Below are positions 1 through 64,000 of a stretch of DNA of 64,000 nucleotides, piece after piece. Every line of letters starts with the position of its first letter. Positions within the stretch are counted from its first letter, which is position 1. The translations under genes were made by a program, and so were the position numbers. A model generated the notes under the pieces. That model was given only the letters and a program-made list of their open reading frames with translations, was not told the DNA's origin and ran no database searches. Source of the DNA: Arcanobacterium canis. Lineage in GTDB: Bacteria; Actinomycetota; Actinomycetes; Actinomycetales; Actinomycetaceae. The stretch covers positions 1,488,001 to 1,552,000 of the forward strand of contig NZ_CP121208.1 of NCBI RefSeq assembly GCF_029625435.1, in the 5' to 3' direction.

Positions 1-70
1 GGCAAATGTTTCCTCCCGACGCTGTGGCCACAGTTGCGTTGCGACACCAACTTTTCGTTGTCGCATACAA

Positions 71-111
71 AGAGACGAGCACAAGTGGCTGTGCTACTTG
101 TGCTCTTCTCT
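71..111 (-). terminator. Rho-independent-like terminator of the nuo operon
   Basis: Arms 71-86 and 96-111 form a 16-bp stem with one mismatch around a 9-nt loop (inner arms gagcacaagt / acttgtgctc are perfect). It lies 25 nt past the stop of the polyprenyl synthase, read on the minus strand, and is followed there by a weak T-containing tail. I see no gene in positions 1-70. Confidence 0.75.
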
Positions 112-135
112 TCAGTCAAAAATGAGGACGTGTTT

Positions 136-1149
136 TTATGCCATTCGATCAACCATTGCGTAGGCAAAAGTCACCAGAGCATCTTTGACATCGCCCTCCT
201 CAACGATCTCCAGTTCAGCGAGTGCATCTGAGGTCCACTGATGTGCCAGCTGGCGTGTTTGCTCAACGACGTCATGACGACGCAGCATTGCGACGACGTT
301 CTCCAGCCGATCACCCTCATCGAGGTGACCTTCAGCCAACATCGCCAGAATTTCCTCGCCCTCGCGGTCGATAGTCCCCTCAGTAGCCATACGCTCAAGA
401 AGTAACGTTGGCATTGTCGGCACGCCTTCAAGCAAATCAGTTCCTGGCGTCTTACCTGTAACATCGGAATCGGACATGAGATCAATAACGTCATCGGCGA
501 TCTGGAATGCCACGCCCACACGCTCACCGTATTGAGCCACTGCTTCGGCAAGTTCCTCACTTCCGCCCGCAGAAAGTACACCATACCGTGCAGATGCCGC
601 GATCAAAGATCCCGTTTTTCCAGCGAGAACTTGAATGTGATGAGCCTGAGGATCCTCACCTTCCTGAGGTCCCACGGTCTCATGGAGTTGGCCAATGCAC
701 AGGCGCTCGAAAGTGCGCGCGTGAAGTAACACCGCTTTCGGACCAAGCCCGGCCACGATCGCAGATGCTCGAGCAAAGAGCATGTCCCCTGCCATAATCG
801 CAGAGGAGTTTCCATAGACATATTGTGCCGAGGGGACTCCGCGACGTAGAGGAGCATCGTCCATAACGTCGTCGTGATAGAGCGACGCAAGATGCGTCAA
901 TTCCACGACCACCGCCGAGTCGATGACAGCCTGCGCTTGCGGATTCGGCCCCAATTCCGCAGTGAGTACGGTCAGTGCCGGCCGAAGGCGCTTGCCACCT
1001 GCAGACGCCAAATGCGACGTGGCCGAGTCAGCCACAAGATCACCGACGCGCACGGCGTCACGCAGCGCATCTTCAACTTCCTCCATACGGGCGCGAAGGC
1101 GCACCGCCAGAGGATGATCTGAGGAGAACAGGCTGTCAATCAAGCTCAT
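136..1149 (-). CDS. Polyprenyl diphosphate synthase (menaquinone side-chain supply)
   Basis: Trans-isoprenyl diphosphate synthase, 337 aa, which condenses isopentenyl diphosphate units onto an allylic primer in the cytoplasm. The sequence shows GGKRLRP (51-57), the first aspartate-rich motif DDVMD (93-97) and the second, DDVID (219-223), all expected for catalysis with Mg2+. The ATG overlaps the nuoN stop as ATGA, so it is the last, translationally coupled gene of the nuo operon. That position and the men genes nearby suggest it makes the menaquinone tail (inference; heptaprenyl, octaprenyl and nonaprenyl synthases cannot be told apart by eye). Confidence 0.9.
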   Translation of the reverse strand: MSLIDSLFSSDHPLAVRLRARMEEVEDALRDAVRVGDLVADSATSHLASAGGKRLRPALTVLTAELGPNPQAQAVIDSAVVVELTHLASLYHDDVMDDAPLRRGVPSAQYVYGNSSAIMAGDMLFARASAIVAGLGPKAVLLHARTFERLCIGQLHETVGPQEGEDPQAHHIQVLAGKTGSLIAASARYGVLSAGGSEELAEAVAQYGERVGVAFQIADDVIDLMSDSDVTGKTPGTDLLEGVPTMPTLLLERMATEGTIDREGEEILAMLAEGHLDEGDRLENVVAMLRRHDVVEQTRQLAHQWTSDALAELEIVEEGDVKDALVTFAYAMVDRMA

Positions 1150-2822
1150 AGAATGAAGGACCCTTGCATGAAGTCGAGGAATGGAGCGGGCAGGATGCCC
1201 AGCGCAATCGTAGCAACAAGTGCAACAACAATTGCAACCATCGACATACCTTCAGAGGTGACCACCACTGTCGATTCGCCGTCCGGTTCTTCGAAGAACA
1301 TCAATGCGACGAGTCGGAAGTAGAAGAAAGCGGTCACCGCAGAAGCGAGAACTGCAATTACCACGAGAATGGCTCCACCTGCATGGATACCTGCGCGGAA
1401 CGCTTCGAACTTTCCGATGAATCCGCCGGTGAAGGGAATACCAGCGAAGGACAAGAGGAAGACCAGCATCGACGTCGCTAAGAATGGGCTTCGCTTACCC
1501 AGTCCTCGCCAGGAATCCAAGTCCGTGGCTTCGCCGACGACGTTCCCTGCCGAGTCCTTCGAGCGCACCAAAGTCACAACACCGAACGCGCCGATCGTAG
1601 CGAATCCGTATGTCAACAGGTAGTAGAAGATCGCAGCAATCGCCGTTGCAGTTGGACGGAATGCTTCGATATCTGACGATAGTGATGGCAGGGCGGCAAC
1701 CCCCAGCAGTGCGATCAGAATGAAACCTGCGTGCGCAATCGACGAGTAAGCGAGCAGACGCTTAATATCTTTCTGCACCAGACCCATGACTGTGCCAACG
1801 ACGATCGTGGCGATGATGACGATCCACAGGAACGGAGTCAGCGCATCACGCGCTGGAGCCGAAAGGAACATCATCACACGAATCAACGCAGCGAAAGCCG
1901 CAGCCTTGGTTCCAGCAGCCATGAACGCAGTGATCGGAGTCGGAGCGCCCTGGTAGACATCAGGTACCCATTGGTGGAATGGCGCAGCGCCGATCTTGAA
2001 CAGCAGTCCCAAAATCACCATGACCACGCCGATCACCGTAAAGCTCGTGCTTCCCAGAACCATCGGGCTTGTGCCATTACCGGTTACTGCGGCCACTTCG
2101 AAGAACGACACGCGTCCCGTACCGCCATAGATGAACGCTGCTCCCATGAGGAAAACCGCCGACGAGAATGCACCCAAGAGGAAGTATTTCATCGCAGCCT
2201 CTTGAGAAAGAAGGCGACGACGACGTGCCGTTGCCGAGAGCACATAGAGCGGCAAGGACAGTAGCTCCAGTGCGATGAACAACGTCAGCAGATCGAATGC
2301 TGCAGTAAATGCCATCATGCCACCGGTGGCGAAGAGGGCAAGTGGGAAGATTTCGGTCTGGATCCGACCAGCTGCCGTCGATTCGCGTTCCTCTTGCGAG
2401 CCTGGACGTGTTGCTGACGACGCTGCAAAGGAACCGTCCCCAACGTGGGTGCGATCAGCTATCACTAAAAATGCAATCAACGCCACCACAAGTAAGACGA
2501 TGAATGAAACGAGCGAAACACCATCTTCAACCAAACCAATTCCGGTGTTTGGCACACGCGTCGCCTGCTCAGAAATTGTTTGAGTGCCTGGCGCACCAGA
2601 CAAAACCGAGTATGGGGTGATCTTGCGTCCCCCGGCAATGAACTCCGTCCATCGCCATGCACTTGCCAATAGAGCGCCTGCAAGAGCCAAAATCGCAATT
2701 GTGAGCTGAATCGGACGTCGATACTCACGTGGACAGAAGGCCTCGACGAGAGTGGAGATCACTGCCGCGCCCAGCACAATCAGCAACGGCGTCATCGACG
2801 CCCAGAGGATCGTTGCGTTCAC
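1146..2822 (-). CDS. nuoN: NADH-quinone oxidoreductase subunit N
   Basis: Antiporter-like proton-pumping membrane subunit of Complex I, 558 aa with about 14 hydrophobic helices. The conserved glutamate of TM5 is visible in FIALELLSLPLY, and the broken-helix region appears as LGLLFKIGAAPFHQWVPDVYQGAPTPITAF. A loop of about 55 hydrophilic residues near 100-155 (DGSFAASSATRPGSQEERES) is longer than in E. coli. The start is GTG, overlapping the nuoM stop as GTGA, with AGGGAG six nt upstream. The ATGA at its 3' end couples it to the prenyl synthase. Confidence 0.96.
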   Translation of the reverse strand: MNATILWASMTPLLIVLGAAVISTLVEAFCPREYRRPIQLTIAILALAGALLASAWRWTEFIAGGRKITPYSVLSGAPGTQTISEQATRVPNTGIGLVEDGVSLVSFIVLLVVALIAFLVIADRTHVGDGSFAASSATRPGSQEERESTAAGRIQTEIFPLALFATGGMMAFTAAFDLLTLFIALELLSLPLYVLSATARRRRLLSQEAAMKYFLLGAFSSAVFLMGAAFIYGGTGRVSFFEVAAVTGNGTSPMVLGSTSFTVIGVVMVILGLLFKIGAAPFHQWVPDVYQGAPTPITAFMAAGTKAAAFAALIRVMMFLSAPARDALTPFLWIVIIATIVVGTVMGLVQKDIKRLLAYSSIAHAGFILIALLGVAALPSLSSDIEAFRPTATAIAAIFYYLLTYGFATIGAFGVVTLVRSKDSAGNVVGEATDLDSWRGLGKRSPFLATSMLVFLLSFAGIPFTGGFIGKFEAFRAGIHAGGAILVVIAVLASAVTAFFYFRLVALMFFEEPDGESTVVVTSEGMSMVAIVVALVATIALGILPAPFLDFMQGSFIL

Positions 2823-4339
2823 TTGTTGCTCCCTTCGAGAACGATATTCTCAGTGGTTGATACCTGAGCCATGACCGACACAGCGTAAGCTGCTGGGGTG
2901 GAGACGAGGTCGATAACCGGCGCTGGGTAGAATCCGAGCCACAGCATCGCAGCAAGAATCAGACCCATCGCAGTCTTTTCAGTCGCCCTCATATCCTCAA
3001 CGTCCACGTCCGGCTTCGGACCAGTAAATACTCTCTGATACGGCCACAAGACATAAACAGAAGCGATCACGACAGCCGGAACAGCGGCAAGTGCGGCCCA
3101 CTTAACTGTTTGGAACGTGCCCATCAACGTCATGTATTCCGGAATGAACCCCGACAGGCCAGGAAGAGCAATCGTCGCCAAACCGCTGACGAGGAATGTT
3201 CCTGCGATCAACGGCGTGACACGTTGCCACCCGCCGTAACTGGAGATCAGGTAGGAGTTGCCACGGCGTGCGAGGAAACCCACGACTAAGAACATGCCGG
3301 CTGTCGAAATTCCGTGAGCCACCATGTAGACCATCGCACCGGTCATCGCCAGTGTTGAGCCGGAGAAAATTGCCATGACCATGAAGCCAAAGTGGGACAC
3401 CGAGGTGTAGGCAACCAGGCGCAGAAGGTTATCAGCCTTTACTGCCATGAGCGCACCCCAGAAAATCGAGATCAGCGCGAGCACGATGATCGTCACCGAA
3501 AGCCCGAGGGCAGCACGAGGAAAGAGAGGCACACAGATGACGATCATGCCGTAGGTCCCCAGCTTGTCGAGCACGGAGACTAAGAGTGTCGAGGTTCCCG
3601 GCGTCGCTTCAGCAGCCGTATCAGGAAGCCAGGTGTGCAATGGCCACATCGGCGCCTTGATTGCGAATGCGATGAAGAATGAGCCGAACAGCCACAGTTG
3701 AGCGGTTTCGGAAGCGTTGAGCCCCTGTGCCAGCGTTGAGTAGAGATAGGCGTCGCTCCCACCTGGACCGTACGCGTACACCCCGATCACTCCGGCGAGC
3801 ATAATCAAGCCACCGACGAGGGAGTACACCAAGAATTTCATCGCCGCAGGCTTGCGATTCTCGCCGCCGTATCGCCCGATGAGGAAGTACATCGGAATGA
3901 CGAGTGCTTCGAAGAGCACGTAGAAAACGAAGAGATCCTGAACCGCGAAAAGTCCAATCATCACTGCTTCAAGAGCAAGGACCCAGGCGAAGAAACCATA
4001 GGACTCCTCCGTGTCATCTTGACCATATTCGGCAAGGATGACAACGGGGACGAGGAAGGTCGCAAGGAAAATCATGACTGCCTGAAGGCCGTTAATACCC
4101 ACTGTCCAGGTCACACCGATTTGAGGAATCCAGCGGTAGGACTCATACAAGGAGATGTGATCCGTGTGGTAGCCAGTGGCGAAGGCGACGGCGAAGAGCA
4201 CGAAGACAAGCACGGAAACTGCCAGGGCGTAGTGGCGCGCCACCCGACGAAGCGGTCGCACGAGCCACAGCATCACAGCGGCGAGTGCCACCAGGGCAAT
4301 CAAAAATGTCAGCCAAGGGAAGGCTGCGTTGGAAATCAT
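2819..4339 (-). CDS. nuoM: NADH-quinone oxidoreductase subunit M
   Basis: Antiporter-like proton channel of the Complex I membrane arm, 506 aa, a usual length. The proton-pathway glutamate is seen in LFEALVIPMYFLIGRYGG and the lysine-bearing discontinuous helix in FAIKAPMWPLHTWLPDTAAEATPGTSTLL. The start has a very strong AGGAGG seven nt ahead and follows nuoL by 11 nt, one of the few true gaps in the operon. The 3' end overlaps nuoN as GTGA. No defects seen. Confidence 0.97.
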   Translation of the reverse strand: MISNAAFPWLTFLIALVALAAVMLWLVRPLRRVARHYALAVSVLVFVLFAVAFATGYHTDHISLYESYRWIPQIGVTWTVGINGLQAVMIFLATFLVPVVILAEYGQDDTEESYGFFAWVLALEAVMIGLFAVQDLFVFYVLFEALVIPMYFLIGRYGGENRKPAAMKFLVYSLVGGLIMLAGVIGVYAYGPGGSDAYLYSTLAQGLNASETAQLWLFGSFFIAFAIKAPMWPLHTWLPDTAAEATPGTSTLLVSVLDKLGTYGMIVICVPLFPRAALGLSVTIIVLALISIFWGALMAVKADNLLRLVAYTSVSHFGFMVMAIFSGSTLAMTGAMVYMVAHGISTAGMFLVVGFLARRGNSYLISSYGGWQRVTPLIAGTFLVSGLATIALPGLSGFIPEYMTLMGTFQTVKWAALAAVPAVVIASVYVLWPYQRVFTGPKPDVDVEDMRATEKTAMGLILAAMLWLGFYPAPVIDLVSTPAAYAVSVMAQVSTTENIVLEGSNK

Positions 4340-4350
4340 GTTCTTTCCTC

Positions 4351-6291
4351 CTACTTTCCTAGGCCAACGCTGATAACCACAATAAGCGCAAGAAGCACAC
4401 CAGCGGTCATCAAGCTTGCGTAGCTCCGAGCGAAACCGTTTTGGAGCTTACCGATGATATGTCCTGCACCGAACGATCCCTTTGCGATACCACGCACTGC
4501 GCCGTCAACGAACTCGTGGTCAGCAACAGCAGTGCCGGTTGCCACAATCATTGACGGTTTCATGACGAGGTTTTCGTTGATCGCATCTTGGTAGAGATCA
4601 GCGCGTGCAGCACGAACGAGCGCATTGGCTTGCGGTGCAGTAGCGGGAACCTCAACCGCAATGTACATCTTCCAAGCAATTCCGACTCCCACTGCGACGG
4701 CAACGAGGGTCATCACGGTGATCGCGATCGGCGCAAGAACTGGCTCATGATGAGGTGTTTGCCCGATTGATGGAGAAAGCCACGAAATAAAGCCAACGAC
4801 GTTGAGGATGCCTCCGAGGGCGAGTGAACCGAGCGCAAGAATGGCCATCGGTACCCACATCAATGGACCTGGATCGTGCGGATGATGTGCCTGATCCCCA
4901 TGATCGCTCCATCGCGCCTTCCCGAAGAAGATCATGAAGACCAAGCGCGACATGTAGAACGCGGTCAGGCCGGCGACGGCAACGGTGATGAATCCGAAGA
5001 TCCACGGGCGCGCGCCCTCGCCGACGAAGGCTGCTTCGATGATCTTGTCCTTGGAGAAGAATCCGGATAAGAACGGGAAACCGATAATCGCGAGGTAACC
5101 GCACATGAATGTTACGGCCGTGATCTTCATACGCGAGAACAAGCCTCCGAAACCACGCATGTTGACTTCGTCGTTCATTGCGTGCATCACAGCACCAGCA
5201 CCAAGGAACATATTGGCCTTGAATGCACCGTGGGTGACGAGGTGGAAGATCGCGAAGGCGGCACCGACCGGGCCAAGTCCAGCAGCAAGCATCATATAGC
5301 CGATCTGGCTCATGGTCGAAGCTGCAAGGACTTTCTTCATGTCATCCTTCGCAGCACCAACGACAGCTCCAAAGACGAGGGTGATCAGACCGATGATCGC
5401 CACTACAAGGGACGCAGTCGGAGCAGCGAGATAAATCGCACCCGAGCGAACCATGAGGTAAACACCCGCCGTCACCATCGTCGCTGCGTGGATCAGTGCT
5501 GACACTGGCGTCGGACCTGCCATTGCATCACCCAACCATGCCTGCAACGGGAACTGTGCCGACTTACCACACGCTGCGAGCAACAAGAATAGACCAATGA
5601 AAGTCATCCACTCCGTCGTCGCTTTCGAGGCGCCCGCCTCGACTACAGAGAAGTTGACTGAGCCGAACACGGATACCATCGCCATCATCGCAATGAGCAT
5701 TCCGAGGTCGCCCACACGATTCATGACAAACGCCTTCTTACCAGCTGTCGCATATTCCGGAACGAAATTCCAGAAGGAAATGAGCAGGTATGATGCCAGG
5801 CCAACGCCTTCCCATCCGAGGAATAGTGTCAGATACGAATTGCCAAGGACGAGCATGAGCATCGATGCCACAAACAGGTTGAGGTAGGCGAAGAAGCGAC
5901 GACGATCGACGTCGTGTGCCATGTACTCCACCGAGTAGATGTGGATCAGGGTGCCGACGAAAGTCACCAGCATGACGAAGGTGGCGGAAAGCGGATCGAA
6001 GCGCGTGGCCAGATCGACTTGAAGCTCAGTGCCTGGCAACCACGAGTAGAGCACAGATTCGGTCACTCTGGACGAAGCATCCACTCCAAGAAGACCGATC
6101 GTTGCGATCAGACCGATCACGAAGGACGCACTCGACGCAGCGATTGCGAGCCAGTGACCCCATCGGTCCGCTTGACGTCCGAGGACAAGAAGCAGGAGCG
6201 CTACAGCGAGCGGAATGGCAACCGCGAGCCACACATTTGCCGCCATTCCAGTGGCTGGCACTGGAGCGACGGGCATCATGTACAGATTCAT
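4351..6291 (-). CDS. nuoL: NADH-quinone oxidoreductase subunit L
   Basis: Largest antiporter-like subunit of Complex I, 646 aa, at the distal end of the membrane arm. Diagnostic stretches are TLFLGWEGVGLASYLLIS with the conserved Glu, SAQFPLQAWLGDAMAGPTPVSALIHAATMV, and FLSGFFSKDKI. The C-terminal part carries the lateral amphipathic helix and final anchor typical of NuoL. A His-rich loop (DHGDQAHHPHDPG) sits before the late helices, as in many actinobacterial NuoL. Start ATG with AGGTG seven nt upstream; 16 nt separate it from nuoK. Confidence 0.97.
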   Translation of the reverse strand: MNLYMMPVAPVPATGMAANVWLAVAIPLAVALLLLVLGRQADRWGHWLAIAASSASFVIGLIATIGLLGVDASSRVTESVLYSWLPGTELQVDLATRFDPLSATFVMLVTFVGTLIHIYSVEYMAHDVDRRRFFAYLNLFVASMLMLVLGNSYLTLFLGWEGVGLASYLLISFWNFVPEYATAGKKAFVMNRVGDLGMLIAMMAMVSVFGSVNFSVVEAGASKATTEWMTFIGLFLLLAACGKSAQFPLQAWLGDAMAGPTPVSALIHAATMVTAGVYLMVRSGAIYLAAPTASLVVAIIGLITLVFGAVVGAAKDDMKKVLAASTMSQIGYMMLAAGLGPVGAAFAIFHLVTHGAFKANMFLGAGAVMHAMNDEVNMRGFGGLFSRMKITAVTFMCGYLAIIGFPFLSGFFSKDKIIEAAFVGEGARPWIFGFITVAVAGLTAFYMSRLVFMIFFGKARWSDHGDQAHHPHDPGPLMWVPMAILALGSLALGGILNVVGFISWLSPSIGQTPHHEPVLAPIAITVMTLVAVAVGVGIAWKMYIAVEVPATAPQANALVRAARADLYQDAINENLVMKPSMIVATGTAVADHEFVDGAVRGIAKGSFGAGHIIGKLQNGFARSYASLMTAGVLLALIVVISVGLGK

Positions 6292-6307
6292 CTATTCACA
6301 CCTGCTT

Positions 6308-6607
6308 TCAGTGTTTGAGAAGGTTCACGCCATCAAGCGAGGCGGACCTACGGGTTCGGAAGATGGACACCACGATCGCCAACCCGACCACGACTTCTGC
6401 AGCAGCAACGACCATGACGAAGAAGGAAAAAACCTGCCCCTGGAGATCGCCCCACATGCGTGAAAAGCTGACGAGCGCAAGATTCGCGGAATTCAGCATG
6501 ATTTCCACTCCGAGAAGTGCAATCACGCCGTTGCGTCGGGTGAGAACAGTTGCTGCGCCGAGGGTAAAAAGCACGACGGCCAGCGCCACGTACCACAGAA
6601 GGTCCAT
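6308..6607 (-). CDS. nuoK: NADH-quinone oxidoreductase subunit K
   Basis: Small Mrp-related membrane subunit, 99 aa with three transmembrane helices, matching the family length of about 100. Both membrane glutamates needed for proton coupling are present: [14 protein letters not shown] in helix 2 and [17 protein letters not shown] in helix 3. Start and nuoJ stop overlap as TAATG, with GAGAGG as ribosome-binding site inside the nuoJ 3' end. Confidence 0.97.
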
Positions 6608-7638
6608 TACTTTTCCTCTCCCTTTTCGGTGTGCGTTTCAGTGACCTGGTGTTCTTCGACGACGTCGGAGGCCTCAGGCGCGTCCACTTCTTGTGTTTTT
6701 CCCGTCGCGAGTTGGTGTCGCTTCGCTGCCGCCTCATAGTCGGGGGCAGCCACGCCTGGCATACCAGGAACAGATGCACGTGTGACGGCGCCGTATGTGG
6801 ATGGGCCGTGCAAGCCAGGGCCGTTGGTGATGATATCGACCGCACCTGGCGACACCTCAGGCAACGAACGCCCTTGTCCACGAATGGCCAGAACACGGTT
6901 AATCGAGCCTTTAGCAGGTTTTCCACCGTATGTCAGCGATGGATTCGTTGACGAGTTCGACTCTGCGAACACACCAGCATTTGGAAGATGTCCTGGGTGG
7001 ATGCCTTTTTCGGTGAAGTCGAGCATCTTTTGGGTCGCACTCTCACTTTGTGTCAGACGCGAATGGACCTTGTCACGATGAGTCAGCGTCATCGCACCCA
7101 GCGCTGCAACGATCAGAAGGCAGCCGGTGATTTCGAGCGTGAGAACAAAATTATTGAAGATCACGTGCGATACACCGACGGGGTTGCCGTTTGCGTTTGC
7201 TGCTTCCAGGCCGACGGGGAAGAGATCTTGTTTCAAATTCGCTGGCGCTTTGTCGAACCCTGTGCCGACAAAACCGAAGACCACTGCGATCAAGATCGCT
7301 GCGATACCGAGACCGCCAAGAATTGCAACCGGCTTTTGAGCCTTGAGCGTTTCATGTCCAGAGTCGGCTGAGTCAACACCAACCAGCATGAGGACGAACA
7401 AGAACATCATCAAAATTGCGCCCGTGTAGACGACCACCTGGGCGACACCCATGAAAGGAGCTTCCAGCATGGTGTACAGCACGGCGAGACAGACCATCAC
7501 GAAAATCACGGAAATCGTGGTGTAGACAGCTTTGCGAGCAATCAACAGACCGTACGCCGCAGCGACAACCATCAGCGCCGCGATGATAAAGAATCCTACG
7601 GCCTCCGCCGTCGAGAGCGAAATTGCAGCTTGTGTCAT
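6607..7638 (-). CDS. nuoJ: NADH-quinone oxidoreductase subunit J with long C-terminal tail
   Basis: Membrane subunit of Complex I, 343 aa. The first 185 or so residues hold five hydrophobic helices including [29 protein letters not shown], the hallmark of NuoJ. The remaining roughly 150 residues are hydrophilic (Gly/Ser/Pro, then Glu/His/Thr-rich to a GEEK end) and have no counterpart in the 184-aa E. coli protein; extended NuoJ tails are known in actinobacteria. ATGA overlap with nuoI upstream and TAATG with nuoK downstream show tight coupling. Confidence 0.95.
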
Positions 7639-8330
7639 CGTTCGTTCACCTCCACAACCTGTACTGTCTCAAGGGACGGATCATCTGGGCGGTGCTCGCG
7701 CACCCAATCGACCTGGTTCTGAGTTGGACCAGTGATATTGCCCTTGTAGTAGTCAGCGTCAGTTGTCCCCTCAACCATCGGATGAGGCGGTTGCAACATA
7801 CCTTCTGCCAATGGAACGAGGAGGTTTTCCTTCTCGTAGATCATCGACTCGCGTGTCTGGCCAGCGATCTCAAATTCATTCGACATCGTCAAAGCGCGTG
7901 TTGGGCACGCTTGGATGCAGTATGCACAAAAGATGCATCGCAGGTAGTTAACTTGGTAAACGCGTCCGTAACGCTCCCCCGGCGAATACTGGGCATCGGG
8001 GGTATTCGCGTCAGCCTCGACGAGGATCGCGTCCGCTGGGCACGCCCATGCGCACAGCTCACAGCCAATGCACTTTTCCAGTCCGTCAGCATAGCGGTTG
8101 AGCTTATGAAGGCCGTGGTAACGAGGACGGATATGAGCCTCATTCTTTTTCTTCCCCGTATTGGGCAAGTACTGCTCGGTCACAACTGGACGGAACAACG
8201 TCGAGAATGTCACGCCAAATCCGGCCACGGGCGACAGCATACGGCCGATTGGACCCTTTTTGTTTGGGCTGTACTGCTCAGGATCGGGCTGATCGAAACG
8301 CTGCAGATTTTCGTTCGTATTTTCAGACAT
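7635..8330 (-). CDS. nuoI: NADH-quinone oxidoreductase subunit I
   Basis: Peripheral-arm ferredoxin subunit, 231 aa, carrying clusters N6a and N6b to NuoB. Two 4Fe-4S motifs are intact: [12 protein letters not shown] and [13 protein letters not shown] start it at MSENTNEN because GAGGAGG lies seven nt upstream, just before the nuoH stop, which the ATG overlaps by 8 nt; a longer in-frame reading would run far into nuoH and has no family support. The C-terminal 60 residues are acidic and hydrophilic. Confidence 0.95.
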
Positions 8331-9657
8331 TTTCGGCCTCCTCAAGTGTGCGAGTAACGCGTGCTGACTGACGTCCTGCGCGCGGGGACGGCGGCAACTG
8401 TTGTCCTGGCAACGGCGGAACCGGATAGCCATTTTCGAATCCAGTGAACTCTTCCTGCGCACGTGCAACTTCGACTTCGTCTTGAGTCGGTGTGACACGA
8501 TCATCCCCGAAAGCCACGATCAACATGATCAGGGAATAGCCGATTGCCAAAATCACCATGACAGCGCGCAGATTAATCGGGTAGGCCATGTTGATTCCCA
8601 CAGCAATCATCACTAATGCCAGCCACCCAAGTGCGAATGGAATCAGGCCTTTCCAGCCGAGCTTCATGAATTGGTCATAGCGGAAACGGAGCAAAGTGCC
8701 ACGGACCCAAATGAAGACGCACATGAAAGTCCAGGTCTTGAGCAGGAAGGTCAAGACCGGGAACCATCCAATGTTCGGATCTCCACCCCACAAGCTAAAG
8801 ACCGCTGTGGTCATCGGATCAGCGTGCCAGCCACCAAAGAACAATGTCGTGGCGAGCATCGACAAGTTGAACATGTTGATGTACTCGGACAGGTAGTACC
8901 ATCCGAACTTCATCGACGAGTACTCGGTGTGAGGGCCGGCGACAATCTCACCTTCAGCTTCGGGCAGATCGAATGGGAGTCGGTTGGCTTCACCAAACAT
9001 CGTGACCAAGAAAATCAAGAATGCCGGCATCAACAAGATGACGTTCCACAACGAACCCTGCGCGTCCACAATTCCTGAGGTAGACATGGTATTCGCTGTG
9101 AGGAAGACGGTCACGAGTGACAGTCCCTGAGCAAGCTCATAAGAAATCATCTGCGTTGCGCTTCGAACCGAGCCGTAGAGCGGAAGCGTGGACTTTGCCG
9201 ACCATCCACCGAAGACCAATCCATATTCGCCAAGAGCAGCAACCGCCAGCACAAATAACATCGCCACGGGCGAATCAGCGAGCTGGACCGGAGTGTGATG
9301 ACCGAAGAGTGAAACTTCTGGGCCAAAGGGAATCACTGCAATCACAGTGAAAGCGGCGAGAGCTGAAATCGCTGGTGCAACGAAGTACACCCCGCGGTCA
9401 GCTCCGCGCAGGTTGAAGTCTTCCTTCACCAGAAGTTTCAGTGCATCGGGGAACGACTGGAAGAGTCCAAATGGTCCGACGACGTTTGGCCCGACTCGGT
9501 TCTGCATACGAGCGAGGAGCCTGCGCTCGACCCACAACGCGAAGATCACTGTCAGAATCAAGAAGACCACGGCCACAACAGCCTTAATCACCCAGATCCA
9601 CCAGGTATCTTGCGAGAAGTCGGCGGCAACCCCACCCACTGTCAAGAAGTGGTTCAC
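8323..9657 (-). CDS. nuoH: NADH-quinone oxidoreductase subunit H
   Basis: Membrane subunit that forms the quinone chamber with NuoB and NuoD, 444 aa. The quinone-loop signature [31 protein letters not shown] is present with its acidic residues, and so is the N-terminal [22 protein letters not shown]. The chosen start is the GTG overlapping the nuoG stop (GTGA), with AAGGAGG six nt upstream; an ATG 30 codons earlier lies inside nuoG and lacks support. The C-terminal 50 residues are a charged tail not present in E. coli NuoH. Confidence 0.95.
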
Positions 9658-12236
9658 TTTGCGGCCTCCTTGGAGATGGTGACGACGTCGCCCGCCTGAG
9701 CGCCGATGAGCGCAATCTGCGAGAGGGAAGAATTCTGCGGAACCCACACGACGCCGTCGGGCATGGCAACCACCTGAAGATCCAGAGTGATTGAACCAGC
9801 AGGTCCCGTAATGGTCAGTGACTTGTCAGCGCCAGCACCACGAGCGGTAGCAGGCGACACCAAAGCCACAGACTTTCGAGCTGTTGCCGCCAGGTGCGGC
9901 TCGTTGCTCTGAAGAGCTCCAAGATCGAGCATCTGCTTCCAGGAGGCAAGTACTGCCTGGCCAGGAGCAATGATCGGCGCCGGAGCAGCCGACGTCGATG
10001 GCACCTGAGCACGCGCGCCATCCCACGTGCGCAACTGGGTGTATTCGTTTACCGCAGCTTCAAGGGTATCCAACCCAAGTTCAATGCCCATCTGGCTAGC
10101 CAAATCATTGAGAACAGCACGATCTGGCAGATGTGTCGAAGTCAGCGCCTGACCGAAGGGCCGCAAACGCCCTTCCCAGTTCACGAAGGTTCCGCCCTTT
10201 TCTGCGGGAGGAGCCACTGGCAAAGCCACATCAGCGAGCGCAAGGGTTTGCGTATCGCGCACTTCGAGTTGGACGGTGAAAACGTGATCGAGTGCCTCTT
10301 GAGCACCTGCAGGCAAGTCCGCAAGCTCAACTCCTGCGAGAAGCACAGCACCAAGTTCACCACGGCGTGCGGCATCGAGAATTTCACCAGTCGAACGACC
10401 GACGTTTTCCGGAAGCGAATCCACACCCCACACTGAGGCGACGTCCACGCGCGCTGCTGGATCTGAGACGAGTCGGCCTCCCGGCAAGAGATTTGGCATC
10501 GCACCAGCGTCAAGAGCACCGCGGTCACCTGCACGACGTGGGATCCACGCGAGGCGCGCGCCGGTACGCTGGGCCAGTGCCACTACTGCGGAAAGCGCAC
10601 CGCGAGTTGCGCAGGTTCGCTCCCCCACCAAAATGACAGAACCCGGCTGAGCTAGATCAGCGAATGTCTCGCCGAAAATCCCCTCACCGGCGTCGGCAAT
10701 TGCACCAAGGACTTCGGCTTCGGTGCCCGGAACAGCGGGGATGAAACGTGCATTCATCTTTGATGTTCCCAGTGACTTGTATGCCGAGATCACGGAAACG
10801 GAGGTGGTCTTGGCAAGGACTCCCTTACGCAGACGCAAGAAAACCGAACCGATTTCATCTTCTGCTTCGAGACCGACAGTCAGGACATGAGAGGCACGCT
10901 CAATGTCCGAATAGGTCACGCCGAGGCCAGTGCCTGCAACTGCGCAAGCAAGGAACTCGTTTTCTTCCTCTGAACCTGCACGAGTGCGGAAATCGATGTC
11001 GTTCGTACCCAGGACGACGCGTGCGAACTTCGCATAAGCATATGCGTCTTCCAAGGTAGCGCGGCCGCCAACGATGACGCCCACCCCCTTGGCCTTCGCA
11101 GCCGTCAGGCCCTTGGCAGCCTCGTTGATCGCTTCAAACCAGGAAACTGGTTCGTAAACGCCCTTTAAGCGGGGGTAGGAAAGACGATCAGAGGACTGCT
11201 GCCAGCGGAAGGCAAAGCGATCTTTGTCAGTGATCCAGTCCTCGTTGACTTCCATATCTTCGCTGGCCATGCGGCGAACAACCTCACCCCGTCGGTAATC
11301 TACGCGGATCGCGGAGCCGGAAGCATCGTGTTCGGTGACACCTGGTACGGAAACCAGATCGAAAGGACGAGCGCGGAAACGGTAGGCAGCTGATGTCAGT
11401 GCGCCAACTGGGCAAATTTGGATCACGTTTCCTGAGAAGTAGGACGCGAATGAACGGCCATCCGCAGCCGTTTGCATTGGCACCATCGGGCCAGCGGCAA
11501 AGCCTTCCGCGAGGCCACTTTCGCCACCTGGTCCGGAGAAGTCATTACTGACTACTGGTGCATGAGCCCCATCAACATCTTGGAAACCGAGCACAGTTCC
11601 GTCGAAGCCACCTACCTGAGAGCCAGGAAGCGAGTGAACCCCGTACCCTGGAGTGCCCCCGCCGCGGCCTTGAAGAGTGATAAAGGCATCGCCGGCAATC
11701 TGAGCCGAGAAACGTGTACAGCGCTGGCACAAAATACAACGATCACGATCGAGCAAGATTTGCGTGGACACTGAAATCGGCTTCGGATATGTACGCTTAA
11801 TATCCACAAATCGCGACGTCGTGCGTCCGTCAGTCATCGCCTGATTCTGCAGCGGGCACTCGCCACCTTTGTCACACACGGGACAATCCATCGGGTGATT
11901 AATGAGGAGAAACTCCATCACGCCCTTCTGGGCTTTCTTGGCAACCTCGGAGGTTGCACCGGTGGAGATCTCCATCCCCTCAGAAACCGTCACAGCACAC
12001 GATGGCTGCGGCTTTGGCATCTTGCGGACATTTCCTTCACGGTCTGGGGCTGCAACTTCAACGAGACACTGACGGCACGCAGCAGCCGGAGCCAGAAGCG
12101 GGTGATCGCAGAAACGCGGAATATGGACGCCAACTTTTTCCGCTGCGCGAATGATCAGCGTGCCCTTCGGAACCGATACTTCCTTGCCGTCAACATGGAC
12201 GGTCACAAGCTCGACCGGAGTATTTTTTTCACTCAT
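9654..12236 (-). CDS. nuoG: NADH-quinone oxidoreductase subunit G
   Basis: Large iron-sulfur subunit of the NADH-oxidising arm, 860 aa. The N-terminus holds the 2Fe-2S ferredoxin domain (CDHPLLAPAAACRQC then CAVTVSEGM), the His-Cys 4Fe-4S motif (HPMDCPVCDKGGEC) and a third cluster region (CILCQRCTRFSAQIAGD). About residues 290-750 form the molybdopterin-oxidoreductase-like fold, catalytically inert in Complex I. It starts with ATG overlapping the nuoF stop (ATGA) and ends in GTGA overlap with nuoH. Confidence 0.96.
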   Translation of the reverse strand: MSEKNTPVELVTVHVDGKEVSVPKGTLIIRAAEKVGVHIPRFCDHPLLAPAAACRQCLVEVAAPDREGNVRKMPKPQPSCAVTVSEGMEISTGATSEVAKKAQKGVMEFLLINHPMDCPVCDKGGECPLQNQAMTDGRTTSRFVDIKRTYPKPISVSTQILLDRDRCILCQRCTRFSAQIAGDAFITLQGRGGGTPGYGVHSLPGSQVGGFDGTVLGFQDVDGAHAPVVSNDFSGPGGESGLAEGFAAGPMVPMQTAADGRSFASYFSGNVIQICPVGALTSAAYRFRARPFDLVSVPGVTEHDASGSAIRVDYRRGEVVRRMASEDMEVNEDWITDKDRFAFRWQQSSDRLSYPRLKGVYEPVSWFEAINEAAKGLTAAKAKGVGVIVGGRATLEDAYAYAKFARVVLGTNDIDFRTRAGSEEENEFLACAVAGTGLGVTYSDIERASHVLTVGLEAEDEIGSVFLRLRKGVLAKTTSVSVISAYKSLGTSKMNARFIPAVPGTEAEVLGAIADAGEGIFGETFADLAQPGSVILVGERTCATRGALSAVVALAQRTGARLAWIPRRAGDRGALDAGAMPNLLPGGRLVSDPAARVDVASVWGVDSLPENVGRSTGEILDAARRGELGAVLLAGVELADLPAGAQEALDHVFTVQLEVRDTQTLALADVALPVAPPAEKGGTFVNWEGRLRPFGQALTSTHLPDRAVLNDLASQMGIELGLDTLEAAVNEYTQLRTWDGARAQVPSTSAAPAPIIAPGQAVLASWKQMLDLGALQSNEPHLAATARKSVALVSPATARGAGADKSLTITGPAGSITLDLQVVAMPDGVVWVPQNSSLSQIALIGAQAGDVVTISKEAAK

Positions 12237-13573
12237 TTGACACCTACTTCGCCAAACACAACAGACTTCTCAGGCGGGTACAGCTGCGAGGCAGCTTTCT
12301 TTGTCCCCAGGACAAATTCGTCACGGAATAAACTGATGGCACTCTTGATCGGAGTTGCCGCAGCATCGCCGAGCGCACAGAATGAACGACCCGCAATATT
12401 CGAAGCAATTTCATCGATCAGATCGATATCGGATTCCTTTGCAGTTCCTGCTTCGAAACGATGCATAATCTGGCGCATCCAGAATGTGCCTTCTCGGCAT
12501 GGGGTACATTTGCCGCATGATTCGTGCTGGTAGAAATCAGCCCAACGCGACACAACTCGAACCACTGACACCGTTTCATCGAAAACTTGGATCGCACGAG
12601 TTGCAAGCATCGACCCACCCTCAGCAACTTCCTCATAACCCAAAGGAATATCGAGATGATCAGGGGTAAACAGAGGTGCCGATGAGCCACCAATGGCATA
12701 GAACTTGAGCTCGTGTCCTTCGCGAATTCCTCCAGCAAGTTCGAGCAGCTCTCGCATGGTGATACCAAACGGGGCCTCGTATTGGCCTGGACGCTTCACG
12801 TGGCCGGACAAGGAGAAAATTCCGTGCCCACGAGAGTTCTTCGTATTGGCACCCATCGCCTGGAACCACTCAGTGCCGTTAACCAAAATTCCTGGAATCG
12901 ACGAAATCGATTCCACATTGTTGATCACCGTTGGGCGTGCGTAAAGACCCTCAGCAGCAGGAAACGGGGGCTTGAGACGAGGCTGACCGCGGTAGCCTTC
13001 AAGCGAATCGAGAAGTGCTGTTTCCTCTCCGCAGATGTAGGCGCCGGCGCCAGCATGAACGGTGATGTCGAGGTCATAATCTCGGTTCGGTCCGCGCCCG
13101 GTTCCCAAGATTCCTGCTTCACGTGCCTCACGCACTGCCGCCATCAGACGTCGGTAAACGTGAACGACTTCGCCACGTAAGTAGATAAATCCACGATTGC
13201 CCCCGATGGCGAGCAAGCAGATCGCCATTCCCTCAATGAGAAGGTGAGGATTGGCCATCAGGTGCGGGATGTCTTTGCAGGTACCTGGCTCAGATTCGTC
13301 TGCGTTGACCACGAGGTAACGCGGACCACCGTCGGCAGGTGGAAGGAATGACCATTTCAGACCGGTCGGGAAGCCTGCACCGCCGCGGCCACGCAAGCCA
13401 GATTCCTTCACGAGGTTGGTGATGGCACCAGGCTCGGACGCCATCTGCCATGCTTTCTCCAGGCCCTTGTACCCGCCGTTTGCACGGTACGCATCCAAAG
13501 TCCATGAGCGCTCCTTGTCCCACATATCTGTCAGGACCGGTGAGAGCGTGCCTGGTGCGCTGTATTGAGTCAC
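12233..13573 (-). CDS. nuoF: NADH-quinone oxidoreductase subunit F
   Basis: Flavoprotein that binds NADH and FMN and passes electrons to cluster N3, 446 aa. GLRGRGGAGFPTGLKW marks the nucleotide site and ICGEETALLDSLEGYRGQPRLKPPFPA the FMN region; N3 ligands are CGKCTPCREG plus a later Cys in FCALGDAA. Start is the GTG overlapping the nuoE stop as GTGA with AAGGAG seven nt ahead. The ATG 11 codons upstream would lie inside nuoE and lacks its own ribosome-binding site. Confidence 0.95.
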   Translation of the reverse strand: MTQYSAPGTLSPVLTDMWDKERSWTLDAYRANGGYKGLEKAWQMASEPGAITNLVKESGLRGRGGAGFPTGLKWSFLPPADGGPRYLVVNADESEPGTCKDIPHLMANPHLLIEGMAICLLAIGGNRGFIYLRGEVVHVYRRLMAAVREAREAGILGTGRGPNRDYDLDITVHAGAGAYICGEETALLDSLEGYRGQPRLKPPFPAAEGLYARPTVINNVESISSIPGILVNGTEWFQAMGANTKNSRGHGIFSLSGHVKRPGQYEAPFGITMRELLELAGGIREGHELKFYAIGGSSAPLFTPDHLDIPLGYEEVAEGGSMLATRAIQVFDETVSVVRVVSRWADFYQHESCGKCTPCREGTFWMRQIMHRFEAGTAKESDIDLIDEIASNIAGRSFCALGDAAATPIKSAISLFRDEFVLGTKKAASQLYPPEKSVVFGEVGVK

Positions 13574-14247
13574 TGTGCCTCTCCTTCCGGTTGTGGTGCG
13601 CTCCATCCGCGTTCGCGAGCGATTTCGAGACCAGCAAGTGACGCCGGACCGGCCGACGGGCCTTCGTTGACGTGGCCGTCTTCAAATCCTGCGAGCACAT
13701 GCTCGATTTCCTTGAAAGTATGAACTTTTTCAGGTCCACGAGTGGGGTGGATATCGCGACCAGCACGGATGTCGTCAACGATTTCTTTCGCCGACGTCGG
13801 GGTCTGGTTATCGAAAAACTCCCAGTTGACCATGATCACCGGCGCATAGTCACATCCGGCATTACATTCGAGCTGCTCAAGAGTGATCTTGCCGTCCGGT
13901 GTGGTCTCGTCATGTCCGACGCCAAGGTAATTGGTCAACTCTTCCCAAATTGCGTCACCACCCATGACAGCACACAACGCATTGGTGCAAACGCCAACAT
14001 TGTATTCACCGTTGGGGTGACGGCGATATTGTGAGTAGAAAGTGGCAACGGCGGAAACTTCTGCCTTCGTCAGGCCAAGAAGATCCGCAACAAGTGCGAT
14101 GCCTCGTGGAGAGCAAAAACCATCCTCAGACTGAACCAGGTGCAGCAGCGGCATGATAGCACTGCGCGACTGTGGGTAACGCGCAATCACTTCTGCACCT
14201 TCACGGCGCAAGCGCTCCTCTACCTCAGGGGTGTACGGGGTAGCCAT
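13570..14247 (-). CDS. nuoE: NADH-quinone oxidoreductase subunit E
   Basis: Thioredoxin-fold 2Fe-2S subunit, 225 aa. The cluster N1a ligands follow the family spacing: CTNALC, then CNAGC about 35 residues later. The C-terminal 65 residues are a low-complexity extension ending in PEGEAQ, beyond the 166 aa of E. coli NuoE. The start and the nuoD stop overlap as TGATG. Confidence 0.95.
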   Translation of the reverse strand: MATPYTPEVEERLRREGAEVIARYPQSRSAIMPLLHLVQSEDGFCSPRGIALVADLLGLTKAEVSAVATFYSQYRRHPNGEYNVGVCTNALCAVMGGDAIWEELTNYLGVGHDETTPDGKITLEQLECNAGCDYAPVIMVNWEFFDNQTPTSAKEIVDDIRAGRDIHPTRGPEKVHTFKEIEHVLAGFEDGHVNEGPSAGPASLAGLEIARERGWSAPQPEGEAQ

Positions 14248-15593
14248 CAGCGATCAACTCCTCCCATCACAGGATCGATAGCCGCGAGAGCCATGATGGT
14301 GTCAGCGAGGAACGATCCCTCAGACATCAGGGCGAGCGACTGTAGGTTGTTGTAGCTTGGGTCACGGAAGTGTGCGCGGTAGGGGCGGGTACCACCATCG
14401 GAAACGACGTGGACGCCAAGAATTCCCTTAGCGTGCTCCACCAGCTGGTATGCCTGACCTGCGGGAACGCGGAAGCCTTCGGTGACGAGTTTGAAATGGT
14501 GGATCAAGGATTCCATTGATTGGGTCATGATTTCCTCGACGTGCTCGGCACAGGAACCTTGGCCGTCCGATCCAATCGAGAGACGTGCTGGCCAAGCGAT
14601 CTTCTTGTCAGCAATCATGACGGGTTCGCCTTCGGTGCGATCAAGCTCATCGAGAACCTGATAGCAGATGCGAATAGACTGAAGAGCTTCTTCAAAACGA
14701 ATCTGCACACGCGTGTAGGCGTCTGCTTTATCACGAACAGGTACGTCAAACTCGTACTTTTCGTAACCACAGTATGGCTGCGTTTTACGAAGGTCCGCTG
14801 GCAGACCAGCAGCACGAAGTGAGGGGCCTGTCATTGACAACGCCATCATGGATGTCAGCGGAGAGACAGCAACGTCCTCGTGACGGATCTTAAAGATCGG
14901 GTTATCGAGGGTGAGATCCATCATTTCTGAAATCGTCAAACGAACCTTGGGCAGGAGCTCACGAATGTAGTCGGTCCCGCCTGCTGGGAGGTCTTCAAGA
15001 ACTCCGCCTGGGCGGATGAACTCGTTATTCATACGAAGACCGGTGATGTCCTCCATGATACGCAGGATATCTTCACGCGCACGGAAAGCGAGGGTCAGCA
15101 TCGTCGTCGCGCCAAGCTCGTTTCCGGCTGAGCCGACGGCCACGATGTGGGAAGAAATGCGCGTCAATTCCATCAGGAGCACGCGAATTGCGCTGGCACG
15201 CTGCGGAATCTGGTCAGTGATCCCGAGCAACTTCTCTACCGCCAGGCAGTAAGCAACTTCCTGGAAGGTTGGGGCCACATAATCCATTCGGGTGCAGTAC
15301 GCAACGCCTTGAGTCCAGGTGCGGTACTCCATGTTCTTCTCGATACCAGTATGAAGGAATCCGGTCGAAGCTTTCACTTCGCGAACGTATTCACCGTCGA
15401 GTTCGAATTGCAGACGCAAAACGCCGTGGGTTGCTGGGTGAACCGGTCCGAGATTGACGACGATATGCTCCTCGCCAATTTCCTCGGCTTCACGAGCAAT
15501 ATCTGCCCAATCCCCGCCGGCCGATTCGTACGAACCGTATCCGGCGACTTCTGCTTCATTAATTGCGCCCATTGCGCGAGGCTGATCTGCCAT
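14247..15593 (-). CDS. nuoD: NADH-quinone oxidoreductase subunit D
   Basis: The 49-kDa-type subunit lining the quinone pocket, 448 aa. HPATHGVLRLQFELDGEYV carries the conserved His of the quinone site. GFLHTGIEKNMEYRTWTQG and the end motif with D-P-V-M-G-G-V-D-R match the hydrogenase-derived family. nuoC and nuoD are separate genes here, unlike the E. coli fusion. Overlaps nuoC upstream and nuoE downstream as TGATG. Confidence 0.97.
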   Translation of the reverse strand: MADQPRAMGAINEAEVAGYGSYESAGGDWADIAREAEEIGEEHIVVNLGPVHPATHGVLRLQFELDGEYVREVKASTGFLHTGIEKNMEYRTWTQGVAYCTRMDYVAPTFQEVAYCLAVEKLLGITDQIPQRASAIRVLLMELTRISSHIVAVGSAGNELGATTMLTLAFRAREDILRIMEDITGLRMNNEFIRPGGVLEDLPAGGTDYIRELLPKVRLTISEMMDLTLDNPIFKIRHEDVAVSPLTSMMALSMTGPSLRAAGLPADLRKTQPYCGYEKYEFDVPVRDKADAYTRVQIRFEEALQSIRICYQVLDELDRTEGEPVMIADKKIAWPARLSIGSDGQGSCAEHVEEIMTQSMESLIHHFKLVTEGFRVPAGQAYQLVEHAKGILGVHVVSDGGTRPYRAHFRDPSYNNLQSLALMSEGSFLADTIMALAAIDPVMGGVDR

Positions 15594-16291
15594 CAGTTGT
15601 ACTCCCTCCTGGTATCCGGCGGCGGAACGACTGCGCCCTTGTATTCAACGGGAATACCCCCGAGTGGGTAGTCCTTGCGCTGGGGGTGACCGACCCAATC
15701 GTCAGGCATCGCCGAACGAACGAGCGCAGGATGTCCGTCGAACACAATTCCCATCAGATCGAATGCCTCACGCTCGGACCAGTCGTCCCCCGGATACACC
15801 GACACGAGCGACGGCATACGTGGATCGTCGTCGGGAGCGGTCACTTCCAGGGCAATCATGCGATTATGCGTGAACGAGAAGAGAGGGAAGTACCCGTGGA
15901 GCTCGCGGCCCTGATCTTGCGGGTAGTGAACTGCAGAAACGCCGAGTGTCATCTCAAAACGCAAATCCTGATCGTCGCGGCAGTAACGAGCGACAGTCAG
16001 CAGATTGTCACGCGGCACAAAAATCACGAGTTGGCCGTTTTGCGTTGACACTTTTTCGATGAGTTGTTCAGGAGCGAAACCGTCACTTGCACCGAGTTCG
16101 AGGATGATATCGACGACGTCGTCGAACCAGCCTCCGTACGGGCGGGTTGCTGGAGGTGCGACGACGGCGATTTCACGTTGCGTAGAAAATCCCGTCGTAT
16201 CACCGCTGTCTTTCACGCCCCACATACCAGATCGCCGGGCGATCACTTCGGGGCCGACTGCGCCCGCAGGCGCAATTTCGTTATTGCTCAC
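15593..16291 (-). CDS. nuoC: NADH-quinone oxidoreductase subunit C
   Basis: The 30-kDa-type subunit of the connecting module, 232 aa. The family signature is plain: [44 protein letters not shown]. The first 50 residues are a variable lead. Start is GTG overlapping the nuoB stop as GTGA; the end overlaps nuoD. Confidence 0.95.
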
Positions 16292-16848
16292 CTCAAAAGT
16301 CCCTTCTTATCCTCGAGGGGCATTGCCTTCAGGGCAGCTTCTTCAGCTGCACGAGCCACACGCTTACGATGTTCGCCAATCGGCGCACCTTCGATTACTC
16401 CATTACGCAACTCGAAAATCGCATTGATGAGCATCTCCGGGCGTGGAGGGCAACCCGGCAAGTAGACATCAACGGGAACGATATGGTCGATTCCTTGGAC
16501 CACGGAGTAGTTGTTGAACATGCCGCCAGTCGATGCACAGACGCCCATGGAAATCACCCATTTCGGCTCCATGAGTTGGTCATACGTATGACGCACGACA
16601 GGTGCCATTTTCTGCGAGACTCGGCCAGAGACAATCATGAGATCTGCCTGACGCGGCGATGCTCGAAAGACTTCCATTCCAATTCGTGAAGCGTCAAAAC
16701 GAACTGCTCCGAATGCCATCATTTCGATTGCACAACAGGCCAGTCCCATCGTCACTGGCCAAATAGAGCGAGCCTTCGCCCACCCCAACACGCTTTCAAT
16801 AGCTCCGAGCGCCTTGCCTGGATCCGTGTCCATGTTTACTTCACTCAT
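16288..16848 (-). CDS. nuoB: NADH-quinone oxidoreductase subunit B
   Basis: Subunit holding cluster N2, the last electron carrier before quinone, 186 aa. Ligands are visible as the tandem CC of [11 protein letters not shown], the Cys of [13 protein letters not shown] and that of LPGCPPRPE. Three in-frame ATGs lie close together (16860, 16851, 16848); I chose 16848 because GGGAG sits five nt ahead of it, while 16851 would have only two. It nearly abuts the nuoA stop. Confidence 0.95.
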
Positions 16849-16850
16849 CA

Positions 16851-17210
16851 TTACTCCCATTCAAGTCCGCCACGCCGCCACTCATACAAGAACGGCACGG
16901 TGATCAGGGCGACGAAGACACCGATTGCGATGATGCCGCCGAGGCCAAGAGCTTCGTGATTGACAGCCCACGGGTAGAGGAACACAACCTCGATATCGAA
17001 CACAATGAATGTCATCGCCGTCAGGAAGTACTTCACCGGGAAACGGCCAGCACTGCCTGCATTCGGGGTAGCTTCCACACCACACTCATAGTTCGATACC
17101 TTCACGCGGTTGTAGCGCTTCGGACCGAGAATTGCACTCATCATCAGACCGCCGGCGGCAATTGCGAGTGCCGCCGCGATCATAATGAGGATCGGAATGT
17201 TTCCAGACAT
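16851..17210 (-). CDS. nuoA: NADH-quinone oxidoreductase subunit A
   Basis: First gene of the Complex I operon, 119 aa with three membrane helices. The conserved [13 protein letters not shown] loop carries the cysteine that reports the active/deactive state in other species. Start ATG with GGTGGAGG four nt upstream. The operon order A to N is complete and canonical. The promoter should lie in 17211-17315. Confidence 0.96.
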
Positions 17211-17277
17211 TGGACCTCCACCTTTTTCTTTAAACGTTCCGAGCCCCGAGTTTTTCGCTCAGAGCTTTCACTGACAC

Positions 17278-17309
17278 TGTATAACTTGTTGGAGACATTT
17301 TCCGTCCAA
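17278..17309 (-). promoter_or_regulatory. Possible nuo operon promoter
   Basis: On the minus strand TTGGAC (17309-17304) is followed after 19-20 nt by TTATAC/TATACA near 17284-17278, about 70 nt before nuoA. The spacing is long for a housekeeping promoter, so this is only a candidate. The intergenic stretch also separates nuo from the reductase gene upstream. Confidence 0.3.
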
Positions 17310-17315
17310 GCTGTC

Positions 17316-18587
17316 TCACGCCCGCGGCACCACCTTCGTTGCCGCAGTGATCACACGATCCATCCAGTCACCACCACGTCGGTCATAGGCGTCCGATAAG
17401 AGCTTCATCACCAGCTTCATCAGAGTTTTTCTTGGCAGGCCATACTTCACGCACGCACGCATAATCGCCGGTTTCTCAATGAGCCACGCAAACGCGCGTC
17501 CAAGCGTGTAGTAACCACCCAGCTCGTTTCGCATCGTCTCAACGTAGCCTTCCATCACAGCGTCACGCTCACGATCATTGGTGCGCACGAGCGCCTGCGT
17601 GAGATAGTCCGCCACAATACGACCCGAAGCAAGTGCGTACGCAATTCCCTCACCATTGAAAGGAGACACCATGCCGCCGGCGTCGCCGACGAGGGCAAGG
17701 CCGTCGGCGTATAAAGGCTGACGATTAAATGCCATCGGAAGCGCGGCACTCTTGATCTTGCCGACCTGATTCTCTTCGGTGAGTTCCCATTCGGCGGGAG
17801 TGTTTTCGAGCCAGGTTTTGAAGACCTTACGGTAGTCGATCCCTGTCGGCGCTGCTGTCGATGACAAAGACCCCAGTCCGACGTTGACGAGTCCTTCACC
17901 GACCGGGAAAATCCACGCGTAACCCGGCAGTTGCTCAGATTTACCTGGCTTGCCCGCCCACAACTCCAGCTGCGATTCCATCAATGTGGTGGTGGCCAGA
18001 GGCGAACGGAAGTAGGCGCGCACAGCGACACCCATTGGACGCTTCGGATCCTTTTCACGTCCGACAGAGGTTGCTAAGCGAGCTGAGACGCCGCCCGCAT
18101 CGACGACGAAATCTGCGTGAATTTCATATTCTTCCTTCGCACCAGCACTCTCGCGAGCGGTCACCCCAACGACGCGACCCTTGCCATCACGAATCGCACC
18201 AGTGACAGTGATTCCTTCCAGGAGGCGCGCACCAGACGCCTGGGCGTGGCGAATCAGTTCTTCATCGAGCACTTCACGGCGTCGTCCCGAACCATAATTC
18301 GGTTGCGATGCGAGTATTGGCCACGGCACTTCTACGACATTTCCAGCACCAGCGCCACGGATTCCGTAGTTTCGAACCCAACCGTCCTCTTCACGCATCG
18401 CCATTCCCATGCGCACAAGCTCAACAACAGTTCGTGGGGTGAGCCCGTCACCACAGGTCTTATCACGCGGGAAGATGGCCTTTTCAACGACGAGGACGTC
18501 GATCCCGTTTTTCGCGAGATAGTGCGCAGTTGATGCACCGCCTGGGCCGCCACCAACCACGACAACTGTGGCTTGCTCAATCCGCAC
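17316..18587 (-). CDS. Geranylgeranyl reductase-family FAD oxidoreductase (possible menaquinone reductase)
   Basis: Flavoprotein of 423 aa. The N-terminal dinucleotide fold is VVVVGGGPGGASTAHYLAKNG, followed by DKTCGDGLTP, and the second FAD motif is ALVGDAGGMVSPFNGEGIAYALASG. Family members saturate isoprenoid double bonds; in mycobacteria MenJ acts on menaquinone. Its place between nuo and menG supports a similar role (inference). I use the GTG at 18587, which has GGGGAGGG seven nt ahead, rather than the ATG at 18611, which has none. Confidence 0.85.
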   Translation of the reverse strand: MRIEQATVVVVGGGPGGASTAHYLAKNGIDVLVVEKAIFPRDKTCGDGLTPRTVVELVRMGMAMREEDGWVRNYGIRGAGAGNVVEVPWPILASQPNYGSGRRREVLDEELIRHAQASGARLLEGITVTGAIRDGKGRVVGVTARESAGAKEEYEIHADFVVDAGGVSARLATSVGREKDPKRPMGVAVRAYFRSPLATTTLMESQLELWAGKPGKSEQLPGYAWIFPVGEGLVNVGLGSLSSTAAPTGIDYRKVFKTWLENTPAEWELTEENQVGKIKSAALPMAFNRQPLYADGLALVGDAGGMVSPFNGEGIAYALASGRIVADYLTQALVRTNDRERDAVMEGYVETMRNELGGYYTLGRAFAWLIEKPAIMRACVKYGLPRKTLMKLVMKLLSDAYDRRGGDWMDRVITAATKVVPRA

Positions 18588-18746
18588 AGATCTGCCCTCC
18601 CCGACCACCATTGGCTTTTTATTACTTATTCCAAACTAGTCTAGCCGCGTCATTCAAGGGAAAAGTAATTAACACCAGCCGAATTACGAAAGAGTTTTGT
18701 GCCGTATATATCAGCTCACAGGACCACAGTTGCACGCTCCGAAATG

Positions 18747-18786
18747 AAAAATGTGGGCAAGGGATACGCCCTTTGCCCACATTTTT
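18747..18786 (-). terminator. Terminator after menG
   Basis: A 14-bp perfect outer stem (18747-18760 with 18773-18786) continues inward with a 3-bp stem and one bulge. The minus-strand right side runs into a T tract. It closes the menG transcript just after its stop, so the downstream reductase needs its own promoter in 18588-18745. Confidence 0.85.
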
Positions 18787-18791
18787 CATTC

Positions 18792-19478
18792 TTACTTCCA
18801 GGCCCGATGCAATGCCACGATTCCGCCGGACAGATTCTTAAATTCGACGTCGTGCCAGCCCGCACGCTGGATCCACTTCGCAAAGCCACGCTGGGCAGGC
18901 CACTGACGAATCGACTCAACAAGATAGTCGTACGCAGGCGGATCAGAGGAGAACCTTGCAGCCAACGGCATCACCGAAGAGAGGAAGAAACTGTAGAGCT
19001 GATTAAATGCAACATTCGACGGCGACGAAAACTCCGCCACAACCAACCGACCGCCAGGCTTGACCACGCGATACATTTCTTTCAATGCCTGATGCGGGTC
19101 GTTGACATTGCGAATGCCGTAAGAAATCGTCACCGCATCGAAGGTGTTGTCATCGAAAGGCAGATTCATTGCATCGCCTTGGACGAATTCCAGATGGGGA
19201 TAGCGACGCTTTCCCTCCTCAATCATCCCGGCGGAGAAGTCGAGGGCAACGACGTCGGCGCCTTCCTTAGCGTACTGTGCTGCGGACGTGCCCGTGCCAG
19301 CGGCAAGATCGAGGATCTTTTCACCCGGCTTCGGCGCAATCGCCGCCGTTGTGGTGCGGCGCCAGCTAAAAATCTGGCCGCCTGTCAACACGGTGTTCAT
19401 CAGGTCGTACTTCGCAGCAACGTCGTCGAACATGCTCGACACGTCACCCGGCTTCTTGTCCAATGTGGCTCGCTTCAT
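18792..19478 (-). CDS. menG: Demethylmenaquinone methyltransferase
   Basis: S-adenosylmethionine-dependent methyltransferase, 228 aa, for the last ring step of menaquinone synthesis. Motif I is ILDLAAGTGTSAAQYA, then VALDFSAGMIEEG and the UbiE/MenG signature YGIRNVNDPHQALKEMYRVVKPGG. The start MKRATLDKKPGDVSSMFD matches the usual actinobacterial N-terminus and has TTAAAT seven nt ahead, as for leaderless genes; an ATG three codons earlier is possible. Divergent from menF with only about 40 bp between the starts. Confidence 0.93.
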   Translation of the reverse strand: MKRATLDKKPGDVSSMFDDVAAKYDLMNTVLTGGQIFSWRRTTTAAIAPKPGEKILDLAAGTGTSAAQYAKEGADVVALDFSAGMIEEGKRRYPHLEFVQGDAMNLPFDDNTFDAVTISYGIRNVNDPHQALKEMYRVVKPGGRLVVAEFSSPSNVAFNQLYSFFLSSVMPLAARFSSDPPAYDYLVESIRQWPAQRGFAKWIQRAGWHDVEFKNLSGGIVALHRAWK

Positions 19479-19504
19479 ACAAAGCATTTAACCACCTGTG
19501 CGAG

Positions 19505-19510
19505 TAGGAT
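19505..19510 (+). promoter_or_regulatory. Candidate -10 of menF
   Basis: TAGGAT ends 8 nt before the menF ATG. With menG starting 40 bp away on the other strand, this is almost the only room for a promoter and implies a very short or absent leader. Confidence 0.5.
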
Positions 19511-19518
19511 TCTTGTCC

Positions 19519-20793
19519 ATGTTGACGATGCCACAGCTACGAGCACAGACCACCCGACTTCCCCACCTGCCTAATCTGGAGGCTCTCATCCCCGACGTCG
19601 GGGCGCATGTCTGGCTACATGGCGACGATGGACTTGTGGGAGCCGGGGTCGCGGCTCGGCTCGATCTAGAGCCGCGAGGAGATGAGAATGCCGACGACTC
19701 GCGCCGATTTGCTCAAGCCTCACAATGGTGGAAACTGTTGAGCGACAAGGCCGAAATTCGCGACGACGTGGTCAGACCCGGTACTGGTTTAGTCTCGTTC
19801 GGATCGTTTTCTTTTGACGCCTCTTCACCTGCAGGCTCAGTGTTGCTCGTTCCCCAGGTCCTCGTGGGACGACGCGGAGATGACGCGTGGGTAACGATCA
19901 CCGGCGTCGTCGGAGTTGATGTTTTCGACACGCTTGACGATTCTGCGAAAGCTCTCCTCGATCACGCGCTGAAAGGAACGTCCCTCCCGCTTAAGGCAAT
20001 GCCGCCCTTCACTATCGATGACACGTCCGGTGAGCAATTTCTCGACAACGTTCGCCACACGCTCTCGGCGATCGCACAAGGACAGGCAGAAAAGGTCGTG
20101 ATTGCACGGTCCATCGACATCACTGCAGAAGAAGATCTTCCACAGCGCACGCTGGCCACTCATCTCCACCAGTCCTACCCGCAGTGCTGGACATTTAACG
20201 TTGATGGTCTGATCGGCGCGACGCCGGAGATGTTGGCGCAAACAAGCGCACAGGGAATCACCGTGCGCGTGCTGGCAGGAACAGGTTCTCCCGACGCACA
20301 CGATCTCATGACTGCGAAAAATCGTGCTGAACACGATCTCGCAGCCGCGAGCGCACGCAGCGCCCTCGAAAAGCTCGGTTCCGTGAGCGCCAGTGAGCCC
20401 TTTGCACTCAAACTCGCGAATGTTTCGCATATCGCGACTGACTTGATTGCTACCCCATCTTTTGACGCCACAGCATTGCACATCGCTGGAGCGCTCCACC
20501 CCACCGCAGCACTGGGAGGCACGCCGCGTGGCGCAGCGATGGACATGATCGCTGAACTCGAACCCGCTCAGCGTGATCGCTACGGGGCACCGGTCGGCTG
20601 GATGGATGCCAAAGGTGAAGGACAGTGGGCCGTGGCTATTCGTTGCTTGCATATGCTGACCCCGTCACATGCGCGGGCTTGGGCAGGAGCAGGGATCGTC
20701 GAAGGATCGGATCCCGACAGCGAATATAGAGAAACTCGCGCGAAGTTCGCTCCGATTCTCACGGCGTTACATGCTGGCTCTCACAACGAGTAG
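19519..20793 (+). CDS. menF: Isochorismate synthase
   Basis: Chorismate-utilising enzyme, 424 aa, converting chorismate to isochorismate, the first committed step to menaquinone. Motifs are EKVVIARSID (the general-base Lys), NVDGLIGATPEMLAQ, LAGTGSPDAHDLMTAKNRAEHDLA, and GALHPTAALGGTPRGAAMDMI. The ATG at 19519 is preferred to the in-frame GTG at 19498, having AGGA nine nt upstream and family fit. No salicylate or phenazine gene is near, and menD/C/B/E/A are all in the window, so MenF is favoured over a siderophore EntC. Confidence 0.92.
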   Translation: MLTMPQLRAQTTRLPHLPNLEALIPDVGAHVWLHGDDGLVGAGVAARLDLEPRGDENADDSRRFAQASQWWKLLSDKAEIRDDVVRPGTGLVSFGSFSFDASSPAGSVLLVPQVLVGRRGDDAWVTITGVVGVDVFDTLDDSAKALLDHALKGTSLPLKAMPPFTIDDTSGEQFLDNVRHTLSAIAQGQAEKVVIARSIDITAEEDLPQRTLATHLHQSYPQCWTFNVDGLIGATPEMLAQTSAQGITVRVLAGTGSPDAHDLMTAKNRAEHDLAAASARSALEKLGSVSASEPFALKLANVSHIATDLIATPSFDATALHIAGALHPTAALGGTPRGAAMDMIAELEPAQRDRYGAPVGWMDAKGEGQWAVAIRCLHMLTPSHARAWAGAGIVEGSDPDSEYRETRAKFAPILTALHAGSHNE

Positions 20794-20804
20794 CAGTTAA
20801 GACA

Positions 20805-20839
20805 AAAGTGGCTGTTCCTTCAAGTGGAACAGCCACTTT
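20805..20839. terminator. Bidirectional terminator between menF and htrA
   Basis: Perfect 14-bp stem, aaagtggctgttcc with ggaacagccacttt, around a 7-nt loop. It lies between the convergent ends of menF (stop at 20793) and the protease gene (stop at 20845), so it can serve both. Confidence 0.88.
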
Positions 20840-20844
20840 GCCAT

Positions 20845-22356
20845 TTACTTTGCGTCTGGACGTGTCACCAAGGTGGCATCGACGTCGAGCAGTTTGCCAT
20901 CACGGTCGAATGTCACAGTGACGACGTCACCGCTCTTGTACTGGCGGACATATCCTGTCAGCGACGTGCCGCCAGAAACGTTATGTCCATCAATCTTGGT
21001 GATAACGTCACCAGGACGGATGCCTGCCTTCGCTGCTGGAGTGCCTGGGGTGACCGACTGGACTTGAGCGCCGATTCGCGCCTGCCCATTGAACTGGGCA
21101 ACGCCGTCGGAAATTGTCACACCGAAAAAGGCATGTTCTGCCACACCGTTCTTAATGAGCTGATCGGCAACGTTTTTTGCCAGATTCACAGGAATTGCAA
21201 ATCCCAAGCCAATTGATCCTGCTTGTCGCCCACGCAATTGCCCGATCGATGCAATCGAAGAGGCAATACCGACAACGCGTCCTTCAGAATCAAAAACCGG
21301 CCCACCAGAATTCCCTGGGTTCACCGCAGCATCGATCTGGATCGCGTTAGTCACCACTGGGGTGGCCTGGCGTGTAGCGAAAGGATCTGCATTTTCGCCG
21401 CGTGTGGTGACTGGACGGTCAAGGGCGGAGATGATCCCCGTGGTCATCGTCGCTTCCAAACCGAGCGGATTTCCAATTGCTGCAACGGCTTGACCGACTT
21501 TGACTTGAGAAGAATCGCCAATTTGTGCGAATGCAAGATCTTTTGGCGGCTCAACCAGCTTGATGACTGCCAGATCTGTGGCCGGATCAGTTCCAACGAG
21601 CTTAGCTTTAAACACACGCCCGTCTGCAAGTGAGATAAGGAGTTGTTCTGCACCGGAAATAACGTGGTTATTGGTAATGATGTGGCCGTCTTTGTCAATA
21701 ATGACGCCCGAGCCTGCAGAAGACCCCTCCTGCGAAGAGTTGGTAATAGCAACAACAGCTGGACTCACTGCCCGATGGACTGCTTGCCAGTCAGGCGCAT
21801 TGTTCGCAGCCTGTTTCACTACCGCAGTGCTGCCGCCAGTGTGAGTCGATGACACTGCGGCAGGGCGTGCTTTACCAAAGTCGGCATAAACCGCCCCATA
21901 TCCGATTCCACCTCCAACGAGGGCAGCAACGATGGAGGCTGCGATAACAGCTGACCAGCCCGGGCGAGTTTTCTTTGTCTTCTTTGCTCCCTCAGTCGCC
22001 GCTTGTATATTTTCGGGCGTCGAATCGAAGGAGATATTTTCGTTCCCTAAAGTCGCCTGTTGGGCACTGAACGCCGCCTGTTGACCACTGAAAGTCGCCT
22101 GTTGACCACTGAACGCCGACGCCGGCTGCGCGGGTGGTGTTTGTGTGCTCTCCTGCCCAATGTTCGACGCGGGCAGCGGTTGCGTAGATCGTTCAGGCTG
22201 AGCCTGCACGGAGGATTGAGAGAACATCGACTGCGGCGCCTGCATCTGCGGTTGTCCTGGGGACTGAGACTGTGAGGCCGGTAGATTCATCGAAGGCTGT
22301 GACTGGCGTGGTTCTTCACCACTTGGCTGACGCTCTTGGTCAAATTCTTCATTCAT
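20845..22356 (-). CDS. Membrane-anchored HtrA/DegP-like serine protease
   Basis: Trypsin-like protease with PDZ domain, 503 aa, facing the cell surface. Residues 1-130 are a Gln/Ser/Pro-rich cytoplasmic segment with a near-tandem FSGQQA repeat (82-101); one membrane helix spans 134-156. The triad is complete: H231 (TNNHVISG), D261 (PATDLAVIKL), S350 (NPGNSGGPVF). A PDZ domain fills about 410-495. In mycobacteria PepD-like proteases of this build handle envelope protein stress. Start ATG with GTGAGG upstream. See the 11-nt repeats at 22459-22485 in its leader. Confidence 0.92.
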   Translation of the reverse strand: MNEEFDQERQPSGEEPRQSQPSMNLPASQSQSPGQPQMQAPQSMFSQSSVQAQPERSTQPLPASNIGQESTQTPPAQPASAFSGQQATFSGQQAAFSAQQATLGNENISFDSTPENIQAATEGAKKTKKTRPGWSAVIAASIVAALVGGGIGYGAVYADFGKARPAAVSSTHTGGSTAVVKQAANNAPDWQAVHRAVSPAVVAITNSSQEGSSAGSGVIIDKDGHIITNNHVISGAEQLLISLADGRVFKAKLVGTDPATDLAVIKLVEPPKDLAFAQIGDSSQVKVGQAVAAIGNPLGLEATMTTGIISALDRPVTTRGENADPFATRQATPVVTNAIQIDAAVNPGNSGGPVFDSEGRVVGIASSIASIGQLRGRQAGSIGLGFAIPVNLAKNVADQLIKNGVAEHAFFGVTISDGVAQFNGQARIGAQVQSVTPGTPAAKAGIRPGDVITKIDGHNVSGGTSLTGYVRQYKSGDVVTVTFDRDGKLLDVDATLVTRPDAK

Positions 22357-22458
22357 TTCGTATACCTCACTTTTTCACGTACTTTGCACACAACACTCAC
22401 AAGGTGCTTTTTACTGTGCCAACACAACAAAGATTTCACTAAGAACTCATCCTAAAAT

Positions 22459-22485
22459 GGAAATCTTCTGGAAGTTTTCTGGAAG
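22459..22485 (-). promoter_or_regulatory. Triple 11-nt direct repeat upstream of the protease gene
   Basis: On the minus strand TTCCAGAAAAC, TTCCAGAAGAT and TTCCATTTTAG follow one another with an exact 11-nt period, about 100 nt before the protease start. Direct repeats at one helical turn are typical of OmpR/PhoB-type response-regulator sites. No promoter elements were assigned. Confidence 0.45.
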
Positions 22486-22511
22486 GATTGCGCCGAAAGC
22501 GAACTGCATCG

Positions 22512-24101
22512 TTATGCTGGGGGAAGACTGTTTTCAATTTCCTCTTGAAGCGCACGACGTTGACTTTTGAGTACTTGGACTGGCTGCGAACCGAGATCAA
22601 TATACACAATCCGCACGCCCTGAGGCTTTCGCGCAAGAGCGCTGCGCAACTGAGACATGTTCTCCACCTTCTCAAACGCCACACCAACTGCATGTGCATA
22701 AGCGCGTATATCAATTTCTTTCGCAGTCGCAAAAACGCGCGAATATAACTGTTGGGGAGCTTGCCCGTGTTCAAGTGTTGCGAAAATAGATCCCCCATGA
22801 TCGTCAATCACGACTACATCGAGATTTACTCTTTCTTGTCCCGCTGTATGAACCAAGGAACCGAGATCGTGAATAAACGTCAAATCTCCGATAACAACAC
22901 GAGCGCTTCCTCGAACCATTGCTATCCCAATTGCAGTGGATATAGTCCCATCAATCCCTGCCAAACCACGATTCGCCATAAACGAGTGCCCCTCCCCTAC
23001 GGGAGCAAAGAGATTCACTTCGCGAATGATCGAGGACGCACCCAGCAGCGTCGGCACGCGCGGATCAAGTGAGCGCGCAATATTGGCAAACGACAATTCC
23101 TCTCCTGCACGGGCATCGAGCACTCCGCCCGCTATACGAGCCAAAGCCTTCCACTGGGAAAGCCAGTGCGTATCCCACGTCGCCATGCCAAGAGCTTGCT
23201 CAAGCGGAAGGATACGAGCCACACCAGCAACATCGGTGTAAGTCGGCACATCGTCGGCCACCACAATGTCAATATCACTCCTGGATAACAGCTGCGACAC
23301 CTCGCGGGTTAAGGTTGGATGCCCGATCACCACGACGCGCTCAATATGCTTCGCTAACTGACTTCGCAAAAGAATTGGGTGGCAGGCAATTGCCGACGCC
23401 GAACCCCACAGCGGACTCGAAGGCTCAGCAAGCACAGGCACCCCGGCAAGATCATTGGCCTCCACACGCAGATGCGTTGGCGCAGCAATGACAACGGTCT
23501 TCGCATCTTCCACCTGGACAGATTGTTCACGGCAATCACGTTCAACCGTCTCCCAGGAAGTTGAGGGCACCAATGGCGGCTCAAAACCAATATTGAGCTG
23601 GACTGGGCCAGGGCCAGCAGATTCAAGAGCCACACCCGTCGCAATCCTCACAGCGCGCGTGAGAATCCCGTGCAGCGAATTGTCCTTCGTGCCAGCTGGA
23701 AGATCGAACTGCGCCCGCACAGAACCACGCAAAACAGCGAGCTGATCAGTGGTTTGTGAAGCCCCTACACCTCGCAGTGAATGAGGCCGATCCGCAGTGA
23801 GCGCAATTACCGCTGCTCCTGCACGGTGAGCCTCTTCCAATGCTGGGTGCAAATTCGCAACCGCACTCCCCGACGTCGTCACAACTGCCGTTACTGTGCC
23901 CGCTAAAGCATTACCCAGAGCAACAAAAGCACCCACGCGCTCATCGGTTTCTACGTGCAAAGTCAACATCCCCGCCCGCTCGGCGTCGTAAAGCGCATAG
24001 GCAAGCGGAGCTGAACGCGAACCAGGACACAAGATAAACGTTGTCACTCCCGCCCGCACCAAAGCAGAGATTACCGTGCGTGCAACGCGCTCAGATGTCA
24101 T
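22512..24101 (-). CDS. menD: SEPHCHC synthase (MenD)
   Basis: Thiamine-diphosphate enzyme, 529 aa, joining isochorismate and 2-oxoglutarate in menaquinone synthesis. The N-terminal CPGSRSAPLAYAL and the C-terminal ThDP motif GDLTFIHDLGSLVH with VVIDDHGGSIF are present. Start at ATG 24101, with TGAGGG four nt upstream; the in-frame GTG six codons earlier has no better signal. It follows menC by 66 nt. Downstream 155 bp to the protease start show no obvious terminator. Confidence 0.95.
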   Translation of the reverse strand: MTSERVARTVISALVRAGVTTFILCPGSRSAPLAYALYDAERAGMLTLHVETDERVGAFVALGNALAGTVTAVVTTSGSAVANLHPALEEAHRAGAAVIALTADRPHSLRGVGASQTTDQLAVLRGSVRAQFDLPAGTKDNSLHGILTRAVRIATGVALESAGPGPVQLNIGFEPPLVPSTSWETVERDCREQSVQVEDAKTVVIAAPTHLRVEANDLAGVPVLAEPSSPLWGSASAIACHPILLRSQLAKHIERVVVIGHPTLTREVSQLLSRSDIDIVVADDVPTYTDVAGVARILPLEQALGMATWDTHWLSQWKALARIAGGVLDARAGEELSFANIARSLDPRVPTLLGASSIIREVNLFAPVGEGHSFMANRGLAGIDGTISTAIGIAMVRGSARVVIGDLTFIHDLGSLVHTAGQERVNLDVVVIDDHGGSIFATLEHGQAPQQLYSRVFATAKEIDIRAYAHAVGVAFEKVENMSQLRSALARKPQGVRIVYIDLGSQPVQVLKSQRRALQEEIENSLPPA

Positions 24102-24167
24102 TATGCCCTCATTCCTCACTCATGCTCCGTCTTGTCCCTGCACTGTATCGATCAACACCGTGCTTCA

Positions 24168-25211
24168 CTACGCAAATACCGATTCCAAAGACACCAGCTC
24201 ATACGTATCATCCGCCGAAATTTCACCCTTCGCTTGCAAATACTCCCAGATCATCGACAAGCGTACCGCCCAACGCGCACTAAGCTCCTCACTAGCACCC
24301 ACATCCGCGCGCAGCGTAAACGAGCGCGCAACAGTCAAATATCCACTGCGAACAGTGAGTGAATCGGTAACAGTATCTGCTGTGAAAAGAGAAAGAGTAC
24401 CCAAACCGCACGCATAATCGAGCTGCCCAAGCGCACCCGCGAAACTCAAGCCAGCCGCTAGACCCACCGATGTTTCCAATGCGCTAGAAACGACAGTAGG
24501 CAATCCCAATTGCTGAGCGATATCGAGAGCACGCCACACACCCCCTACAGGCTGATTCTTAATAACAGCAATATCTGCCCCGCCTTCACGCACTACTTGG
24601 AGAGGATCGTCAACTAAACGAATCGATTCATCAGCCGCAATCGGCACACTGACCAGGCGGCGAAGCTGTGCAAGTTCCGACGTCGTTGCGCAGGGCTGCT
24701 CAACATACTCCAAACCTCCACCAGCCCGATCCAAATCAGGCAAACGCCGCGCCGCTTCCTCAACACTCCACTTACCATTAACATCCACGCGGATTCGCGC
24801 CTGAGGAAGGGCATCATGTACTGCTTCAATACGGGCAATATCCTCGGCGTGCGTTTGCCCTTCCTGCGCAATTTTTACTTTCGCGGTGTGTGCCCCACTT
24901 TCGCGTGCAATTCGCGCTGATTCTTGTGGGTCAAGCGCTGGAATTGTCACGTTAATAGGGATTCGAGTACGCACAGGCGGCGGATAACCGTGTTTCAACG
25001 CCTCCATTCCAGCCAACACCCAGCGGGAAGAAAGCTCAACGCCGTAATCCCAAAATGGGCTGACTTCTGCCACGTCAACGCGCCTACCATGCACCGATAG
25101 AGGGCCAGCAGGATCGACGTCCTCCCGCAAAGCAATCAACCCTGAACGCTGCATAATGTTGCGAAACTGATGCGATAAAGGAATCGAATACGGATAAAAA
25201 CGCACATGCAT
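24168..25211 (-). CDS. menC: o-Succinylbenzoate synthase
   Basis: Enolase-superfamily dehydratase, 347 aa, which forms o-succinylbenzoate. Catalytic and metal residues are recognisable: KVKIA (Lys), RVDVNGKW (Asp), EYVEQP (Glu), IAADES (Asp) and VIKNQPVGG (Lys). The start MHVRFYPYS at 25211 is chosen because TAATAT lies seven nt before it, matching the leaderless pattern of this genome; an ATG three codons upstream overlaps that box. It could therefore have its own promoter inside the run of minus-strand heme genes. Confidence 0.92.
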   Translation of the reverse strand: MHVRFYPYSIPLSHQFRNIMQRSGLIALREDVDPAGPLSVHGRRVDVAEVSPFWDYGVELSSRWVLAGMEALKHGYPPPVRTRIPINVTIPALDPQESARIARESGAHTAKVKIAQEGQTHAEDIARIEAVHDALPQARIRVDVNGKWSVEEAARRLPDLDRAGGGLEYVEQPCATTSELAQLRRLVSVPIAADESIRLVDDPLQVVREGGADIAVIKNQPVGGVWRALDIAQQLGLPTVVSSALETSVGLAAGLSFAGALGQLDYACGLGTLSLFTADTVTDSLTVRSGYLTVARSFTLRADVGASEELSARWAVRLSMIWEYLQAKGEISADDTYELVSLESVFA

Positions 25212-25218
25212 GGTATCC

Positions 25219-25224
25219 ATATTA
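25219..25224 (-). promoter_or_regulatory. Candidate leaderless -10 of menC
   Basis: TAATAT on the minus strand, then GGATACC (7 nt), then the ATG of menC. It lies in the 48-bp gap after the ABC gene. Confidence 0.5.
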
Positions 25225-25259
25225 CGACGCTGTGCTCATCACACCATTCGCACCCGTGT

Positions 25260-26978
25260 TCACCGCTCTACAGTCTCCATCACGATTCCTCGATCCACAA
25301 CGATAATGCGATCAGCGCCCACCACAGCTTGTTCTCGATGTGAAATCTCAATGATCGTCAGATCACAATCCGCAAGTCGGGTGCGAATTTGGCGTTCAAG
25401 GCTTGGGTTGAGTTGAGCCGTGAACTCATCGAGGACAAGCACACGAGGGCGCATGAGCAATGCCCGCGCCAAACATATGCGCTGAGCTTGCCCACCAGAA
25501 AGAGACGAACCAGCCGAGCCAACGAGTGTATCGAGTTGCTCAGGCATTGAGCGTATTTCATCGGCAATCGCTGCGTTCTCAAGCGCCTGCCACAGTTCTT
25601 CTTCCGATGCGTTGGGCGCACCCAACAAAAGATTGTCGCGAATCGAGATATCGAGAAGATCATTGCGCTGACTGACGCAAACAATTAAACTCCGCAGGCA
25701 ATCCAATTGGATCTGCGAAATATCCATTCCCCCAACCGTGATCTGACCTGAAGTAGGATCATCAAAACGCAAGAGCAAGTTCGCCACCGTTGTTTTTCCT
25801 GAACCAGATCGTCCCATCACAACCACATGTTCCCCAGCGCGAACCGTGAACGAAACATGATCAAGCGCATTGTGATACGCCTGCGGATAACGGTAGGAAA
25901 CCGAGTGAAACTCCACGTCCAGTTCGCCGTCGGGCAACACAGCACTTCCCTCACCAACAAGCGGCTCACTGTGGCAAATTTCCCATAAACGCCGAGCTGC
26001 TGCCAAAGAATGATCTAAATATCCAGCCGCGTCCTCTACACCTCGCGGGCCTTCAAAAAGACGCAAGGCACCTCCTGCAAGCCCCGCTACCACAGGAAGC
26101 GCCAAGGATTGTGTCAGCCCAACGCTCACAACACCAATCACACTTGCAAGAGTCAAGAAAAGATTACTGGCACGGCGCACAGCATTTCCACGTCGTGCCC
26201 GCGCTGAAGAACGCGCAATAGCGTCCTCCAATACTACCTGTTCTTCAAGACGATCCGCGCGGCGCCCATAACCAACAACTTCTTCAGCACCAAAAACAGA
26301 ATCGGTGATATGAGCACTCAGATCACGGCGCTCGGATAAGGTCTGACGTGTGGCAGCGAAAGCAGAACGCAAACCGAGCCACGGAACGATGAAAAGCGAA
26401 AGAAAGACACACACCGCTGGAATTGCCGCAATTGACAGCCCCCACATTGCGCCACTGAAAATAACAGCCCCCACAGGCACCACCAAAGCCGAAACCACAG
26501 GGGCAAAAGTATGGGCGTAAACAACTTCAATACGATCCACATCCCGCGTAATCGACGTGAGCAGATCGCCACTGCGAGATGTAAACACCACCCCAGGGGC
26601 TTGAGGCCACAACCGTGAAAACACCATTGTGCGCAACAATTCCAGCGCCCGAAACGCAACAAAATGTCCAAGGAACTGTTCGCCATAATAAGCGCTTGCT
26701 TTACATATACAAATCACGACAAGCCAAAAAACCGTTGTTGTGATGCCTGAACCAGATTGGAGAACACTCACCAATCCGCCACTCGCCACTGCGAAAAGCG
26801 CAATATCCAAACTCAGATTGATAATGCGCAAAACAGTGGATAAATACAGCGGCGCATGAACTGGGCGGGTGATTGAGGTCAACCACGAGATGAGCTGCTT
26901 AAGCGTCGGAGATGGCCTGCCTGAGCGTTGTTCATCAATCAACAAACGCGTGTTCTTTTTCTTATTCACTACACTCAT
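25260..26978 (-). CDS. ABC half transporter, exporter fold (CydC/CydD-like), second of pair
   Basis: Membrane-spanning ABC protein with fused ATPase, 572 aa. Six hydrophobic segments fill about residues 30-300; the ATPase has Walker A GRSGSGKTT, signature SLSGGQAQRICLARALL and Walker B VLVLDEFTA. I start it at ATG 26978, with AGAGG six nt ahead, rather than inside the upstream gene. It should form a heterodimer with its neighbour. CydDC-type pairs move glutathione, cysteine or heme-related compounds; IrtAB/YbtPQ-type pairs import siderophores. The heme locus upstream argues for a heme or iron role, but the substrate is not visible in sequence. Confidence 0.85.
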   Translation of the reverse strand: MSVVNKKKNTRLLIDEQRSGRPSPTLKQLISWLTSITRPVHAPLYLSTVLRIINLSLDIALFAVASGGLVSVLQSGSGITTTVFWLVVICICKASAYYGEQFLGHFVAFRALELLRTMVFSRLWPQAPGVVFTSRSGDLLTSITRDVDRIEVVYAHTFAPVVSALVVPVGAVIFSGAMWGLSIAAIPAVCVFLSLFIVPWLGLRSAFAATRQTLSERRDLSAHITDSVFGAEEVVGYGRRADRLEEQVVLEDAIARSSARARRGNAVRRASNLFLTLASVIGVVSVGLTQSLALPVVAGLAGGALRLFEGPRGVEDAAGYLDHSLAAARRLWEICHSEPLVGEGSAVLPDGELDVEFHSVSYRYPQAYHNALDHVSFTVRAGEHVVVMGRSGSGKTTVANLLLRFDDPTSGQITVGGMDISQIQLDCLRSLIVCVSQRNDLLDISIRDNLLLGAPNASEEELWQALENAAIADEIRSMPEQLDTLVGSAGSSLSGGQAQRICLARALLMRPRVLVLDEFTAQLNPSLERQIRTRLADCDLTIIEISHREQAVVGADRIIVVDRGIVMETVER

Positions 26979-26988
26979 CACTTGCCTC

Positions 26989-28722
26989 TTATTCATATTC
27001 GTCCATGGTGACCTGGCGCAGGCGAGAATCGCGCACTTCGTAAATAACATCCGCAAGCTCGGCCAGTGCACGACGATGAGTGACAGCCACAATCGTTAAA
27101 TCTCGATCCAATTCACTCAGCGCCGCAGTAATCTCAGCTTCTGATTGCATATCGACTTGGGATGTTGGTTCATCGAGAAAAAGAATTTTCCGTTCGCTCA
27201 GCAGCGCGCGTGCAAGAGAGATGCGTTGGGCTTGGCCACCTGAAATCAGAGCGCCTCGTTCCCCTACTTCGCTGTCCAATCCGCGTGGCATCCGTTCAAC
27301 CTCGCCTCGCACGTGTGCTCGCTCAAGTGCTTCCCACATCTGTTGCTGAGTTGCCTGCGGCTGGGCCAGACGCAAATTATCAGCGATAGTGCCGGTAAAA
27401 AGCCAGGTTTGTTGAGCGACGACGGCGGTGAGGTTGCGCGCGTATTCCTGTGGCGCAGCGTGAATATCAACTCCTGCAATTGTGATTTTCCCAGAACTTG
27501 GCACAAGCGCTGCGCGCATAAGTTTGAGTAGTGTAGATTTGCCCGCACCTGATGGCCCAACAATCGCCACCCGCTGCCCTGCTTCAATACGAAGATTTAC
27601 GCCATCGAGTACCGTTCCTCGGCCGTAGTCGTAGCTGACTTCTCGCACACAAATCACACCGGTGCCGGTGGTGGAGCTACTTCCACTATTTGCACCATCT
27701 TCCGTAGCCTCGTGAGAAAGCGGCGCTCGCGCGTCGGAAAGCTGGCCTTTCACACATGCAGTTTCCTTCTCGCGAACAGCTGTGCCAGTTGTCCCCTCAC
27801 TCAGATAGCGTTTCAATGCCCGCGTGGAGGCAATTCCTCCCATACCGACGTAGAAAAACCCAGCGACCTGGACAAGCGGTTCAATCAAAAGAGTAGCGAG
27901 CAAAACTACCGCAATTGCTTGACTTAACGTGAGCGCACCTGCGCCGTAGCGGTTGATCGCGAGTACAGTCGTGAGGCAAACCAGGAGCAAAGAAAACAAA
28001 CCGTCAAGGACGATAATGACAATTTGGTTCCCTGCAAGAAGCCTCATGATTGCGCGGCGATTTGCTTCACCTTGTACACGCAATTTCTCTTCGATACGCG
28101 GTCCTGCTCCAAGCAAACGAATGAGAACAAGATTGCGGATCGCATCCAAATATGCGCCTGCAAGTTTGGCACGTTCGGTACGAGAATGAGCCGATGTTTT
28201 TCTCCACAATCGCATAAATCCCGCAATCAGAAACGGGATGAGAGGCACAAGTGCCATCACCGTCATGCCAGTGAGCGGATCAAAAGCGATAGCCACATAT
28301 GTCAGTACGATAAAAGGTAAGGTCAACGCGGCAAGCGTAGACCCAAGATACGTCAGGCGGTATTCGGTGGCACGTTCGATGTTGTCTGTCAGAAGCTGAA
28401 CCGCTTTGCCTGGCTGGTTGGGCACTGATCCCAACGTGGAATACAGATGGTCTAACACGCGCCGCCTGAGGCGCTTTTCTTCACGTCGTGCAGCGTATCC
28501 TCCATAATAAACTTCGCATCCGCTAGCAACGACGGCGAACACCAGACACACACTAGCCAATCCCCACCCACGCTGCGGAGATTCAAAATGGTCAGCAACA
28601 TTGACTAGTAAAGCTCCAGTAGCCAAGCCACTCGCGAGTCTAAAAATCCCAACAAGGAACGTGTCGCGCCTAGCTTGCGGGGAAAAAACTGAGACTTTCA
28701 CAGACCGAGGTTTGCTTTTCAC
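26989..28722 (-). CDS. ABC half transporter, exporter fold (CydD-like), first of pair
   Basis: ABC protein with fused membrane and ATPase domains, 577 aa. Membrane part about 20-310; ATPase with Walker A GPSGAGKSTLLKLM, signature LISGGQAQRISLARALL and Walker B ILFLDEPTS. The acidic linker between domains (about 320-360) is Ser/Thr-rich. Start taken as GTG 28722 with GGGAG five nt upstream, just after the hmuV stop; an ATG at 28734 inside hmuV is the alternative. No cydAB oxidase genes are present in the window, which weakens a simple cyd operon reading. Confidence 0.85.
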   Translation of the reverse strand: MKSKPRSVKVSVFSPQARRDTFLVGIFRLASGLATGALLVNVADHFESPQRGWGLASVCLVFAVVASGCEVYYGGYAARREEKRLRRRVLDHLYSTLGSVPNQPGKAVQLLTDNIERATEYRLTYLGSTLAALTLPFIVLTYVAIAFDPLTGMTVMALVPLIPFLIAGFMRLWRKTSAHSRTERAKLAGAYLDAIRNLVLIRLLGAGPRIEEKLRVQGEANRRAIMRLLAGNQIVIIVLDGLFSLLLVCLTTVLAINRYGAGALTLSQAIAVVLLATLLIEPLVQVAGFFYVGMGGIASTRALKRYLSEGTTGTAVREKETACVKGQLSDARAPLSHEATEDGANSGSSSTTGTGVICVREVSYDYGRGTVLDGVNLRIEAGQRVAIVGPSGAGKSTLLKLMRAALVPSSGKITIAGVDIHAAPQEYARNLTAVVAQQTWLFTGTIADNLRLAQPQATQQQMWEALERAHVRGEVERMPRGLDSEVGERGALISGGQAQRISLARALLSERKILFLDEPTSQVDMQSEAEITAALSELDRDLTIVAVTHRRALAELADVIYEVRDSRLRQVTMDEYE

Positions 28723-28723
28723 A

Positions 28724-29482
28724 TTATCTCCCATCGGTTGGAATGACGATGATACGTCCGTTAACTTCTAGCACGTCAATTGGCCATCCGTAGACTTGCG
28801 TGAGTGTCGATGGTTTCAATACCTCGCGCGGTGTCCCGTAGGCAACAATCTTTCCATCGTTCATTAAAGCAATGCGGTCACAGTGGGATGCAGCAACTTG
28901 AATATCGTGCATGACAGCGATAACGCAGTGTCCTTCACGGGCAAGCTCGTTGCATATATGAAGCGTGCGTTTCTGGTGAGCAATATCGAGTGCAGCGGTT
29001 GGCTCATCGAGGAAAACTACTTGTGCTTCTTGGGCAAGAACGCGAGCGAATGTTACGCGTGAACGCTGTCCACCAGATAATTGGGTAATCACTCGCGGCC
29101 CATACTCACTCACCTGTGCTTTTACCATTGATAGTTCCACAATGCGTGCATCTTCTTCTGGGGAGCTTGCCCAGCACAGCCTTCCCATTGCCACGATATC
29201 GCCACACAGATAGTCGAAGGGAAATGACCCAGATTGTTCCATAACAGATCGGGTTTGAGCCAGTTGTTTCCTCGTATATTGCTCTAGTGGGCGTTCGTGA
29301 ATGAGAACTGTCCCATGAGCTTTGAGATCGCCAGCTAAAACACCGATAAGAGTTGATTTACCACTTCCGTTTGGCCCCAATAAACCAACGACTTCCCCTG
29401 CGTTGACATCAAGATTAACTCCCTTCAGGACAGGGGTGTGTCCATAGGAAAACGTGAGGTTTTGTGCGCTAACTGCTCTCAT
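28724..29482 (-). CDS. hmuV: Heme/iron ABC importer ATPase
   Basis: Cytoplasmic ATPase of a FecCD-type importer, 252 aa. Walker A LLGPNGSGKSTLIG, signature TQLSGGQRSRVTFARVLAQ, Walker B VVFLDEPTAALD and the switch His in VMHDIQ are intact. It starts in ATGA overlap with hmuU. The substrate is inferred as heme from the linked HtaA protein; by sequence alone it could serve a siderophore. Confidence 0.9.
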   Translation of the reverse strand: MRAVSAQNLTFSYGHTPVLKGVNLDVNAGEVVGLLGPNGSGKSTLIGVLAGDLKAHGTVLIHERPLEQYTRKQLAQTRSVMEQSGSFPFDYLCGDIVAMGRLCWASSPEEDARIVELSMVKAQVSEYGPRVITQLSGGQRSRVTFARVLAQEAQVVFLDEPTAALDIAHQKRTLHICNELAREGHCVIAVMHDIQVAASHCDRIALMNDGKIVAYGTPREVLKPSTLTQVYGWPIDVLEVNGRIIVIPTDGR

Positions 29483-30531
29483 ATGATTTCTCCGTGGCGC
29501 ATTCGTGAACGCAAGAGGACGAAAAATGTCGGCCCTCCTAAAAGCGAAGTGAAAATACCGATGGGAAGATCTGCGAAAGGAATAAGATTTCGGGCAATGA
29601 GATCTGAAACTGTAATCAGCACAGCGCCTCCTAGGAATACAGCTGGGATGAGATAGCGGTTAAGAGGACCGAGGATCAGACGCAAAACATGAGGTACCAC
29701 CAATCCAACGAAAGCAATGACACCCGCATATGAGACGGCAGCAGCTGTTAAAAGTGCAGCAGCTGTGATCGCAGTAATCCGCAGCGCTTGAACATTGATT
29801 CCAAGGTGGCAGGCAGCGTTTTCTCCCAGCGCGAGTGCGTCAAGCTGACGTGCGATAAGCACACTGACGGTTGTGCCAATGAAAACGATGACACCGACGA
29901 TGAATACCTGCTTCCATGTGGCTCCGGAAAGGGACCCCATTTGCCAAAAAACGATCTGATCGCGTGCTGTCGTTGGAGCAATATATGTGGCAATCGACGT
30001 CAGTGCAGTGCATACCGCCGTCACTGCGATTCCCGTTAGGACGAGGTTAAGTACCTGCGCCCGCCCATTCGATCTCGCAAGTACATACACCACGAATGAC
30101 GCAATGAGTCCGCACAAGAAAGCAGTGAGTGGAACAGCAAAACCTGATAGTGCTGCGGGGAAAAACACGATCGAGGCGGAAGCTCCTACTGCGGCTCCTG
30201 AAGACACCCCGATCACCGATGGTTCTGCTAGCGGGTTGGAAAACACTGCTTGCATCGTTGTGCCTGCAACGGCCAAGGCTGCCCCCACAAGGACGCCAAG
30301 GATAATGCGAGGGAAACGAATGGTCCACAACGTCGTCATCGCCAATTGGTCAGTGGGGGGATCAGTAAGAGATATTTTGGCGCCAATAGCTCGCACAATA
30401 TCAGTTGGGACAATTGTCAATTGCCCGCTGGAGGCAGAAATGATCACAGCGCCGATGAGAAGGACGAAAAGCGCACTATACGCGAGTGTCAAGCGCCGGC
30501 GTCGATGGGAATGAAGCCAGGAATGGATCAT
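29479..30531 (-). CDS. hmuU: Heme/iron ABC importer permease
   Basis: FecCD-family permease, 350 aa with about ten hydrophobic helices. Conserved stretches include RFPRIILGVLVGAALAVAGTTMQAVFSNPLAEPSVIGVSSGAAVGA near the N-terminus and YAGVIAFVGLVVPHVLRLILGP, which holds the coupling region to the ATPase. Overlaps hmuT and hmuV as ATGA at both ends. Confidence 0.92.
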   Translation of the reverse strand: MIHSWLHSHRRRRLTLAYSALFVLLIGAVIISASSGQLTIVPTDIVRAIGAKISLTDPPTDQLAMTTLWTIRFPRIILGVLVGAALAVAGTTMQAVFSNPLAEPSVIGVSSGAAVGASASIVFFPAALSGFAVPLTAFLCGLIASFVVYVLARSNGRAQVLNLVLTGIAVTAVCTALTSIATYIAPTTARDQIVFWQMGSLSGATWKQVFIVGVIVFIGTTVSVLIARQLDALALGENAACHLGINVQALRITAITAAALLTAAAVSYAGVIAFVGLVVPHVLRLILGPLNRYLIPAVFLGGAVLITVSDLIARNLIPFADLPIGIFTSLLGGPTFFVLLRSRMRHGEII

Positions 30532-31598
30532 GGGGTGGGCACTCCGTACATTGCGCGAGCAACGGCAAGGAGAATATCGCCCGTTTGCGGGCCAAAAGAC
30601 AGTGAAATGCCATCGGGAATCGAAATCACACGTTTCTTCTGCCCTGCGCGCGTCTGCGCAACTCCTGGGCGCGCCATCAGACCTTCGATTCCGCCTGTGG
30701 ATTTCAGACCATCGCGCATAACAAAAATAACTTCCGGATTCACTGAAATCAGCGCTTCAGCGCTCGCCGGCGTTACGGATGTGATTCCCGCAGATGCTGT
30801 GACATCGCGTGCGCCAACGCCTTCAATGAGTTCTGTAGCTCCGTCCTTACTCCCAAGCAAGAAGAAAACTCCTGCGTTTCCACGCACATACAAGAAAGCA
30901 GCATTAAGGGGATCACGCGGTTTCCACTGCGCAATCTGCTCGCGCGCAGCCTCAATTTCTTTCTCAGTTCTTTGCACGAGAGCTTTTCCGGCCTCGTCAA
31001 CGCCCAGAGCATGGGCGACAGTTGAGATGAAATCCCGAGTTGTATGAATTTTTCGATCGGGTGAGACAAGAACAAGAGGGATACCAGCAGCACGAATCTG
31101 ATCGAGGACTTCTGGTGGTCCAACGCTACGGTCTGCCAATACAACGCTCGGCCGTAGGGAGATAATCGCCTCAGCATTAAGTTGATGCCCGTTTTCAGTG
31201 ACGACGGGGAGTTTTGCCAAAGATGACTCTGTAGAGGATATCGAGCGCCCAATGATTGATTTTCCCAGACCTAAAGAGATAATCGTGCGCGAAAGTGTGC
31301 CGTTAATATCAAGGGCTAAAATACGTGAAGTATCAGAAACTTTCACCATATTTCCCTCGTAGTCCTTAACAGTGACGGGGAGTTTTTGCGAAAAATTCCC
31401 TTCAATTGGGCGCGGTTGCGCAATATCGGCCACTTCGCTTACTCCACTAAGCGAACGCGGATCTGGTAGCCGCGGGCTTGAGGAAGAACGAGCCGCCGAC
31501 GAGGGTGAACTGGGTTGGTGAGCTGGGAGAGGGTTTGCCGAGCATCCAGCAAGAATAAGGACGGTCAAAGCAAGGGCGGCGAGGCGCAGACGATGCAT
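30528..31598 (-). CDS. hmuT: Heme-binding lipoprotein of the ABC importer
   Basis: Cluster A-2 substrate-binding protein, 356 aa. The signal peptide ends in a lipobox, LILAGC, so it is anchored to the outer face of the membrane. A Ser/Pro-rich linker follows, then the two-lobed periplasmic-binding fold (SRILALDINGTLSRTIISLGLGKSIIGRS; LRPSVVLADRS). HmuT family members bind heme with His/Tyr. ATG 31598 is used; a TTG three codons upstream is possible. The region before it is AT-rich and may hold its own promoter. Confidence 0.87.
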   Translation of the reverse strand: MHRLRLAALALTVLILAGCSANPLPAHQPSSPSSAARSSSSPRLPDPRSLSGVSEVADIAQPRPIEGNFSQKLPVTVKDYEGNMVKVSDTSRILALDINGTLSRTIISLGLGKSIIGRSISSTESSLAKLPVVTENGHQLNAEAIISLRPSVVLADRSVGPPEVLDQIRAAGIPLVLVSPDRKIHTTRDFISTVAHALGVDEAGKALVQRTEKEIEAAREQIAQWKPRDPLNAAFLYVRGNAGVFFLLGSKDGATELIEGVGARDVTASAGITSVTPASAEALISVNPEVIFVMRDGLKSTGGIEGLMARPGVAQTRAGQKKRVISIPDGISLSFGPQTGDILLAVARAMYGVPTP

Positions 31599-31658
31599 AG
31601 TACTCAATTCACTCGAATAAAATAGGAAAAATCATACAGTTATGGATGTGGACAAAGC

Positions 31659-31704
31659 GATGTAGGGTGCGGGGAAGAAACACAACGTCCCCACACCCTA
31701 CATC
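31659..31704 (-). terminator. Hairpin between htaA and hmuT
   Basis: A 17-bp stem with one mismatch (31659-31675 with 31688-31704) begins 7 nt after the htaA stop. No clear T tract follows on the minus strand, so it may be a partial terminator or a processing/stability hairpin that lowers hmuTUV relative to htaA. Confidence 0.7.
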
Positions 31705-31710
31705 ATGTCA

Positions 31711-34035
31711 TCAGGCCTTTTGACGGCGGCAGAGTGCCACGACACCACCCACAGCAATTGCCAGGAGGGCGAATGCTGCTTGAGGCAACACTGACGTACC
31801 GGTCAAGGGCAGATTCTTCGAGCCATCGGCATTGTTTGTCTTGTAGGAAACATTGCCGAAATCGTCATAGACTTTCAGCTTACCGTCTTCAGTACACTGC
31901 GAATTTGGAACCATCTTTGCGGTGCCCGAGAGATTATCGAGGGCTTCGCCCGTCTTGTAGAATCCAGCGAATGCCTTTGCGCCAGTTTCAGTCAAGGACA
32001 CAGACGAGCTATCAAAGCTCAGCGTTCCATTCTTGGCAGAAAGCTTGGAAAGAGCCACCTTCGCAAAGGCAATCTTGCCATAGTTAGTCACTTTACCGTC
32101 CATCGAAGAGCTGGAAACATTCATGTAGAGAGTAGCTGATTTACCTGAAATAACCAGTGACGGATTCGAGATGGTCATATTGAGTTTGCCGTCATGACCA
32201 CTAAAGTGAACTGAACCTGCGTAGTACACGGTTCCCGTTTGCGCTGTGGTGTCGAAATGTCCACCCGAAACCTTGAACATGAACTGACGGTTGGCGAAAG
32301 TCACGTTCTTCGGAGAGATCGCGCCCTTTGCGATAGAGCCTTGTACGTAGTTTGTGAAGCTCGAACGCAGTCCCCAGCTCAATGTTCCACTCGTTACCCG
32401 ATTCTTCGTGGGATCCGCGTAGCACTTCTGAGCAGGTGTTCCTGTCTTTTGCGTATTGCGAGTCTTATTTTCCGACGTCGGGGAGGCGGAAAGTGGAGCT
32501 TTCTTTCCAGGCATTGCCTGCATCTTTTTCCCCGGAGAGGCCAGTTTAAGGATGTCCTTCGACGTCGTTGGAACTGTCACCGTAATGTCAGATGCTTTGT
32601 TCCCTACCGCGTTCCCAAGTGCGTTCGAGCCGTCTTTGGCGAAAGTGAAACCAGAAAAGACGAATGTGGCAAGGCCGTTCTTGACGCTAATAGACGGCTT
32701 GGCACCAGTGAGGACTGTTCCGTTGTCAACATTGATGTGCTTGCCCTCACGAGATTTTGCGTTGAGTGTGGCTTTCAGCGCCCATGTGCCATCAGCATTC
32801 TTGACAAGGGCGGGGTTGGAGATTGTCGTATCCATGACGCCTTTGTGTCCAGTGACACGATTTGACCCCTTGAAGGAAAGTCTATCCACTGATGTGACAT
32901 CGATTGGGGTAGTGCCCGCATAGGGGAAAACGAAAGCGCCTTTCGCAGGATCTTTCAAGGTAAAGGTTGAGACTGCGCCATCAGTTGATGTCACTTTTGC
33001 ACCAACGAAAGGCATCGCCAAGTACTTAGCATAAGTGTTGGTCACTGACCAGGATAAATTATGCGCAGGAACCCTCACCGTAGCGGCTGGAGCTTGTGGT
33101 GCTGGCTCAGGTGGAAGTTCAACGCCGATAGCAAATTTCTTACCTTTGACAGGATCCGATTCAATGTATTTGCCGCCGACTTCTTTCATCGCTATTACTG
33201 AAGGCACGTAGATGCCATTGTCTGAATCTTCAAAGGTGTAGCTGCGGTCTGCTGACTTTGATAGATCGATTGCACGAACTTTCTTGACTGACGTACATTT
33301 ATCGACACATTCAATTGAGGCGCGCCATTTATAAGCGGAATAGTCACCATCGAAGTCCCAATTGACCTTCACATCATTCTTCTTTTTACCTGTAATCTCT
33401 GTCGTGACGGATTTAACAGGTTTAACGGATCCATTGTATGTGCCAGGAATTTTCAGCTCAATGCCGCGGTCAAAGTAACGTGTACTGAGCGCAGCGGCAT
33501 GAGCGCCAATTGCGCCAATAGAATAGGTGTGACCCTTTTTAAACGTGTCCGCCGGAACGGTGAACGTGTAGGTAAATTCGCCATTTTTAAATTCTGCGCT
33601 GGGGATCCAACGTGCGAAAAGACCACCATCACCAGTGAGCGTCAAACACTTATTAATGCGCCAGACCTCGATCGAATCAACCAAGATATAAACTCCAGCA
33701 CTAGCTGGGGCTTCGGTTTTGGGATCGTATCCTGTGCCGTGTACTGTGAACGTCATTGGCTTTGTCACGTCAATAACATCTGGCTTCGTCACTGTCAGTT
33801 TGACGTTGGATGTGCGGTTATCGGGAGCCCAAGCAGCACACCCTTGTTCTACGGGTTGTGCTGTGGCGTCCCCAGCGCTTTTCACGTTTTCTGTTGGTGC
33901 TTTCACCAAGGACGATTTATCCGAGTTTGTCGCAGCAAACGGTAACTGCGCTGCTGAGGCAATTGTTGAGGTTCCCAGCAGTGAGCCAATGGATAACACC
34001 ATTGTGGCTAATAGCGCCGTAGTTTTCTTCGGCAT
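31711..34035 (-). CDS. htaA: Cell-wall-anchored heme-binding protein with two HtaA domains
   Basis: Surface protein, 774 aa. A Sec signal ends near residue 28 (STIASAA). About 50-330 hold an unassigned beta-rich region with two to four cysteines. HtaA domains lie near 335-500 (RVPAHNLSWSVTNTYAKYLA ... GHKGVMD) and 548-735 (GTLSWGLRSSFTNYVQG ... GHDGKLN); each keeps a Tyr and a His at positions that bind heme in corynebacterial HtaA. The C-terminus is a sortase signal: LPLTG at 742-746, a hydrophobic stretch and RRQKA. It should take heme at the wall and pass it to HmuT. Start ATG with AAGGA upstream. Corynebacterial HtaA is membrane-held; sortase anchoring differs. Confidence 0.92.
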   Translation of the reverse strand: MPKKTTALLATMVLSIGSLLGTSTIASAAQLPFAATNSDKSSLVKAPTENVKSAGDATAQPVEQGCAAWAPDNRTSNVKLTVTKPDVIDVTKPMTFTVHGTGYDPKTEAPASAGVYILVDSIEVWRINKCLTLTGDGGLFARWIPSAEFKNGEFTYTFTVPADTFKKGHTYSIGAIGAHAAALSTRYFDRGIELKIPGTYNGSVKPVKSVTTEITGKKKNDVKVNWDFDGDYSAYKWRASIECVDKCTSVKKVRAIDLSKSADRSYTFEDSDNGIYVPSVIAMKEVGGKYIESDPVKGKKFAIGVELPPEPAPQAPAATVRVPAHNLSWSVTNTYAKYLAMPFVGAKVTSTDGAVSTFTLKDPAKGAFVFPYAGTTPIDVTSVDRLSFKGSNRVTGHKGVMDTTISNPALVKNADGTWALKATLNAKSREGKHINVDNGTVLTGAKPSISVKNGLATFVFSGFTFAKDGSNALGNAVGNKASDITVTVPTTSKDILKLASPGKKMQAMPGKKAPLSASPTSENKTRNTQKTGTPAQKCYADPTKNRVTSGTLSWGLRSSFTNYVQGSIAKGAISPKNVTFANRQFMFKVSGGHFDTTAQTGTVYYAGSVHFSGHDGKLNMTISNPSLVISGKSATLYMNVSSSSMDGKVTNYGKIAFAKVALSKLSAKNGTLSFDSSSVSLTETGAKAFAGFYKTGEALDNLSGTAKMVPNSQCTEDGKLKVYDDFGNVSYKTNNADGSKNLPLTGTSVLPQAAFALLAIAVGGVVALCRRQKA

Positions 34036-34077
34036 TTCGGTCCTTTCATTTTGGTCGCATTTCTCGATCGGCCAAAT

Positions 34078-34113
34078 TTAGGATACCCTAACTTTTTCGA
34101 ATTAAGCAAAACT
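34078..34113 (-). promoter_or_regulatory. htaA promoter with DtxR/IdeR-like box
   Basis: On the minus strand TTGCTT, an 18-nt spacer and TATCCT form a plausible promoter 40-75 nt before htaA. Over the -10, read on the plus strand at 34078-34096, is a site that by my alignment matches 14 of 19 positions of the recalled DtxR/IdeR consensus TTAGGTTAGSCTAACCTAA. Iron-loaded DtxR bound here would block the promoter. Confidence 0.6.
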
Positions 34114-34195
34114 CTCATCACATTATTCTTCGAGCTTGTGCCCCTCTTCCACGGTTACGTGTTACCCAGCGCGAAAAGATCACAAAAGAAAATGG

Positions 34196-34201
34196 CACAA
34201 T
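34196..34201 (+). promoter_or_regulatory. Candidate leaderless -10 of menB
   Basis: CACAAT followed by six nt (gaaccc) and the menB ATG. The same hexamer and spacing occur before the glycosylase gene at 48060. No ribosome-binding site precedes menB. Confidence 0.5.
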
Positions 34202-34207
34202 GAACCC

Positions 34208-35191
34208 ATGAGTGAACTCCCCGCAAAAGTATCTGACCTCTTTGACCCGCGCGTGTGGCGAAGCGTTGACGGCTTCCCTGATGCGGATATCACCTACCAT
34301 CGCGGCGTCAAGCGCGAGTTTGGCAACGACGGCGAAATTCTCTCCGAGCACGATCTGCCAGTAGTGCGCATCGCCTTCAACCGCCCCGAAGTGCGCAACG
34401 CTTTCCGCCCCGAAACCGTTGATCAGCTCTACCGCGCAATCGATCATGCACGCCTGACCGGCCAGGTTGGCGCAGTTATCCTCACTGGCAACGGGCCATC
34501 CCCGAAAGACGGCGGTTGGGCCTTCTGCTCCGGTGGCGACCAACGTATCCGCGGACGTGACGGTTACCGTTACGACGGCGGAGGCGACGACGTCGTCGCA
34601 AATAAAGCAACACGCGATTCCATCGATCCCGCTCGCGCGGGGCGCCTGCATATCCTCGAAGTCCAGCGTCTGATGCGCAATTCCGGCATGGTCATTATTG
34701 GAGCGATCTCGGGTTGGGCTGCCGGCGGCGGTCACTCGCTTAATGTTCTGTGTGATCTGTCGATCGCCTCGATCGAGCACGCCCGCTTTATGCAGGTTGA
34801 CGCGAATGTGGGGTCCTTTGACGCTGGTTACGGCTCAGCACTTCTCGCACGCCAGATCGGCGATAAGCGAGCTCGCGAAATTTTCTTCCTCGCACGCGAG
34901 TACTCAGCCGCAGACGCGCAGCGCTGGGGCGTGGTCAACGAGGCAGTACCCCATGAGCAACTGGAAGAAAAAGCTCTCGAGTACGCCGCCATTATCCGCA
35001 CTAAGTCGCCGCAAGCCATTCGGATGCTCAAGTTCGCTTTCAACCTTGCCGACGACGGCCTGGCAGGTCAACAGGTATTTGCTGGCGAAACAACGCGTTT
35101 GGCCTACATGACTTCCGAGGCGCAAGAAGGCCGCGATGCCTTCTTGGAACATCGCGCACCCAACTGGTCTGACTTCCCCTACTACGCCTGA
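34208..35191 (+). CDS. menB: 1,4-Dihydroxy-2-naphthoyl-CoA synthase
   Basis: Crotonase-family enzyme, 327 aa, closing the second ring of the naphthoquinone. Typical segments are IAFNRPEVRNAFRPETVDQLYRAI, FCSGGDQRIRGRDGY, ISGWAAGGGHSLNVLCDLSIAS (oxyanion-hole region) and VDANVGSFDAGYGSALLARQIG. Start MSELPAKVSDLFDP matches the family; the upstream in-frame extension is unsupported. First gene of menB-menE-menA. Confidence 0.96.
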   Translation: MSELPAKVSDLFDPRVWRSVDGFPDADITYHRGVKREFGNDGEILSEHDLPVVRIAFNRPEVRNAFRPETVDQLYRAIDHARLTGQVGAVILTGNGPSPKDGGWAFCSGGDQRIRGRDGYRYDGGGDDVVANKATRDSIDPARAGRLHILEVQRLMRNSGMVIIGAISGWAAGGGHSLNVLCDLSIASIEHARFMQVDANVGSFDAGYGSALLARQIGDKRAREIFFLAREYSAADAQRWGVVNEAVPHEQLEEKALEYAAIIRTKSPQAIRMLKFAFNLADDGLAGQQVFAGETTRLAYMTSEAQEGRDAFLEHRAPNWSDFPYYA

Positions 35192-35202
35192 TAGCCACCG
35201 CG

Positions 35203-36426
35203 ATGGGCACAGAACTCCATGAGCTCACTCATGAACAACCACAGGTGATCCACGGTGGGCGAGGGCCGAGCGCCCTCGCCCACCTGATGGCCAAACTTCA
35301 GCCAGAGTTTCATTCATGGCAAGAAGGCAAACCTGTGCGGCCATTGTTTCTCGTTGAGCCTGGCACAGATCTGCATCAAGCAGCTGACGAAGCCTCCACT
35401 CTAGGAATTCCTCAAGGCACGGCGCTACTGATGCGCACATCGGGATCGACCACCGGTACAGGGAAAATTGTGGCGATTCGTTTCGATCAGCTGTACGCGA
35501 GCGCGACAGCCACCCATCAAGCACTTCGGGGCGAGGGCGTGTGGCTTGCTGACCTGCCGTATCACCACATCGCCGGTTTCCAGACAGCATTCCGCTCACT
35601 CCTTGCAGGTGACATTCCCCAGGCAGTGCCCCTGCACGACACCGCGATCACAGCGAAAATTGTCGCCGAAGCGGCTCAACGCGGGCCGGTCTATCTCTCC
35701 GTTGTGCCCACCCAACTTCGGTCGATCCTGGAGTCACCCGAGCTTATTGATACGCTCCTCCCGGTACTTTTACTCACGGGGGGAGCAGCCACCGCTCCTT
35801 CCACGCTGGCTCAGGCCCGCGCTGCCGGCCTGACAATTGCCACCTCGTACGGCATGACCGAAACATGTGGAGGGTGCATTTACGACGGCTACCCCATCGG
35901 TGACACCCAAATTTCTTGTGACACTACGGGCCGCATTTCTCTTTCTGGTTCGATGGTGGCCAGCGGATACCTCGGAAATGTGGATCCCGATGCTTTTTCA
36001 ACCGACGACACTGGCCGCCGCACTCATCACACGAAAGATGTTGGGCGCATCGGACCGGCCGGTCAATGCGAAATTATGGGGCGCATCGACGACGCCATCA
36101 CCACAGGCGGCCTGACAGTGATGCCGCGGCTGATCGAGGACGCAATTGCCGCCGAATACGGAGCAGATTCAGTTGTTGTTGGCGTTCCGAGCGAACGTTG
36201 GGGCCACAGCGTCGTCGCCGTCGTTGACTCTCCCTCCCCTCTCGCACAGCACACAGTACGTTCGCGTCTCAAAGAGCGCTTGGGCGAGGGCTGGGCACCT
36301 GCACGCGTCTACGACATCACATCTTTTGGCGGCACATGGCCACTCACAGCGTCGGGTAAAATTGACCGGCGTGAGCTTACACGTCGTCTCACAGAATGGG
36401 AGAATACACATGGCATCCACGAATGA
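35203..36426 (+). CDS. menE: o-Succinylbenzoate-CoA ligase
   Basis: Acyl-CoA synthetase, 407 aa, activating o-succinylbenzoate for MenB. AMP-binding motifs are MRTSGSTTGTGKIV, DLPYHHIAGFQ, SYGMTETCGG and the C-terminal Lys region TASGKIDRRELTRRL. Shorter than stand-alone acyl-CoA ligases, as is usual for actinobacterial MenE. It begins 11 nt after menB with no clear ribosome-binding site, and overlaps menA by 17 nt. Confidence 0.92.
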   Translation: MGTELHELTHEQPQVIHGGRGPSALAHLMAKLQPEFHSWQEGKPVRPLFLVEPGTDLHQAADEASTLGIPQGTALLMRTSGSTTGTGKIVAIRFDQLYASATATHQALRGEGVWLADLPYHHIAGFQTAFRSLLAGDIPQAVPLHDTAITAKIVAEAAQRGPVYLSVVPTQLRSILESPELIDTLLPVLLLTGGAATAPSTLAQARAAGLTIATSYGMTETCGGCIYDGYPIGDTQISCDTTGRISLSGSMVASGYLGNVDPDAFSTDDTGRRTHHTKDVGRIGPAGQCEIMGRIDDAITTGGLTVMPRLIEDAIAAEYGADSVVVGVPSERWGHSVVAVVDSPSPLAQHTVRSRLKERLGEGWAPARVYDITSFGGTWPLTASGKIDRRELTRRLTEWENTHGIHE

Positions 36427-37294
36427 CTGGCTCGAGGGAGCACGCGTACGCACTCTGCCCGCCTCGCTCGCTCCGGTAATCCTCGCCACAGGCATTACAC
36501 TCGGTGAAGGCTCATTTTCGTGGGTACGCACTCTCCTTGCGGCCCTTGTCGCTCTCTTCCTCCAAATCGGGGTGAATTTCGCCAACGACTATTCCGACGG
36601 CATCCGTGGCACCGACGCTGAACGCACCGGCCCCACACGTCTCACTGGCTCAGGCTTAGTTGCACCAAGGACAGTGAAATTCACGGCTTTCGGTTTCTTC
36701 GCAATGGCGGCTGTGGCTGGTCTTGCACTGGTGGCGATCAGCGGACATTGGTGGTTGATTGCCGTCGGCGCTGCAGCAATCGTTGCTGCATGGTTTTACA
36801 CAGGCGGCACACATCCTTACGGCTATGCCGGATGGGGCGAAGTCTTCGTCATGGTGTTCTTCGGGTGGGTCGCCACCGTCGGAACTGTCTACACGCAATC
36901 CAATGTTGCCTACTGGTACACGTGGGTGGCCGGTACAGGAATTGGCTTTATCGCATGTGCTCTTCTGATGGTCAATAATCTTCGTGATATCCCAACCGAC
37001 GCAGCGTCGGGGAAGAAGACGCTCGCTGTGCGTCTCGGTGATAGCGCTGCACGCTGGGCCTTCATTCTGCTCTTGCTCGGAGCACTCCTTGCAGCAGCTG
37101 CCCTGGTCTCTGTGGGAGGGCTCTACTTGTCGGCCTGCCTCATCGTGCTGTTGATCGGATACATCATTGTGATCAAGCCTGTACAGCTGGGCGCTCAAGG
37201 AGCCGAGTTGATCCCTGTATTGCGAAACACTGGCCTATTTGAGCTTGCCTACGCTGTTCTGATCGCTGTATCGATTGCTCTGGCACAGCGATAA
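36410..37294 (+). CDS. menA: 1,4-Dihydroxy-2-naphthoate polyprenyltransferase
   Basis: UbiA-family integral membrane prenyltransferase, 294 aa with eight or nine helices. The Mg-diphosphate motif is NFANDYSDGIRGTD; the second acidic motif is NNLRDIPTDAASGKKTLAVRLG. It attaches the polyprenyl tail, probably from the synthase at 136-1149. The ATG at 36410 lies inside the end of menE. Confidence 0.95.
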   Translation: MASTNDWLEGARVRTLPASLAPVILATGITLGEGSFSWVRTLLAALVALFLQIGVNFANDYSDGIRGTDAERTGPTRLTGSGLVAPRTVKFTAFGFFAMAAVAGLALVAISGHWWLIAVGAAAIVAAWFYTGGTHPYGYAGWGEVFVMVFFGWVATVGTVYTQSNVAYWYTWVAGTGIGFIACALLMVNNLRDIPTDAASGKKTLAVRLGDSAARWAFILLLLGALLAAAALVSVGGLYLSACLIVLLIGYIIVIKPVQLGAQGAELIPVLRNTGLFELAYAVLIAVSIALAQR

Positions 37295-37308
37295 AAATTC
37301 CTTCTCAC

Positions 37309-37350
37309 AACAGCCGCCGGCATTGGGACTTGCCAATGCCGGCGGCTGTT
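37309..37350. terminator. Strong terminator between menA and rskA
   Basis: Perfect 18-bp G+C-rich stem (aacagccgccggcattgg with its complement) and 6-nt loop, followed by a T tract on the plus strand and preceded by an A tract that serves the minus strand. It separates convergent menA and the anti-sigma gene, whose stop at 37352 almost touches it. Confidence 0.93.
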
Positions 37351-37351
37351 T

Positions 37352-38065
37352 TTAAGCTCGACCTGGTTCCGACTGCGGCGTTGGGCTCGGCTGAGCGCCC
37401 CCGTCGGCACTGATCGTCCACTCGATAATCGGCGCCGACGTCGGCGCGGAAGAACCTCCTGCGGGCTCAATGGTGACAAAGACTTTCGCGCCCGGCTCCG
37501 GCATCAATTTGACGAATGAAAATGAGCCGTCTTTGCCAGGGGCGTATATGCCTCCGCTGGTAATTTTCCCGTCCATCTCTACCCACACCTGCAGACTTTG
37601 CCCGCGTGGGGCTCGCAGTTCCGCTGGGAATGTTACCGCAGCCATATCCATACTTTGCGACCACGTCAACGTCACTTTGTGACCATCATCCATCGTGGTC
37701 ATGGCACGTTCAACGTCTTGAGCTTCGTTGAGTGCAGCGTAGTGGCTCACGTTCTCCATTGAGCCCATTGCGCTCCACCGTCCCACACCGACGCCGACAA
37801 CAACGAGCGCCACCGCCGCCGCAGCGTTCATCGCCACTCGACTCCACCGACGTCGGCGCGAAATATCGACCACGTCTGCTTCGTGACGGACATTATCCAG
37901 AGGAGGTTGGGCATTATTCGCACCGATGAGGGCCATCAAGTTCTCGCGCACATGAGCTGGTGGCTCAGTGGGAGCCAAAGAGGCTCCGAGCACCCCAAGG
38001 ACCTCCGCTTCAGGGGTACCAAATTCGGGGTTGTCATGAGCGCTATCAAAACGGTCGTCTTTCAT
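37352..38065 (-). CDS. rskA: Anti-sigma-K-like factor (RskA family)
   Basis: Single-pass membrane anti-sigma factor, 237 aa. Cytoplasmic residues 1-72 should hold the sigma factor; a membrane helix spans about 76-95 (VAMNAAAAVALVVVGVGVG); the rest is an extracellular beta-rich RskA C-terminal domain (LPAELRAPRGQSLQVWVEMDGKITSGG-like). No zinc-binding HXXXCXXC is seen, as expected for RskA. ATGA overlap with the sigma gene gives tight stoichiometry. The tail is Pro/Ser/Gln-rich. Confidence 0.85.
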   Translation of the reverse strand: MKDDRFDSAHDNPEFGTPEAEVLGVLGASLAPTEPPAHVRENLMALIGANNAQPPLDNVRHEADVVDISRRRRWSRVAMNAAAAVALVVVGVGVGRWSAMGSMENVSHYAALNEAQDVERAMTTMDDGHKVTLTWSQSMDMAAVTFPAELRAPRGQSLQVWVEMDGKITSGGIYAPGKDGSFSFVKLMPEPGAKVFVTIEPAGGSSAPTSAPIIEWTISADGGAQPSPTPQSEPGRA

Positions 38066-38640
38066 CGCTCGCCCTCCAAAATTCTCTTCATTTTTGCCAA
38101 ACCATCACGGATCCGAGTTTTGACCGTTCCGAGAGGAACGCGTTGCAGATCAGCGATCTGCGCGTGAGTGAGACCAGTGAGAAACGCCAGCTCAACTGCT
38201 GATTTATGTGGCTCACCAATTTCTTCGAGCGCCGCCCGCACATCGCGAGCGACGATACGTTGTTCAACTTCTGCCACTGTTTCATCGAATTCACGTTCAA
38301 TCGGCACAGCATTGTCGCGGTCGCGTGCCGCCTGGGCTGAACGCACTCGATCAATTGCACGTCGTCGAGCCAGTGTCACGAGGAAAGCGCGGGCGCTCCC
38401 CTTCGTCGCATCAAAGGTATGGGCACGCTGCCATACTTCTAAGAACACTTCCTGGAGGACTTCTTCACTTTGCGCATGATCGACCACAATCGACACAATA
38501 AGTGTCAACAGCCTGCCTGACCACGTGTCATAGACACGTGCGAACGCATCGCGATCGCCTTGGGCCACCCGGGCAAGCGCCACAGAATCAATATCGGTTA
38601 TCACCGGGTAATCGTAACCTGCAACGCGCCGCTTCACCAT
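38062..38640 (-). CDS. sigK: ECF sigma factor, SigK-like
   Basis: Group 4 sigma factor, 192 aa from the chosen ATG. Region 2 reads FARVYDTWSGRLL to AQSEEVLQEVFLEVWQRAHTFDATKGSARAFLVTLARRRAIDRVRS; region 4 ends HAQIADLQRVPLGTVKTRIRDGLAKMKRIL. The start is uncertain: in-frame codons at 38718 and 38730 would overlap or abut dipZ but place a hairpin in the coding part. Its adjacency to RskA and DipZ, and SigK-like promoters at 40548-40575 and 40620-40647, support the SigK name. Confidence 0.85.
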   Translation of the reverse strand: MVKRRVAGYDYPVITDIDSVALARVAQGDRDAFARVYDTWSGRLLTLIVSIVVDHAQSEEVLQEVFLEVWQRAHTFDATKGSARAFLVTLARRRAIDRVRSAQAARDRDNAVPIEREFDETVAEVEQRIVARDVRAALEEIGEPHKSAVELAFLTGLTHAQIADLQRVPLGTVKTRIRDGLAKMKRILEGER

Positions 38641-38668
38641 GCGCCCGTCGTCGCGACTTTGGTGCCCG

Positions 38669-38701
38669 CCTCCCGACGCCGGTGGCACCGACGTCGGGAG
38701 G
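38669..38701 (-). terminator. Intercistronic hairpin between dipZ and sigK
   Basis: Arms cctcccgacg and cgtcgggagg pair fully and an inner cggtg/caccg pair extends them. It lies 26 nt after the dipZ stop and contains a CGACGTCG octamer. No T tract follows on the minus strand, so attenuation or RNA processing is as likely as full termination. Confidence 0.55.
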
Positions 38702-38726
38702 AAAGTCAGTGTTGTCATCACTCGGC

Positions 38727-40514
38727 TCACCCGAAGGTGAAAGAGTACAGTGCCACACCAGGATCGACACTGAGAGTGAGGACACCTTCAGTACCGCCTG
38801 CCTCTTCGATCAGGGTGATCATATTCGGAACCTGAGGAACAGCTACTTCCCCGCTTTTATCACCCATCTGCCAGCGGATCTTTCCTGATCCCGAGGCGAC
38901 AAGGTTCACTTGCTTGCCAAACCAATTGAGTTTGAGCTGCGCTCCCGGCTCACTTGGCGTAATCGACTGATCGTTGACTTTCCACCCGCCGCCGATTGCG
39001 AATCGGTTCATCGGGATATCTTCAGGAAAGGTCGCACGGTGCTCTCCGAGGGTAATCGGCTCACCCACCGCGTATTGTGCGCGCTGCGCACCCAAATATG
39101 TTTCGGGGCTACGCGGGCTTGATGTGACCTGGTCGTCGGAGGAAAACACTGCCGGTGGCAGCTCCACCTTCGGGTTGGCTTCCTTCAAGAGCTGGCGAAC
39201 GAGCTTCTCAGTGTTTGCCTCTCCACCTTCACCGTACTTAATCGCACGCACTTGTCCGGTCGAATCAGCCAGATAATGTGCAGGCCAGTAGTGATTATCG
39301 AAGTTAGTCCAGGTGGTGAGGTTCGAATCAACCGCTACCGGATAGGTGATGCCCAAATCTTTGACTGCTGCACGGACGTTACGCACTTCCTTCTCGAAGG
39401 CATACTCGGGCGAATGGACGCCGATCACTTCAAGTCCAGCATTCTTGTATGTTTCATAGAGCTTTTCCACGCCGGGGATCGAACGCTGGCAGTTAATGCA
39501 CGAATACGCCCAGAAGTCAACGAGGCTCACCTTGCCTTTTACTGACGCAGGCTTCTCTTGCTCAGTGTTGAGCCATGCCACAGGCGAAATCTGTGCGAGC
39601 GGGCCGCAATTGCCCAATTCAGTTGCACCGTCAGCACACGCGCCGCCGTTTGAACCGTGCAGGAGCGATTCCGTTTTCTGTTGTGCCGAGGCCGTCCAAT
39701 CAGGAAGTGCGCGTTGCAGATAGGCCGGGAGATTAAAGACCATTCCGATCGAGAGTGCGATGAGTGCGAGGCCAGCACCGATGCGGATTGCGCGCTGGCG
39801 AGATCGGAAAGCGTTGATTCGTTCAGCCAGGTGTCGGCCAGCAAGGGCGAAGAACAGAAGAGGAATCGCTGTACCGATGGAGAACGACAGTGCCAGGAGA
39901 GCGGTGTCTGCACCGATCATGCCGGTTGAGCCGGCAACAGCGATTGCCGCCAAGACCGGGCCAGCACACGGCACGTATGCAGCACCCAGCACCAGACCCA
40001 AGACAAAACCGTTCGACGAGTGAGTTTCACGGCGACCAAAACGTTCAAATGGCTTCTCAAGCAACTCCATAAAACGCGGGAAAAGCATCGCCACACCCAG
40101 CGTCGCCAGCATGATGATTCCCGCCCAGCGGATCGTGTCTTGCGGAAGGAGCAAGAGGTTGAGCAAAGTCGAGCCGAGCAAGGTAAAGAAGGTGAAGCTC
40201 AGGACGAGTCCGCCGACGACGAAGTATGGACGCCAGCGCGAAACTTCCGCCGCCGACGTCGGGCTGGCGGCTGTTGCAGTGTTGGCACGTGCGCCTGCCA
40301 CGCCGCTTCCAGAGGCGCCGATGAGGTTACCCGATGTGCCGTTACCGATGAGGTTGCCGCCGCCGACTCCGATAAGGTTCGACGTTGCGGCACCAGATTT
40401 GCCACGGGCGGACTGTAGACCTCCCGAGAGGAAGATAACGGGTAAGACAGGGAGGATACACGGTGAAATACCGGTAATGAAGCCTCCTAATAAGCCAATG
40501 AGGATGGTGACCAT
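38727..40514 (-). CDS. DipZ-like CcdA/thioredoxin-fold membrane protein
   Basis: Fused thiol-redox protein, 595 aa. Residues 1-265 form a CcdA electron-transfer domain with its paired cysteines C19 (ISPCILP) and C183 (VPCAGP). About 315-450 are an extracytoplasmic thioredoxin/TlpA domain with CINC at 339-342 and cis-Pro region [11 protein letters not shown]. The last 110 residues resemble the beta-rich C-terminal domain of mycobacterial DipZ. A Gly/Ala/Ser/Asn insert at 38-90 with three NLIG units sits between the first helices. Predicted to carry reducing power outward. ATG with AAGGATC ahead and a SigK-like promoter 33 nt upstream. Confidence 0.88.
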
Positions 40515-40547
40515 AGCGAGATCCTTTCACGATGTTTTCGAAAAGAC

Positions 40548-40575
40548 ATTCGGATCTACTGACGTGGTGGATTGG
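40548..40575 (-). promoter_or_regulatory. SigK-type promoter of dipZ-sigK-rskA
   Basis: Minus strand: CCAATCC (40575-40569), 15-nt spacer, CCGAAT (40553-40548), ending 33 nt before the dipZ ATG. The layout is close to the mycobacterial SigK consensus CCATCC-N17-CCGAAT (recalled) and equals the divergent copy at 40620-40647. Confidence 0.7.
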
Positions 40576-40619
40576 ATTCACTCACCTATTCTTCAGTGGC
40601 GTGGTTCACACCTTTTCGT

Positions 40620-40647
40620 CCAATCCATGCCGCATCGGGTTCCGAAC
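40620..40647 (+). promoter_or_regulatory. SigK-type promoter of the MSDGK lipoprotein gene
   Basis: Plus strand: CCAATCC (40620-40626), 15-nt spacer, CCGAAC (40642-40647), 52 nt before the ATG at 40700. Same elements and spacing as the divergent dipZ promoter. Confidence 0.68.
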
Positions 40648-40699
40648 GCTTACTGAACGCTCGCGCATCAGGCGCAGCACAGTAGACAAAGGAATACAC

Positions 40700-40927
40700 A
40701 TGAATATCCGTAAGATCTCCGCTCTGACCATGATCGCTCTCGCTTCCGTTGCCGGCCTTTCCGCGTGCAATTCCGGTTCAGAAAAGATGACCAACGACAA
40801 GATGACCCACGCTCCATCGACCGACAAGATGATGGACGATAAGGACAAGATGTCCGACGGCAAAATGAGCGACGGCAAAATGTCCGACGGCAAGATGTCC
40901 GACGGCAAGATGTCCGACGGTAAGTGA
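40700..40927 (+). CDS. Small lipoprotein with MSDGK pentapeptide repeats
   Basis: 75 aa. Signal peptide with lipobox GLSAC (Cys near 23), then a short hydrophilic stretch rich in Lys, Met and Asp and five tandem MSDGK units to the C-terminus, encoded by 15-nt near-identical repeats at about 40850-40924. It resembles the small proteins described as pentapeptide MXKDX repeat proteins; their function is unknown to me. AAAGGA six nt ahead sets the start; the longer in-frame reading upstream crosses the promoter. Divergent from dipZ under a matching SigK-type promoter, so an envelope redox or metal-related role is possible (inference). Confidence 0.8.
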   Translation: MNIRKISALTMIALASVAGLSACNSGSEKMTNDKMTHAPSTDKMMDDKDKMSDGKMSDGKMSDGKMSDGKMSDGK

Positions 40928-40928
40928 G

Positions 40929-40973
40929 CAAAACCGGGTTCGATCCCTCCCAGAGGGTATCGGACCCGGTTTT
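40929..40973 (+). terminator. Terminator after the MSDGK lipoprotein gene
   Basis: Stem aaaaccgggttcgat with atcggacccggtttt (one mismatch), loop about 15 nt, with terminal T tract. It starts directly after the lipoprotein stop. Confidence 0.85.
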
Positions 40974-40977
40974 CAGT

Positions 40978-40983
40978 TAGGCT
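40978..40983 (+). promoter_or_regulatory. Leaderless -10 of the gene at 40990
   Basis: TAGGCT, six nt, then GTG. The surrounding TTAGGCTAA looks like a DtxR core, but its position fits a -10 box shared by other genes here. Confidence 0.6.
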
Positions 40984-40989
40984 AAGTGA

Positions 40990-41412
40990 GTGGCTCGAAT
41001 CATTCTTATTCTGGTTGTCATCGCGCTTCACGTTTACACTCTCATCGACGTGATTCGCTCTTCCGATATGCCTGCACGCCGCATTTCCCGGCCCGTGTGG
41101 GTACTTCTCGTTCTGGTGCCTATCCTCGGTCCGCTTGTGTGGCTCGGACTGAAATACCACCACGTCGTGACAAAGGATTCCTTCCAACGTCCAGGGACGT
41201 CCACTTTCGGCCCACAGATCAAAAAGAACCGCGACGCGTCTGCCCCGATTGCTCCCGACGACGATCCTGACTTCCTCGCGCGCCTTGATGCGCAAAATCG
41301 ACGCAAGGCCTGGCAAGAGCGCCAACGTCAAGAAAAAGACGATAAAGCGCGCAAAGAAAAACCTCAGCGTTCCGATGACGAAGAGCACGGCGGGCTCTAC
41401 GGCAACAAGTAA
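40990..41412 (+). CDS. PLDc_N-type membrane protein with charged tail
   Basis: 140 aa. Two hydrophobic helices (2-20 and about 35-55) enclose the pattern VIRSSDMPARRISRPVWVLLVLVPILGPLVWLGLKYH, typical of the phospholipase D nuclease N-terminal (PLDc_N) domain; there is no HKD catalytic domain, so no enzyme activity is implied. The rest is Asp/Lys/Arg/Gln-rich and probably cytoplasmic. Starts with GTG, apparently leaderless. Confidence 0.75.
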   Translation: MARIILILVVIALHVYTLIDVIRSSDMPARRISRPVWVLLVLVPILGPLVWLGLKYHHVVTKDSFQRPGTSTFGPQIKKNRDASAPIAPDDDPDFLARLDAQNRRKAWQERQRQEKDDKARKEKPQRSDDEEHGGLYGNK

Positions 41413-41438
41413 GTACCCCAACGACGTCGGGCATGACA

Positions 41439-42104
41439 CTATCGCCCGTGAATTGCAGCCTCACTCGAACCAGGAGTCATATCAGAGGCTTGGCGCATCA
41501 AATCAGCAACAGGCTCGGCATAGTTCACCGAGACCAACTGATGATCAATAAAATTCAGTGACGTCACGGACGCAAGCGAACACTGGCGCCGACGCGGATC
41601 ATGGAGCATTGAGTACCCCTCCACAAAGGATCGCATCGTCCAGATCGGCAACTGGTGACTGACAAGCACCGCTTCGCCTCCTCGGGCGACCTCCAGCGCA
41701 TGAGCAACAGCACGCGACATCCGATCGACAACCTCGGTGTATGGTTCCCCCCACGATGGTTTTGCCGGGTTGATATACCAGGGCCAATACTTGGGCGAAA
41801 GAAGAACAAGGCGATTTTTATTAATCGCAAGCCCTTCAAACTTGTTATCAGCCTCAATGAGTCGAGAATCGTGTTCAATTTCAAGACCAAAGACTTCAGC
41901 CGTGGGGGTTCCGGTCTCAATCGCTCGTTCGAGAGGTGAAGTGATCACCGTGCGAACATCGTGCGCCTCAAACCAGCGGCCAAGCCCCTGCGCCATCTGA
42001 TGGCCAAGGTCAGTGAGATGAAACCCGCCACGACGCCCGTAGAGAATCCCCGTGGGATTATCCACTTCGCCGTGGCGGACAAGATGCACGGTAGTCATTT
42101 CCAT
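41439..42104 (-). CDS. Histidine phosphatase family protein
   Basis: Phosphoglycerate-mutase-like phosphatase, 221 aa. The catalytic LVRHGEVDNP at the N-terminus and VLVSHQLPIW near residue 145 mark the family; a Glu region is EPYTEVVDRM. The substrate cannot be told. TAGGCT six nt upstream of the ATG (42111-42116) indicates a leaderless transcript. Confidence 0.85.
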   Translation of the reverse strand: MEMTTVHLVRHGEVDNPTGILYGRRGGFHLTDLGHQMAQGLGRWFEAHDVRTVITSPLERAIETGTPTAEVFGLEIEHDSRLIEADNKFEGLAINKNRLVLLSPKYWPWYINPAKPSWGEPYTEVVDRMSRAVAHALEVARGGEAVLVSHQLPIWTMRSFVEGYSMLHDPRRRQCSLASVTSLNFIDHQLVSVNYAEPVADLMRQASDMTPGSSEAAIHGR

Positions 42105-42110
42105 GCGATC

Positions 42111-42116
42111 AGCCTA
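42111..42116 (-). promoter_or_regulatory. Leaderless -10 of the histidine phosphatase gene
   Basis: TAGGCT on the minus strand, six nt before the ATG at 42104. It overlaps the very end of the MarR gene region (stop at 42117). Confidence 0.55.
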
Positions 42117-42593
42117 CTAGAGCTGACAGAAATCGGCCTCATCAAGAAGCTTCGCAGATCGATCTCCATGCGCAAGGAATTCCTCACGCGTGAGTTTGCT
42201 GAGCAGATGCTTGCGTACTGAATTGACATGCTTTGGAGCTGACTCTTCTAACTTAGCAAAGCCTTCATCAGTCAAAGTACACATGATTCCGCGGCGGTCA
42301 TCCGCGCACGGTTCGCGTAGAACATATCCAGCCTGCTCAAGACGAGAGACTGTGTGTGTCAGACGGGAACGCGAGTGGACGAGGTTCTTGGCGAGCTGCG
42401 ACATGCGAGCTTTGCGATTGGGAGATTCTGAGAGGCGCACGAGCACCTCGTACTCGTTAAATGTGATGCCATTTTCCTCAACCATGTCTCTGTTGATTCG
42501 CTCAAGCACATAAGCCGTACCACGCAGGAAGTGACGCCAAGCAATTTGTTCTTGCTCATCAAGCCATTCAACTTCATGCTCGTTTTGTGCCAT
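42117..42593 (-). CDS. MarR-family transcriptional regulator
   Basis: Winged-helix regulator, 158 aa. Helix-turn-helix region RKARMSQLAKNLVHSRSRLTHTVSRLEQAGYVLREPCADDRRGIMCTLTDEG is typical, including the DxR wing. The first 40 residues form the dimer helix. Start at MAQNEHEV with AAGGAG six nt ahead; the longer in-frame form is rejected. Ligand unknown. It may control itself or the phosphatase gene next to it. Confidence 0.9.
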   Translation of the reverse strand: MAQNEHEVEWLDEQEQIAWRHFLRGTAYVLERINRDMVEENGITFNEYEVLVRLSESPNRKARMSQLAKNLVHSRSRLTHTVSRLEQAGYVLREPCADDRRGIMCTLTDEGFAKLEESAPKHVNSVRKHLLSKLTREEFLAHGDRSAKLLDEADFCQL

Positions 42594-42747
42594 TGGCCCC
42601 TCCTTGAAAATCTTCCAGGGGCGAAGACTATGTGCGATCACCTCACCCCCGATTGTTGAATATTGTACTACACAATGAAGGGAAAGTAAATTTCTTTAAA
42701 TCACTAATATTGCACGAAATACCTTACCAGCACCACCACCGAAGACA

Positions 42748-42777
42748 GAAAAAGCAGGAGCCTTTCGGCTCCTGCTT
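42748..42777 (-). terminator. Terminator of the bS22 gene
   Basis: 11-bp perfect stem (42752-42762 with 42767-42777) and tttc loop; the minus strand runs on into TTTTTC. It lies just past the bS22 stop. Confidence 0.9.
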
Positions 42778-42783
42778 GAGATG

Positions 42784-42882
42784 TCACTTCTTGTTACGAC
42801 GCTGGTGACGAGTCTTACGGAGAAGCTTGCGGTGCTTCTTCTTCGACATACGCTTGCGACGCTTCTTAATAACGGAACCCAC
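42784..42882 (-). CDS. Small ribosomal protein bS22 (AURKAIP1/COX24 type)
   Basis: A 32-residue, Lys/Arg-rich peptide read directly from the minus strand, beginning [18 protein letters not shown] after a GTG start and ending NKK. It matches the actinobacterial bS22/AURKAIP1-COX24 peptide that binds the small ribosomal subunit. GGAGG lies six nt before the GTG and a strong terminator follows. It sits just downstream of a BldC-like gene, as in mycobacteria (Rv0500A-Rv0500B arrangement, recalled). Confidence 0.9.
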
Positions 42883-42939
42883 AGGTTACCTCCGAACGTA
42901 CTAACTGATGCTGAACTTAATGAATACTACCCTACAACA

Positions 42940-43155
42940 TCAAGCGCCGGAAACTTCACGGCGTTCAACGGGCGATGCCGCGCCGATCAAGCGCTCAAGC
43001 GCGGAACGTGGCACGCGATACGAGTTCCCTACGCGGACAGCGGGAAGTTCTCCCGAATGCACCATGCGGTACACGGTCATCCGAGAGACTCGCGTCAACT
43101 CAGCAACCTCAGCAACCGTGAAAAACTGCGGCGCCGACGATGGAAGTTGTGCCAT
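42940..43155 (-). CDS. BldC-like helix-turn-helix regulator
   Basis: 71-aa MerR/excisionase-type DNA-binding protein. The HTH reads FFTVAEVAELTRVSRMTVYRMVHSGELPAVRVGNSYRVPRSALERLI, close to BldC of Streptomyces, which controls development there. The start MAQLPSS is chosen for its AAAGGA upstream. A 14-bp perfect palindrome, CGTACGGCCGTACG, lies 18-31 nt before the start. Followed by bS22. Confidence 0.87.
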   Translation of the reverse strand: MAQLPSSAPQFFTVAEVAELTRVSRMTVYRMVHSGELPAVRVGNSYRVPRSALERLIGAASPVERREVSGA

Positions 43156-43172
43156 GAAACCATTTCCTTTTG

Positions 43173-43186
43173 CGTACGGCCGTACG
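43173..43186. promoter_or_regulatory. Perfect 14-bp palindrome upstream of the BldC-like gene
   Basis: CGTACGGCCGTACG, fully self-complementary, within the leader or promoter of the BldC-like gene. A dimeric repressor could bind it; no family match recognised. Confidence 0.45.
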
Positions 43187-43345
43187 GCCTGACGTTGTGT
43201 GAGAAGCATTGACGCGCCAATACACTCTCTGACGCGCTACATCATCCTCAAGAATACCTGATAACCTCACTAACCGCATACATCTCACGAAATTGTCCCA
43301 CGCGATACGATAGGCACGCACACGCGTCCACAGAAGGGAAAAGGG

Positions 43346-44722
43346 ATGAGGGTCAGCGCTCCTGGAACCACCGAGCCAACGATCCGTGATCGCATTGATG
43401 CCTTTGCGCAACGTTCGCCCGCCCGACTGGCGATGATCGTCTTTGCCCTGATCATTGTATTTTTCACATCCCTCCTTCTTTTACCTTTTGCATCCGAAGT
43501 GCCAGGAAGTGCCGGCGTGATGGAAGCGCTGTGGACAGCAACCTCTGCTGTGTGCGTGACAGGATTGACCGTCGTCGATACGGCAACATATTGGTCAGGA
43601 TTTGGCCGCGTGGTGATTGCGATCGCAATGCAGGTCGGCGGCTTGGGCGTGATGACATTGGCATCCATCTTGGGCTTGGCCGTTTCGCGCCACATCGGCC
43701 TCACTCAACGCATTCTCACCGCAACGGAAACGAAATCTCGCCTTGGCGAAGTCGGCTCGCTCCTGCGCGCAGTACTTGTCACTTCTCTCCTCGGCGAAGG
43801 AATTTTGTTCCTCGTTTTTATCCCCTCCCTCATCAGCCGTGGTCTATCCGCTCTCGAAGCCGTCGGCCATTCCCTTTTCTTGTCTGTCTCAGTGTTCAAC
43901 AATGGCGGATTCGTCATTTGGCCCGAAGGGATGGAGGCTTTCGCCGGCGATTGGTTCGTGTGCCTGCCGTGTATTTTGGGGACATTCGTCGGCGCAATTG
44001 GTTTCCCCGTGATGCTCAATATCGCCTCGCACCGCAGCAGTGTTCGGTCGTGGTCACTTCACACCAAGATCACGCTGGTGACGTATTTCCTCATCTGGAT
44101 TATTGGTGTCATCCTGTTTGCCCTGCTTGAGTGGGCGAATACAAAAACCATCGGCGATCTTCCTCCGCATTCCAAAGTGTTGACATCGATGTTCGAGGCG
44201 ACGATACCTCGCTCAACTGGCCTCTCCGTCGTTGACACCTCCCAAATGAACGAGTCAACGTGGTTTATGTTCGACATCATGATGTTTATTGGCGGCGGCT
44301 CAGCATCAACCTCCGGTGGCATCAAGGTCTCGACTTTCGCTGTCTTACTTTTGGCGATTCTCGCTGAAGCCCGAGGCGACCGTGACACGGAAGCCTTCGG
44401 CAAGCGCATCCCTCCCGACGTCGTCCGCCTGGGTATTTCTGCCACCTTCCTCGGTGCCTTTATGGTCGGCACGGCTACCTTACTTCTCCTTCAACTAACT
44501 AACATTCCACTCGACAAAGTCCTCTTTGAGGTGATCTCAGCTTTTGCCACGTGTGGTCTGTCCACCGGCATCACCGCAGATCTTCCGACTTCAGCAAAAG
44601 CTATTTTGATTGTCATGATGTACCTGGGGCGCGTGGGAACGATGACTTTCGCGGCTGCGCTCGCACTGCGCAACCGACGCCGTGTTCTGCGACTCCCCGT
44701 GGAACGCCCAATCATCGGCTAA
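43346..44722 (+). CDS. TrkH/KtrB-type potassium uptake membrane protein
   Basis: Channel-like K+ transporter, 458 aa. Four selectivity loops are visible: AVCVTGLTVVDT, SVSVFNNGGFVIW, PRSTGLSVVDTSQ and FATCGLSTGITADLP, plus the intramembrane gate region GGGSASTSGGIKVSTF. Start ATG with AAGGGA ahead. It forms a two-gene operon with trkA 32 nt downstream. Confidence 0.92.
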   Translation: MRVSAPGTTEPTIRDRIDAFAQRSPARLAMIVFALIIVFFTSLLLLPFASEVPGSAGVMEALWTATSAVCVTGLTVVDTATYWSGFGRVVIAIAMQVGGLGVMTLASILGLAVSRHIGLTQRILTATETKSRLGEVGSLLRAVLVTSLLGEGILFLVFIPSLISRGLSALEAVGHSLFLSVSVFNNGGFVIWPEGMEAFAGDWFVCLPCILGTFVGAIGFPVMLNIASHRSSVRSWSLHTKITLVTYFLIWIIGVILFALLEWANTKTIGDLPPHSKVLTSMFEATIPRSTGLSVVDTSQMNESTWFMFDIMMFIGGGSASTSGGIKVSTFAVLLLAILAEARGDRDTEAFGKRIPPDVVRLGISATFLGAFMVGTATLLLLQLTNIPLDKVLFEVISAFATCGLSTGITADLPTSAKAILIVMMYLGRVGTMTFAAALALRNRRRVLRLPVERPIIG

Positions 44723-44754
44723 CCCGTTACGATTGAGGCAACGAAAGGGAGACT

Positions 44755-45408
44755 ATGGCCAAGAAAAACGAAGCTGCGCTCGTCATCGGTCTGGGCCGAT
44801 TTGGTACCGCTATTGCCATCACACTCGATAAACTCGGCAAGGAAGTACTCGCCGTCGAGGCAAACGACGAACTGGCGCAAAAGTGGTCCCACCGCTTCGG
44901 CGTGGTTGAGGCTGATGCTCGCAATGCTGAAGCGCTGCGCCAAATCGGCGCCGATGATTTCGATGTCGCCGTCGTGGGCGTAGGAACGTCACTTGAAGCG
45001 TCCGTGCTGATCACAGCGAATCTCGTGGACATCGGCGTGAAGGAAATCTGGGCAAAGGCGACCTCGCGTGAACATGGCACAATTCTGCGCCGTATTGGAG
45101 CACATCACGTCGTCTATCCCGAATATGACGCCGGGCAGCGAGTAGCACATATGTTGTCGGGGAAGATGCTCGACTACATCGAAATGGAAGATCAGTTCAC
45201 CATCGTCAAGATGTACCCACCCAAGGAATTGGTTGGGTTTACCGTGGCACAAAGCCGCGTTCGCGAGCGCTACGGAGTGACGATCATCGGTGTAAAATCA
45301 CCTGGTCAGCCATTCGAGTACACCACACCCGAAACGAAAATTGGTGTCGGCGATACGCTCATTGTCTCCGGCGAGCCAGGACTTTTAGAGGAGTTCGCTG
45401 GCCGCTGA
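44755..45408 (+). CDS. TrkA/KtrA-type regulatory subunit
   Basis: Cytoplasmic RCK protein, 217 aa, gating the TrkH partner. Rossmann motif ALVIGLGRFGTAIAITLDKLG binds nucleotide; the C-terminal RCK_C domain covers about 135-215 (VGFTVAQSRVRERYGVTIIGVKSPG ... VGDTLIVSGEP). Start ATG with AAAGGGAG upstream, right after trkH. Confidence 0.92.
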   Translation: MAKKNEAALVIGLGRFGTAIAITLDKLGKEVLAVEANDELAQKWSHRFGVVEADARNAEALRQIGADDFDVAVVGVGTSLEASVLITANLVDIGVKEIWAKATSREHGTILRRIGAHHVVYPEYDAGQRVAHMLSGKMLDYIEMEDQFTIVKMYPPKELVGFTVAQSRVRERYGVTIIGVKSPGQPFEYTTPETKIGVGDTLIVSGEPGLLEEFAGR

Positions 45409-45529
45409 GCACTGGCTTGTCTCGCGCGACGACGTCGGCGGAATTTTTGAGTGATCTCGCACATTTGACGATGAGGGCTTTTCCCTGTCGGCCGCAAAGT
45501 GATCGTCAATTTTTGTCATAGGTGTGTTT

Positions 45530-45535
45530 TAAGGT
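45530..45535 (+). promoter_or_regulatory. Leaderless -10 of radA
   Basis: TAAGGT, six nt (gagtgc), then ATG. The upstream gap (45409-45529) also holds a CGACGTCG octamer and an 8-bp inverted repeat ttgacgat/atcgtcaa at 45465-45509. Confidence 0.55.
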
Positions 45536-45541
45536 GAGTGC

Positions 45542-46927
45542 ATGGCAAAGACAAAAGTTTCATTCGTCTGCAGCGAGTGCGGATGGGATACCAACAAGTG
45601 GGTGGGCAGGTGTGCGAACTGTGGCGCGTGGGGCACGATCGAAGAATTTACCCATGCACCAGCCTTGGGAAAAGCACGCTCACTGACACCACATACTCCC
45701 GCGCAACCAATTACAGAAGTCTCGGCACAGGCGTCGGTCAAAGTACCCACTGGCGTCGGCGAACTTGATCGTGTCCTGGGCGGAGGAATTGTGCCCGGAG
45801 CGGTCATTTTGATGGCCGGTGAACCCGGCGTTGGAAAGTCTACTTTGCTTCTTGATGTCGCAGCGCGAGCGGCTAATGAAGCTGCCAAACGCGATGACGC
45901 ACCTGTTCTTTATGTGACCGGCGAGGAATCTGCCTCTCAAGTTCGTTCACGTGCCGAGCGCATCGGCGCACTCACGTCCCACCTTCTTCTCACAGCTCAA
46001 GCGGATCTTTCTCAAGTACTTGGACATATCGACGATTCCTCCCCTTCGCTCCTCATTGTCGATTCTGTTCAGACAATTGCAGATCCAGATGTGGAGGGCG
46101 CAGCTGGTGGTGTCGCACAAGTTCGTGCTGTGACATCCGCCCTCGTCGGAGTTGCGAAGTCCACGGGGATCCCAATGATGCTCGTCGGCCACGTAACAAA
46201 AGAGGGTTCAATCGCAGGTCCGCGTGTGCTCGAGCATCTTGTCGATGTCGTGTGTCAGTTCGAAGGCGACCGCCATTCTCGGTTACGCATGATTCGAGCA
46301 GTGAAGAATCGCTACGGACCAACTGATGAAGTGGGATGTTTCGAGCTTATTGATTCTGGCATCCGCGAACTTCCAGATCCTTCTGGTCTTTTCCTTTCGG
46401 CACGTAACCTCACAGTTCCGGGCACGTGCGTCACGATGACCCTTGAGGGACGCCGTCCGATGCCAGTAGAAGTTCAAGCACTCAGTGTTCCTGCCGCTGG
46501 GCCGCCACGGCGAACCACATCGGGCGTGGAATATTCCCGGGTGGCGATGATGCTCGCTGTTTTGCAGTCTCGGTTAGGCATCGAGTTCGAAAAACAAGAT
46601 ATTTTCGTCTCAACTGTTGGTGGAGCTAAAGCAAGCGAGCCCAGTGTTGATATGGCGATTGCTCTCGCGTTGGCCTCGGCTGCATCTGATCTTCCGCTTG
46701 CGCCCGGTGTGGCTGCGATTGGGGAGGTATCACTGACAGGAGAATTGCGGCCTGTCGTTGGCTTGCAACAGCGTCTGAATGAAGCTGCCCGCCTCGGTTT
46801 TCGCATTGCACTCGTTCCGCATACTGCGGACCCGGTCATCGCGCCAGAAGGAATGGAGATTCGGACAATCTCTGACGTTCGCGAAGGAATGCGATCGGTT
46901 CTTCCTCTCGGAAAGCATCTGTCATAG
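45542..46927 (+). CDS. radA: DNA repair protein RadA
   Basis: RecA-like branch-migration ATPase, 461 aa. The N-terminal zinc finger is CSECGWDTNKWVGRCANCGAWGT; Walker A is GEPGVGKSTLLL; the RadA-specific KNRYG replaces the more common KNRFG; the C-terminal Lon-like domain holds EPSVDMAIALALASAASDLPLAPGVAAIGEVSLTGELR. Full length, cytoplasmic, acts on recombination intermediates. Confidence 0.96.
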   Translation: MAKTKVSFVCSECGWDTNKWVGRCANCGAWGTIEEFTHAPALGKARSLTPHTPAQPITEVSAQASVKVPTGVGELDRVLGGGIVPGAVILMAGEPGVGKSTLLLDVAARAANEAAKRDDAPVLYVTGEESASQVRSRAERIGALTSHLLLTAQADLSQVLGHIDDSSPSLLIVDSVQTIADPDVEGAAGGVAQVRAVTSALVGVAKSTGIPMMLVGHVTKEGSIAGPRVLEHLVDVVCQFEGDRHSRLRMIRAVKNRYGPTDEVGCFELIDSGIRELPDPSGLFLSARNLTVPGTCVTMTLEGRRPMPVEVQALSVPAAGPPRRTTSGVEYSRVAMMLAVLQSRLGIEFEKQDIFVSTVGGAKASEPSVDMAIALALASAASDLPLAPGVAAIGEVSLTGELRPVVGLQQRLNEAARLGFRIALVPHTADPVIAPEGMEIRTISDVREGMRSVLPLGKHLS

Positions 46928-46937
46928 AGAGCGTGTC

Positions 46938-47948
46938 CTATTGCCCATCCGTTGACTTTCGCACTGCCGGTGGTGTGGACGTCTGCGTGGGCTGAGACGT
47001 CTGATCGACAGATGAACCGCTAGTCGCCTTTTGTTCAGACGGTGCCTGGCCACGTGTTCCCCCACTCTGCGAATACCCAGAGACGAGAGCGAAAGCCTGG
47101 CCTTTCTCGGAGAGAGGTTTGTCACCAATAAATGCCTGGGCAACATACGTTCCTGGCTGAGCCACAGCAGTACCCGTGCAATCACTTCCGCTAGCCACAC
47201 CATTCCAGGTGATCGGAACTTTGGTACTCATCCCGGCGTCGAGGAGGAGTCGCTTCTTCTCGTCACCAACTTTGCACGCACGCGAATCAAACACGGTATG
47301 ACCACCAGACGTGACCACAACATGCACTTTATCTCGTCCTGCTTCCATGACACATGGGCGCTTTTTATCTGGATTTTTCAGCTCAAGCGAGAATTTTACT
47401 TGTCCTCCAGCAATCGTCCCCGACTGAGAAAAAGACGTCGTCAACGTGTCAGTTGAACACGCCACCGGCGTGAATGCCTCGGCTGGATCTGTGACTTGGG
47501 TCTGCGAAGAAAGTTTGTTCGTCATGAATTTCACGCCGAACACCACCACAACAATCGACACAATGACAGCAACAATCGCGAGCACCAGGCGAGGGTTTAT
47601 CTCTCGGCCAAGGCTTCCTCGTCGAGCTGTCGCACGCGACGGACGCCTTCCTGGAACACGACGAGAGGCACCAGCGCGATTCGTTGAAGCATTTCTCGGG
47701 CGTCCGCGATCTGGCCGCGCTGTGCGGCGGGCGCGATCAGCCCCGCTGGTTGAGCGAACCTCACGCTCGCGGCGCTCAGCAGACCTACCTGTTCTTCGCG
47801 GCGGTTGTGATTCACCTGTACGTCGCCGAGAGGCTCGCGATGACTGGGGAGATCGCCGATACTCATTATGCCCAGTGCTACCATTGACGCGACTTTTTCG
47901 TCCGCGGTCATTCGCTCCGCCCCGAGGGCGCCCGTTATTGTCTGCCAC
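46938..47948 (-). CDS. Unrecognised membrane protein with Arg-rich cytoplasmic arm
   Basis: 336 aa from the chosen GTG. Residues 1-118 are extremely rich in Arg, Ser and Gly (probably disordered, cytoplasmic); one helix spans about 120-139; residues 155-285 form an extracellular domain with four cysteines (ACSTD, RPCVME, SRACKVG, SDCTG) and PGTYVAQAFIGDKPLS, which brings to mind DUF4232-like folds but is not assigned. The tail is Ser/Thr/Gln-rich. The start rests on TACGGT six nt before GTG; the longer in-frame form would overlap the glycosylase promoter. It converges on radA, only 10 nt away. Confidence 0.7.
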   Translation of the reverse strand: MADNNGRPRGGANDRGRKSRVNGSTGHNEYRRSPQSSRASRRRTGESQPPRRTGRSAERREREVRSTSGADRARRTARPDRGRPRNASTNRAGASRRVPGRRPSRATARRGSLGREINPRLVLAIVAVIVSIVVVVFGVKFMTNKLSSQTQVTDPAEAFTPVACSTDTLTTSFSQSGTIAGGQVKFSLELKNPDKKRPCVMEAGRDKVHVVVTSGGHTVFDSRACKVGDEKKRLLLDAGMSTKVPITWNGVASGSDCTGTAVAQPGTYVAQAFIGDKPLSEKGQAFALVSGYSQSGGTRGQAPSEQKATSGSSVDQTSQPTQTSTPPAVRKSTDGQ

Positions 47949-47954
47949 AAAAAC

Positions 47955-47960
47955 ACCGTA
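47955..47960 (-). promoter_or_regulatory. Leaderless -10 of the gene ending at 46938
   Basis: TACGGT on the minus strand, six nt before the GTG at 47948. Confidence 0.5.
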
Positions 47961-48047
47961 GCGGCTAAACGGCACAAAACCCACCTCCCACGCCGATATA
48001 TGGCAGGACACAGTCACTCTCCCCTCGCACAAGACACAGCACACTGG

Positions 48048-48053
48048 CACAAT
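48048..48053 (+). promoter_or_regulatory. Leaderless -10 of the MutY-family gene
   Basis: CACAAT, six nt (gggcgc), then GTG. Identical hexamer and spacing to menB. Confidence 0.5.
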
Positions 48054-48059
48054 GGGCGC

Positions 48060-48926
48060 GTGAATAAGCGCTATTCCATTCTCGTGAACTGGTTCGAGAC
48101 TAACGGACGCGATCTGCCGTGGCGGCGAACGCGCGACCCATGGGCGATTCTTGTCTGTGAAGTCATGAGCCACCAGACCCCACTATCGCGCGTCGAACCG
48201 ATATGGAATGCGTGGATGCATCGCTGGCCCACTCCTGAAGCATTGGTAGAAGCGTCTCCTGCTGAAATCCTCGTAGCTTGGGATCGACTGGGCTACCCCT
48301 CGCGCGCACTTCGGCTCGCTCAGTGTGCAAAAGTCGTGACAGACGAATTTGGTGGGCAGCTCCCGCGCTCCCGCACTGATCTTCTTTCTCTTCCGGGCGT
48401 CGGTCCTTACACTGCCGACGCGGTCATTGCTTTTGCCTTCCATGAACGTTCCGTGGTACTCGATACGAATATCCGCCGAGTGCTCGCGCGCTGGGATGGC
48501 GCTGCTCTGCCACCACCGACCCTCACAAAAGCCGAAATTGCACGGGCCGACGCCGCGGTCCCCCACGCCCCTGGCCACGCTTGGCAATGGAACATGGCGA
48601 TTATGGAATTCGGCGAGCTACTGTGTACAGCCCGCAAACCAGCATGTGACCAGTGCCCATTGTCCGCAACCTGCGCCTGGTTCCTCGCTGGCAGACCGTC
48701 GGATGAGCACGCACACAAACGCAAAACTCAAGCGTGGAAAGGAACAAATCGTCAGGCGCGCGGAGCGATCATGGCGATTTTGCGCCAATCTCCCGACGGT
48801 ATCGACGCAGCTGAACTTGAGCTTGCCAGCGGGATTGAGCCTGAGCGTTACACGGTGGCACTCGAAGGCCTCATCAATGACTCTCTCGTGGAACGCCACG
48901 GGTCAGATATTCGTCTGCCCCGCTGA
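48060..48926 (+). CDS. mutY: A/G-specific adenine glycosylase (MutY family)
   Basis: DNA glycosylase, 288 aa, removing adenine mispaired with 8-oxoguanine. Helix-hairpin-helix LPGVGPYTADAV, catalytic Asp in VVLDTNIRRVLAR, and the 4Fe-4S loop C-X6-C-X2-C-X5-C (CTARKPACDQCPLSATC) are intact. The usual C-terminal NUDIX-like domain is absent; about 60 residues forming a small winged-helix-like end replace it, as in other actinobacterial forms. GTG start set by the leaderless -10; 64 more in-frame codons upstream are not used. Confidence 0.88.
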   Translation: MNKRYSILVNWFETNGRDLPWRRTRDPWAILVCEVMSHQTPLSRVEPIWNAWMHRWPTPEALVEASPAEILVAWDRLGYPSRALRLAQCAKVVTDEFGGQLPRSRTDLLSLPGVGPYTADAVIAFAFHERSVVLDTNIRRVLARWDGAALPPPTLTKAEIARADAAVPHAPGHAWQWNMAIMEFGELLCTARKPACDQCPLSATCAWFLAGRPSDEHAHKRKTQAWKGTNRQARGAIMAILRQSPDGIDAAELELASGIEPERYTVALEGLINDSLVERHGSDIRLPR

Positions 48927-48978
48927 CAGCACATCGAGCGACACAATCTACCGTCGTCATCTGGAAATACATCAACGA

Positions 48979-48984
48979 TAAGGT
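48979..48984 (+). promoter_or_regulatory. Leaderless -10 of the gene at 48991
   Basis: TAAGGT, six nt (caggtt), then ATG. Same hexamer as radA. Confidence 0.5.
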
Positions 48985-48990
48985 CAGGTT

Positions 48991-49404
48991 ATGGAGACCA
49001 ACGCACGCAGATTGAGCTATCTGACATACGTCGGGGTAGCTGTAGCATTTTTCCCTGTTATTCCACTGGCAATCGGCCTGTTATTTCTCACAGCGTCCGC
49101 ACATCACACCCCGGTGGTGATCATGGACGCGGCGGGGCTGATCCCCATGCTCGCGGTTGCCACACGGGCAATCGTTCGCTCAATACGCGGCACTGAGTGG
49201 AAGAGGGAATGGCATAGTTTCGCACTGAACGCCAAGTACACTGCCACCGGTTCAGCGGTTCTTGTCTTGTGCGCCTACCTCTTTTATGGAGCAACGGTGG
49301 GCTTCACTCCTCTCGTCATGCCTGCTCTCGTCGCGCTCGAAGGCCCCCTCGCTCTCGTTGTCGCCTGGCGTTCAGCGTCGCGGTTCTGCCAGTCGGTCAG
49401 CTGA
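48991..49404 (+). CDS. Hypothetical four-helix membrane protein
   Basis: 137 aa, not recognised. Four hydrophobic segments at about 12-36, 43-62, 84-105 and 108-128, with a charged loop RSIRGTEWKREWHSF between the second and third. No catalytic motif seen. It stands alone between mutY and the SMP-30 gene with its own leaderless-type promoter. Confidence 0.7.
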   Translation: METNARRLSYLTYVGVAVAFFPVIPLAIGLLFLTASAHHTPVVIMDAAGLIPMLAVATRAIVRSIRGTEWKREWHSFALNAKYTATGSAVLVLCAYLFYGATVGFTPLVMPALVALEGPLALVVAWRSASRFCQSVS

Positions 49405-49524
49405 CAAAGCAATGCCACACGAATAGAGGGCGATCACATCTATTCGTTTTTCAGGTAGGCACAGACGTCGTTTTCACAATGACGACATCTTCACCTCCTC
49501 GATCACACCCGTTTCAGAGATAGG

Positions 49525-49530
49525 TAAACT
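49525..49530 (+). promoter_or_regulatory. Leaderless -10 of the SMP-30 gene
   Basis: TAAACT, six nt (gcaaac), then ATG. Confidence 0.5.
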
Positions 49531-49536
49531 GCAAAC

Positions 49537-50385
49537 ATGAAGTTCGATCAGATCACTCCACCTGTCGCGTATCACGGCGAAGGCCCAGCTTGGGACCGTA
49601 GCTGGGGAGGCTTACGTTGGGTCGATATGCTCGCCGGTGACCTCCTCACCCTTCTTCCCAGCGGAGAGGTACATCGGCTAAAGACTGGCTCAAAAATTGC
49701 CGCTTTTGTTCGTCCGCGCGTCAATGGCGGTTTCGTTGTCGGCCTTGAACGAGGTCTAGGCATCGCTGATGCCCCCTTCGGAGAGGTTCGTCCCATGCCC
49801 GGAGCTGAGGAAGTGTGGACGGATCCCGATATTCGCATGAACGAGGGCAACACTGACCCGTGGGGGAATCTCTACTTCGGCACAATGTCGTATTCCCGGC
49901 GCCCCGGCGTCGGCAATGTCTACAAAATCGGCTCCGAGGGCCCGGCGCACGTTGCCATCGCCGGCACAACGACGTCGAACGGTTTGGCTTTCGTCGGTGA
50001 AACCCGCGCCTATTTCAACGACACCTCCTTGCGCCAAACCGACGTCTTCGACGTTGTTGAGGGAGAACTCACGAATCGGCGCGCCTTTCACGAGGCTACT
50101 GGCACTTCACCGGACGGCCTCACCACCGACGTCAACGGAAACATCTGGGTTGCGCTGAATCGGGTGGGCAAAGTACGCCTATATTCGCCGAGTGCAGAGA
50201 TTCTTGGCGAATGGAAACTGCCGGTGCGACTTGTCACATCTGTCGCACTTGGCGGGGAAGATGGACGTGACTTGTTCGTAACAACGTCGCGGGAAAACCT
50301 TGACGATCCGGAAGAATCAGCAGGTGCAGTCTTCCATGCGCGGGTGGACGTGCCCGGTCGCACGCTCACCCCATTTGCTCGCTAA
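49537..50385 (+). CDS. SMP-30/gluconolactonase-family protein
   Basis: Six-bladed beta-propeller, 282 aa, a family of metal-dependent lactonases. Metal residues match the family order: Glu in YHGEGPAWD, Asn in RMNEGNTDPWGNLYFGTM, Asn in TSNGLAF and Asp in SPDGLTTDVNGNIWVAL. No signal peptide, so cytoplasmic. The sugar lactone substrate cannot be inferred from neighbours. Confidence 0.85.
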   Translation: MKFDQITPPVAYHGEGPAWDRSWGGLRWVDMLAGDLLTLLPSGEVHRLKTGSKIAAFVRPRVNGGFVVGLERGLGIADAPFGEVRPMPGAEEVWTDPDIRMNEGNTDPWGNLYFGTMSYSRRPGVGNVYKIGSEGPAHVAIAGTTTSNGLAFVGETRAYFNDTSLRQTDVFDVVEGELTNRRAFHEATGTSPDGLTTDVNGNIWVALNRVGKVRLYSPSAEILGEWKLPVRLVTSVALGGEDGRDLFVTTSRENLDDPEESAGAVFHARVDVPGRTLTPFAR

Positions 50386-50389
50386 GCGG

Positions 50390-50395
50390 TATTCT
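50390..50395 (+). promoter_or_regulatory. Leaderless -10 of the kinase gene
   Basis: TATTCT, seven nt, then ATG, in the 17-bp gap after the SMP-30 stop; so the two adjacent genes need not share a transcript. Confidence 0.45.
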
Positions 50396-50402
50396 TAGGG
50401 CT

Positions 50403-51059
50403 ATGTCCACTCCCCTTTCAAATGACGGTCTTTTTGACCTCCCTGAAGGCACTCGTCACAAACCGCGCGCGAAAGTCATTTTGGTTTCGGGTCCTTCGGG
50501 TTCTGGAAAGACTCGCTTCACGGATCGATCCGGCCTACCTTCCATTCACCTGGACGATTTTTATTTCAACGGTGACATGCCTGGGCTTCCGCGTAGGCAC
50601 GGCATGGTGGATTGGGACTCAATCAATACTTGGGATCGCGAGGGAGCGGTGGCTGCGCTTGTCGAGTTGTGTACCGTCGGCGAAACGACTGTGCCGATTT
50701 ACGACATCCCGACTTCGAAGCGGCTGGGTGAACGTCGGCTTGAGCTCGAGGGGCGCCGTGTGGTGCTGGCCGAAGGTCTGTTTGCCGCAGATATTATCGA
50801 CGATCTGCGCAAAGAAGGGATCCTCGCTGATGCCCTGTGTATTTCCCGGCCACGTCTGCAGACGTTCTGGTTCCGCCTGATGCGAGATCTCGATGAAGCG
50901 CGCAAACCGTTCGTGAACCTTATCCGACGCGGTGTGGCACACTTCTTCCACGAGCCGATTATGTACCGTGAACTCACGGCTAAGGGGGCGCGCAAAGTGT
51001 CGTATCCCGAAGCTCAGGAAGTTCTTACTCAACTCCTTGCGTCCCAGCGTTGGGACTAG
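50403..51059 (+). CDS. Uridine-kinase-like P-loop protein
   Basis: 218 aa. Walker A is VSGPSGSGKTRF; SIHLDDFYFNGDMPGLPRRHGMVDWDSINTWD matches the uridine kinase/phosphoribulokinase substrate region, and VVLAEGLFAADI the Walker B-like strand. Members of this actinobacterial group are annotated as uridine kinase or ATP-binding protein; the phosphate acceptor is not proven. Followed by an exceptional 25-bp hairpin. Confidence 0.8.
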   Translation: MSTPLSNDGLFDLPEGTRHKPRAKVILVSGPSGSGKTRFTDRSGLPSIHLDDFYFNGDMPGLPRRHGMVDWDSINTWDREGAVAALVELCTVGETTVPIYDIPTSKRLGERRLELEGRRVVLAEGLFAADIIDDLRKEGILADALCISRPRLQTFWFRLMRDLDEARKPFVNLIRRGVAHFFHEPIMYRELTAKGARKVSYPEAQEVLTQLLASQRWD

Positions 51060-51063
51060 TTGA

Positions 51064-51116
51064 GTGATGTTGGTGTGCCCCTGAAGATGTGATCTTCAGG
51101 GGCACACCAACATCAC
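51064..51116. terminator. Perfect 25-bp stem-loop after the kinase gene
   Basis: Arms 51064-51088 and 51092-51116 are exact complements with a 3-nt loop. It begins 5 nt after the kinase stop. No T tract on either side. Probably a terminator, but its length and perfection are unlike the others here. Confidence 0.7.
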
Positions 51117-51256
51117 GGTATCTGTGGCAGGCAAATCAGGCTTGACCGGAGTCGATTATATTGTTAACGCGTTCCACTTTCGCCTGAATCATATTCGTGT
51201 GGCCAGGACGAATATCTGCCTTCATCACGAGCGAGATGCGCGGCAGCAGATACACG

Positions 51257-51285
51257 TGTGGCGAGGAAACAATTTCCTCGCCACA
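51257..51285 (-). terminator. Hairpin after lysS
   Basis: Perfect 13-bp stem (tgtggcgaggaaa with its complement) and 3-nt loop, 7 nt past the lysS stop on the minus strand; no strong T tract. Confidence 0.7.
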
Positions 51286-51291
51286 GCGCGT

Positions 51292-52812
51292 TTATTTGGT
51301 GGGCTTAACAAACGGGAACAGGATCGTTTCACGAATTCCCAGACCGGTGAGCACCATGAGTAGGCGATCAATACCCATACCCATACCACCCGAGGGCGGG
51401 AAGCCTGCTTCCATAGCTTCGAGGAAGTCTTCGTCGAGCTGCATAGCCTCAGGATCACCGTTGGCAGCTTCAAGAGACTGCTGTGTCAGGCGCTCACGCT
51501 GAATGACTGGATCGGCAAGCTCAGTGTACGCGGTAGCGATTTCCATGCCACGAATGTACAGATCCCACTTCTCCGTCAGCCCCGGACGCGAACGATGGTT
51601 ACGGGTCAGCGGCGAAGTATCCTCCGGGAAGTCGAAGACGAAGGTCGGTTCCCAGATGTGGTCACCAATAAGCTCCTCGAAGATGTCTTCAACAATCTTG
51701 CCGTTCACAGCATATTCCTTGACGGAAATTTCGTGTTCGGCAGCGATCTCAAGCAACCGCTCACGCGGTGTATCTACTGTGATCTCTTCACCAAGCTTCT
51801 CAGATACTGAACCGTATAGATCGATGCGCTTCCACTCACCGCCGAGGTCATATTCAGTGCCGTCAGCCAAGGTCACCACGTGTGAACCGAAAGCCGCCAT
51901 TGCTGCATTCTGAATTAGCTCACGGGTCAGATCGGCCATCGTCTCGTAGGTTGCGTATGCTTCGTAAGCTTCGAGAGCGGAGAACTCTGGCGAGTGTGAG
52001 GAGTCAGCCCCTTCATTTCGGAAATTCTTTCCGATTTCGAAGACGCGATCGACACCGCCAACCACTGCCTTCTTCAGGTGAAGCTCCGTGGCGATGCGCA
52101 GGTAAAGGTCTTCATCATAAGCGTTAATGTGCGTAGTGAACGGACGTGCTGCCGCACCGCCATGAAGAGCCTGAAGAGTCGGAGTTTCAATCTCAATGTA
52201 ATCGTGAGAATCGAAAGTTGAACGCAGCGACTTCATGACATTCGAGCGAATACGCACCATGTCGCGTGCCGACTGGCGAGTAATGAGATCAAGGTGGCGT
52301 GAGCGGATACGAGTCTCTTCGTTCAAGGTGGTCTCTGTGCCATCTTCGGCTGTGAAGGTCTTCGGTAACGGCCGGATTGCCTTCGACGCCATTGCCCATT
52401 CGTGCGCGAACACAGAAAGTTCGCCGCGCTTGGAGGCACCAATATGGCCCTTGATCCACAAGTGGTCACCAAGATCCAGATCGACCTTGAGCGCGTCGAG
52501 AGATTCCTTGCCGACGTTTGCCAAAGAGAAAATCGCTTGAACGCGTGTTCCATCTCCAGCCTGGAGCTGAACGAACGCAATCTTGCCCGATGGGCGGAAC
52601 AACATTACGCGGCCAGCCGTTGCGACGATCTGGTCTTCGCGTTCCTCGCCCGGTTCGATTCGGTCAAACTGCGCGCGGATCTGCGGGATACGGTGTGTAA
52701 TTTCAAGCTCAGCCGCGTAGGGCTGGCGACCCTCAGCGAGCAGACGCTCGCGCTTCGACATACGAACCGCTACCTGCTCCGGGGTGTCATCATGCATCAC
52801 GTTTTCAGTCAC
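51292..52812 (-). CDS. lysS: Lysyl-tRNA synthetase, class II
   Basis: Class II aminoacyl-tRNA synthetase, 506 aa. An OB-fold anticodon-binding domain covers about 55-160 (GRVMLFRPSGKIAFVQLQ); motif 2 is KNFRNEGADSSHSPEFSALEAYEAY and motif 3 GMGMGIDRLLMVLTG. Essential for translation. GTG start with TAGGCT six nt upstream, so it is probably leaderless. The ends are normal. Confidence 0.96.
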   Translation of the reverse strand: MTENVMHDDTPEQVAVRMSKRERLLAEGRQPYAAELEITHRIPQIRAQFDRIEPGEEREDQIVATAGRVMLFRPSGKIAFVQLQAGDGTRVQAIFSLANVGKESLDALKVDLDLGDHLWIKGHIGASKRGELSVFAHEWAMASKAIRPLPKTFTAEDGTETTLNEETRIRSRHLDLITRQSARDMVRIRSNVMKSLRSTFDSHDYIEIETPTLQALHGGAAARPFTTHINAYDEDLYLRIATELHLKKAVVGGVDRVFEIGKNFRNEGADSSHSPEFSALEAYEAYATYETMADLTRELIQNAAMAAFGSHVVTLADGTEYDLGGEWKRIDLYGSVSEKLGEEITVDTPRERLLEIAAEHEISVKEYAVNGKIVEDIFEELIGDHIWEPTFVFDFPEDTSPLTRNHRSRPGLTEKWDLYIRGMEIATAYTELADPVIQRERLTQQSLEAANGDPEAMQLDEDFLEAMEAGFPPSGGMGMGIDRLLMVLTGLGIRETILFPFVKPTK

Positions 52813-52818
52813 GCACCT

Positions 52819-52824
52819 AGCCTA
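52819..52824 (-). promoter_or_regulatory. Leaderless -10 of lysS
   Basis: TAGGCT on the minus strand, six nt before the GTG at 52812; identical box and spacing to the genes at 40990 and 42104. Confidence 0.6.
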
Positions 52825-52854
52825 CCCCAGACTGAATCGTTCATACTCACGCCA

Positions 52855-52934
52855 ACCGTATTTTGGCACCTCTCATATCACGCTTTGCGGTTATATACCA
52901 CTAAGAAACAATTTGTGGGGCGCCAAAATACGGT
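52855..52934. repeat. Inverted-repeat pair flanking 54 bp
   Basis: Arms accgtattttggc (52855-52867) and its exact complement (52922-52934), extended to 16 bp with one mismatch, enclose 54 bp of AT-rich DNA. The pair lies between lysS and the symporter stop. It may fold as a large stem or be a remnant of a tiny mobile element; no target duplication was found. Confidence 0.5.
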
Positions 52935-52991
52935 GAGGCAAAATATCCAGCTTCAGTTGGGTAAGGCACTTCATCGAGGCCCTATAGAGAT

Positions 52992-54242
52992 TTAGGAAAC
53001 CGAACGCAAGTAAGCTTCACCGTCAAAAGTATTGCGGCTCGCGAGATCGCGTGCGTTCTCACTCATTTCGCCCACGTTGCCCTTGGCAAAGTGATCGATC
53101 ACCATCGCAATTGCACCATCACCCGTGACATTCGTTGCTGTACCGAAAGAATCGAGAGCAATATAGGACGCAATCATTAAGCCCACTGCAGCTTCATCGA
53201 AACCAAGCATCGTTCCCAGAATTCCGACTGACGCCATGATTGCGCCGCCCGGAACACCAGGCGCGGCCACCATGATGATGCCGAGCATGAAGATGAAACC
53301 CACCACCTGCGCAGCGCTTACCGGCAAAGCGTGAAGCGTGATGATCGCCATTGCGAAGGCCGTGATCTTTGACATCGAGCCTGCCAAATGGATCGTTGCA
53401 CAGAGCGGCACCACAAATGATGCCACGGGTGTCGAGACACCGTTTTTGAGGGTTTGTCGTAGCGTAACAGGGATCGTTGCCGCGGACGAGGAGGTTCCCA
53501 AAGCAGTGAAGTAGGCCGGCATCATCTTTGCGAGGGCTCGCAGCGGATTCTTCTTCGCCAGGGCACCCGCGATGGAATACTGCGCGCCAAGGATGATGAC
53601 TTCAAGAATCAATACAAAGACCACTATCTTGGCCAAAGTAGCAATGATCTTCGCGATCTCGCCAGCCTGAGTGAGATTGAGGAAAATGCCGAAAATATGA
53701 AGCGGAAGAAGTGGAACAATCACCTTGGAGATCAACCCGGTGATAATTTCGCGGAATTCAACAAAGCCCTTGCGAATCACGCCACGCGGAGCCAAAGAAA
53801 GTCCAATTCCGATGACGAAGGACAACACCAGTGCTGTCATGACACCAAAAACTGGCGGAACTGAGAGGTCCTTAATGTAGCCCGTTAGTGCAGAGGCTGA
53901 AGGATCATGAACATCGACAGCGTTCCCAGCGCGGAGAATGTGCGGGTACACCGCTCGTGCCGCAAAGAACGTCAGAAAGCCAGCGAAGAGCGAAGAGGCA
54001 TACGCAATCGTTGCAGTGACACCTAACCACTTGCCTGCACCTTTACCGAGATCGGCGATTGCGGGGACGATGAGGCCAACAATGATCAGCGGTACAGCAA
54101 ATCCAAGGAATTGAGAGAAAAGATCGTTAAATGTGACGAAGACCCGCGTCAGCGATGTCGGGAAAAACTGTCCACAAATAATGCCCGCCACAATGGCGCC
54201 GATAACCCAGGGCAAAACGCCCGCGCGTTTGAACGCTGACAT
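52992..54242 (-). CDS. Dicarboxylate/amino acid:cation symporter
   Basis: DAACS-family transporter, 416 aa with eight helices and two hairpins. Signature regions are AYFTALGTSSSAATIPVTLRQTLKNGVS (serine-rich hairpin 1), HLAGSMSKITAFAM and PGVPGGAIMASVGILGTMLGF, then YIALDSFGTATNVTGDGAIAMV with the substrate-binding Asp/Asn. Likely takes up glutamate, aspartate or serine with Na+ or H+. ATG at 54242 has AAGGA six nt ahead; a longer in-frame form reads through the leader. Confidence 0.9.
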   Translation of the reverse strand: MSAFKRAGVLPWVIGAIVAGIICGQFFPTSLTRVFVTFNDLFSQFLGFAVPLIIVGLIVPAIADLGKGAGKWLGVTATIAYASSLFAGFLTFFAARAVYPHILRAGNAVDVHDPSASALTGYIKDLSVPPVFGVMTALVLSFVIGIGLSLAPRGVIRKGFVEFREIITGLISKVIVPLLPLHIFGIFLNLTQAGEIAKIIATLAKIVVFVLILEVIILGAQYSIAGALAKKNPLRALAKMMPAYFTALGTSSSAATIPVTLRQTLKNGVSTPVASFVVPLCATIHLAGSMSKITAFAMAIITLHALPVSAAQVVGFIFMLGIIMVAAPGVPGGAIMASVGILGTMLGFDEAAVGLMIASYIALDSFGTATNVTGDGAIAMVIDHFAKGNVGEMSENARDLASRNTFDGEAYLRSVS

Positions 54243-54386
54243 GCCTCGTCCTTTCTCTTGGAAAATGCGTGTTATCGGAGAGGATAGGCATGTCCACGGA
54301 TGAATTTCTTGATCGCCCGGATAGTGATACAAGCAGAGAAAACGAAAATCCCATTCACTACTACCATTTCCGACAAAATATCTTAT

Positions 54387-54421
54387 AGAAAAGTATCTAA
54401 TAAACTATTAGATACTTTTCT
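54387..54421. promoter_or_regulatory. AT-rich 35-bp perfect palindrome upstream of the symporter
   Basis: Arms agaaaagtatctaata and tattagatacttttct (16 bp each, exact) around aac. About 145 nt upstream of the symporter start. Base composition is unlike the G+C-rich terminators of this genome, so an operator is favoured over a terminator. Confidence 0.55.
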
Positions 54422-54643
54422 CACATCGCGAAAATAATCATATTGACAGTTCGTATACTTACTCACATATTTTTTCATTCTTCCTCTACGAAAGCGGCAT
54501 CAAAAGAAAGGAAATGCCCATAAAAAGATAGACTCTTCTCCCTACAGGCGACGGACTCACCATTGATAGGAACGATTCTTACAGACACCTGGAACCTCAA
54601 TAAGTCGAGGTTAAACAAACATCTGTGTGACAGCACCAATACA

Positions 54644-54681
54644 GGGGTGGGCTGAATGCTTTCCAACATTCAGCCCACCCC
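54644..54681 (-). terminator. Terminator of panC-panD
   Basis: Perfect 15-bp stem (ggggtgggctgaatg with its complement) and 8-nt loop, 25 nt past the panD stop on the minus strand. T tract weak. Confidence 0.8.
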
Positions 54682-54706
54682 GCAGCACAATTCATAGCGA
54701 CATCAA

Positions 54707-55123
54707 TTAGATGCCGGAAGATTTCAAACCTTGATCATTTGGCGGAACCTTTCCGGGGTTCTGGCCGACGTCAACGATATGATTATGCTGGTCAACGAAT
54801 ACCACCGCTGGAGTATTGGCTCGGGCACGTTCCTCATCCACCCACTGATAGGCCATGAGAATCACAATGTCACCTGCGCTGGCATGATGCGCAGCCGCGC
54901 CGTTGAGAATCACTTCGCCCTTGCCGCGCTCACCAGGAATTGTATAGGTGGAAAGACGCGTACCGTTGGTCACGTTGGCGATATCCACACATTCACCCGG
55001 CAATATATTTGCTGCGTCAAGCAGATCTGCATCTACGGTCACTGACCCGACATAGTGCAAATCTGCTCCGGTCACTGTTGCACGATGGATCTTTCCCGAA
55101 ACCATCTTGCGCATGTTAAGCAA
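54707..55123 (-). CDS. panD: Aspartate 1-decarboxylase proenzyme
   Basis: 138 aa, pyruvoyl enzyme making beta-alanine for pantothenate. The self-cleavage site is Gly-Ser in [13 protein letters not shown] (around residue 25-27), giving the pyruvoyl-bearing alpha chain; [13 protein letters not shown] and [19 protein letters not shown] are conserved. Overlaps the end of panC by 8 nt, so the two are coupled. Confidence 0.96.
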
Positions 55124-55952
55124 TCGACACCTCCATGTTATCGATTAGCCGGGTGGGCCCCACATAGGCGGCAACAGCAAGAAGCCCTTCCCCATGTGCG
55201 TTGTCATCAAGTTCAGTAAATGTTTGAGGGTCAACTAAAACTAAGTAATCCACGCGCACATTGGCCTCGTGAATTGACTCGCGTGCAACACGAAGCACTT
55301 CGCCAGCTGAGGCGCCCTCCTCGGCAGCGCTCCGTCCAGCTGTCAGTGCGCGAGACAAGGCAAGCGCATCCTGACGGTCGCTTTCAGAGAGATACGTATT
55401 GCGAGAACTCATCGCAAGTCCTGATTCTTCCCGCTTGATCGGGACTGCACGGATCTCAAGATTCATGTCCAAATCAGCCACCATCGTACGAATCAGTGCA
55501 AGCTGCTGTGCATCCTTTTGCCCAAAGTACGCCAGTTGTGGACGCACCAAGTTCATGACCTTGTGAACCACCTGGAGCACACCAGCAAAGTGTGTCGGAC
55601 GTGTCTTGCCCTCCAGAACGGTTGCCACTGGCCCAGGATCGATGCGCACGAGTGGTTCACGCGGATACATCTCCTCCACTTCAGGTGCGAACACAAGGTC
55701 AACCCCGTACGGCTCAAGAAGAGCGACGTCGGCTTCCAAGGTGCGTGGGTATGCTTCGTAGTCTTCACCTGGCCCGAACTGCAAGGGGTTGACGAAAATC
55801 GAGACTACGGTGTGATCCGTCTCTGCTTTGGCTTGTGCCACAAGGGAAAGGTGTCCTTCGTGCAAAGCTCCCATCGTCATCACGAGCGAGCGGGTACCTT
55901 CGAGTTTCGCCAGTTCGCTTTTCAGTTCGGTCTTCGTTTTGACGACCTTCAC
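55116..55952 (-). CDS. panC: Pantothenate synthetase
   Basis: 278 aa, joining pantoate and beta-alanine with [15 protein letters not shown] carries the nucleotide HxGH motif; [29 protein letters not shown] and [13 protein letters not shown] are the family blocks. The start overlaps the DUF2520 gene stop by 4 nt, the end overlaps panD. Confidence 0.96.
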
Positions 55953-56839
55953 GATTCCTCCACAATGTTGATCATTTCTTCAGCTTGACTTTCGTTAATC
56001 ACTCCGCGCGAAAGCGCACGGGCCACAGTGGCGCGGGCAAGAGCCCTGTACGTTTGAGCGACGTCGGCCAGTTGAGGCACGTCATCAGCAAGCTCGTCGA
56101 GTTTGTCGAGGTGCCCGCGAACTGTGATGGCATCACCGCGCACGACGGGGCCGGTTTGGAGGGTTTCACCTGATGAAAGTGCCCCCTCCAAGGCAGCCTG
56201 AGTCAAGGGACGCAAATATGCCCCTGGGTCGTCTATTCCAATTTCTGCCAGTATGCGTTCAGCCTGCGCGACAACGGTGACGAGATGATTGGCTCCATGA
56301 GCAAGTGCCGCATGATACAACGGCCGGTCAGCGTCGGCGATGACGGTGCCTTCGCCCCCCATTTCAGTGACCAACGCAAGACCAATCGGCTCAAGCATCG
56401 GAGCGGCTGAGACCGAAAAAGGACATCCTTGAAGGCGAGCGATATCGAGGGATGTTCCAGTAAAAGTCATCGCGGGATGGACGGCGAGTGTTAATGCGCC
56501 TGCGCCAGCAGCACCAGCGAGAATATCTGCTCCGTAGCGCCCGGCAGTGTGCATGACGATCTGTCCTGGTTGCCATGCGCCAAGTTTCGTCAGTCCCTCG
56601 ACAAGAGGGATGAGTTCACGATCCGGAACCGCAAATACCACCAACTGCGAACGCTTAATAATCGTCTGTACATCGAGCGCCGGCACACCGGGAAGCATAT
56701 TTTCAAGACGATCCAGCGATTCTTCGGAGGTAGCATACGCGCCAATGACTGAGTGCCCCGCCGCACGTAGGGCACTACCGAGAGCGGCACCAACTTTGCC
56801 AGCGGAGACGATTCCAACGTCTAAACTCGTGGTATTCAC
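55949..56839 (-). CDS. Rossmann-fold DUF2520 protein
   Basis: 296 aa. The N-terminal nucleotide fold reads VGIVSAGKVGAALGSALRAAGHSVIGAY; the DUF2520 C-terminal part has HPAMTFTG, HAAxAHGANHLVTV-like and LRPLTQAAL stretches. It resembles a ketopantoate-reductase-type dehydrogenase and is coupled to panC, so a role in pantoate supply is tempting but unproven. GTG start at 56839 with TAAACT seven nt ahead. An in-frame ATG 66 codons upstream would translate the 28-bp repeats and is rejected. Confidence 0.8.
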   Translation of the reverse strand: MNTTSLDVGIVSAGKVGAALGSALRAAGHSVIGAYATSEESLDRLENMLPGVPALDVQTIIKRSQLVVFAVPDRELIPLVEGLTKLGAWQPGQIVMHTAGRYGADILAGAAGAGALTLAVHPAMTFTGTSLDIARLQGCPFSVSAAPMLEPIGLALVTEMGGEGTVIADADRPLYHAALAHGANHLVTVVAQAERILAEIGIDDPGAYLRPLTQAALEGALSSGETLQTGPVVRGDAITVRGHLDKLDELADDVPQLADVAQTYRALARATVARALSRGVINESQAEEMINIVEES

Positions 56840-56846
56840 GCTTAAT

Positions 56847-56852
56847 AGTTTA
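56847..56852 (-). promoter_or_regulatory. Leaderless -10 of the DUF2520 gene
   Basis: TAAACT on the minus strand, seven nt before the GTG at 56839. Confidence 0.45.
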
Positions 56853-56909
56853 ACGCCGAGACCTCGCCAGATTCTTCGAGCGTGAGACAGCCCACCGGCG
56901 AAGTGTCGT

Positions 56910-56998
56910 GCAGCTTCCGTGCGGTCGGTGTCACTTCTCGTTCGGCAGACAGCGCCATCACCATGCGTCAGCAGCTTCCGTGCGGTCGGTGTCACTTC
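56910..56998. repeat. 28-bp direct-repeat pair, 33-bp spacer
   Basis: Positions 56910-56937 and 56971-56998 are identical over 28 nt and are separated by 33 nt of unique sequence. The unit contains CCGTGCGG. The size and spacing equal one repeat-spacer-repeat of a type I-E-like CRISPR, but no third copy and no cas gene is present in the window. Confidence 0.8.
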
Positions 56999-57177
56999 CG
57001 ATGGTTCAATTGCGACGATCGCCTGCGAATATGCCACACATTCAGGATGACCGTGTCAAACGGAAAATCGTGGAGTGACGTAAAACCAGATCGGCAAAAC
57101 AATGATGGTACCCAGCCACTGAACTTTTCGATAAGCCGGATCTTGACGACGATACGTGAATTCCTCACCTAGCGAGT

Positions 57178-58779
57178 TCATAATCCGATTCGAGCTTTCC
57201 ATTCATCGATCGTCTCCGAAACTTTCGCGGTTCGCGCTTGAGCACCCAGTTCCTCGATCTCACTCATCGATGATTGGAGCATTGACAACGGATAATTTTT
57301 CACTGAGTTCAGCGAGGTGATCGCCACAAGATTCAATTCCAACGAAGCCAGACCACGGCGGCGCTGAAGTGGCCCTTGAGTGATTGCGATCGACTGCCAC
57401 CGATCAGCTGGGATGAGGCTAAATGAGCGTCCGATACGCTTCGCACGAATCGCAATCACCGACGGCGTTGCAATGAAGCCGCGGAACTTCCACTGAACAG
57501 GATCGAAGAGGCGGGCACGTTGAGTGGTTCTCTTGAGCATCGTGTGAGGTGCACTTGTCAACTCAGCGAAAAGTGCACCATCATCGTCAGATCCGAGTCG
57601 AGGCCGCAAAATCCACACCAAACGTTCGAGATCCGCGATTTTCCCGATTGGCATCACAGGTACACCGGAAAGCAGATTTACTTTGGCATCGTCGATCGTT
57701 CGCCCAGCAACGGTCACATCGATCGTCCACCAGCCAAGAGCACGCGCTAACCATGACTGTGACACCGAAATAGCGTGGATGCGCTCAGGAGGAACCGTAA
57801 TGGTTCGAATTGATGTCAGCCCGCTGCGGACACGAAGTCCATGTTCAGAAATGTAGACCTTCGTATCCCATTGGGTGAAAGCTGGTTTAATCACTGCATA
57901 GCACACGCCCAACGCAGTCAAAATAAGCCCGGCGCTCACTCCTTCAGTGACCACAGTCATCCACACAGTGAAAACGAGGTACACAAGGGCAAAGAAACTT
58001 GCCCCGCTCACGAGTCGGTTGATGAGTAAGTACCACGGGTTAAGCTCGTAGATGAGCTTGTCGTTGACCAAATCATCAGGATCGAAAACTGGAATAACGG
58101 GCGTGGCGACGAGGTCTTCCTGAGGAACAGTTGCACGCGTCTGTGAATCTGTCGGCTCATCATTGACACTCCCGTGATCTCCGTCAGGAGCAGCATCAGG
58201 GAGCTGCACTTTTTCTTCTCCGATAACGTGAGCATGTGACGTGATCTGTACACCGGAGCGTTTGCGAGCGAGGCCGCTGAGGAGTTCATGGCGCAGTGCG
58301 CCACAATCTGCCATCGTCAACATCCCCAACCGCAACTGGCTGTCTCCCGCTGCGGCCGAATCAACGACGACTGTGCCGAAGCCAAAAATTCGACCAAACA
58401 ACGATTGATCGATCTCCACGCTCTGAATGCGTTCCCACAGCATATGCTGACGTGTTTTGATCAGGACGCCACTGCGGTAGTGGACACCATTTTCAACCAG
58501 TGCGAAGCTCTGTTTCTTCCAGATGATCCATCCCGCGATCACTGCGAGAGTTGATAGTACAAGAACTCCACCCACAAAGAGCGCCACGTAGAGCCAGATG
58601 TCCACCATCGATGAGTAAATTTTTTTCAGCCCCTGCGTCGGCCAGTCTTTGACGATGTTGTAAAAAATGACTGCCACAAACACCCACAGCGCACCACCCT
58701 TCGTCAACGGAGTGACCTTGTGGAAATGTCTCCAGGATTCTTCGGGGATTTCTTCGCACTCGTTTTGGCTCTGATCCAT
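57178..58779 (-). CDS. Bacterial PH-domain membrane protein (YdbT-like)
   Basis: 533 aa. Two or three bPH2 domains alternate with helix pairs: helices near 30-90, a PH-like region to about 165 (HYRSGVLIKTRQHMLWERIQSVEIDQSLFGRIFGFGTVVVDSAAAG), then another helix pair at about 260-305 and PH-like RSGLTSIRTITVPPERIHAISVSQSWLARALGWWTIDVT. An acidic linker lies around 200-250. Function of the family is unclear. ATG at 58779 overlaps the partner gene (TGATG) with GGAGGG six nt ahead. Confidence 0.85.
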   Translation of the reverse strand: MDQSQNECEEIPEESWRHFHKVTPLTKGGALWVFVAVIFYNIVKDWPTQGLKKIYSSMVDIWLYVALFVGGVLVLSTLAVIAGWIIWKKQSFALVENGVHYRSGVLIKTRQHMLWERIQSVEIDQSLFGRIFGFGTVVVDSAAAGDSQLRLGMLTMADCGALRHELLSGLARKRSGVQITSHAHVIGEEKVQLPDAAPDGDHGSVNDEPTDSQTRATVPQEDLVATPVIPVFDPDDLVNDKLIYELNPWYLLINRLVSGASFFALVYLVFTVWMTVVTEGVSAGLILTALGVCYAVIKPAFTQWDTKVYISEHGLRVRSGLTSIRTITVPPERIHAISVSQSWLARALGWWTIDVTVAGRTIDDAKVNLLSGVPVMPIGKIADLERLVWILRPRLGSDDDGALFAELTSAPHTMLKRTTQRARLFDPVQWKFRGFIATPSVIAIRAKRIGRSFSLIPADRWQSIAITQGPLQRRRGLASLELNLVAITSLNSVKNYPLSMLQSSMSEIEELGAQARTAKVSETIDEWKARIGL

Positions 58780-59279
58780 CACAAGCCCTCCGCCATCGCA
58801 TTGCCCAGCTGAGTGAGTTTGAGGCGTAAACGATCGGCCTCCTCTTTGCTGACACCGTGAATCGTGGCATTAGTGGTTGCGGACGCCGTGACAAGTTCGA
58901 GACTCGAAAGTCCGTAGTGCCCCAAAATCGGACCCGCCGAAACATCAACCTGTTGCATCCGTCCGAACGGCACCACCACAACACGCTTGAACATCACTCC
59001 ACGGCGAACCAAAAGCTCGGTGTCTCCTTCTGCGTATCCAAATGCCCCAACTTGCCGACGCATAATCCATGCACACCACACTGTGAGCACACATGCGAGA
59101 GCAACGATTCCCCAACCAATCCACATTGCGATCGTTCCCCAAAAGAATGTCGCCAACACCGCATAAGCCATCGGTGGAACGATGAGACACAAAGCAACAA
59201 TAAGAATGTAAATATTGACTACTTTGGCATATCGCGGATCCACCGGAGTGAATTGGACGGAAGTCAGTTCAGTTCTCAT
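58779..59279 (-). CDS. Bacterial PH-domain protein (YdbS-like)
   Basis: 166 aa. Two helices at about 20-70 precede one bPH2 domain (VRRGVMFKRVVVVPFGRMQQVDVSAGPILGHYGLSSLELVTASA). Forms a pair with the larger PH gene, as ydbS-ydbT do in Bacillus. Start MRTELTSVQF chosen because TACGCT lies seven nt upstream; an in-frame codon 10 positions earlier overlaps that box. Confidence 0.85.
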   Translation of the reverse strand: MRTELTSVQFTPVDPRYAKVVNIYILIVALCLIVPPMAYAVLATFFWGTIAMWIGWGIVALACVLTVWCAWIMRRQVGAFGYAEGDTELLVRRGVMFKRVVVVPFGRMQQVDVSAGPILGHYGLSSLELVTASATTNATIHGVSKEEADRLRLKLTQLGNAMAEGL

Positions 59280-59331
59280 GTCCTTAAGCGTACAGGAGCC
59301 GTACGACAAAAAATCGCATTCACTTCACTAC

Positions 59332-59826
59332 TCACGCCGGCATCGCACCCCGCGGAGGAGTGGAATCATCGTCGGTATCGTTGATTCGACACCAACTTTC
59401 GGCGACGAGCCCACACACCGAGAGAATGACGGCACTGAGCGCACATACCAGCGCGCCCCACATTGCACTTTCCAACGACGCCGTTGGGCCAGTTCGTGCA
59501 TAAGCTGCACCGATCCCTGCTGCAACACCACCTGCAATAGCTCCACCCCTCGAACACGCAAGGGCATACACGTAGGCACGAGCCGCAGAAAGCGGATCCA
59601 CAGCAATTTTTTGGCGCTGGTATTGGCGCACTGGCCAGGCCAACGCCAAGGAAATCATTCCAAGGCCAACGGGGACAATTCCCGCCAATGCCGAGATATC
59701 AACGGGAGCTCCCCCACGAGAAATCCACACGTCAACGCAGACGAACACAGTCAAAAATGCAACCGCCGTCACTGCTAACAGCATCCAGATCGACGTCGGC
59801 TGGAGTTTCCCGTCTTTGCCACGCAT
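59332..59826 (-). CDS. DUF3180 membrane protein
   Basis: 164 aa with four helices (about 12-32, 45-65, 88-110, 120-140). LQPTSIWMLLAVTAVAFL and the ARAYVYALACSRGGAIAGGVAAG segment are typical of the actinobacterial DUF3180 family, which regularly follows folK. Function unknown. ATG overlaps the folK stop as TGATG with GGAG six nt ahead. Confidence 0.85.
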   Translation of the reverse strand: MRGKDGKLQPTSIWMLLAVTAVAFLTVFVCVDVWISRGGAPVDISALAGIVPVGLGMISLALAWPVRQYQRQKIAVDPLSAARAYVYALACSRGGAIAGGVAAGIGAAYARTGPTASLESAMWGALVCALSAVILSVCGLVAESWCRINDTDDDSTPPRGAMPA

Positions 59827-60701
59827 CACCGACTCCAGGCACCTTCAAGACGCTCGATCCCGACCCGCGGGAGCTTGGCAAGAAGATCCTGGATGGGTTC
59901 ACCTGACAGGCGCGCATCAGGCTCAATTTGTGCCCACGGTTCAAGGACGAAACGGCGATCTTTCGCGCGAGGATGCGGGATCGCGATGGTCGGCGAATCC
60001 GAAGCGACACCCTCCATATCCACAATATCGAGATCGAGAGTGCGCGAGCCCCAACGCTCACCACGGACTCGTCCAAGCTGGTCCTCGATCCACTGCAGAT
60101 TTTCCAACAGTGGCACAGCTCCATCAGTCGTGGAAATGATCATCACAGCGTTGTAATAGTCAGCCTGCGGACGCTGCCCTGGCGCGAGGACAGGCGCGGT
60201 GCGGTAAATATCCGAGATTTCCTCGACTTCGTAAACTTCTTCGATTGCAGCGCGTGCTGCACGCAGGGTATCGAGTGAATCTCCCACGTTCGATCCCAAC
60301 GCGATAACAACCCGACGTGGGAATGTCACATTGCGCATCAGCGGACTTTGACGATAGATTTCGACGCCGACGTCGCTAAAGGTACGTTCCAGAGGGGCGC
60401 CTGGCTTGTGAACTACCACGCGTACGTCAATTGGCCCCAGTGCGAGCACAGCATCAGCAATGCGTGCCGCAAGGGTCTCGATCAGATCGACGTGCGGGCC
60501 CTCGACGACTTCAGCAACGGCGTCGGCAACATCTGCATAAGAGATGGTGTCGTACACAGAATCCGTTCGTGCAGCGAGAGACGTGTCCGTTGACATCGTC
60601 ACGTCCACGATGAAAGTCTGCGGATCGGCGTGCTCGAAATCAAGGACGCCGTGCGTTCCCACCAGGGTCAAGCCACTGAGGTGAATCGAATCAAGGTTCA
60701 T
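59826..60701 (-). CDS. folBK: Fused dihydroneopterin aldolase / HPPK
   Basis: Bifunctional folate enzyme, 291 aa. Residues 1-118 are FolB (LSGLTLVGTHGVLDFEHADPQTFIVDVTM; IETLAARIADAVL), converting dihydroneopterin to hydroxymethyl-dihydropterin. Residues 125-290 are FolK, adding pyrophosphate (VVIALGSNVGDSLDTLRAA; LQWIEDQLGRVRGERWGSRTLDLDIVDM; PHPRAKDRRFVLEPWAQI). The fusion gives the two consecutive steps in one chain. ATG overlaps the folP stop (ATGA). Confidence 0.94.
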   Translation of the reverse strand: MNLDSIHLSGLTLVGTHGVLDFEHADPQTFIVDVTMSTDTSLAARTDSVYDTISYADVADAVAEVVEGPHVDLIETLAARIADAVLALGPIDVRVVVHKPGAPLERTFSDVGVEIYRQSPLMRNVTFPRRVVIALGSNVGDSLDTLRAARAAIEEVYEVEEISDIYRTAPVLAPGQRPQADYYNAVMIISTTDGAVPLLENLQWIEDQLGRVRGERWGSRTLDLDIVDMEGVASDSPTIAIPHPRAKDRRFVLEPWAQIEPDARLSGEPIQDLLAKLPRVGIERLEGAWSR

Positions 60702-61495
60702 CGTTCCCACTTTCGCAATTGTTGATGAACTGCCACAGCGCTTACCGTGGCAGCAACGTTGTGTACGCGTACACCCCAAGCTCCATTTTCCCACGCAATT
60801 CCGGAGATCACAGCGGTAGACGTATCGCGGTCTTGAGCAATATGCTCACCGGTCATCGTGGCCGCAAGAAACCGCTTGCGCGAAGCACCCAGAAGTACCG
60901 GGTAACCGAGCTCGTCGATTTCTTTCCAGCGAGCCAAAATTTCCCAGTCCTGCTCACCAACCTTGGCAAAGCCAAGCCCCGGATCGAGAATAATATTGCG
61001 ATCCTCAACTCCCGCAGCTTTCGCCAGAGCAAGCTGTTGGAAAAGTTCACTTTTCACAATCGTGACAAGGTCACCATCATAAACTGCCAAAGAATTCATT
61101 GACTGCCCGTTGCCACGCCCATGCTGGAGAATATAAGGAACCCCAAGCGAGGCTACTGTCGAAAACATCGTTGGGTCCGCTTGTCCCCCGGTCACGTCAT
61201 TGACGATATGCGCACCGGCCTCGATTGCCTTGGCTGCCGTCGCCGCGTGGTACGTATCCACAGAGAGAGTCGCCTCCTGTGCGAGTTCACGCACGACGTC
61301 CCCAATGCGCGCCCATTCCTCATCAGCCGTCAGCATCGTGGCTCCCGGACGAGTCGATTCGCCCCCGATGTCAAGAATCGTGGCACCCTGAGCAATAAGT
61401 TCACGTCCGTGAGCAATTGCTGCCTCAGCTGACGCCCATTGCCCCCCGTCGGAAAACGAATCCGGCGTGACGTTCACAATCCCCATAATTTCCAT
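60698..61495 (-). CDS. folP: Dihydropteroate synthase
   Basis: 265 aa TIM barrel, joining the pterin pyrophosphate to p-aminobenzoate, the sulfonamide target. MGIVNVTPDSFSDGG at the N-terminus, ILDIGGESTRPGA and DPGLGFAK are the pterin and pyrophosphate motifs; the end LGASRKRFLAAT and VRVHNVAAT complete the site. It follows folE by 3 nt. Confidence 0.96.
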   Translation of the reverse strand: MEIMGIVNVTPDSFSDGGQWASAEAAIAHGRELIAQGATILDIGGESTRPGATMLTADEEWARIGDVVRELAQEATLSVDTYHAATAAKAIEAGAHIVNDVTGGQADPTMFSTVASLGVPYILQHGRGNGQSMNSLAVYDGDLVTIVKSELFQQLALAKAAGVEDRNIILDPGLGFAKVGEQDWEILARWKEIDELGYPVLLGASRKRFLAATMTGEHIAQDRDTSTAVISGIAWENGAWGVRVHNVAATVSAVAVHQQLRKWER

Positions 61496-61498
61496 GTT

Positions 61499-62071
61499 TC
61501 ACCTCGATTGAATCAGGCTCATGGCCTCAGCGCGCGCAGCACCATCGCGGAGCCATCCGCGCACTGCGCTCGTGGTGGTCTTTGAACCGGGTTTTTTTAC
61601 ACCGCGCATGGTCATGCACATGTGTTCGGCTTCGATCACAACAATCACGCCACGCGCAGTGAGTCGCTTGACGAGCGCGTCAGCCACCTGCGTCGTCAGG
61701 CGCTCTTGGACTTGAGGACGGCGAGCATATCCTTCGACGAGGCGCGCAAGCTTGCTCAGCCCCGTCACTCGTCCGCTTTCCCCAGGGATGTATCCCACAT
61801 GGGCCACACCGAAGAAAGGAAGCAGATGATGCTCACACATCGAATAAAACGGAATGTCCTTGACCAGGATGAGCTCTTGATGACCGATATCGAAGACAGT
61901 ATCAAGAACCTCAGACGGGTCAGTGCCCAGTCCCGCAAAAATTTCAGCGTAAGCACGCCCCATACGAGCTGGCGTATCAGCGAGACCATCGCGATCAGGG
62001 TCCTCTCCGATTGCGATCAGGAGGTCACGCACTGCTCTTTCTACGCCGTCGGCATCGTATTTAGCGCTCAT
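61499..62071 (-). CDS. folE: GTP cyclohydrolase I
   Basis: 190 aa, first step of folate synthesis from GTP. Zinc ligands are in [12 protein letters not shown] and [50 protein letters not shown] is conserved. Start MSAKYDADG is set by AGAGG six nt ahead and lies within the end of ftsH, overlapping by 11 nt. Confidence 0.96.
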
Positions 62072-64000
62072 CGCCAGCCTCTGGTTCGGCAACCGGGCCG
62101 ACCGTGCCGTCCACGGGGCCAATCCCCTTCACAGGATCGTCGTGCCTGTCATCTGCCGACGCCGAAGCAGGAATATCGACCGGCGGTAGGTCTGAAACCG
62201 GGCGGGTTTGCGCTGACAGCCACTGCTCGCGCGCAGGAGCTTTGACAATATCAGCGAAGATGTCCTTCAACTCTGCTTCGAGAACTGTTTCCTTTTCCAG
62301 GAGGCGTTCGGCAAGGCGATCAAGGACATGGCGATTGTTCATAATGACTTCCCATGCCTCTTGCGACGCTGTTTCAAGGAGCTGTCGCACTTCCTCGTCA
62401 ATGACGCTAGCGGTGGAATCAGAGTAATCGCGCGACGATCCTCCACCCATGCGCGTCATCGGATCCGATTCATCGGCAGTGAAACGAACAGCACCAACGC
62501 GCGCGCTCATACCGTATTCTGCCACCATCTTGCGAGCGATCGATGTGGCCTTTTGAATGTCGTTTGAAGCGCCGGTTGACGGATCATGGAATACGATTTC
62601 CTCAGCCAAACGTCCACCCATCGCGTACACCATTTGGTCAAGAAGCTCGTTACGCGACACCGAATACTTATCCTCAGCTGGCATCACCATGGTGTACCCC
62701 AGTGCTCGACCACGAGGAAGAATCGTCACCTTCGTCACTGGATCGGTGTGGTTCAACGCGGCGGCAGCCACTGCGTGACCACCCTCGTGGTAAGCAGTCA
62801 TGCGCTTATCTTGCGGGCTCATCACACGGGTGCGACGCTGCGGGCCAGCAACCACACGGTCAATTGCTTCATCAATGTCATCCTCAGTGATCTTCTCATG
62901 ACCTCGACGAGCCGCGAGCAGGGCAGATTCGTTGAGTACATTGGCCAAGTCAGCACCAGAGAACCCCGGAGTACGACGGGCCACCGCATCTAAGGTGACA
63001 TCCTCAGCGATCGGCTTTCCCTTAGCATGTACCTTGAGAATTTCGAGGCGTCCACTGAGATCAGGAGCATCCACCGCAATTTGGCGATCAAATCGTCCCG
63101 GGCGCAAGAGCGCAGGATCAAGGACATCGGGACGGTTAGTCGCTGCAATAACGATCACGGACGTACGATCGTCAAAGCCATCCATCTCAACCAGGAGCTG
63201 GTTCAGAGTCTGTTCACGTTCGTCATTTCCGCCGCCGATACCAGCACCACGGTTTCGTCCAACAGCATCAATTTCGTCAACGAAAATAATTGCCGGAGCC
63301 TGCTTCTTCGCCTTGGAGAACAAGTCACGCACGCGCGATGCACCCACGCCGACGAACATTTCGACAAACTCAGAGGCAGAAATATGGAAGAAAGGAACGC
63401 CAGCTTCTCCGGCAACAGCCTTTGCGAGGAGCGTCTTTCCCGTTCCTGGAGGGCCGTAAAGCAAGACACCACGCGGGATCTTAGCGCCCATTTTGCGGAA
63501 TTTACCCGGCGTCGCGAGGAATTCCTTGATCTCAGCAAGTTCCTCAACAGCTTCGTCTTCGCCTGCAACATCAGCAAAGGTGATCTCCGGGAGGTCAGAT
63601 TCGACACCGTCGCCCTTGATCTTGCCGAATTGTCCCATGCCCTGCTGCATCTTAGGGAAGAGCCAGAAGAACAGCGCCACGATCACCAACATGGGGAACA
63701 TGAGTGAAATAAGTCCGCCAAGGAACGACTGCACGGGCACCGTGGCATCGTAACCGTGAGAGCTCTTGGCTTTTTCGATCAGGCCCGAGACCTTTTCCGC
63801 TTGGGGATCAATGTACTGGAATTGGATTTTCTTCGTTGCGCTCCCCTTATCCCCTTCAAGGGAGACAGGGACAACTTCCTTGTTGAGCAGTACCTGAACA
63901 ACCTGGGACCCATCGGTCACCTGAATGTTCTTGATGTCACCCTTTTCCAAAACTTCGATGCCTTGCGACGTTTTGATTGAGGTGTACCCGCCGGGGTTGA
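62061..64000 (-). CDS. ftsH: ATP-dependent zinc metalloprotease FtsH, cut by the window edge
   Basis: Membrane-bound AAA+ protease; the reading frame stays open to 64000, so the first helix and true start lie outside. Visible: extracellular segment, second helix ([22 protein letters not shown]), Walker A GPPGTGKT, second region of homology [21 protein letters not shown] and the zinc motif HEGGH. The C-terminus is Asp/Pro/Val-rich and extended. Degrades unstable and membrane proteins. The TTG at 63950 is not a credible start. Coupled to folE downstream, a common actinobacterial order. Confidence 0.96.

Follow-up and report, generated by a model that had tools for sequence, protein, structure and literature searches.

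The window analysed here, a stretch of 64,000 nucleotides of the Arcanobacterium canis genome, contains a short gap from which a dipZ-sigK-rskA operon and the gene for a small methionine-rich lipoprotein are read in opposite directions. This arrangement raises the question of whether both sides of the gap are controlled by the sigma factor encoded in the operon, and of what such a module would respond to. In M. tuberculosis, the signal that activates SigK has been stated as unknown, with macrophage contact as the only condition found (PMC7509140). The operon side of the locus consists of three genes:

38727 to 40514, minus strand: dipZ, with a CcdA/DsbD-type membrane domain (DsbD_TM), a thioredoxin/redoxin domain (CINC) and a C-terminal PF17991 domain, assigned with Pfam.
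38062 to 38730, minus strand: gene for a sigK-like ECF sigma factor, with a GTG start and no cysteine, assigned from NF007228, PDB entry 4nqw and alignment.
37352 to 38065, minus strand: gene for an rskA-like anti-sigma factor, with RskA_C (PF10099) above cut-off and residues M100, M103, M125, M139, M141 and M188 in the extracytoplasmic domain.

The product of dipZ matched the M. tuberculosis DipZ structures 5cyy and 2hyx in the PDB. For the sigma factor, the top NCBIfam model was that of SigK (NF007228; 187 bits, under its cut-off of 226), and the top PDB match was M. tuberculosis SigK (4nqw). Together with the PF10099 assignment and with the gene order dipZ-sigK-rskA, which is kept in 20 of the 20 relatives examined, these matches support the proposal of the initial annotation that sigK-like and then rskA-like genes lie downstream of dipZ. 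Use of the GTG start gives a four-base overlap between the sigma factor ORF and the dipZ stop, and the true start may be internal. SigK and RskA from the window contain no cysteines, so that the Cys133-Cys183 switch of M. tuberculosis cannot operate here (PMC7509140); the redox cysteines C133 and C183 are not universal in SigK, being conserved in 94% of ECF18 and in 56% of ECF19 (PMC7509140). Regarding variants of the gene order, a second dipZ was observed directly after rskA in Schaalia canis and in Schaalia sp. Marseille-Q2122 (dipZ-sigK-rskA-dipZ).

Analysis of the gap between dipZ and the lipoprotein gene revealed two exact matches to a SigK-type promoter:

40548 to 40575, minus strand: SigK-type promoter on the dipZ-sigK-rskA side, with CCAATCC (40575-40569), N15 and CCGAAT (40553-40548).
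40620 to 40647, plus strand: SigK-type promoter on the side of the methionine-rich lipoprotein, with CCAATCC (40620-40626), N15 and CCGAAC (40642-40647).

As originally described, the minus-strand site is located 33 nt (40515-40547) upstream of the dipZ ATG at 40514, the plus-strand site is located 52 nt upstream of the lipoprotein ATG at 40700, and both pairs of boxes have an identical N15 spacing. The mycobacterial consensus had been given in the initial annotation as CCATCC-N17, a spacing that has to be corrected: the Mycobacterium-like mpt83-dipZ-mpt70 loci (FAS1-dipZ-FAS1) show CCCATCC or CCAATCC-N15-CCGAAT upstream of their FAS1 genes, with the spacing observed in the window.

The two sites are the sole exact matches to CCAATCC-N15-CCGAAY in the window, and none appeared in 100 dinucleotide shuffles of the window. 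It had been considered that the pattern might occur at random frequency throughout the genome. This was not seen: a search of all 1,873,758 bases returned exactly two matches, both in the dipZ/lipoprotein gap and facing in opposite directions, and a reversed-pattern control of the whole genome returned none. With the relaxed pattern CCVATCC-N14-17-CCGAA, nine sites were found in the genome, namely the gap pair and seven scattered sites, most of them within coding sequence; a clear promoter layout upstream of linked genes was observed only for the gap pair. The existence of a larger SigK regulon in this genome was considered and rejected, as one-mismatch sites are mostly intragenic and the two intergenic ones are weak candidates. 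One of these (positions 197610-197637 of the genome) lies about 100 nt upstream of a macrodomain protein gene and might be a weak third target, and the other (1739326-1739353) lies about 250 nt upstream of a gene for a GltS-like glutamate transporter.

The conservation of the sites was studied in 45 non-redundant related loci, with the best site in each direction compared with shuffled sequence; the named relatives belong to Arcanobacterium, Schaalia and Actinomyces. Sites with zero to two mismatches were present in both directions in 22 of 42 loci (the window and near-duplicates excluded), shuffled sequences averaging about four mismatches, and nine of those 22 loci showed an identical 72-nt offset between the divergent sites. 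Alignment of 50 sites gave 1-2 bits at most positions of the boxes and values mostly near 0 in the spacer, with a conserved GC at positions 20-21 even though these lie outside the search pattern. As a negative control, four dipZ loci without nearby SigK (Humibacter, Actinacidiphila and an Actinomycetales MAG) had no site. In Agrococcus and Microbacterium, a fasciclin lipoprotein (PF02469) occupies the same divergent position behind the same promoter, and several further actinobacterial families have single sites upstream of fasciclin lipoproteins related to MPT70 and to MPT83, an antigen of tuberculosis. SigK sites have been described as highly conserved among Actinobacteria, and SigK orthologues of different species recognise the mpt70 promoter (PMC7509140). 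Judged by these sequence comparisons, CCAATCC-N15-CCGAAY is a conserved actinobacterial SigK-type promoter, and a SigK-type sigma factor is almost certain to be the one that reads both gap promoters. The identity of the promoters and the structure of the module can be proposed with very high confidence.

The initial annotation had further suggested that SigK autoregulates its own operon along with the lipoprotein gene, as a self-contained module. Comparison with other loci lends support to this idea, since the divergent pair is kept where SigK is linked and is missing elsewhere. Because the pair of sites is unique, conserved and absent at dipZ loci without SigK, an autoregulated module formed by dipZ-sigK-rskA and the lipoprotein gene is well supported, and the lack of any further exact site in the genome fits its self-contained nature. 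Autoregulation by SigK in vivo is, on this sequence evidence, highly probable. One promoter would drive dipZ-sigK-rskA, with SigK amplifying both itself and its brake RskA, and the other would drive a monocistronic mRNA for the methionine-rich lipoprotein, ending at a strong hairpin. The boxes could instead be real promoters read by a different sigma factor, without autoregulation, which we consider very improbable: the sigma protein of the window does score under the cut-off of the curated SigK subfamily, but the sites track SigK-linked loci, do not occur where dipZ lacks a nearby SigK, and are of a kind recognised by SigK orthologues throughout Actinobacteria (PMC7509140). A chance resemblance, in favour of which there is nothing beyond the shortness of the boxes, has a negligible probability and was rejected on the basis of genome-wide uniqueness, shuffles and the family-wide conservation of both sites.

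The lipoprotein side of the gap contains the following features:

40700 to 40927, plus strand: gene for a small lipoprotein of 75 aa, identified by ORF and composition, with a signal peptide and the lipobox LSAC followed by 53 aa with M-S-D-G-K repeats.
40846 to 40920, plus strand: 15-bp tandem repeat in five copies, encoding MSDGK, detected with Tandem Repeats Finder.
40931 to 40972, plus strand: strong hairpin with a short T run (RNA fold -33.7 kcal/mol, z = -6.7), the likely terminator of the lipoprotein mRNA, absent from the list of a consensus terminator scan.

The 53-aa part of the lipoprotein contains 17% Met, 19% Asp and 19% Lys, with no further Cys. A Pfam search of this protein gave no match, and no MXKDX-type model was matched in NCBIfam, its pentapeptide being M-S-D-x-K. 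Identity with HvfA, suggested by a weak NCBIfam match (E 0.0097), was dismissed, as the match is far under the cut-off and the repeats are without Cys. No fasciclin (MPT83/MPT70) relatives were found in the genome at E <= 1e-25. Orthologous lipoproteins occur at the same position in relatives. In 24 Actinomycetaceae loci they are short, DKMSD-type repeat lipoproteins with 5.6-31% Met in the mature part (mostly >10%); they are Asp-rich and usually Lys-rich, and nearly all lack Cys beyond the lipidated one. Six Actinomyces oris-type loci encode a similar signal peptide with a Gln/Gly-rich, almost Met-free body and have no lipoprotein-facing site, and each of eight A. oris-type genomes has one site, the dipZ-facing one. 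A lipoprotein-facing SigK site was present in 22 of the 24 loci with a Met-rich lipoprotein vs none of the six with a Met-poor one, counts that ignore shared ancestry, the A. oris-type loci being a single clade. From its sequence, the DKMSD-repeat lipoprotein is a new element of this system, replacing the fasciclin lipoprotein in nearly all sampled Actinomycetaceae.

It might be argued that this is an ordinary SigK module, in which the lipoprotein replaces the fasciclin protein as a surface spacer, adhesin or antigen and its methionines belong to a drifting low-complexity repeat with no redox role. The number and composition of the repeats do vary widely, and the nearly Met-free orthologue of A. 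oris-type strains retains a similar signal peptide. On the contrary, a high Met level has been maintained over three genera, the A. oris-type gene that lost its methionines is also the one without a lipoprotein-facing SigK site, and RskA shows a parallel Met enrichment. We regard this explanation as unlikely.

The methionines of RskA form a cluster in its ectodomain. Columns 100, 103, 125, 139, 141 and 188 hold Met in 25-30 of 30 Actinomycetaceae members; among 29 other Actinomycetia, Met occurs in at most two sequences per column. Residue H129 is conserved in 29 of the 30 Actinomycetaceae. The ectodomain is modelled by AlphaFold as a beta-sandwich (pLDDT about 90), and a fold search of RskA gave nothing significant and no telling structural neighbour. 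In the A. oris-type clade, the RskA cluster is kept next to a Met-poor lipoprotein, and the cluster is found mostly in one clade, so that shared ancestry confounds the association between it and the lipoprotein. An independent lineage from another family (G327; L210:4410-7610) has a 10-Met RskA ectodomain beside SigK. At that locus, a SUOX-type molybdoenzyme, split over two frames in the assembly, was observed between RskA and a small Met-containing lipoprotein, the latter located behind CCCATCC-N15-CCGAAT and with an ambiguous start codon (the in-frame start appears as ATC). Corynebacterium sp. HS2168-gen11 carries an Actinomycetaceae-like dipZ-sigK-rskA, including the RskA Met cluster, which looks like a horizontal transfer; no recognisable lipoprotein and no clear promoter pair were found at this locus.

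Methionine and histidine residues could also indicate a response to copper or silver, with the Met/His cluster of RskA sensing the metal, the Met-/Asp-rich lipoprotein acting as a surface metal sponge, and DipZ repairing metal-induced disulfide damage. RskA has an MxxM motif (M100, M103), M125 beside the conserved H129 and an MxM motif (M139, M141), and the lipoproteins of some relatives carry HMHDGMM or GHMHKH. In most relatives, however, His is rare and the methionines are about five residues apart with Asp/Lys, as in the MXKDX hypochlorite scavengers, and nothing at the locus was recognised as a copper pump, chaperone or cupredoxin. We regard a metal response, like the structural role of the lipoprotein, as unlikely but as a serious alternative.

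The explanation that best accounts for the locus, to which we give somewhat better than even chances, combines divergent SigK promoters with oxidant sensing by RskA, a sacrificial lipoprotein and DipZ. RskA, a single-pass anti-sigma factor, would hold SigK until an envelope signal arrives. We propose an oxidant as this signal, with hypochlorous acid or some other reactive chlorine species as the likeliest candidate, and the methionine cluster that characterises the RskA ectodomain in this clade as its sensor. Freed SigK would then lead to the synthesis of the surface-anchored methionine-repeat lipoprotein, which would absorb the oxidant as methionine sulfoxide, and of DipZ, which would pass reducing equivalents through the membrane to envelope proteins that have been oxidised. 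For a function as an oxidant-absorbing methionine sink, suggested by analogy with the MrpX/BcrX hypochlorite system as the nearest analogue, the chances appear about even. That oxidation of methionines in the RskA ectodomain is what frees SigK for production of the sacrificial lipoprotein and DipZ, with RskA as a methionine-based sensor in Actinomycetaceae, is a more tentative proposal, with the chances rather against it.

A methionine sink might be expected to have a repair partner, and an exported Msr or MsrP was not found in this genome. Its MsrA and MsrB have no signal peptide by inspection and look cytoplasmic, and a genome search for an MsrP-type molybdoenzyme (PF00174) found none; no exported methionine-regenerating enzyme is thus known here, which counts against the oxidant model. 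The substrates of DipZ may be other envelope proteins, or the methionine sink may be single-use. In other families, 22 of the 52 stretches have a molybdoenzyme next to FAS1, and SigK/FAS1 loci across the class have either dipZ or a SUOX-type molybdoenzyme nearby, never both in the stretches examined, some of which are short. In many Actinomycetia, a membrane-anchored PF00174 enzyme lies just upstream of the gene for a SigK-type fasciclin lipoprotein, in several cases behind a SigK-type promoter, and dipZ was not seen in those stretches. Since this molybdoenzyme is nearer to sulfite dehydrogenase than to MsrP, it is not taken as proof of methionine repair.

Beyond the initial annotation, the analysis adds the replacement of the fasciclin protein by a methionine-rich lipoprotein and the matching methionine cluster of RskA. 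A SigK variant in which both the output and the sensor domain are rich in methionine points to a testable signal, namely hypochlorite or other methionine oxidants. The locus would represent a Gram-positive example of the use of sacrificial methionines known from Proteobacteria. If oxidant sensing by the RskA methionines holds true, it would be a convergent counterpart of MrpX, and SigK systems generally, including those of tubercle bacilli, would be expected to respond to reactive chlorine from the host or to related oxidants.

Among known systems, the mycobacterial SigK-RskA regulon (mpt83-dipZ-mpt70 and sigK-rskA) shares with the window a SigK-type ECF factor, an RskA-type anti-sigma factor, DipZ, a SigK-driven lipoprotein and CC(A/C)ATCC-N15-CCGAAY promoters. 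The window differs in having all the genes in one locus, a lipoprotein built of a Met-rich repeat without Cys where the mycobacterial one has a fasciclin domain, a SigK without redox cysteines and an RskA with a Met cluster. In the streptococcal CcdA-Etrx/SdbB-MsrAB surface redox pathway, thioredoxins at the surface are supplied by a transporter of the CcdA type and act against oxidants outside the cell, an arrangement to which the CcdA-thioredoxin fusion of the window DipZ is comparable; the exported MsrAB described there was not found in the genome of the window (PMC3914529). Brucella BcrS-AbcS/BcrXQP, in which BcrX is a homologue of Azospira MrpX, comprises an ECF sigma factor with its anti-sigma factor and, encoded divergently, a methionine-rich MXKDX peptide, with promoters that face outward; it is induced by HOCl and gives HOCl resistance (PMC8315932). 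Azospira SigF/NrsF-MrpX and Brucella BcrS/AbcS-BcrXQP (ECF16) share with the window neighbouring genes for an ECF sigma factor and its anti-sigma factor, a divergently encoded pentapeptide-repeat protein rich in methionine, and outward-facing promoters of the adjacent sigma factor (PMC8315932). Their anti-sigma factors are six-helix proteins, unrelated to the single-pass RskA, their partners are MsrPQ instead of DipZ, and their product is a periplasmic peptide instead of a Gram-positive lipoprotein. As the protein families are unrelated, the likeness between the two arrangements would probably be a case of convergence.
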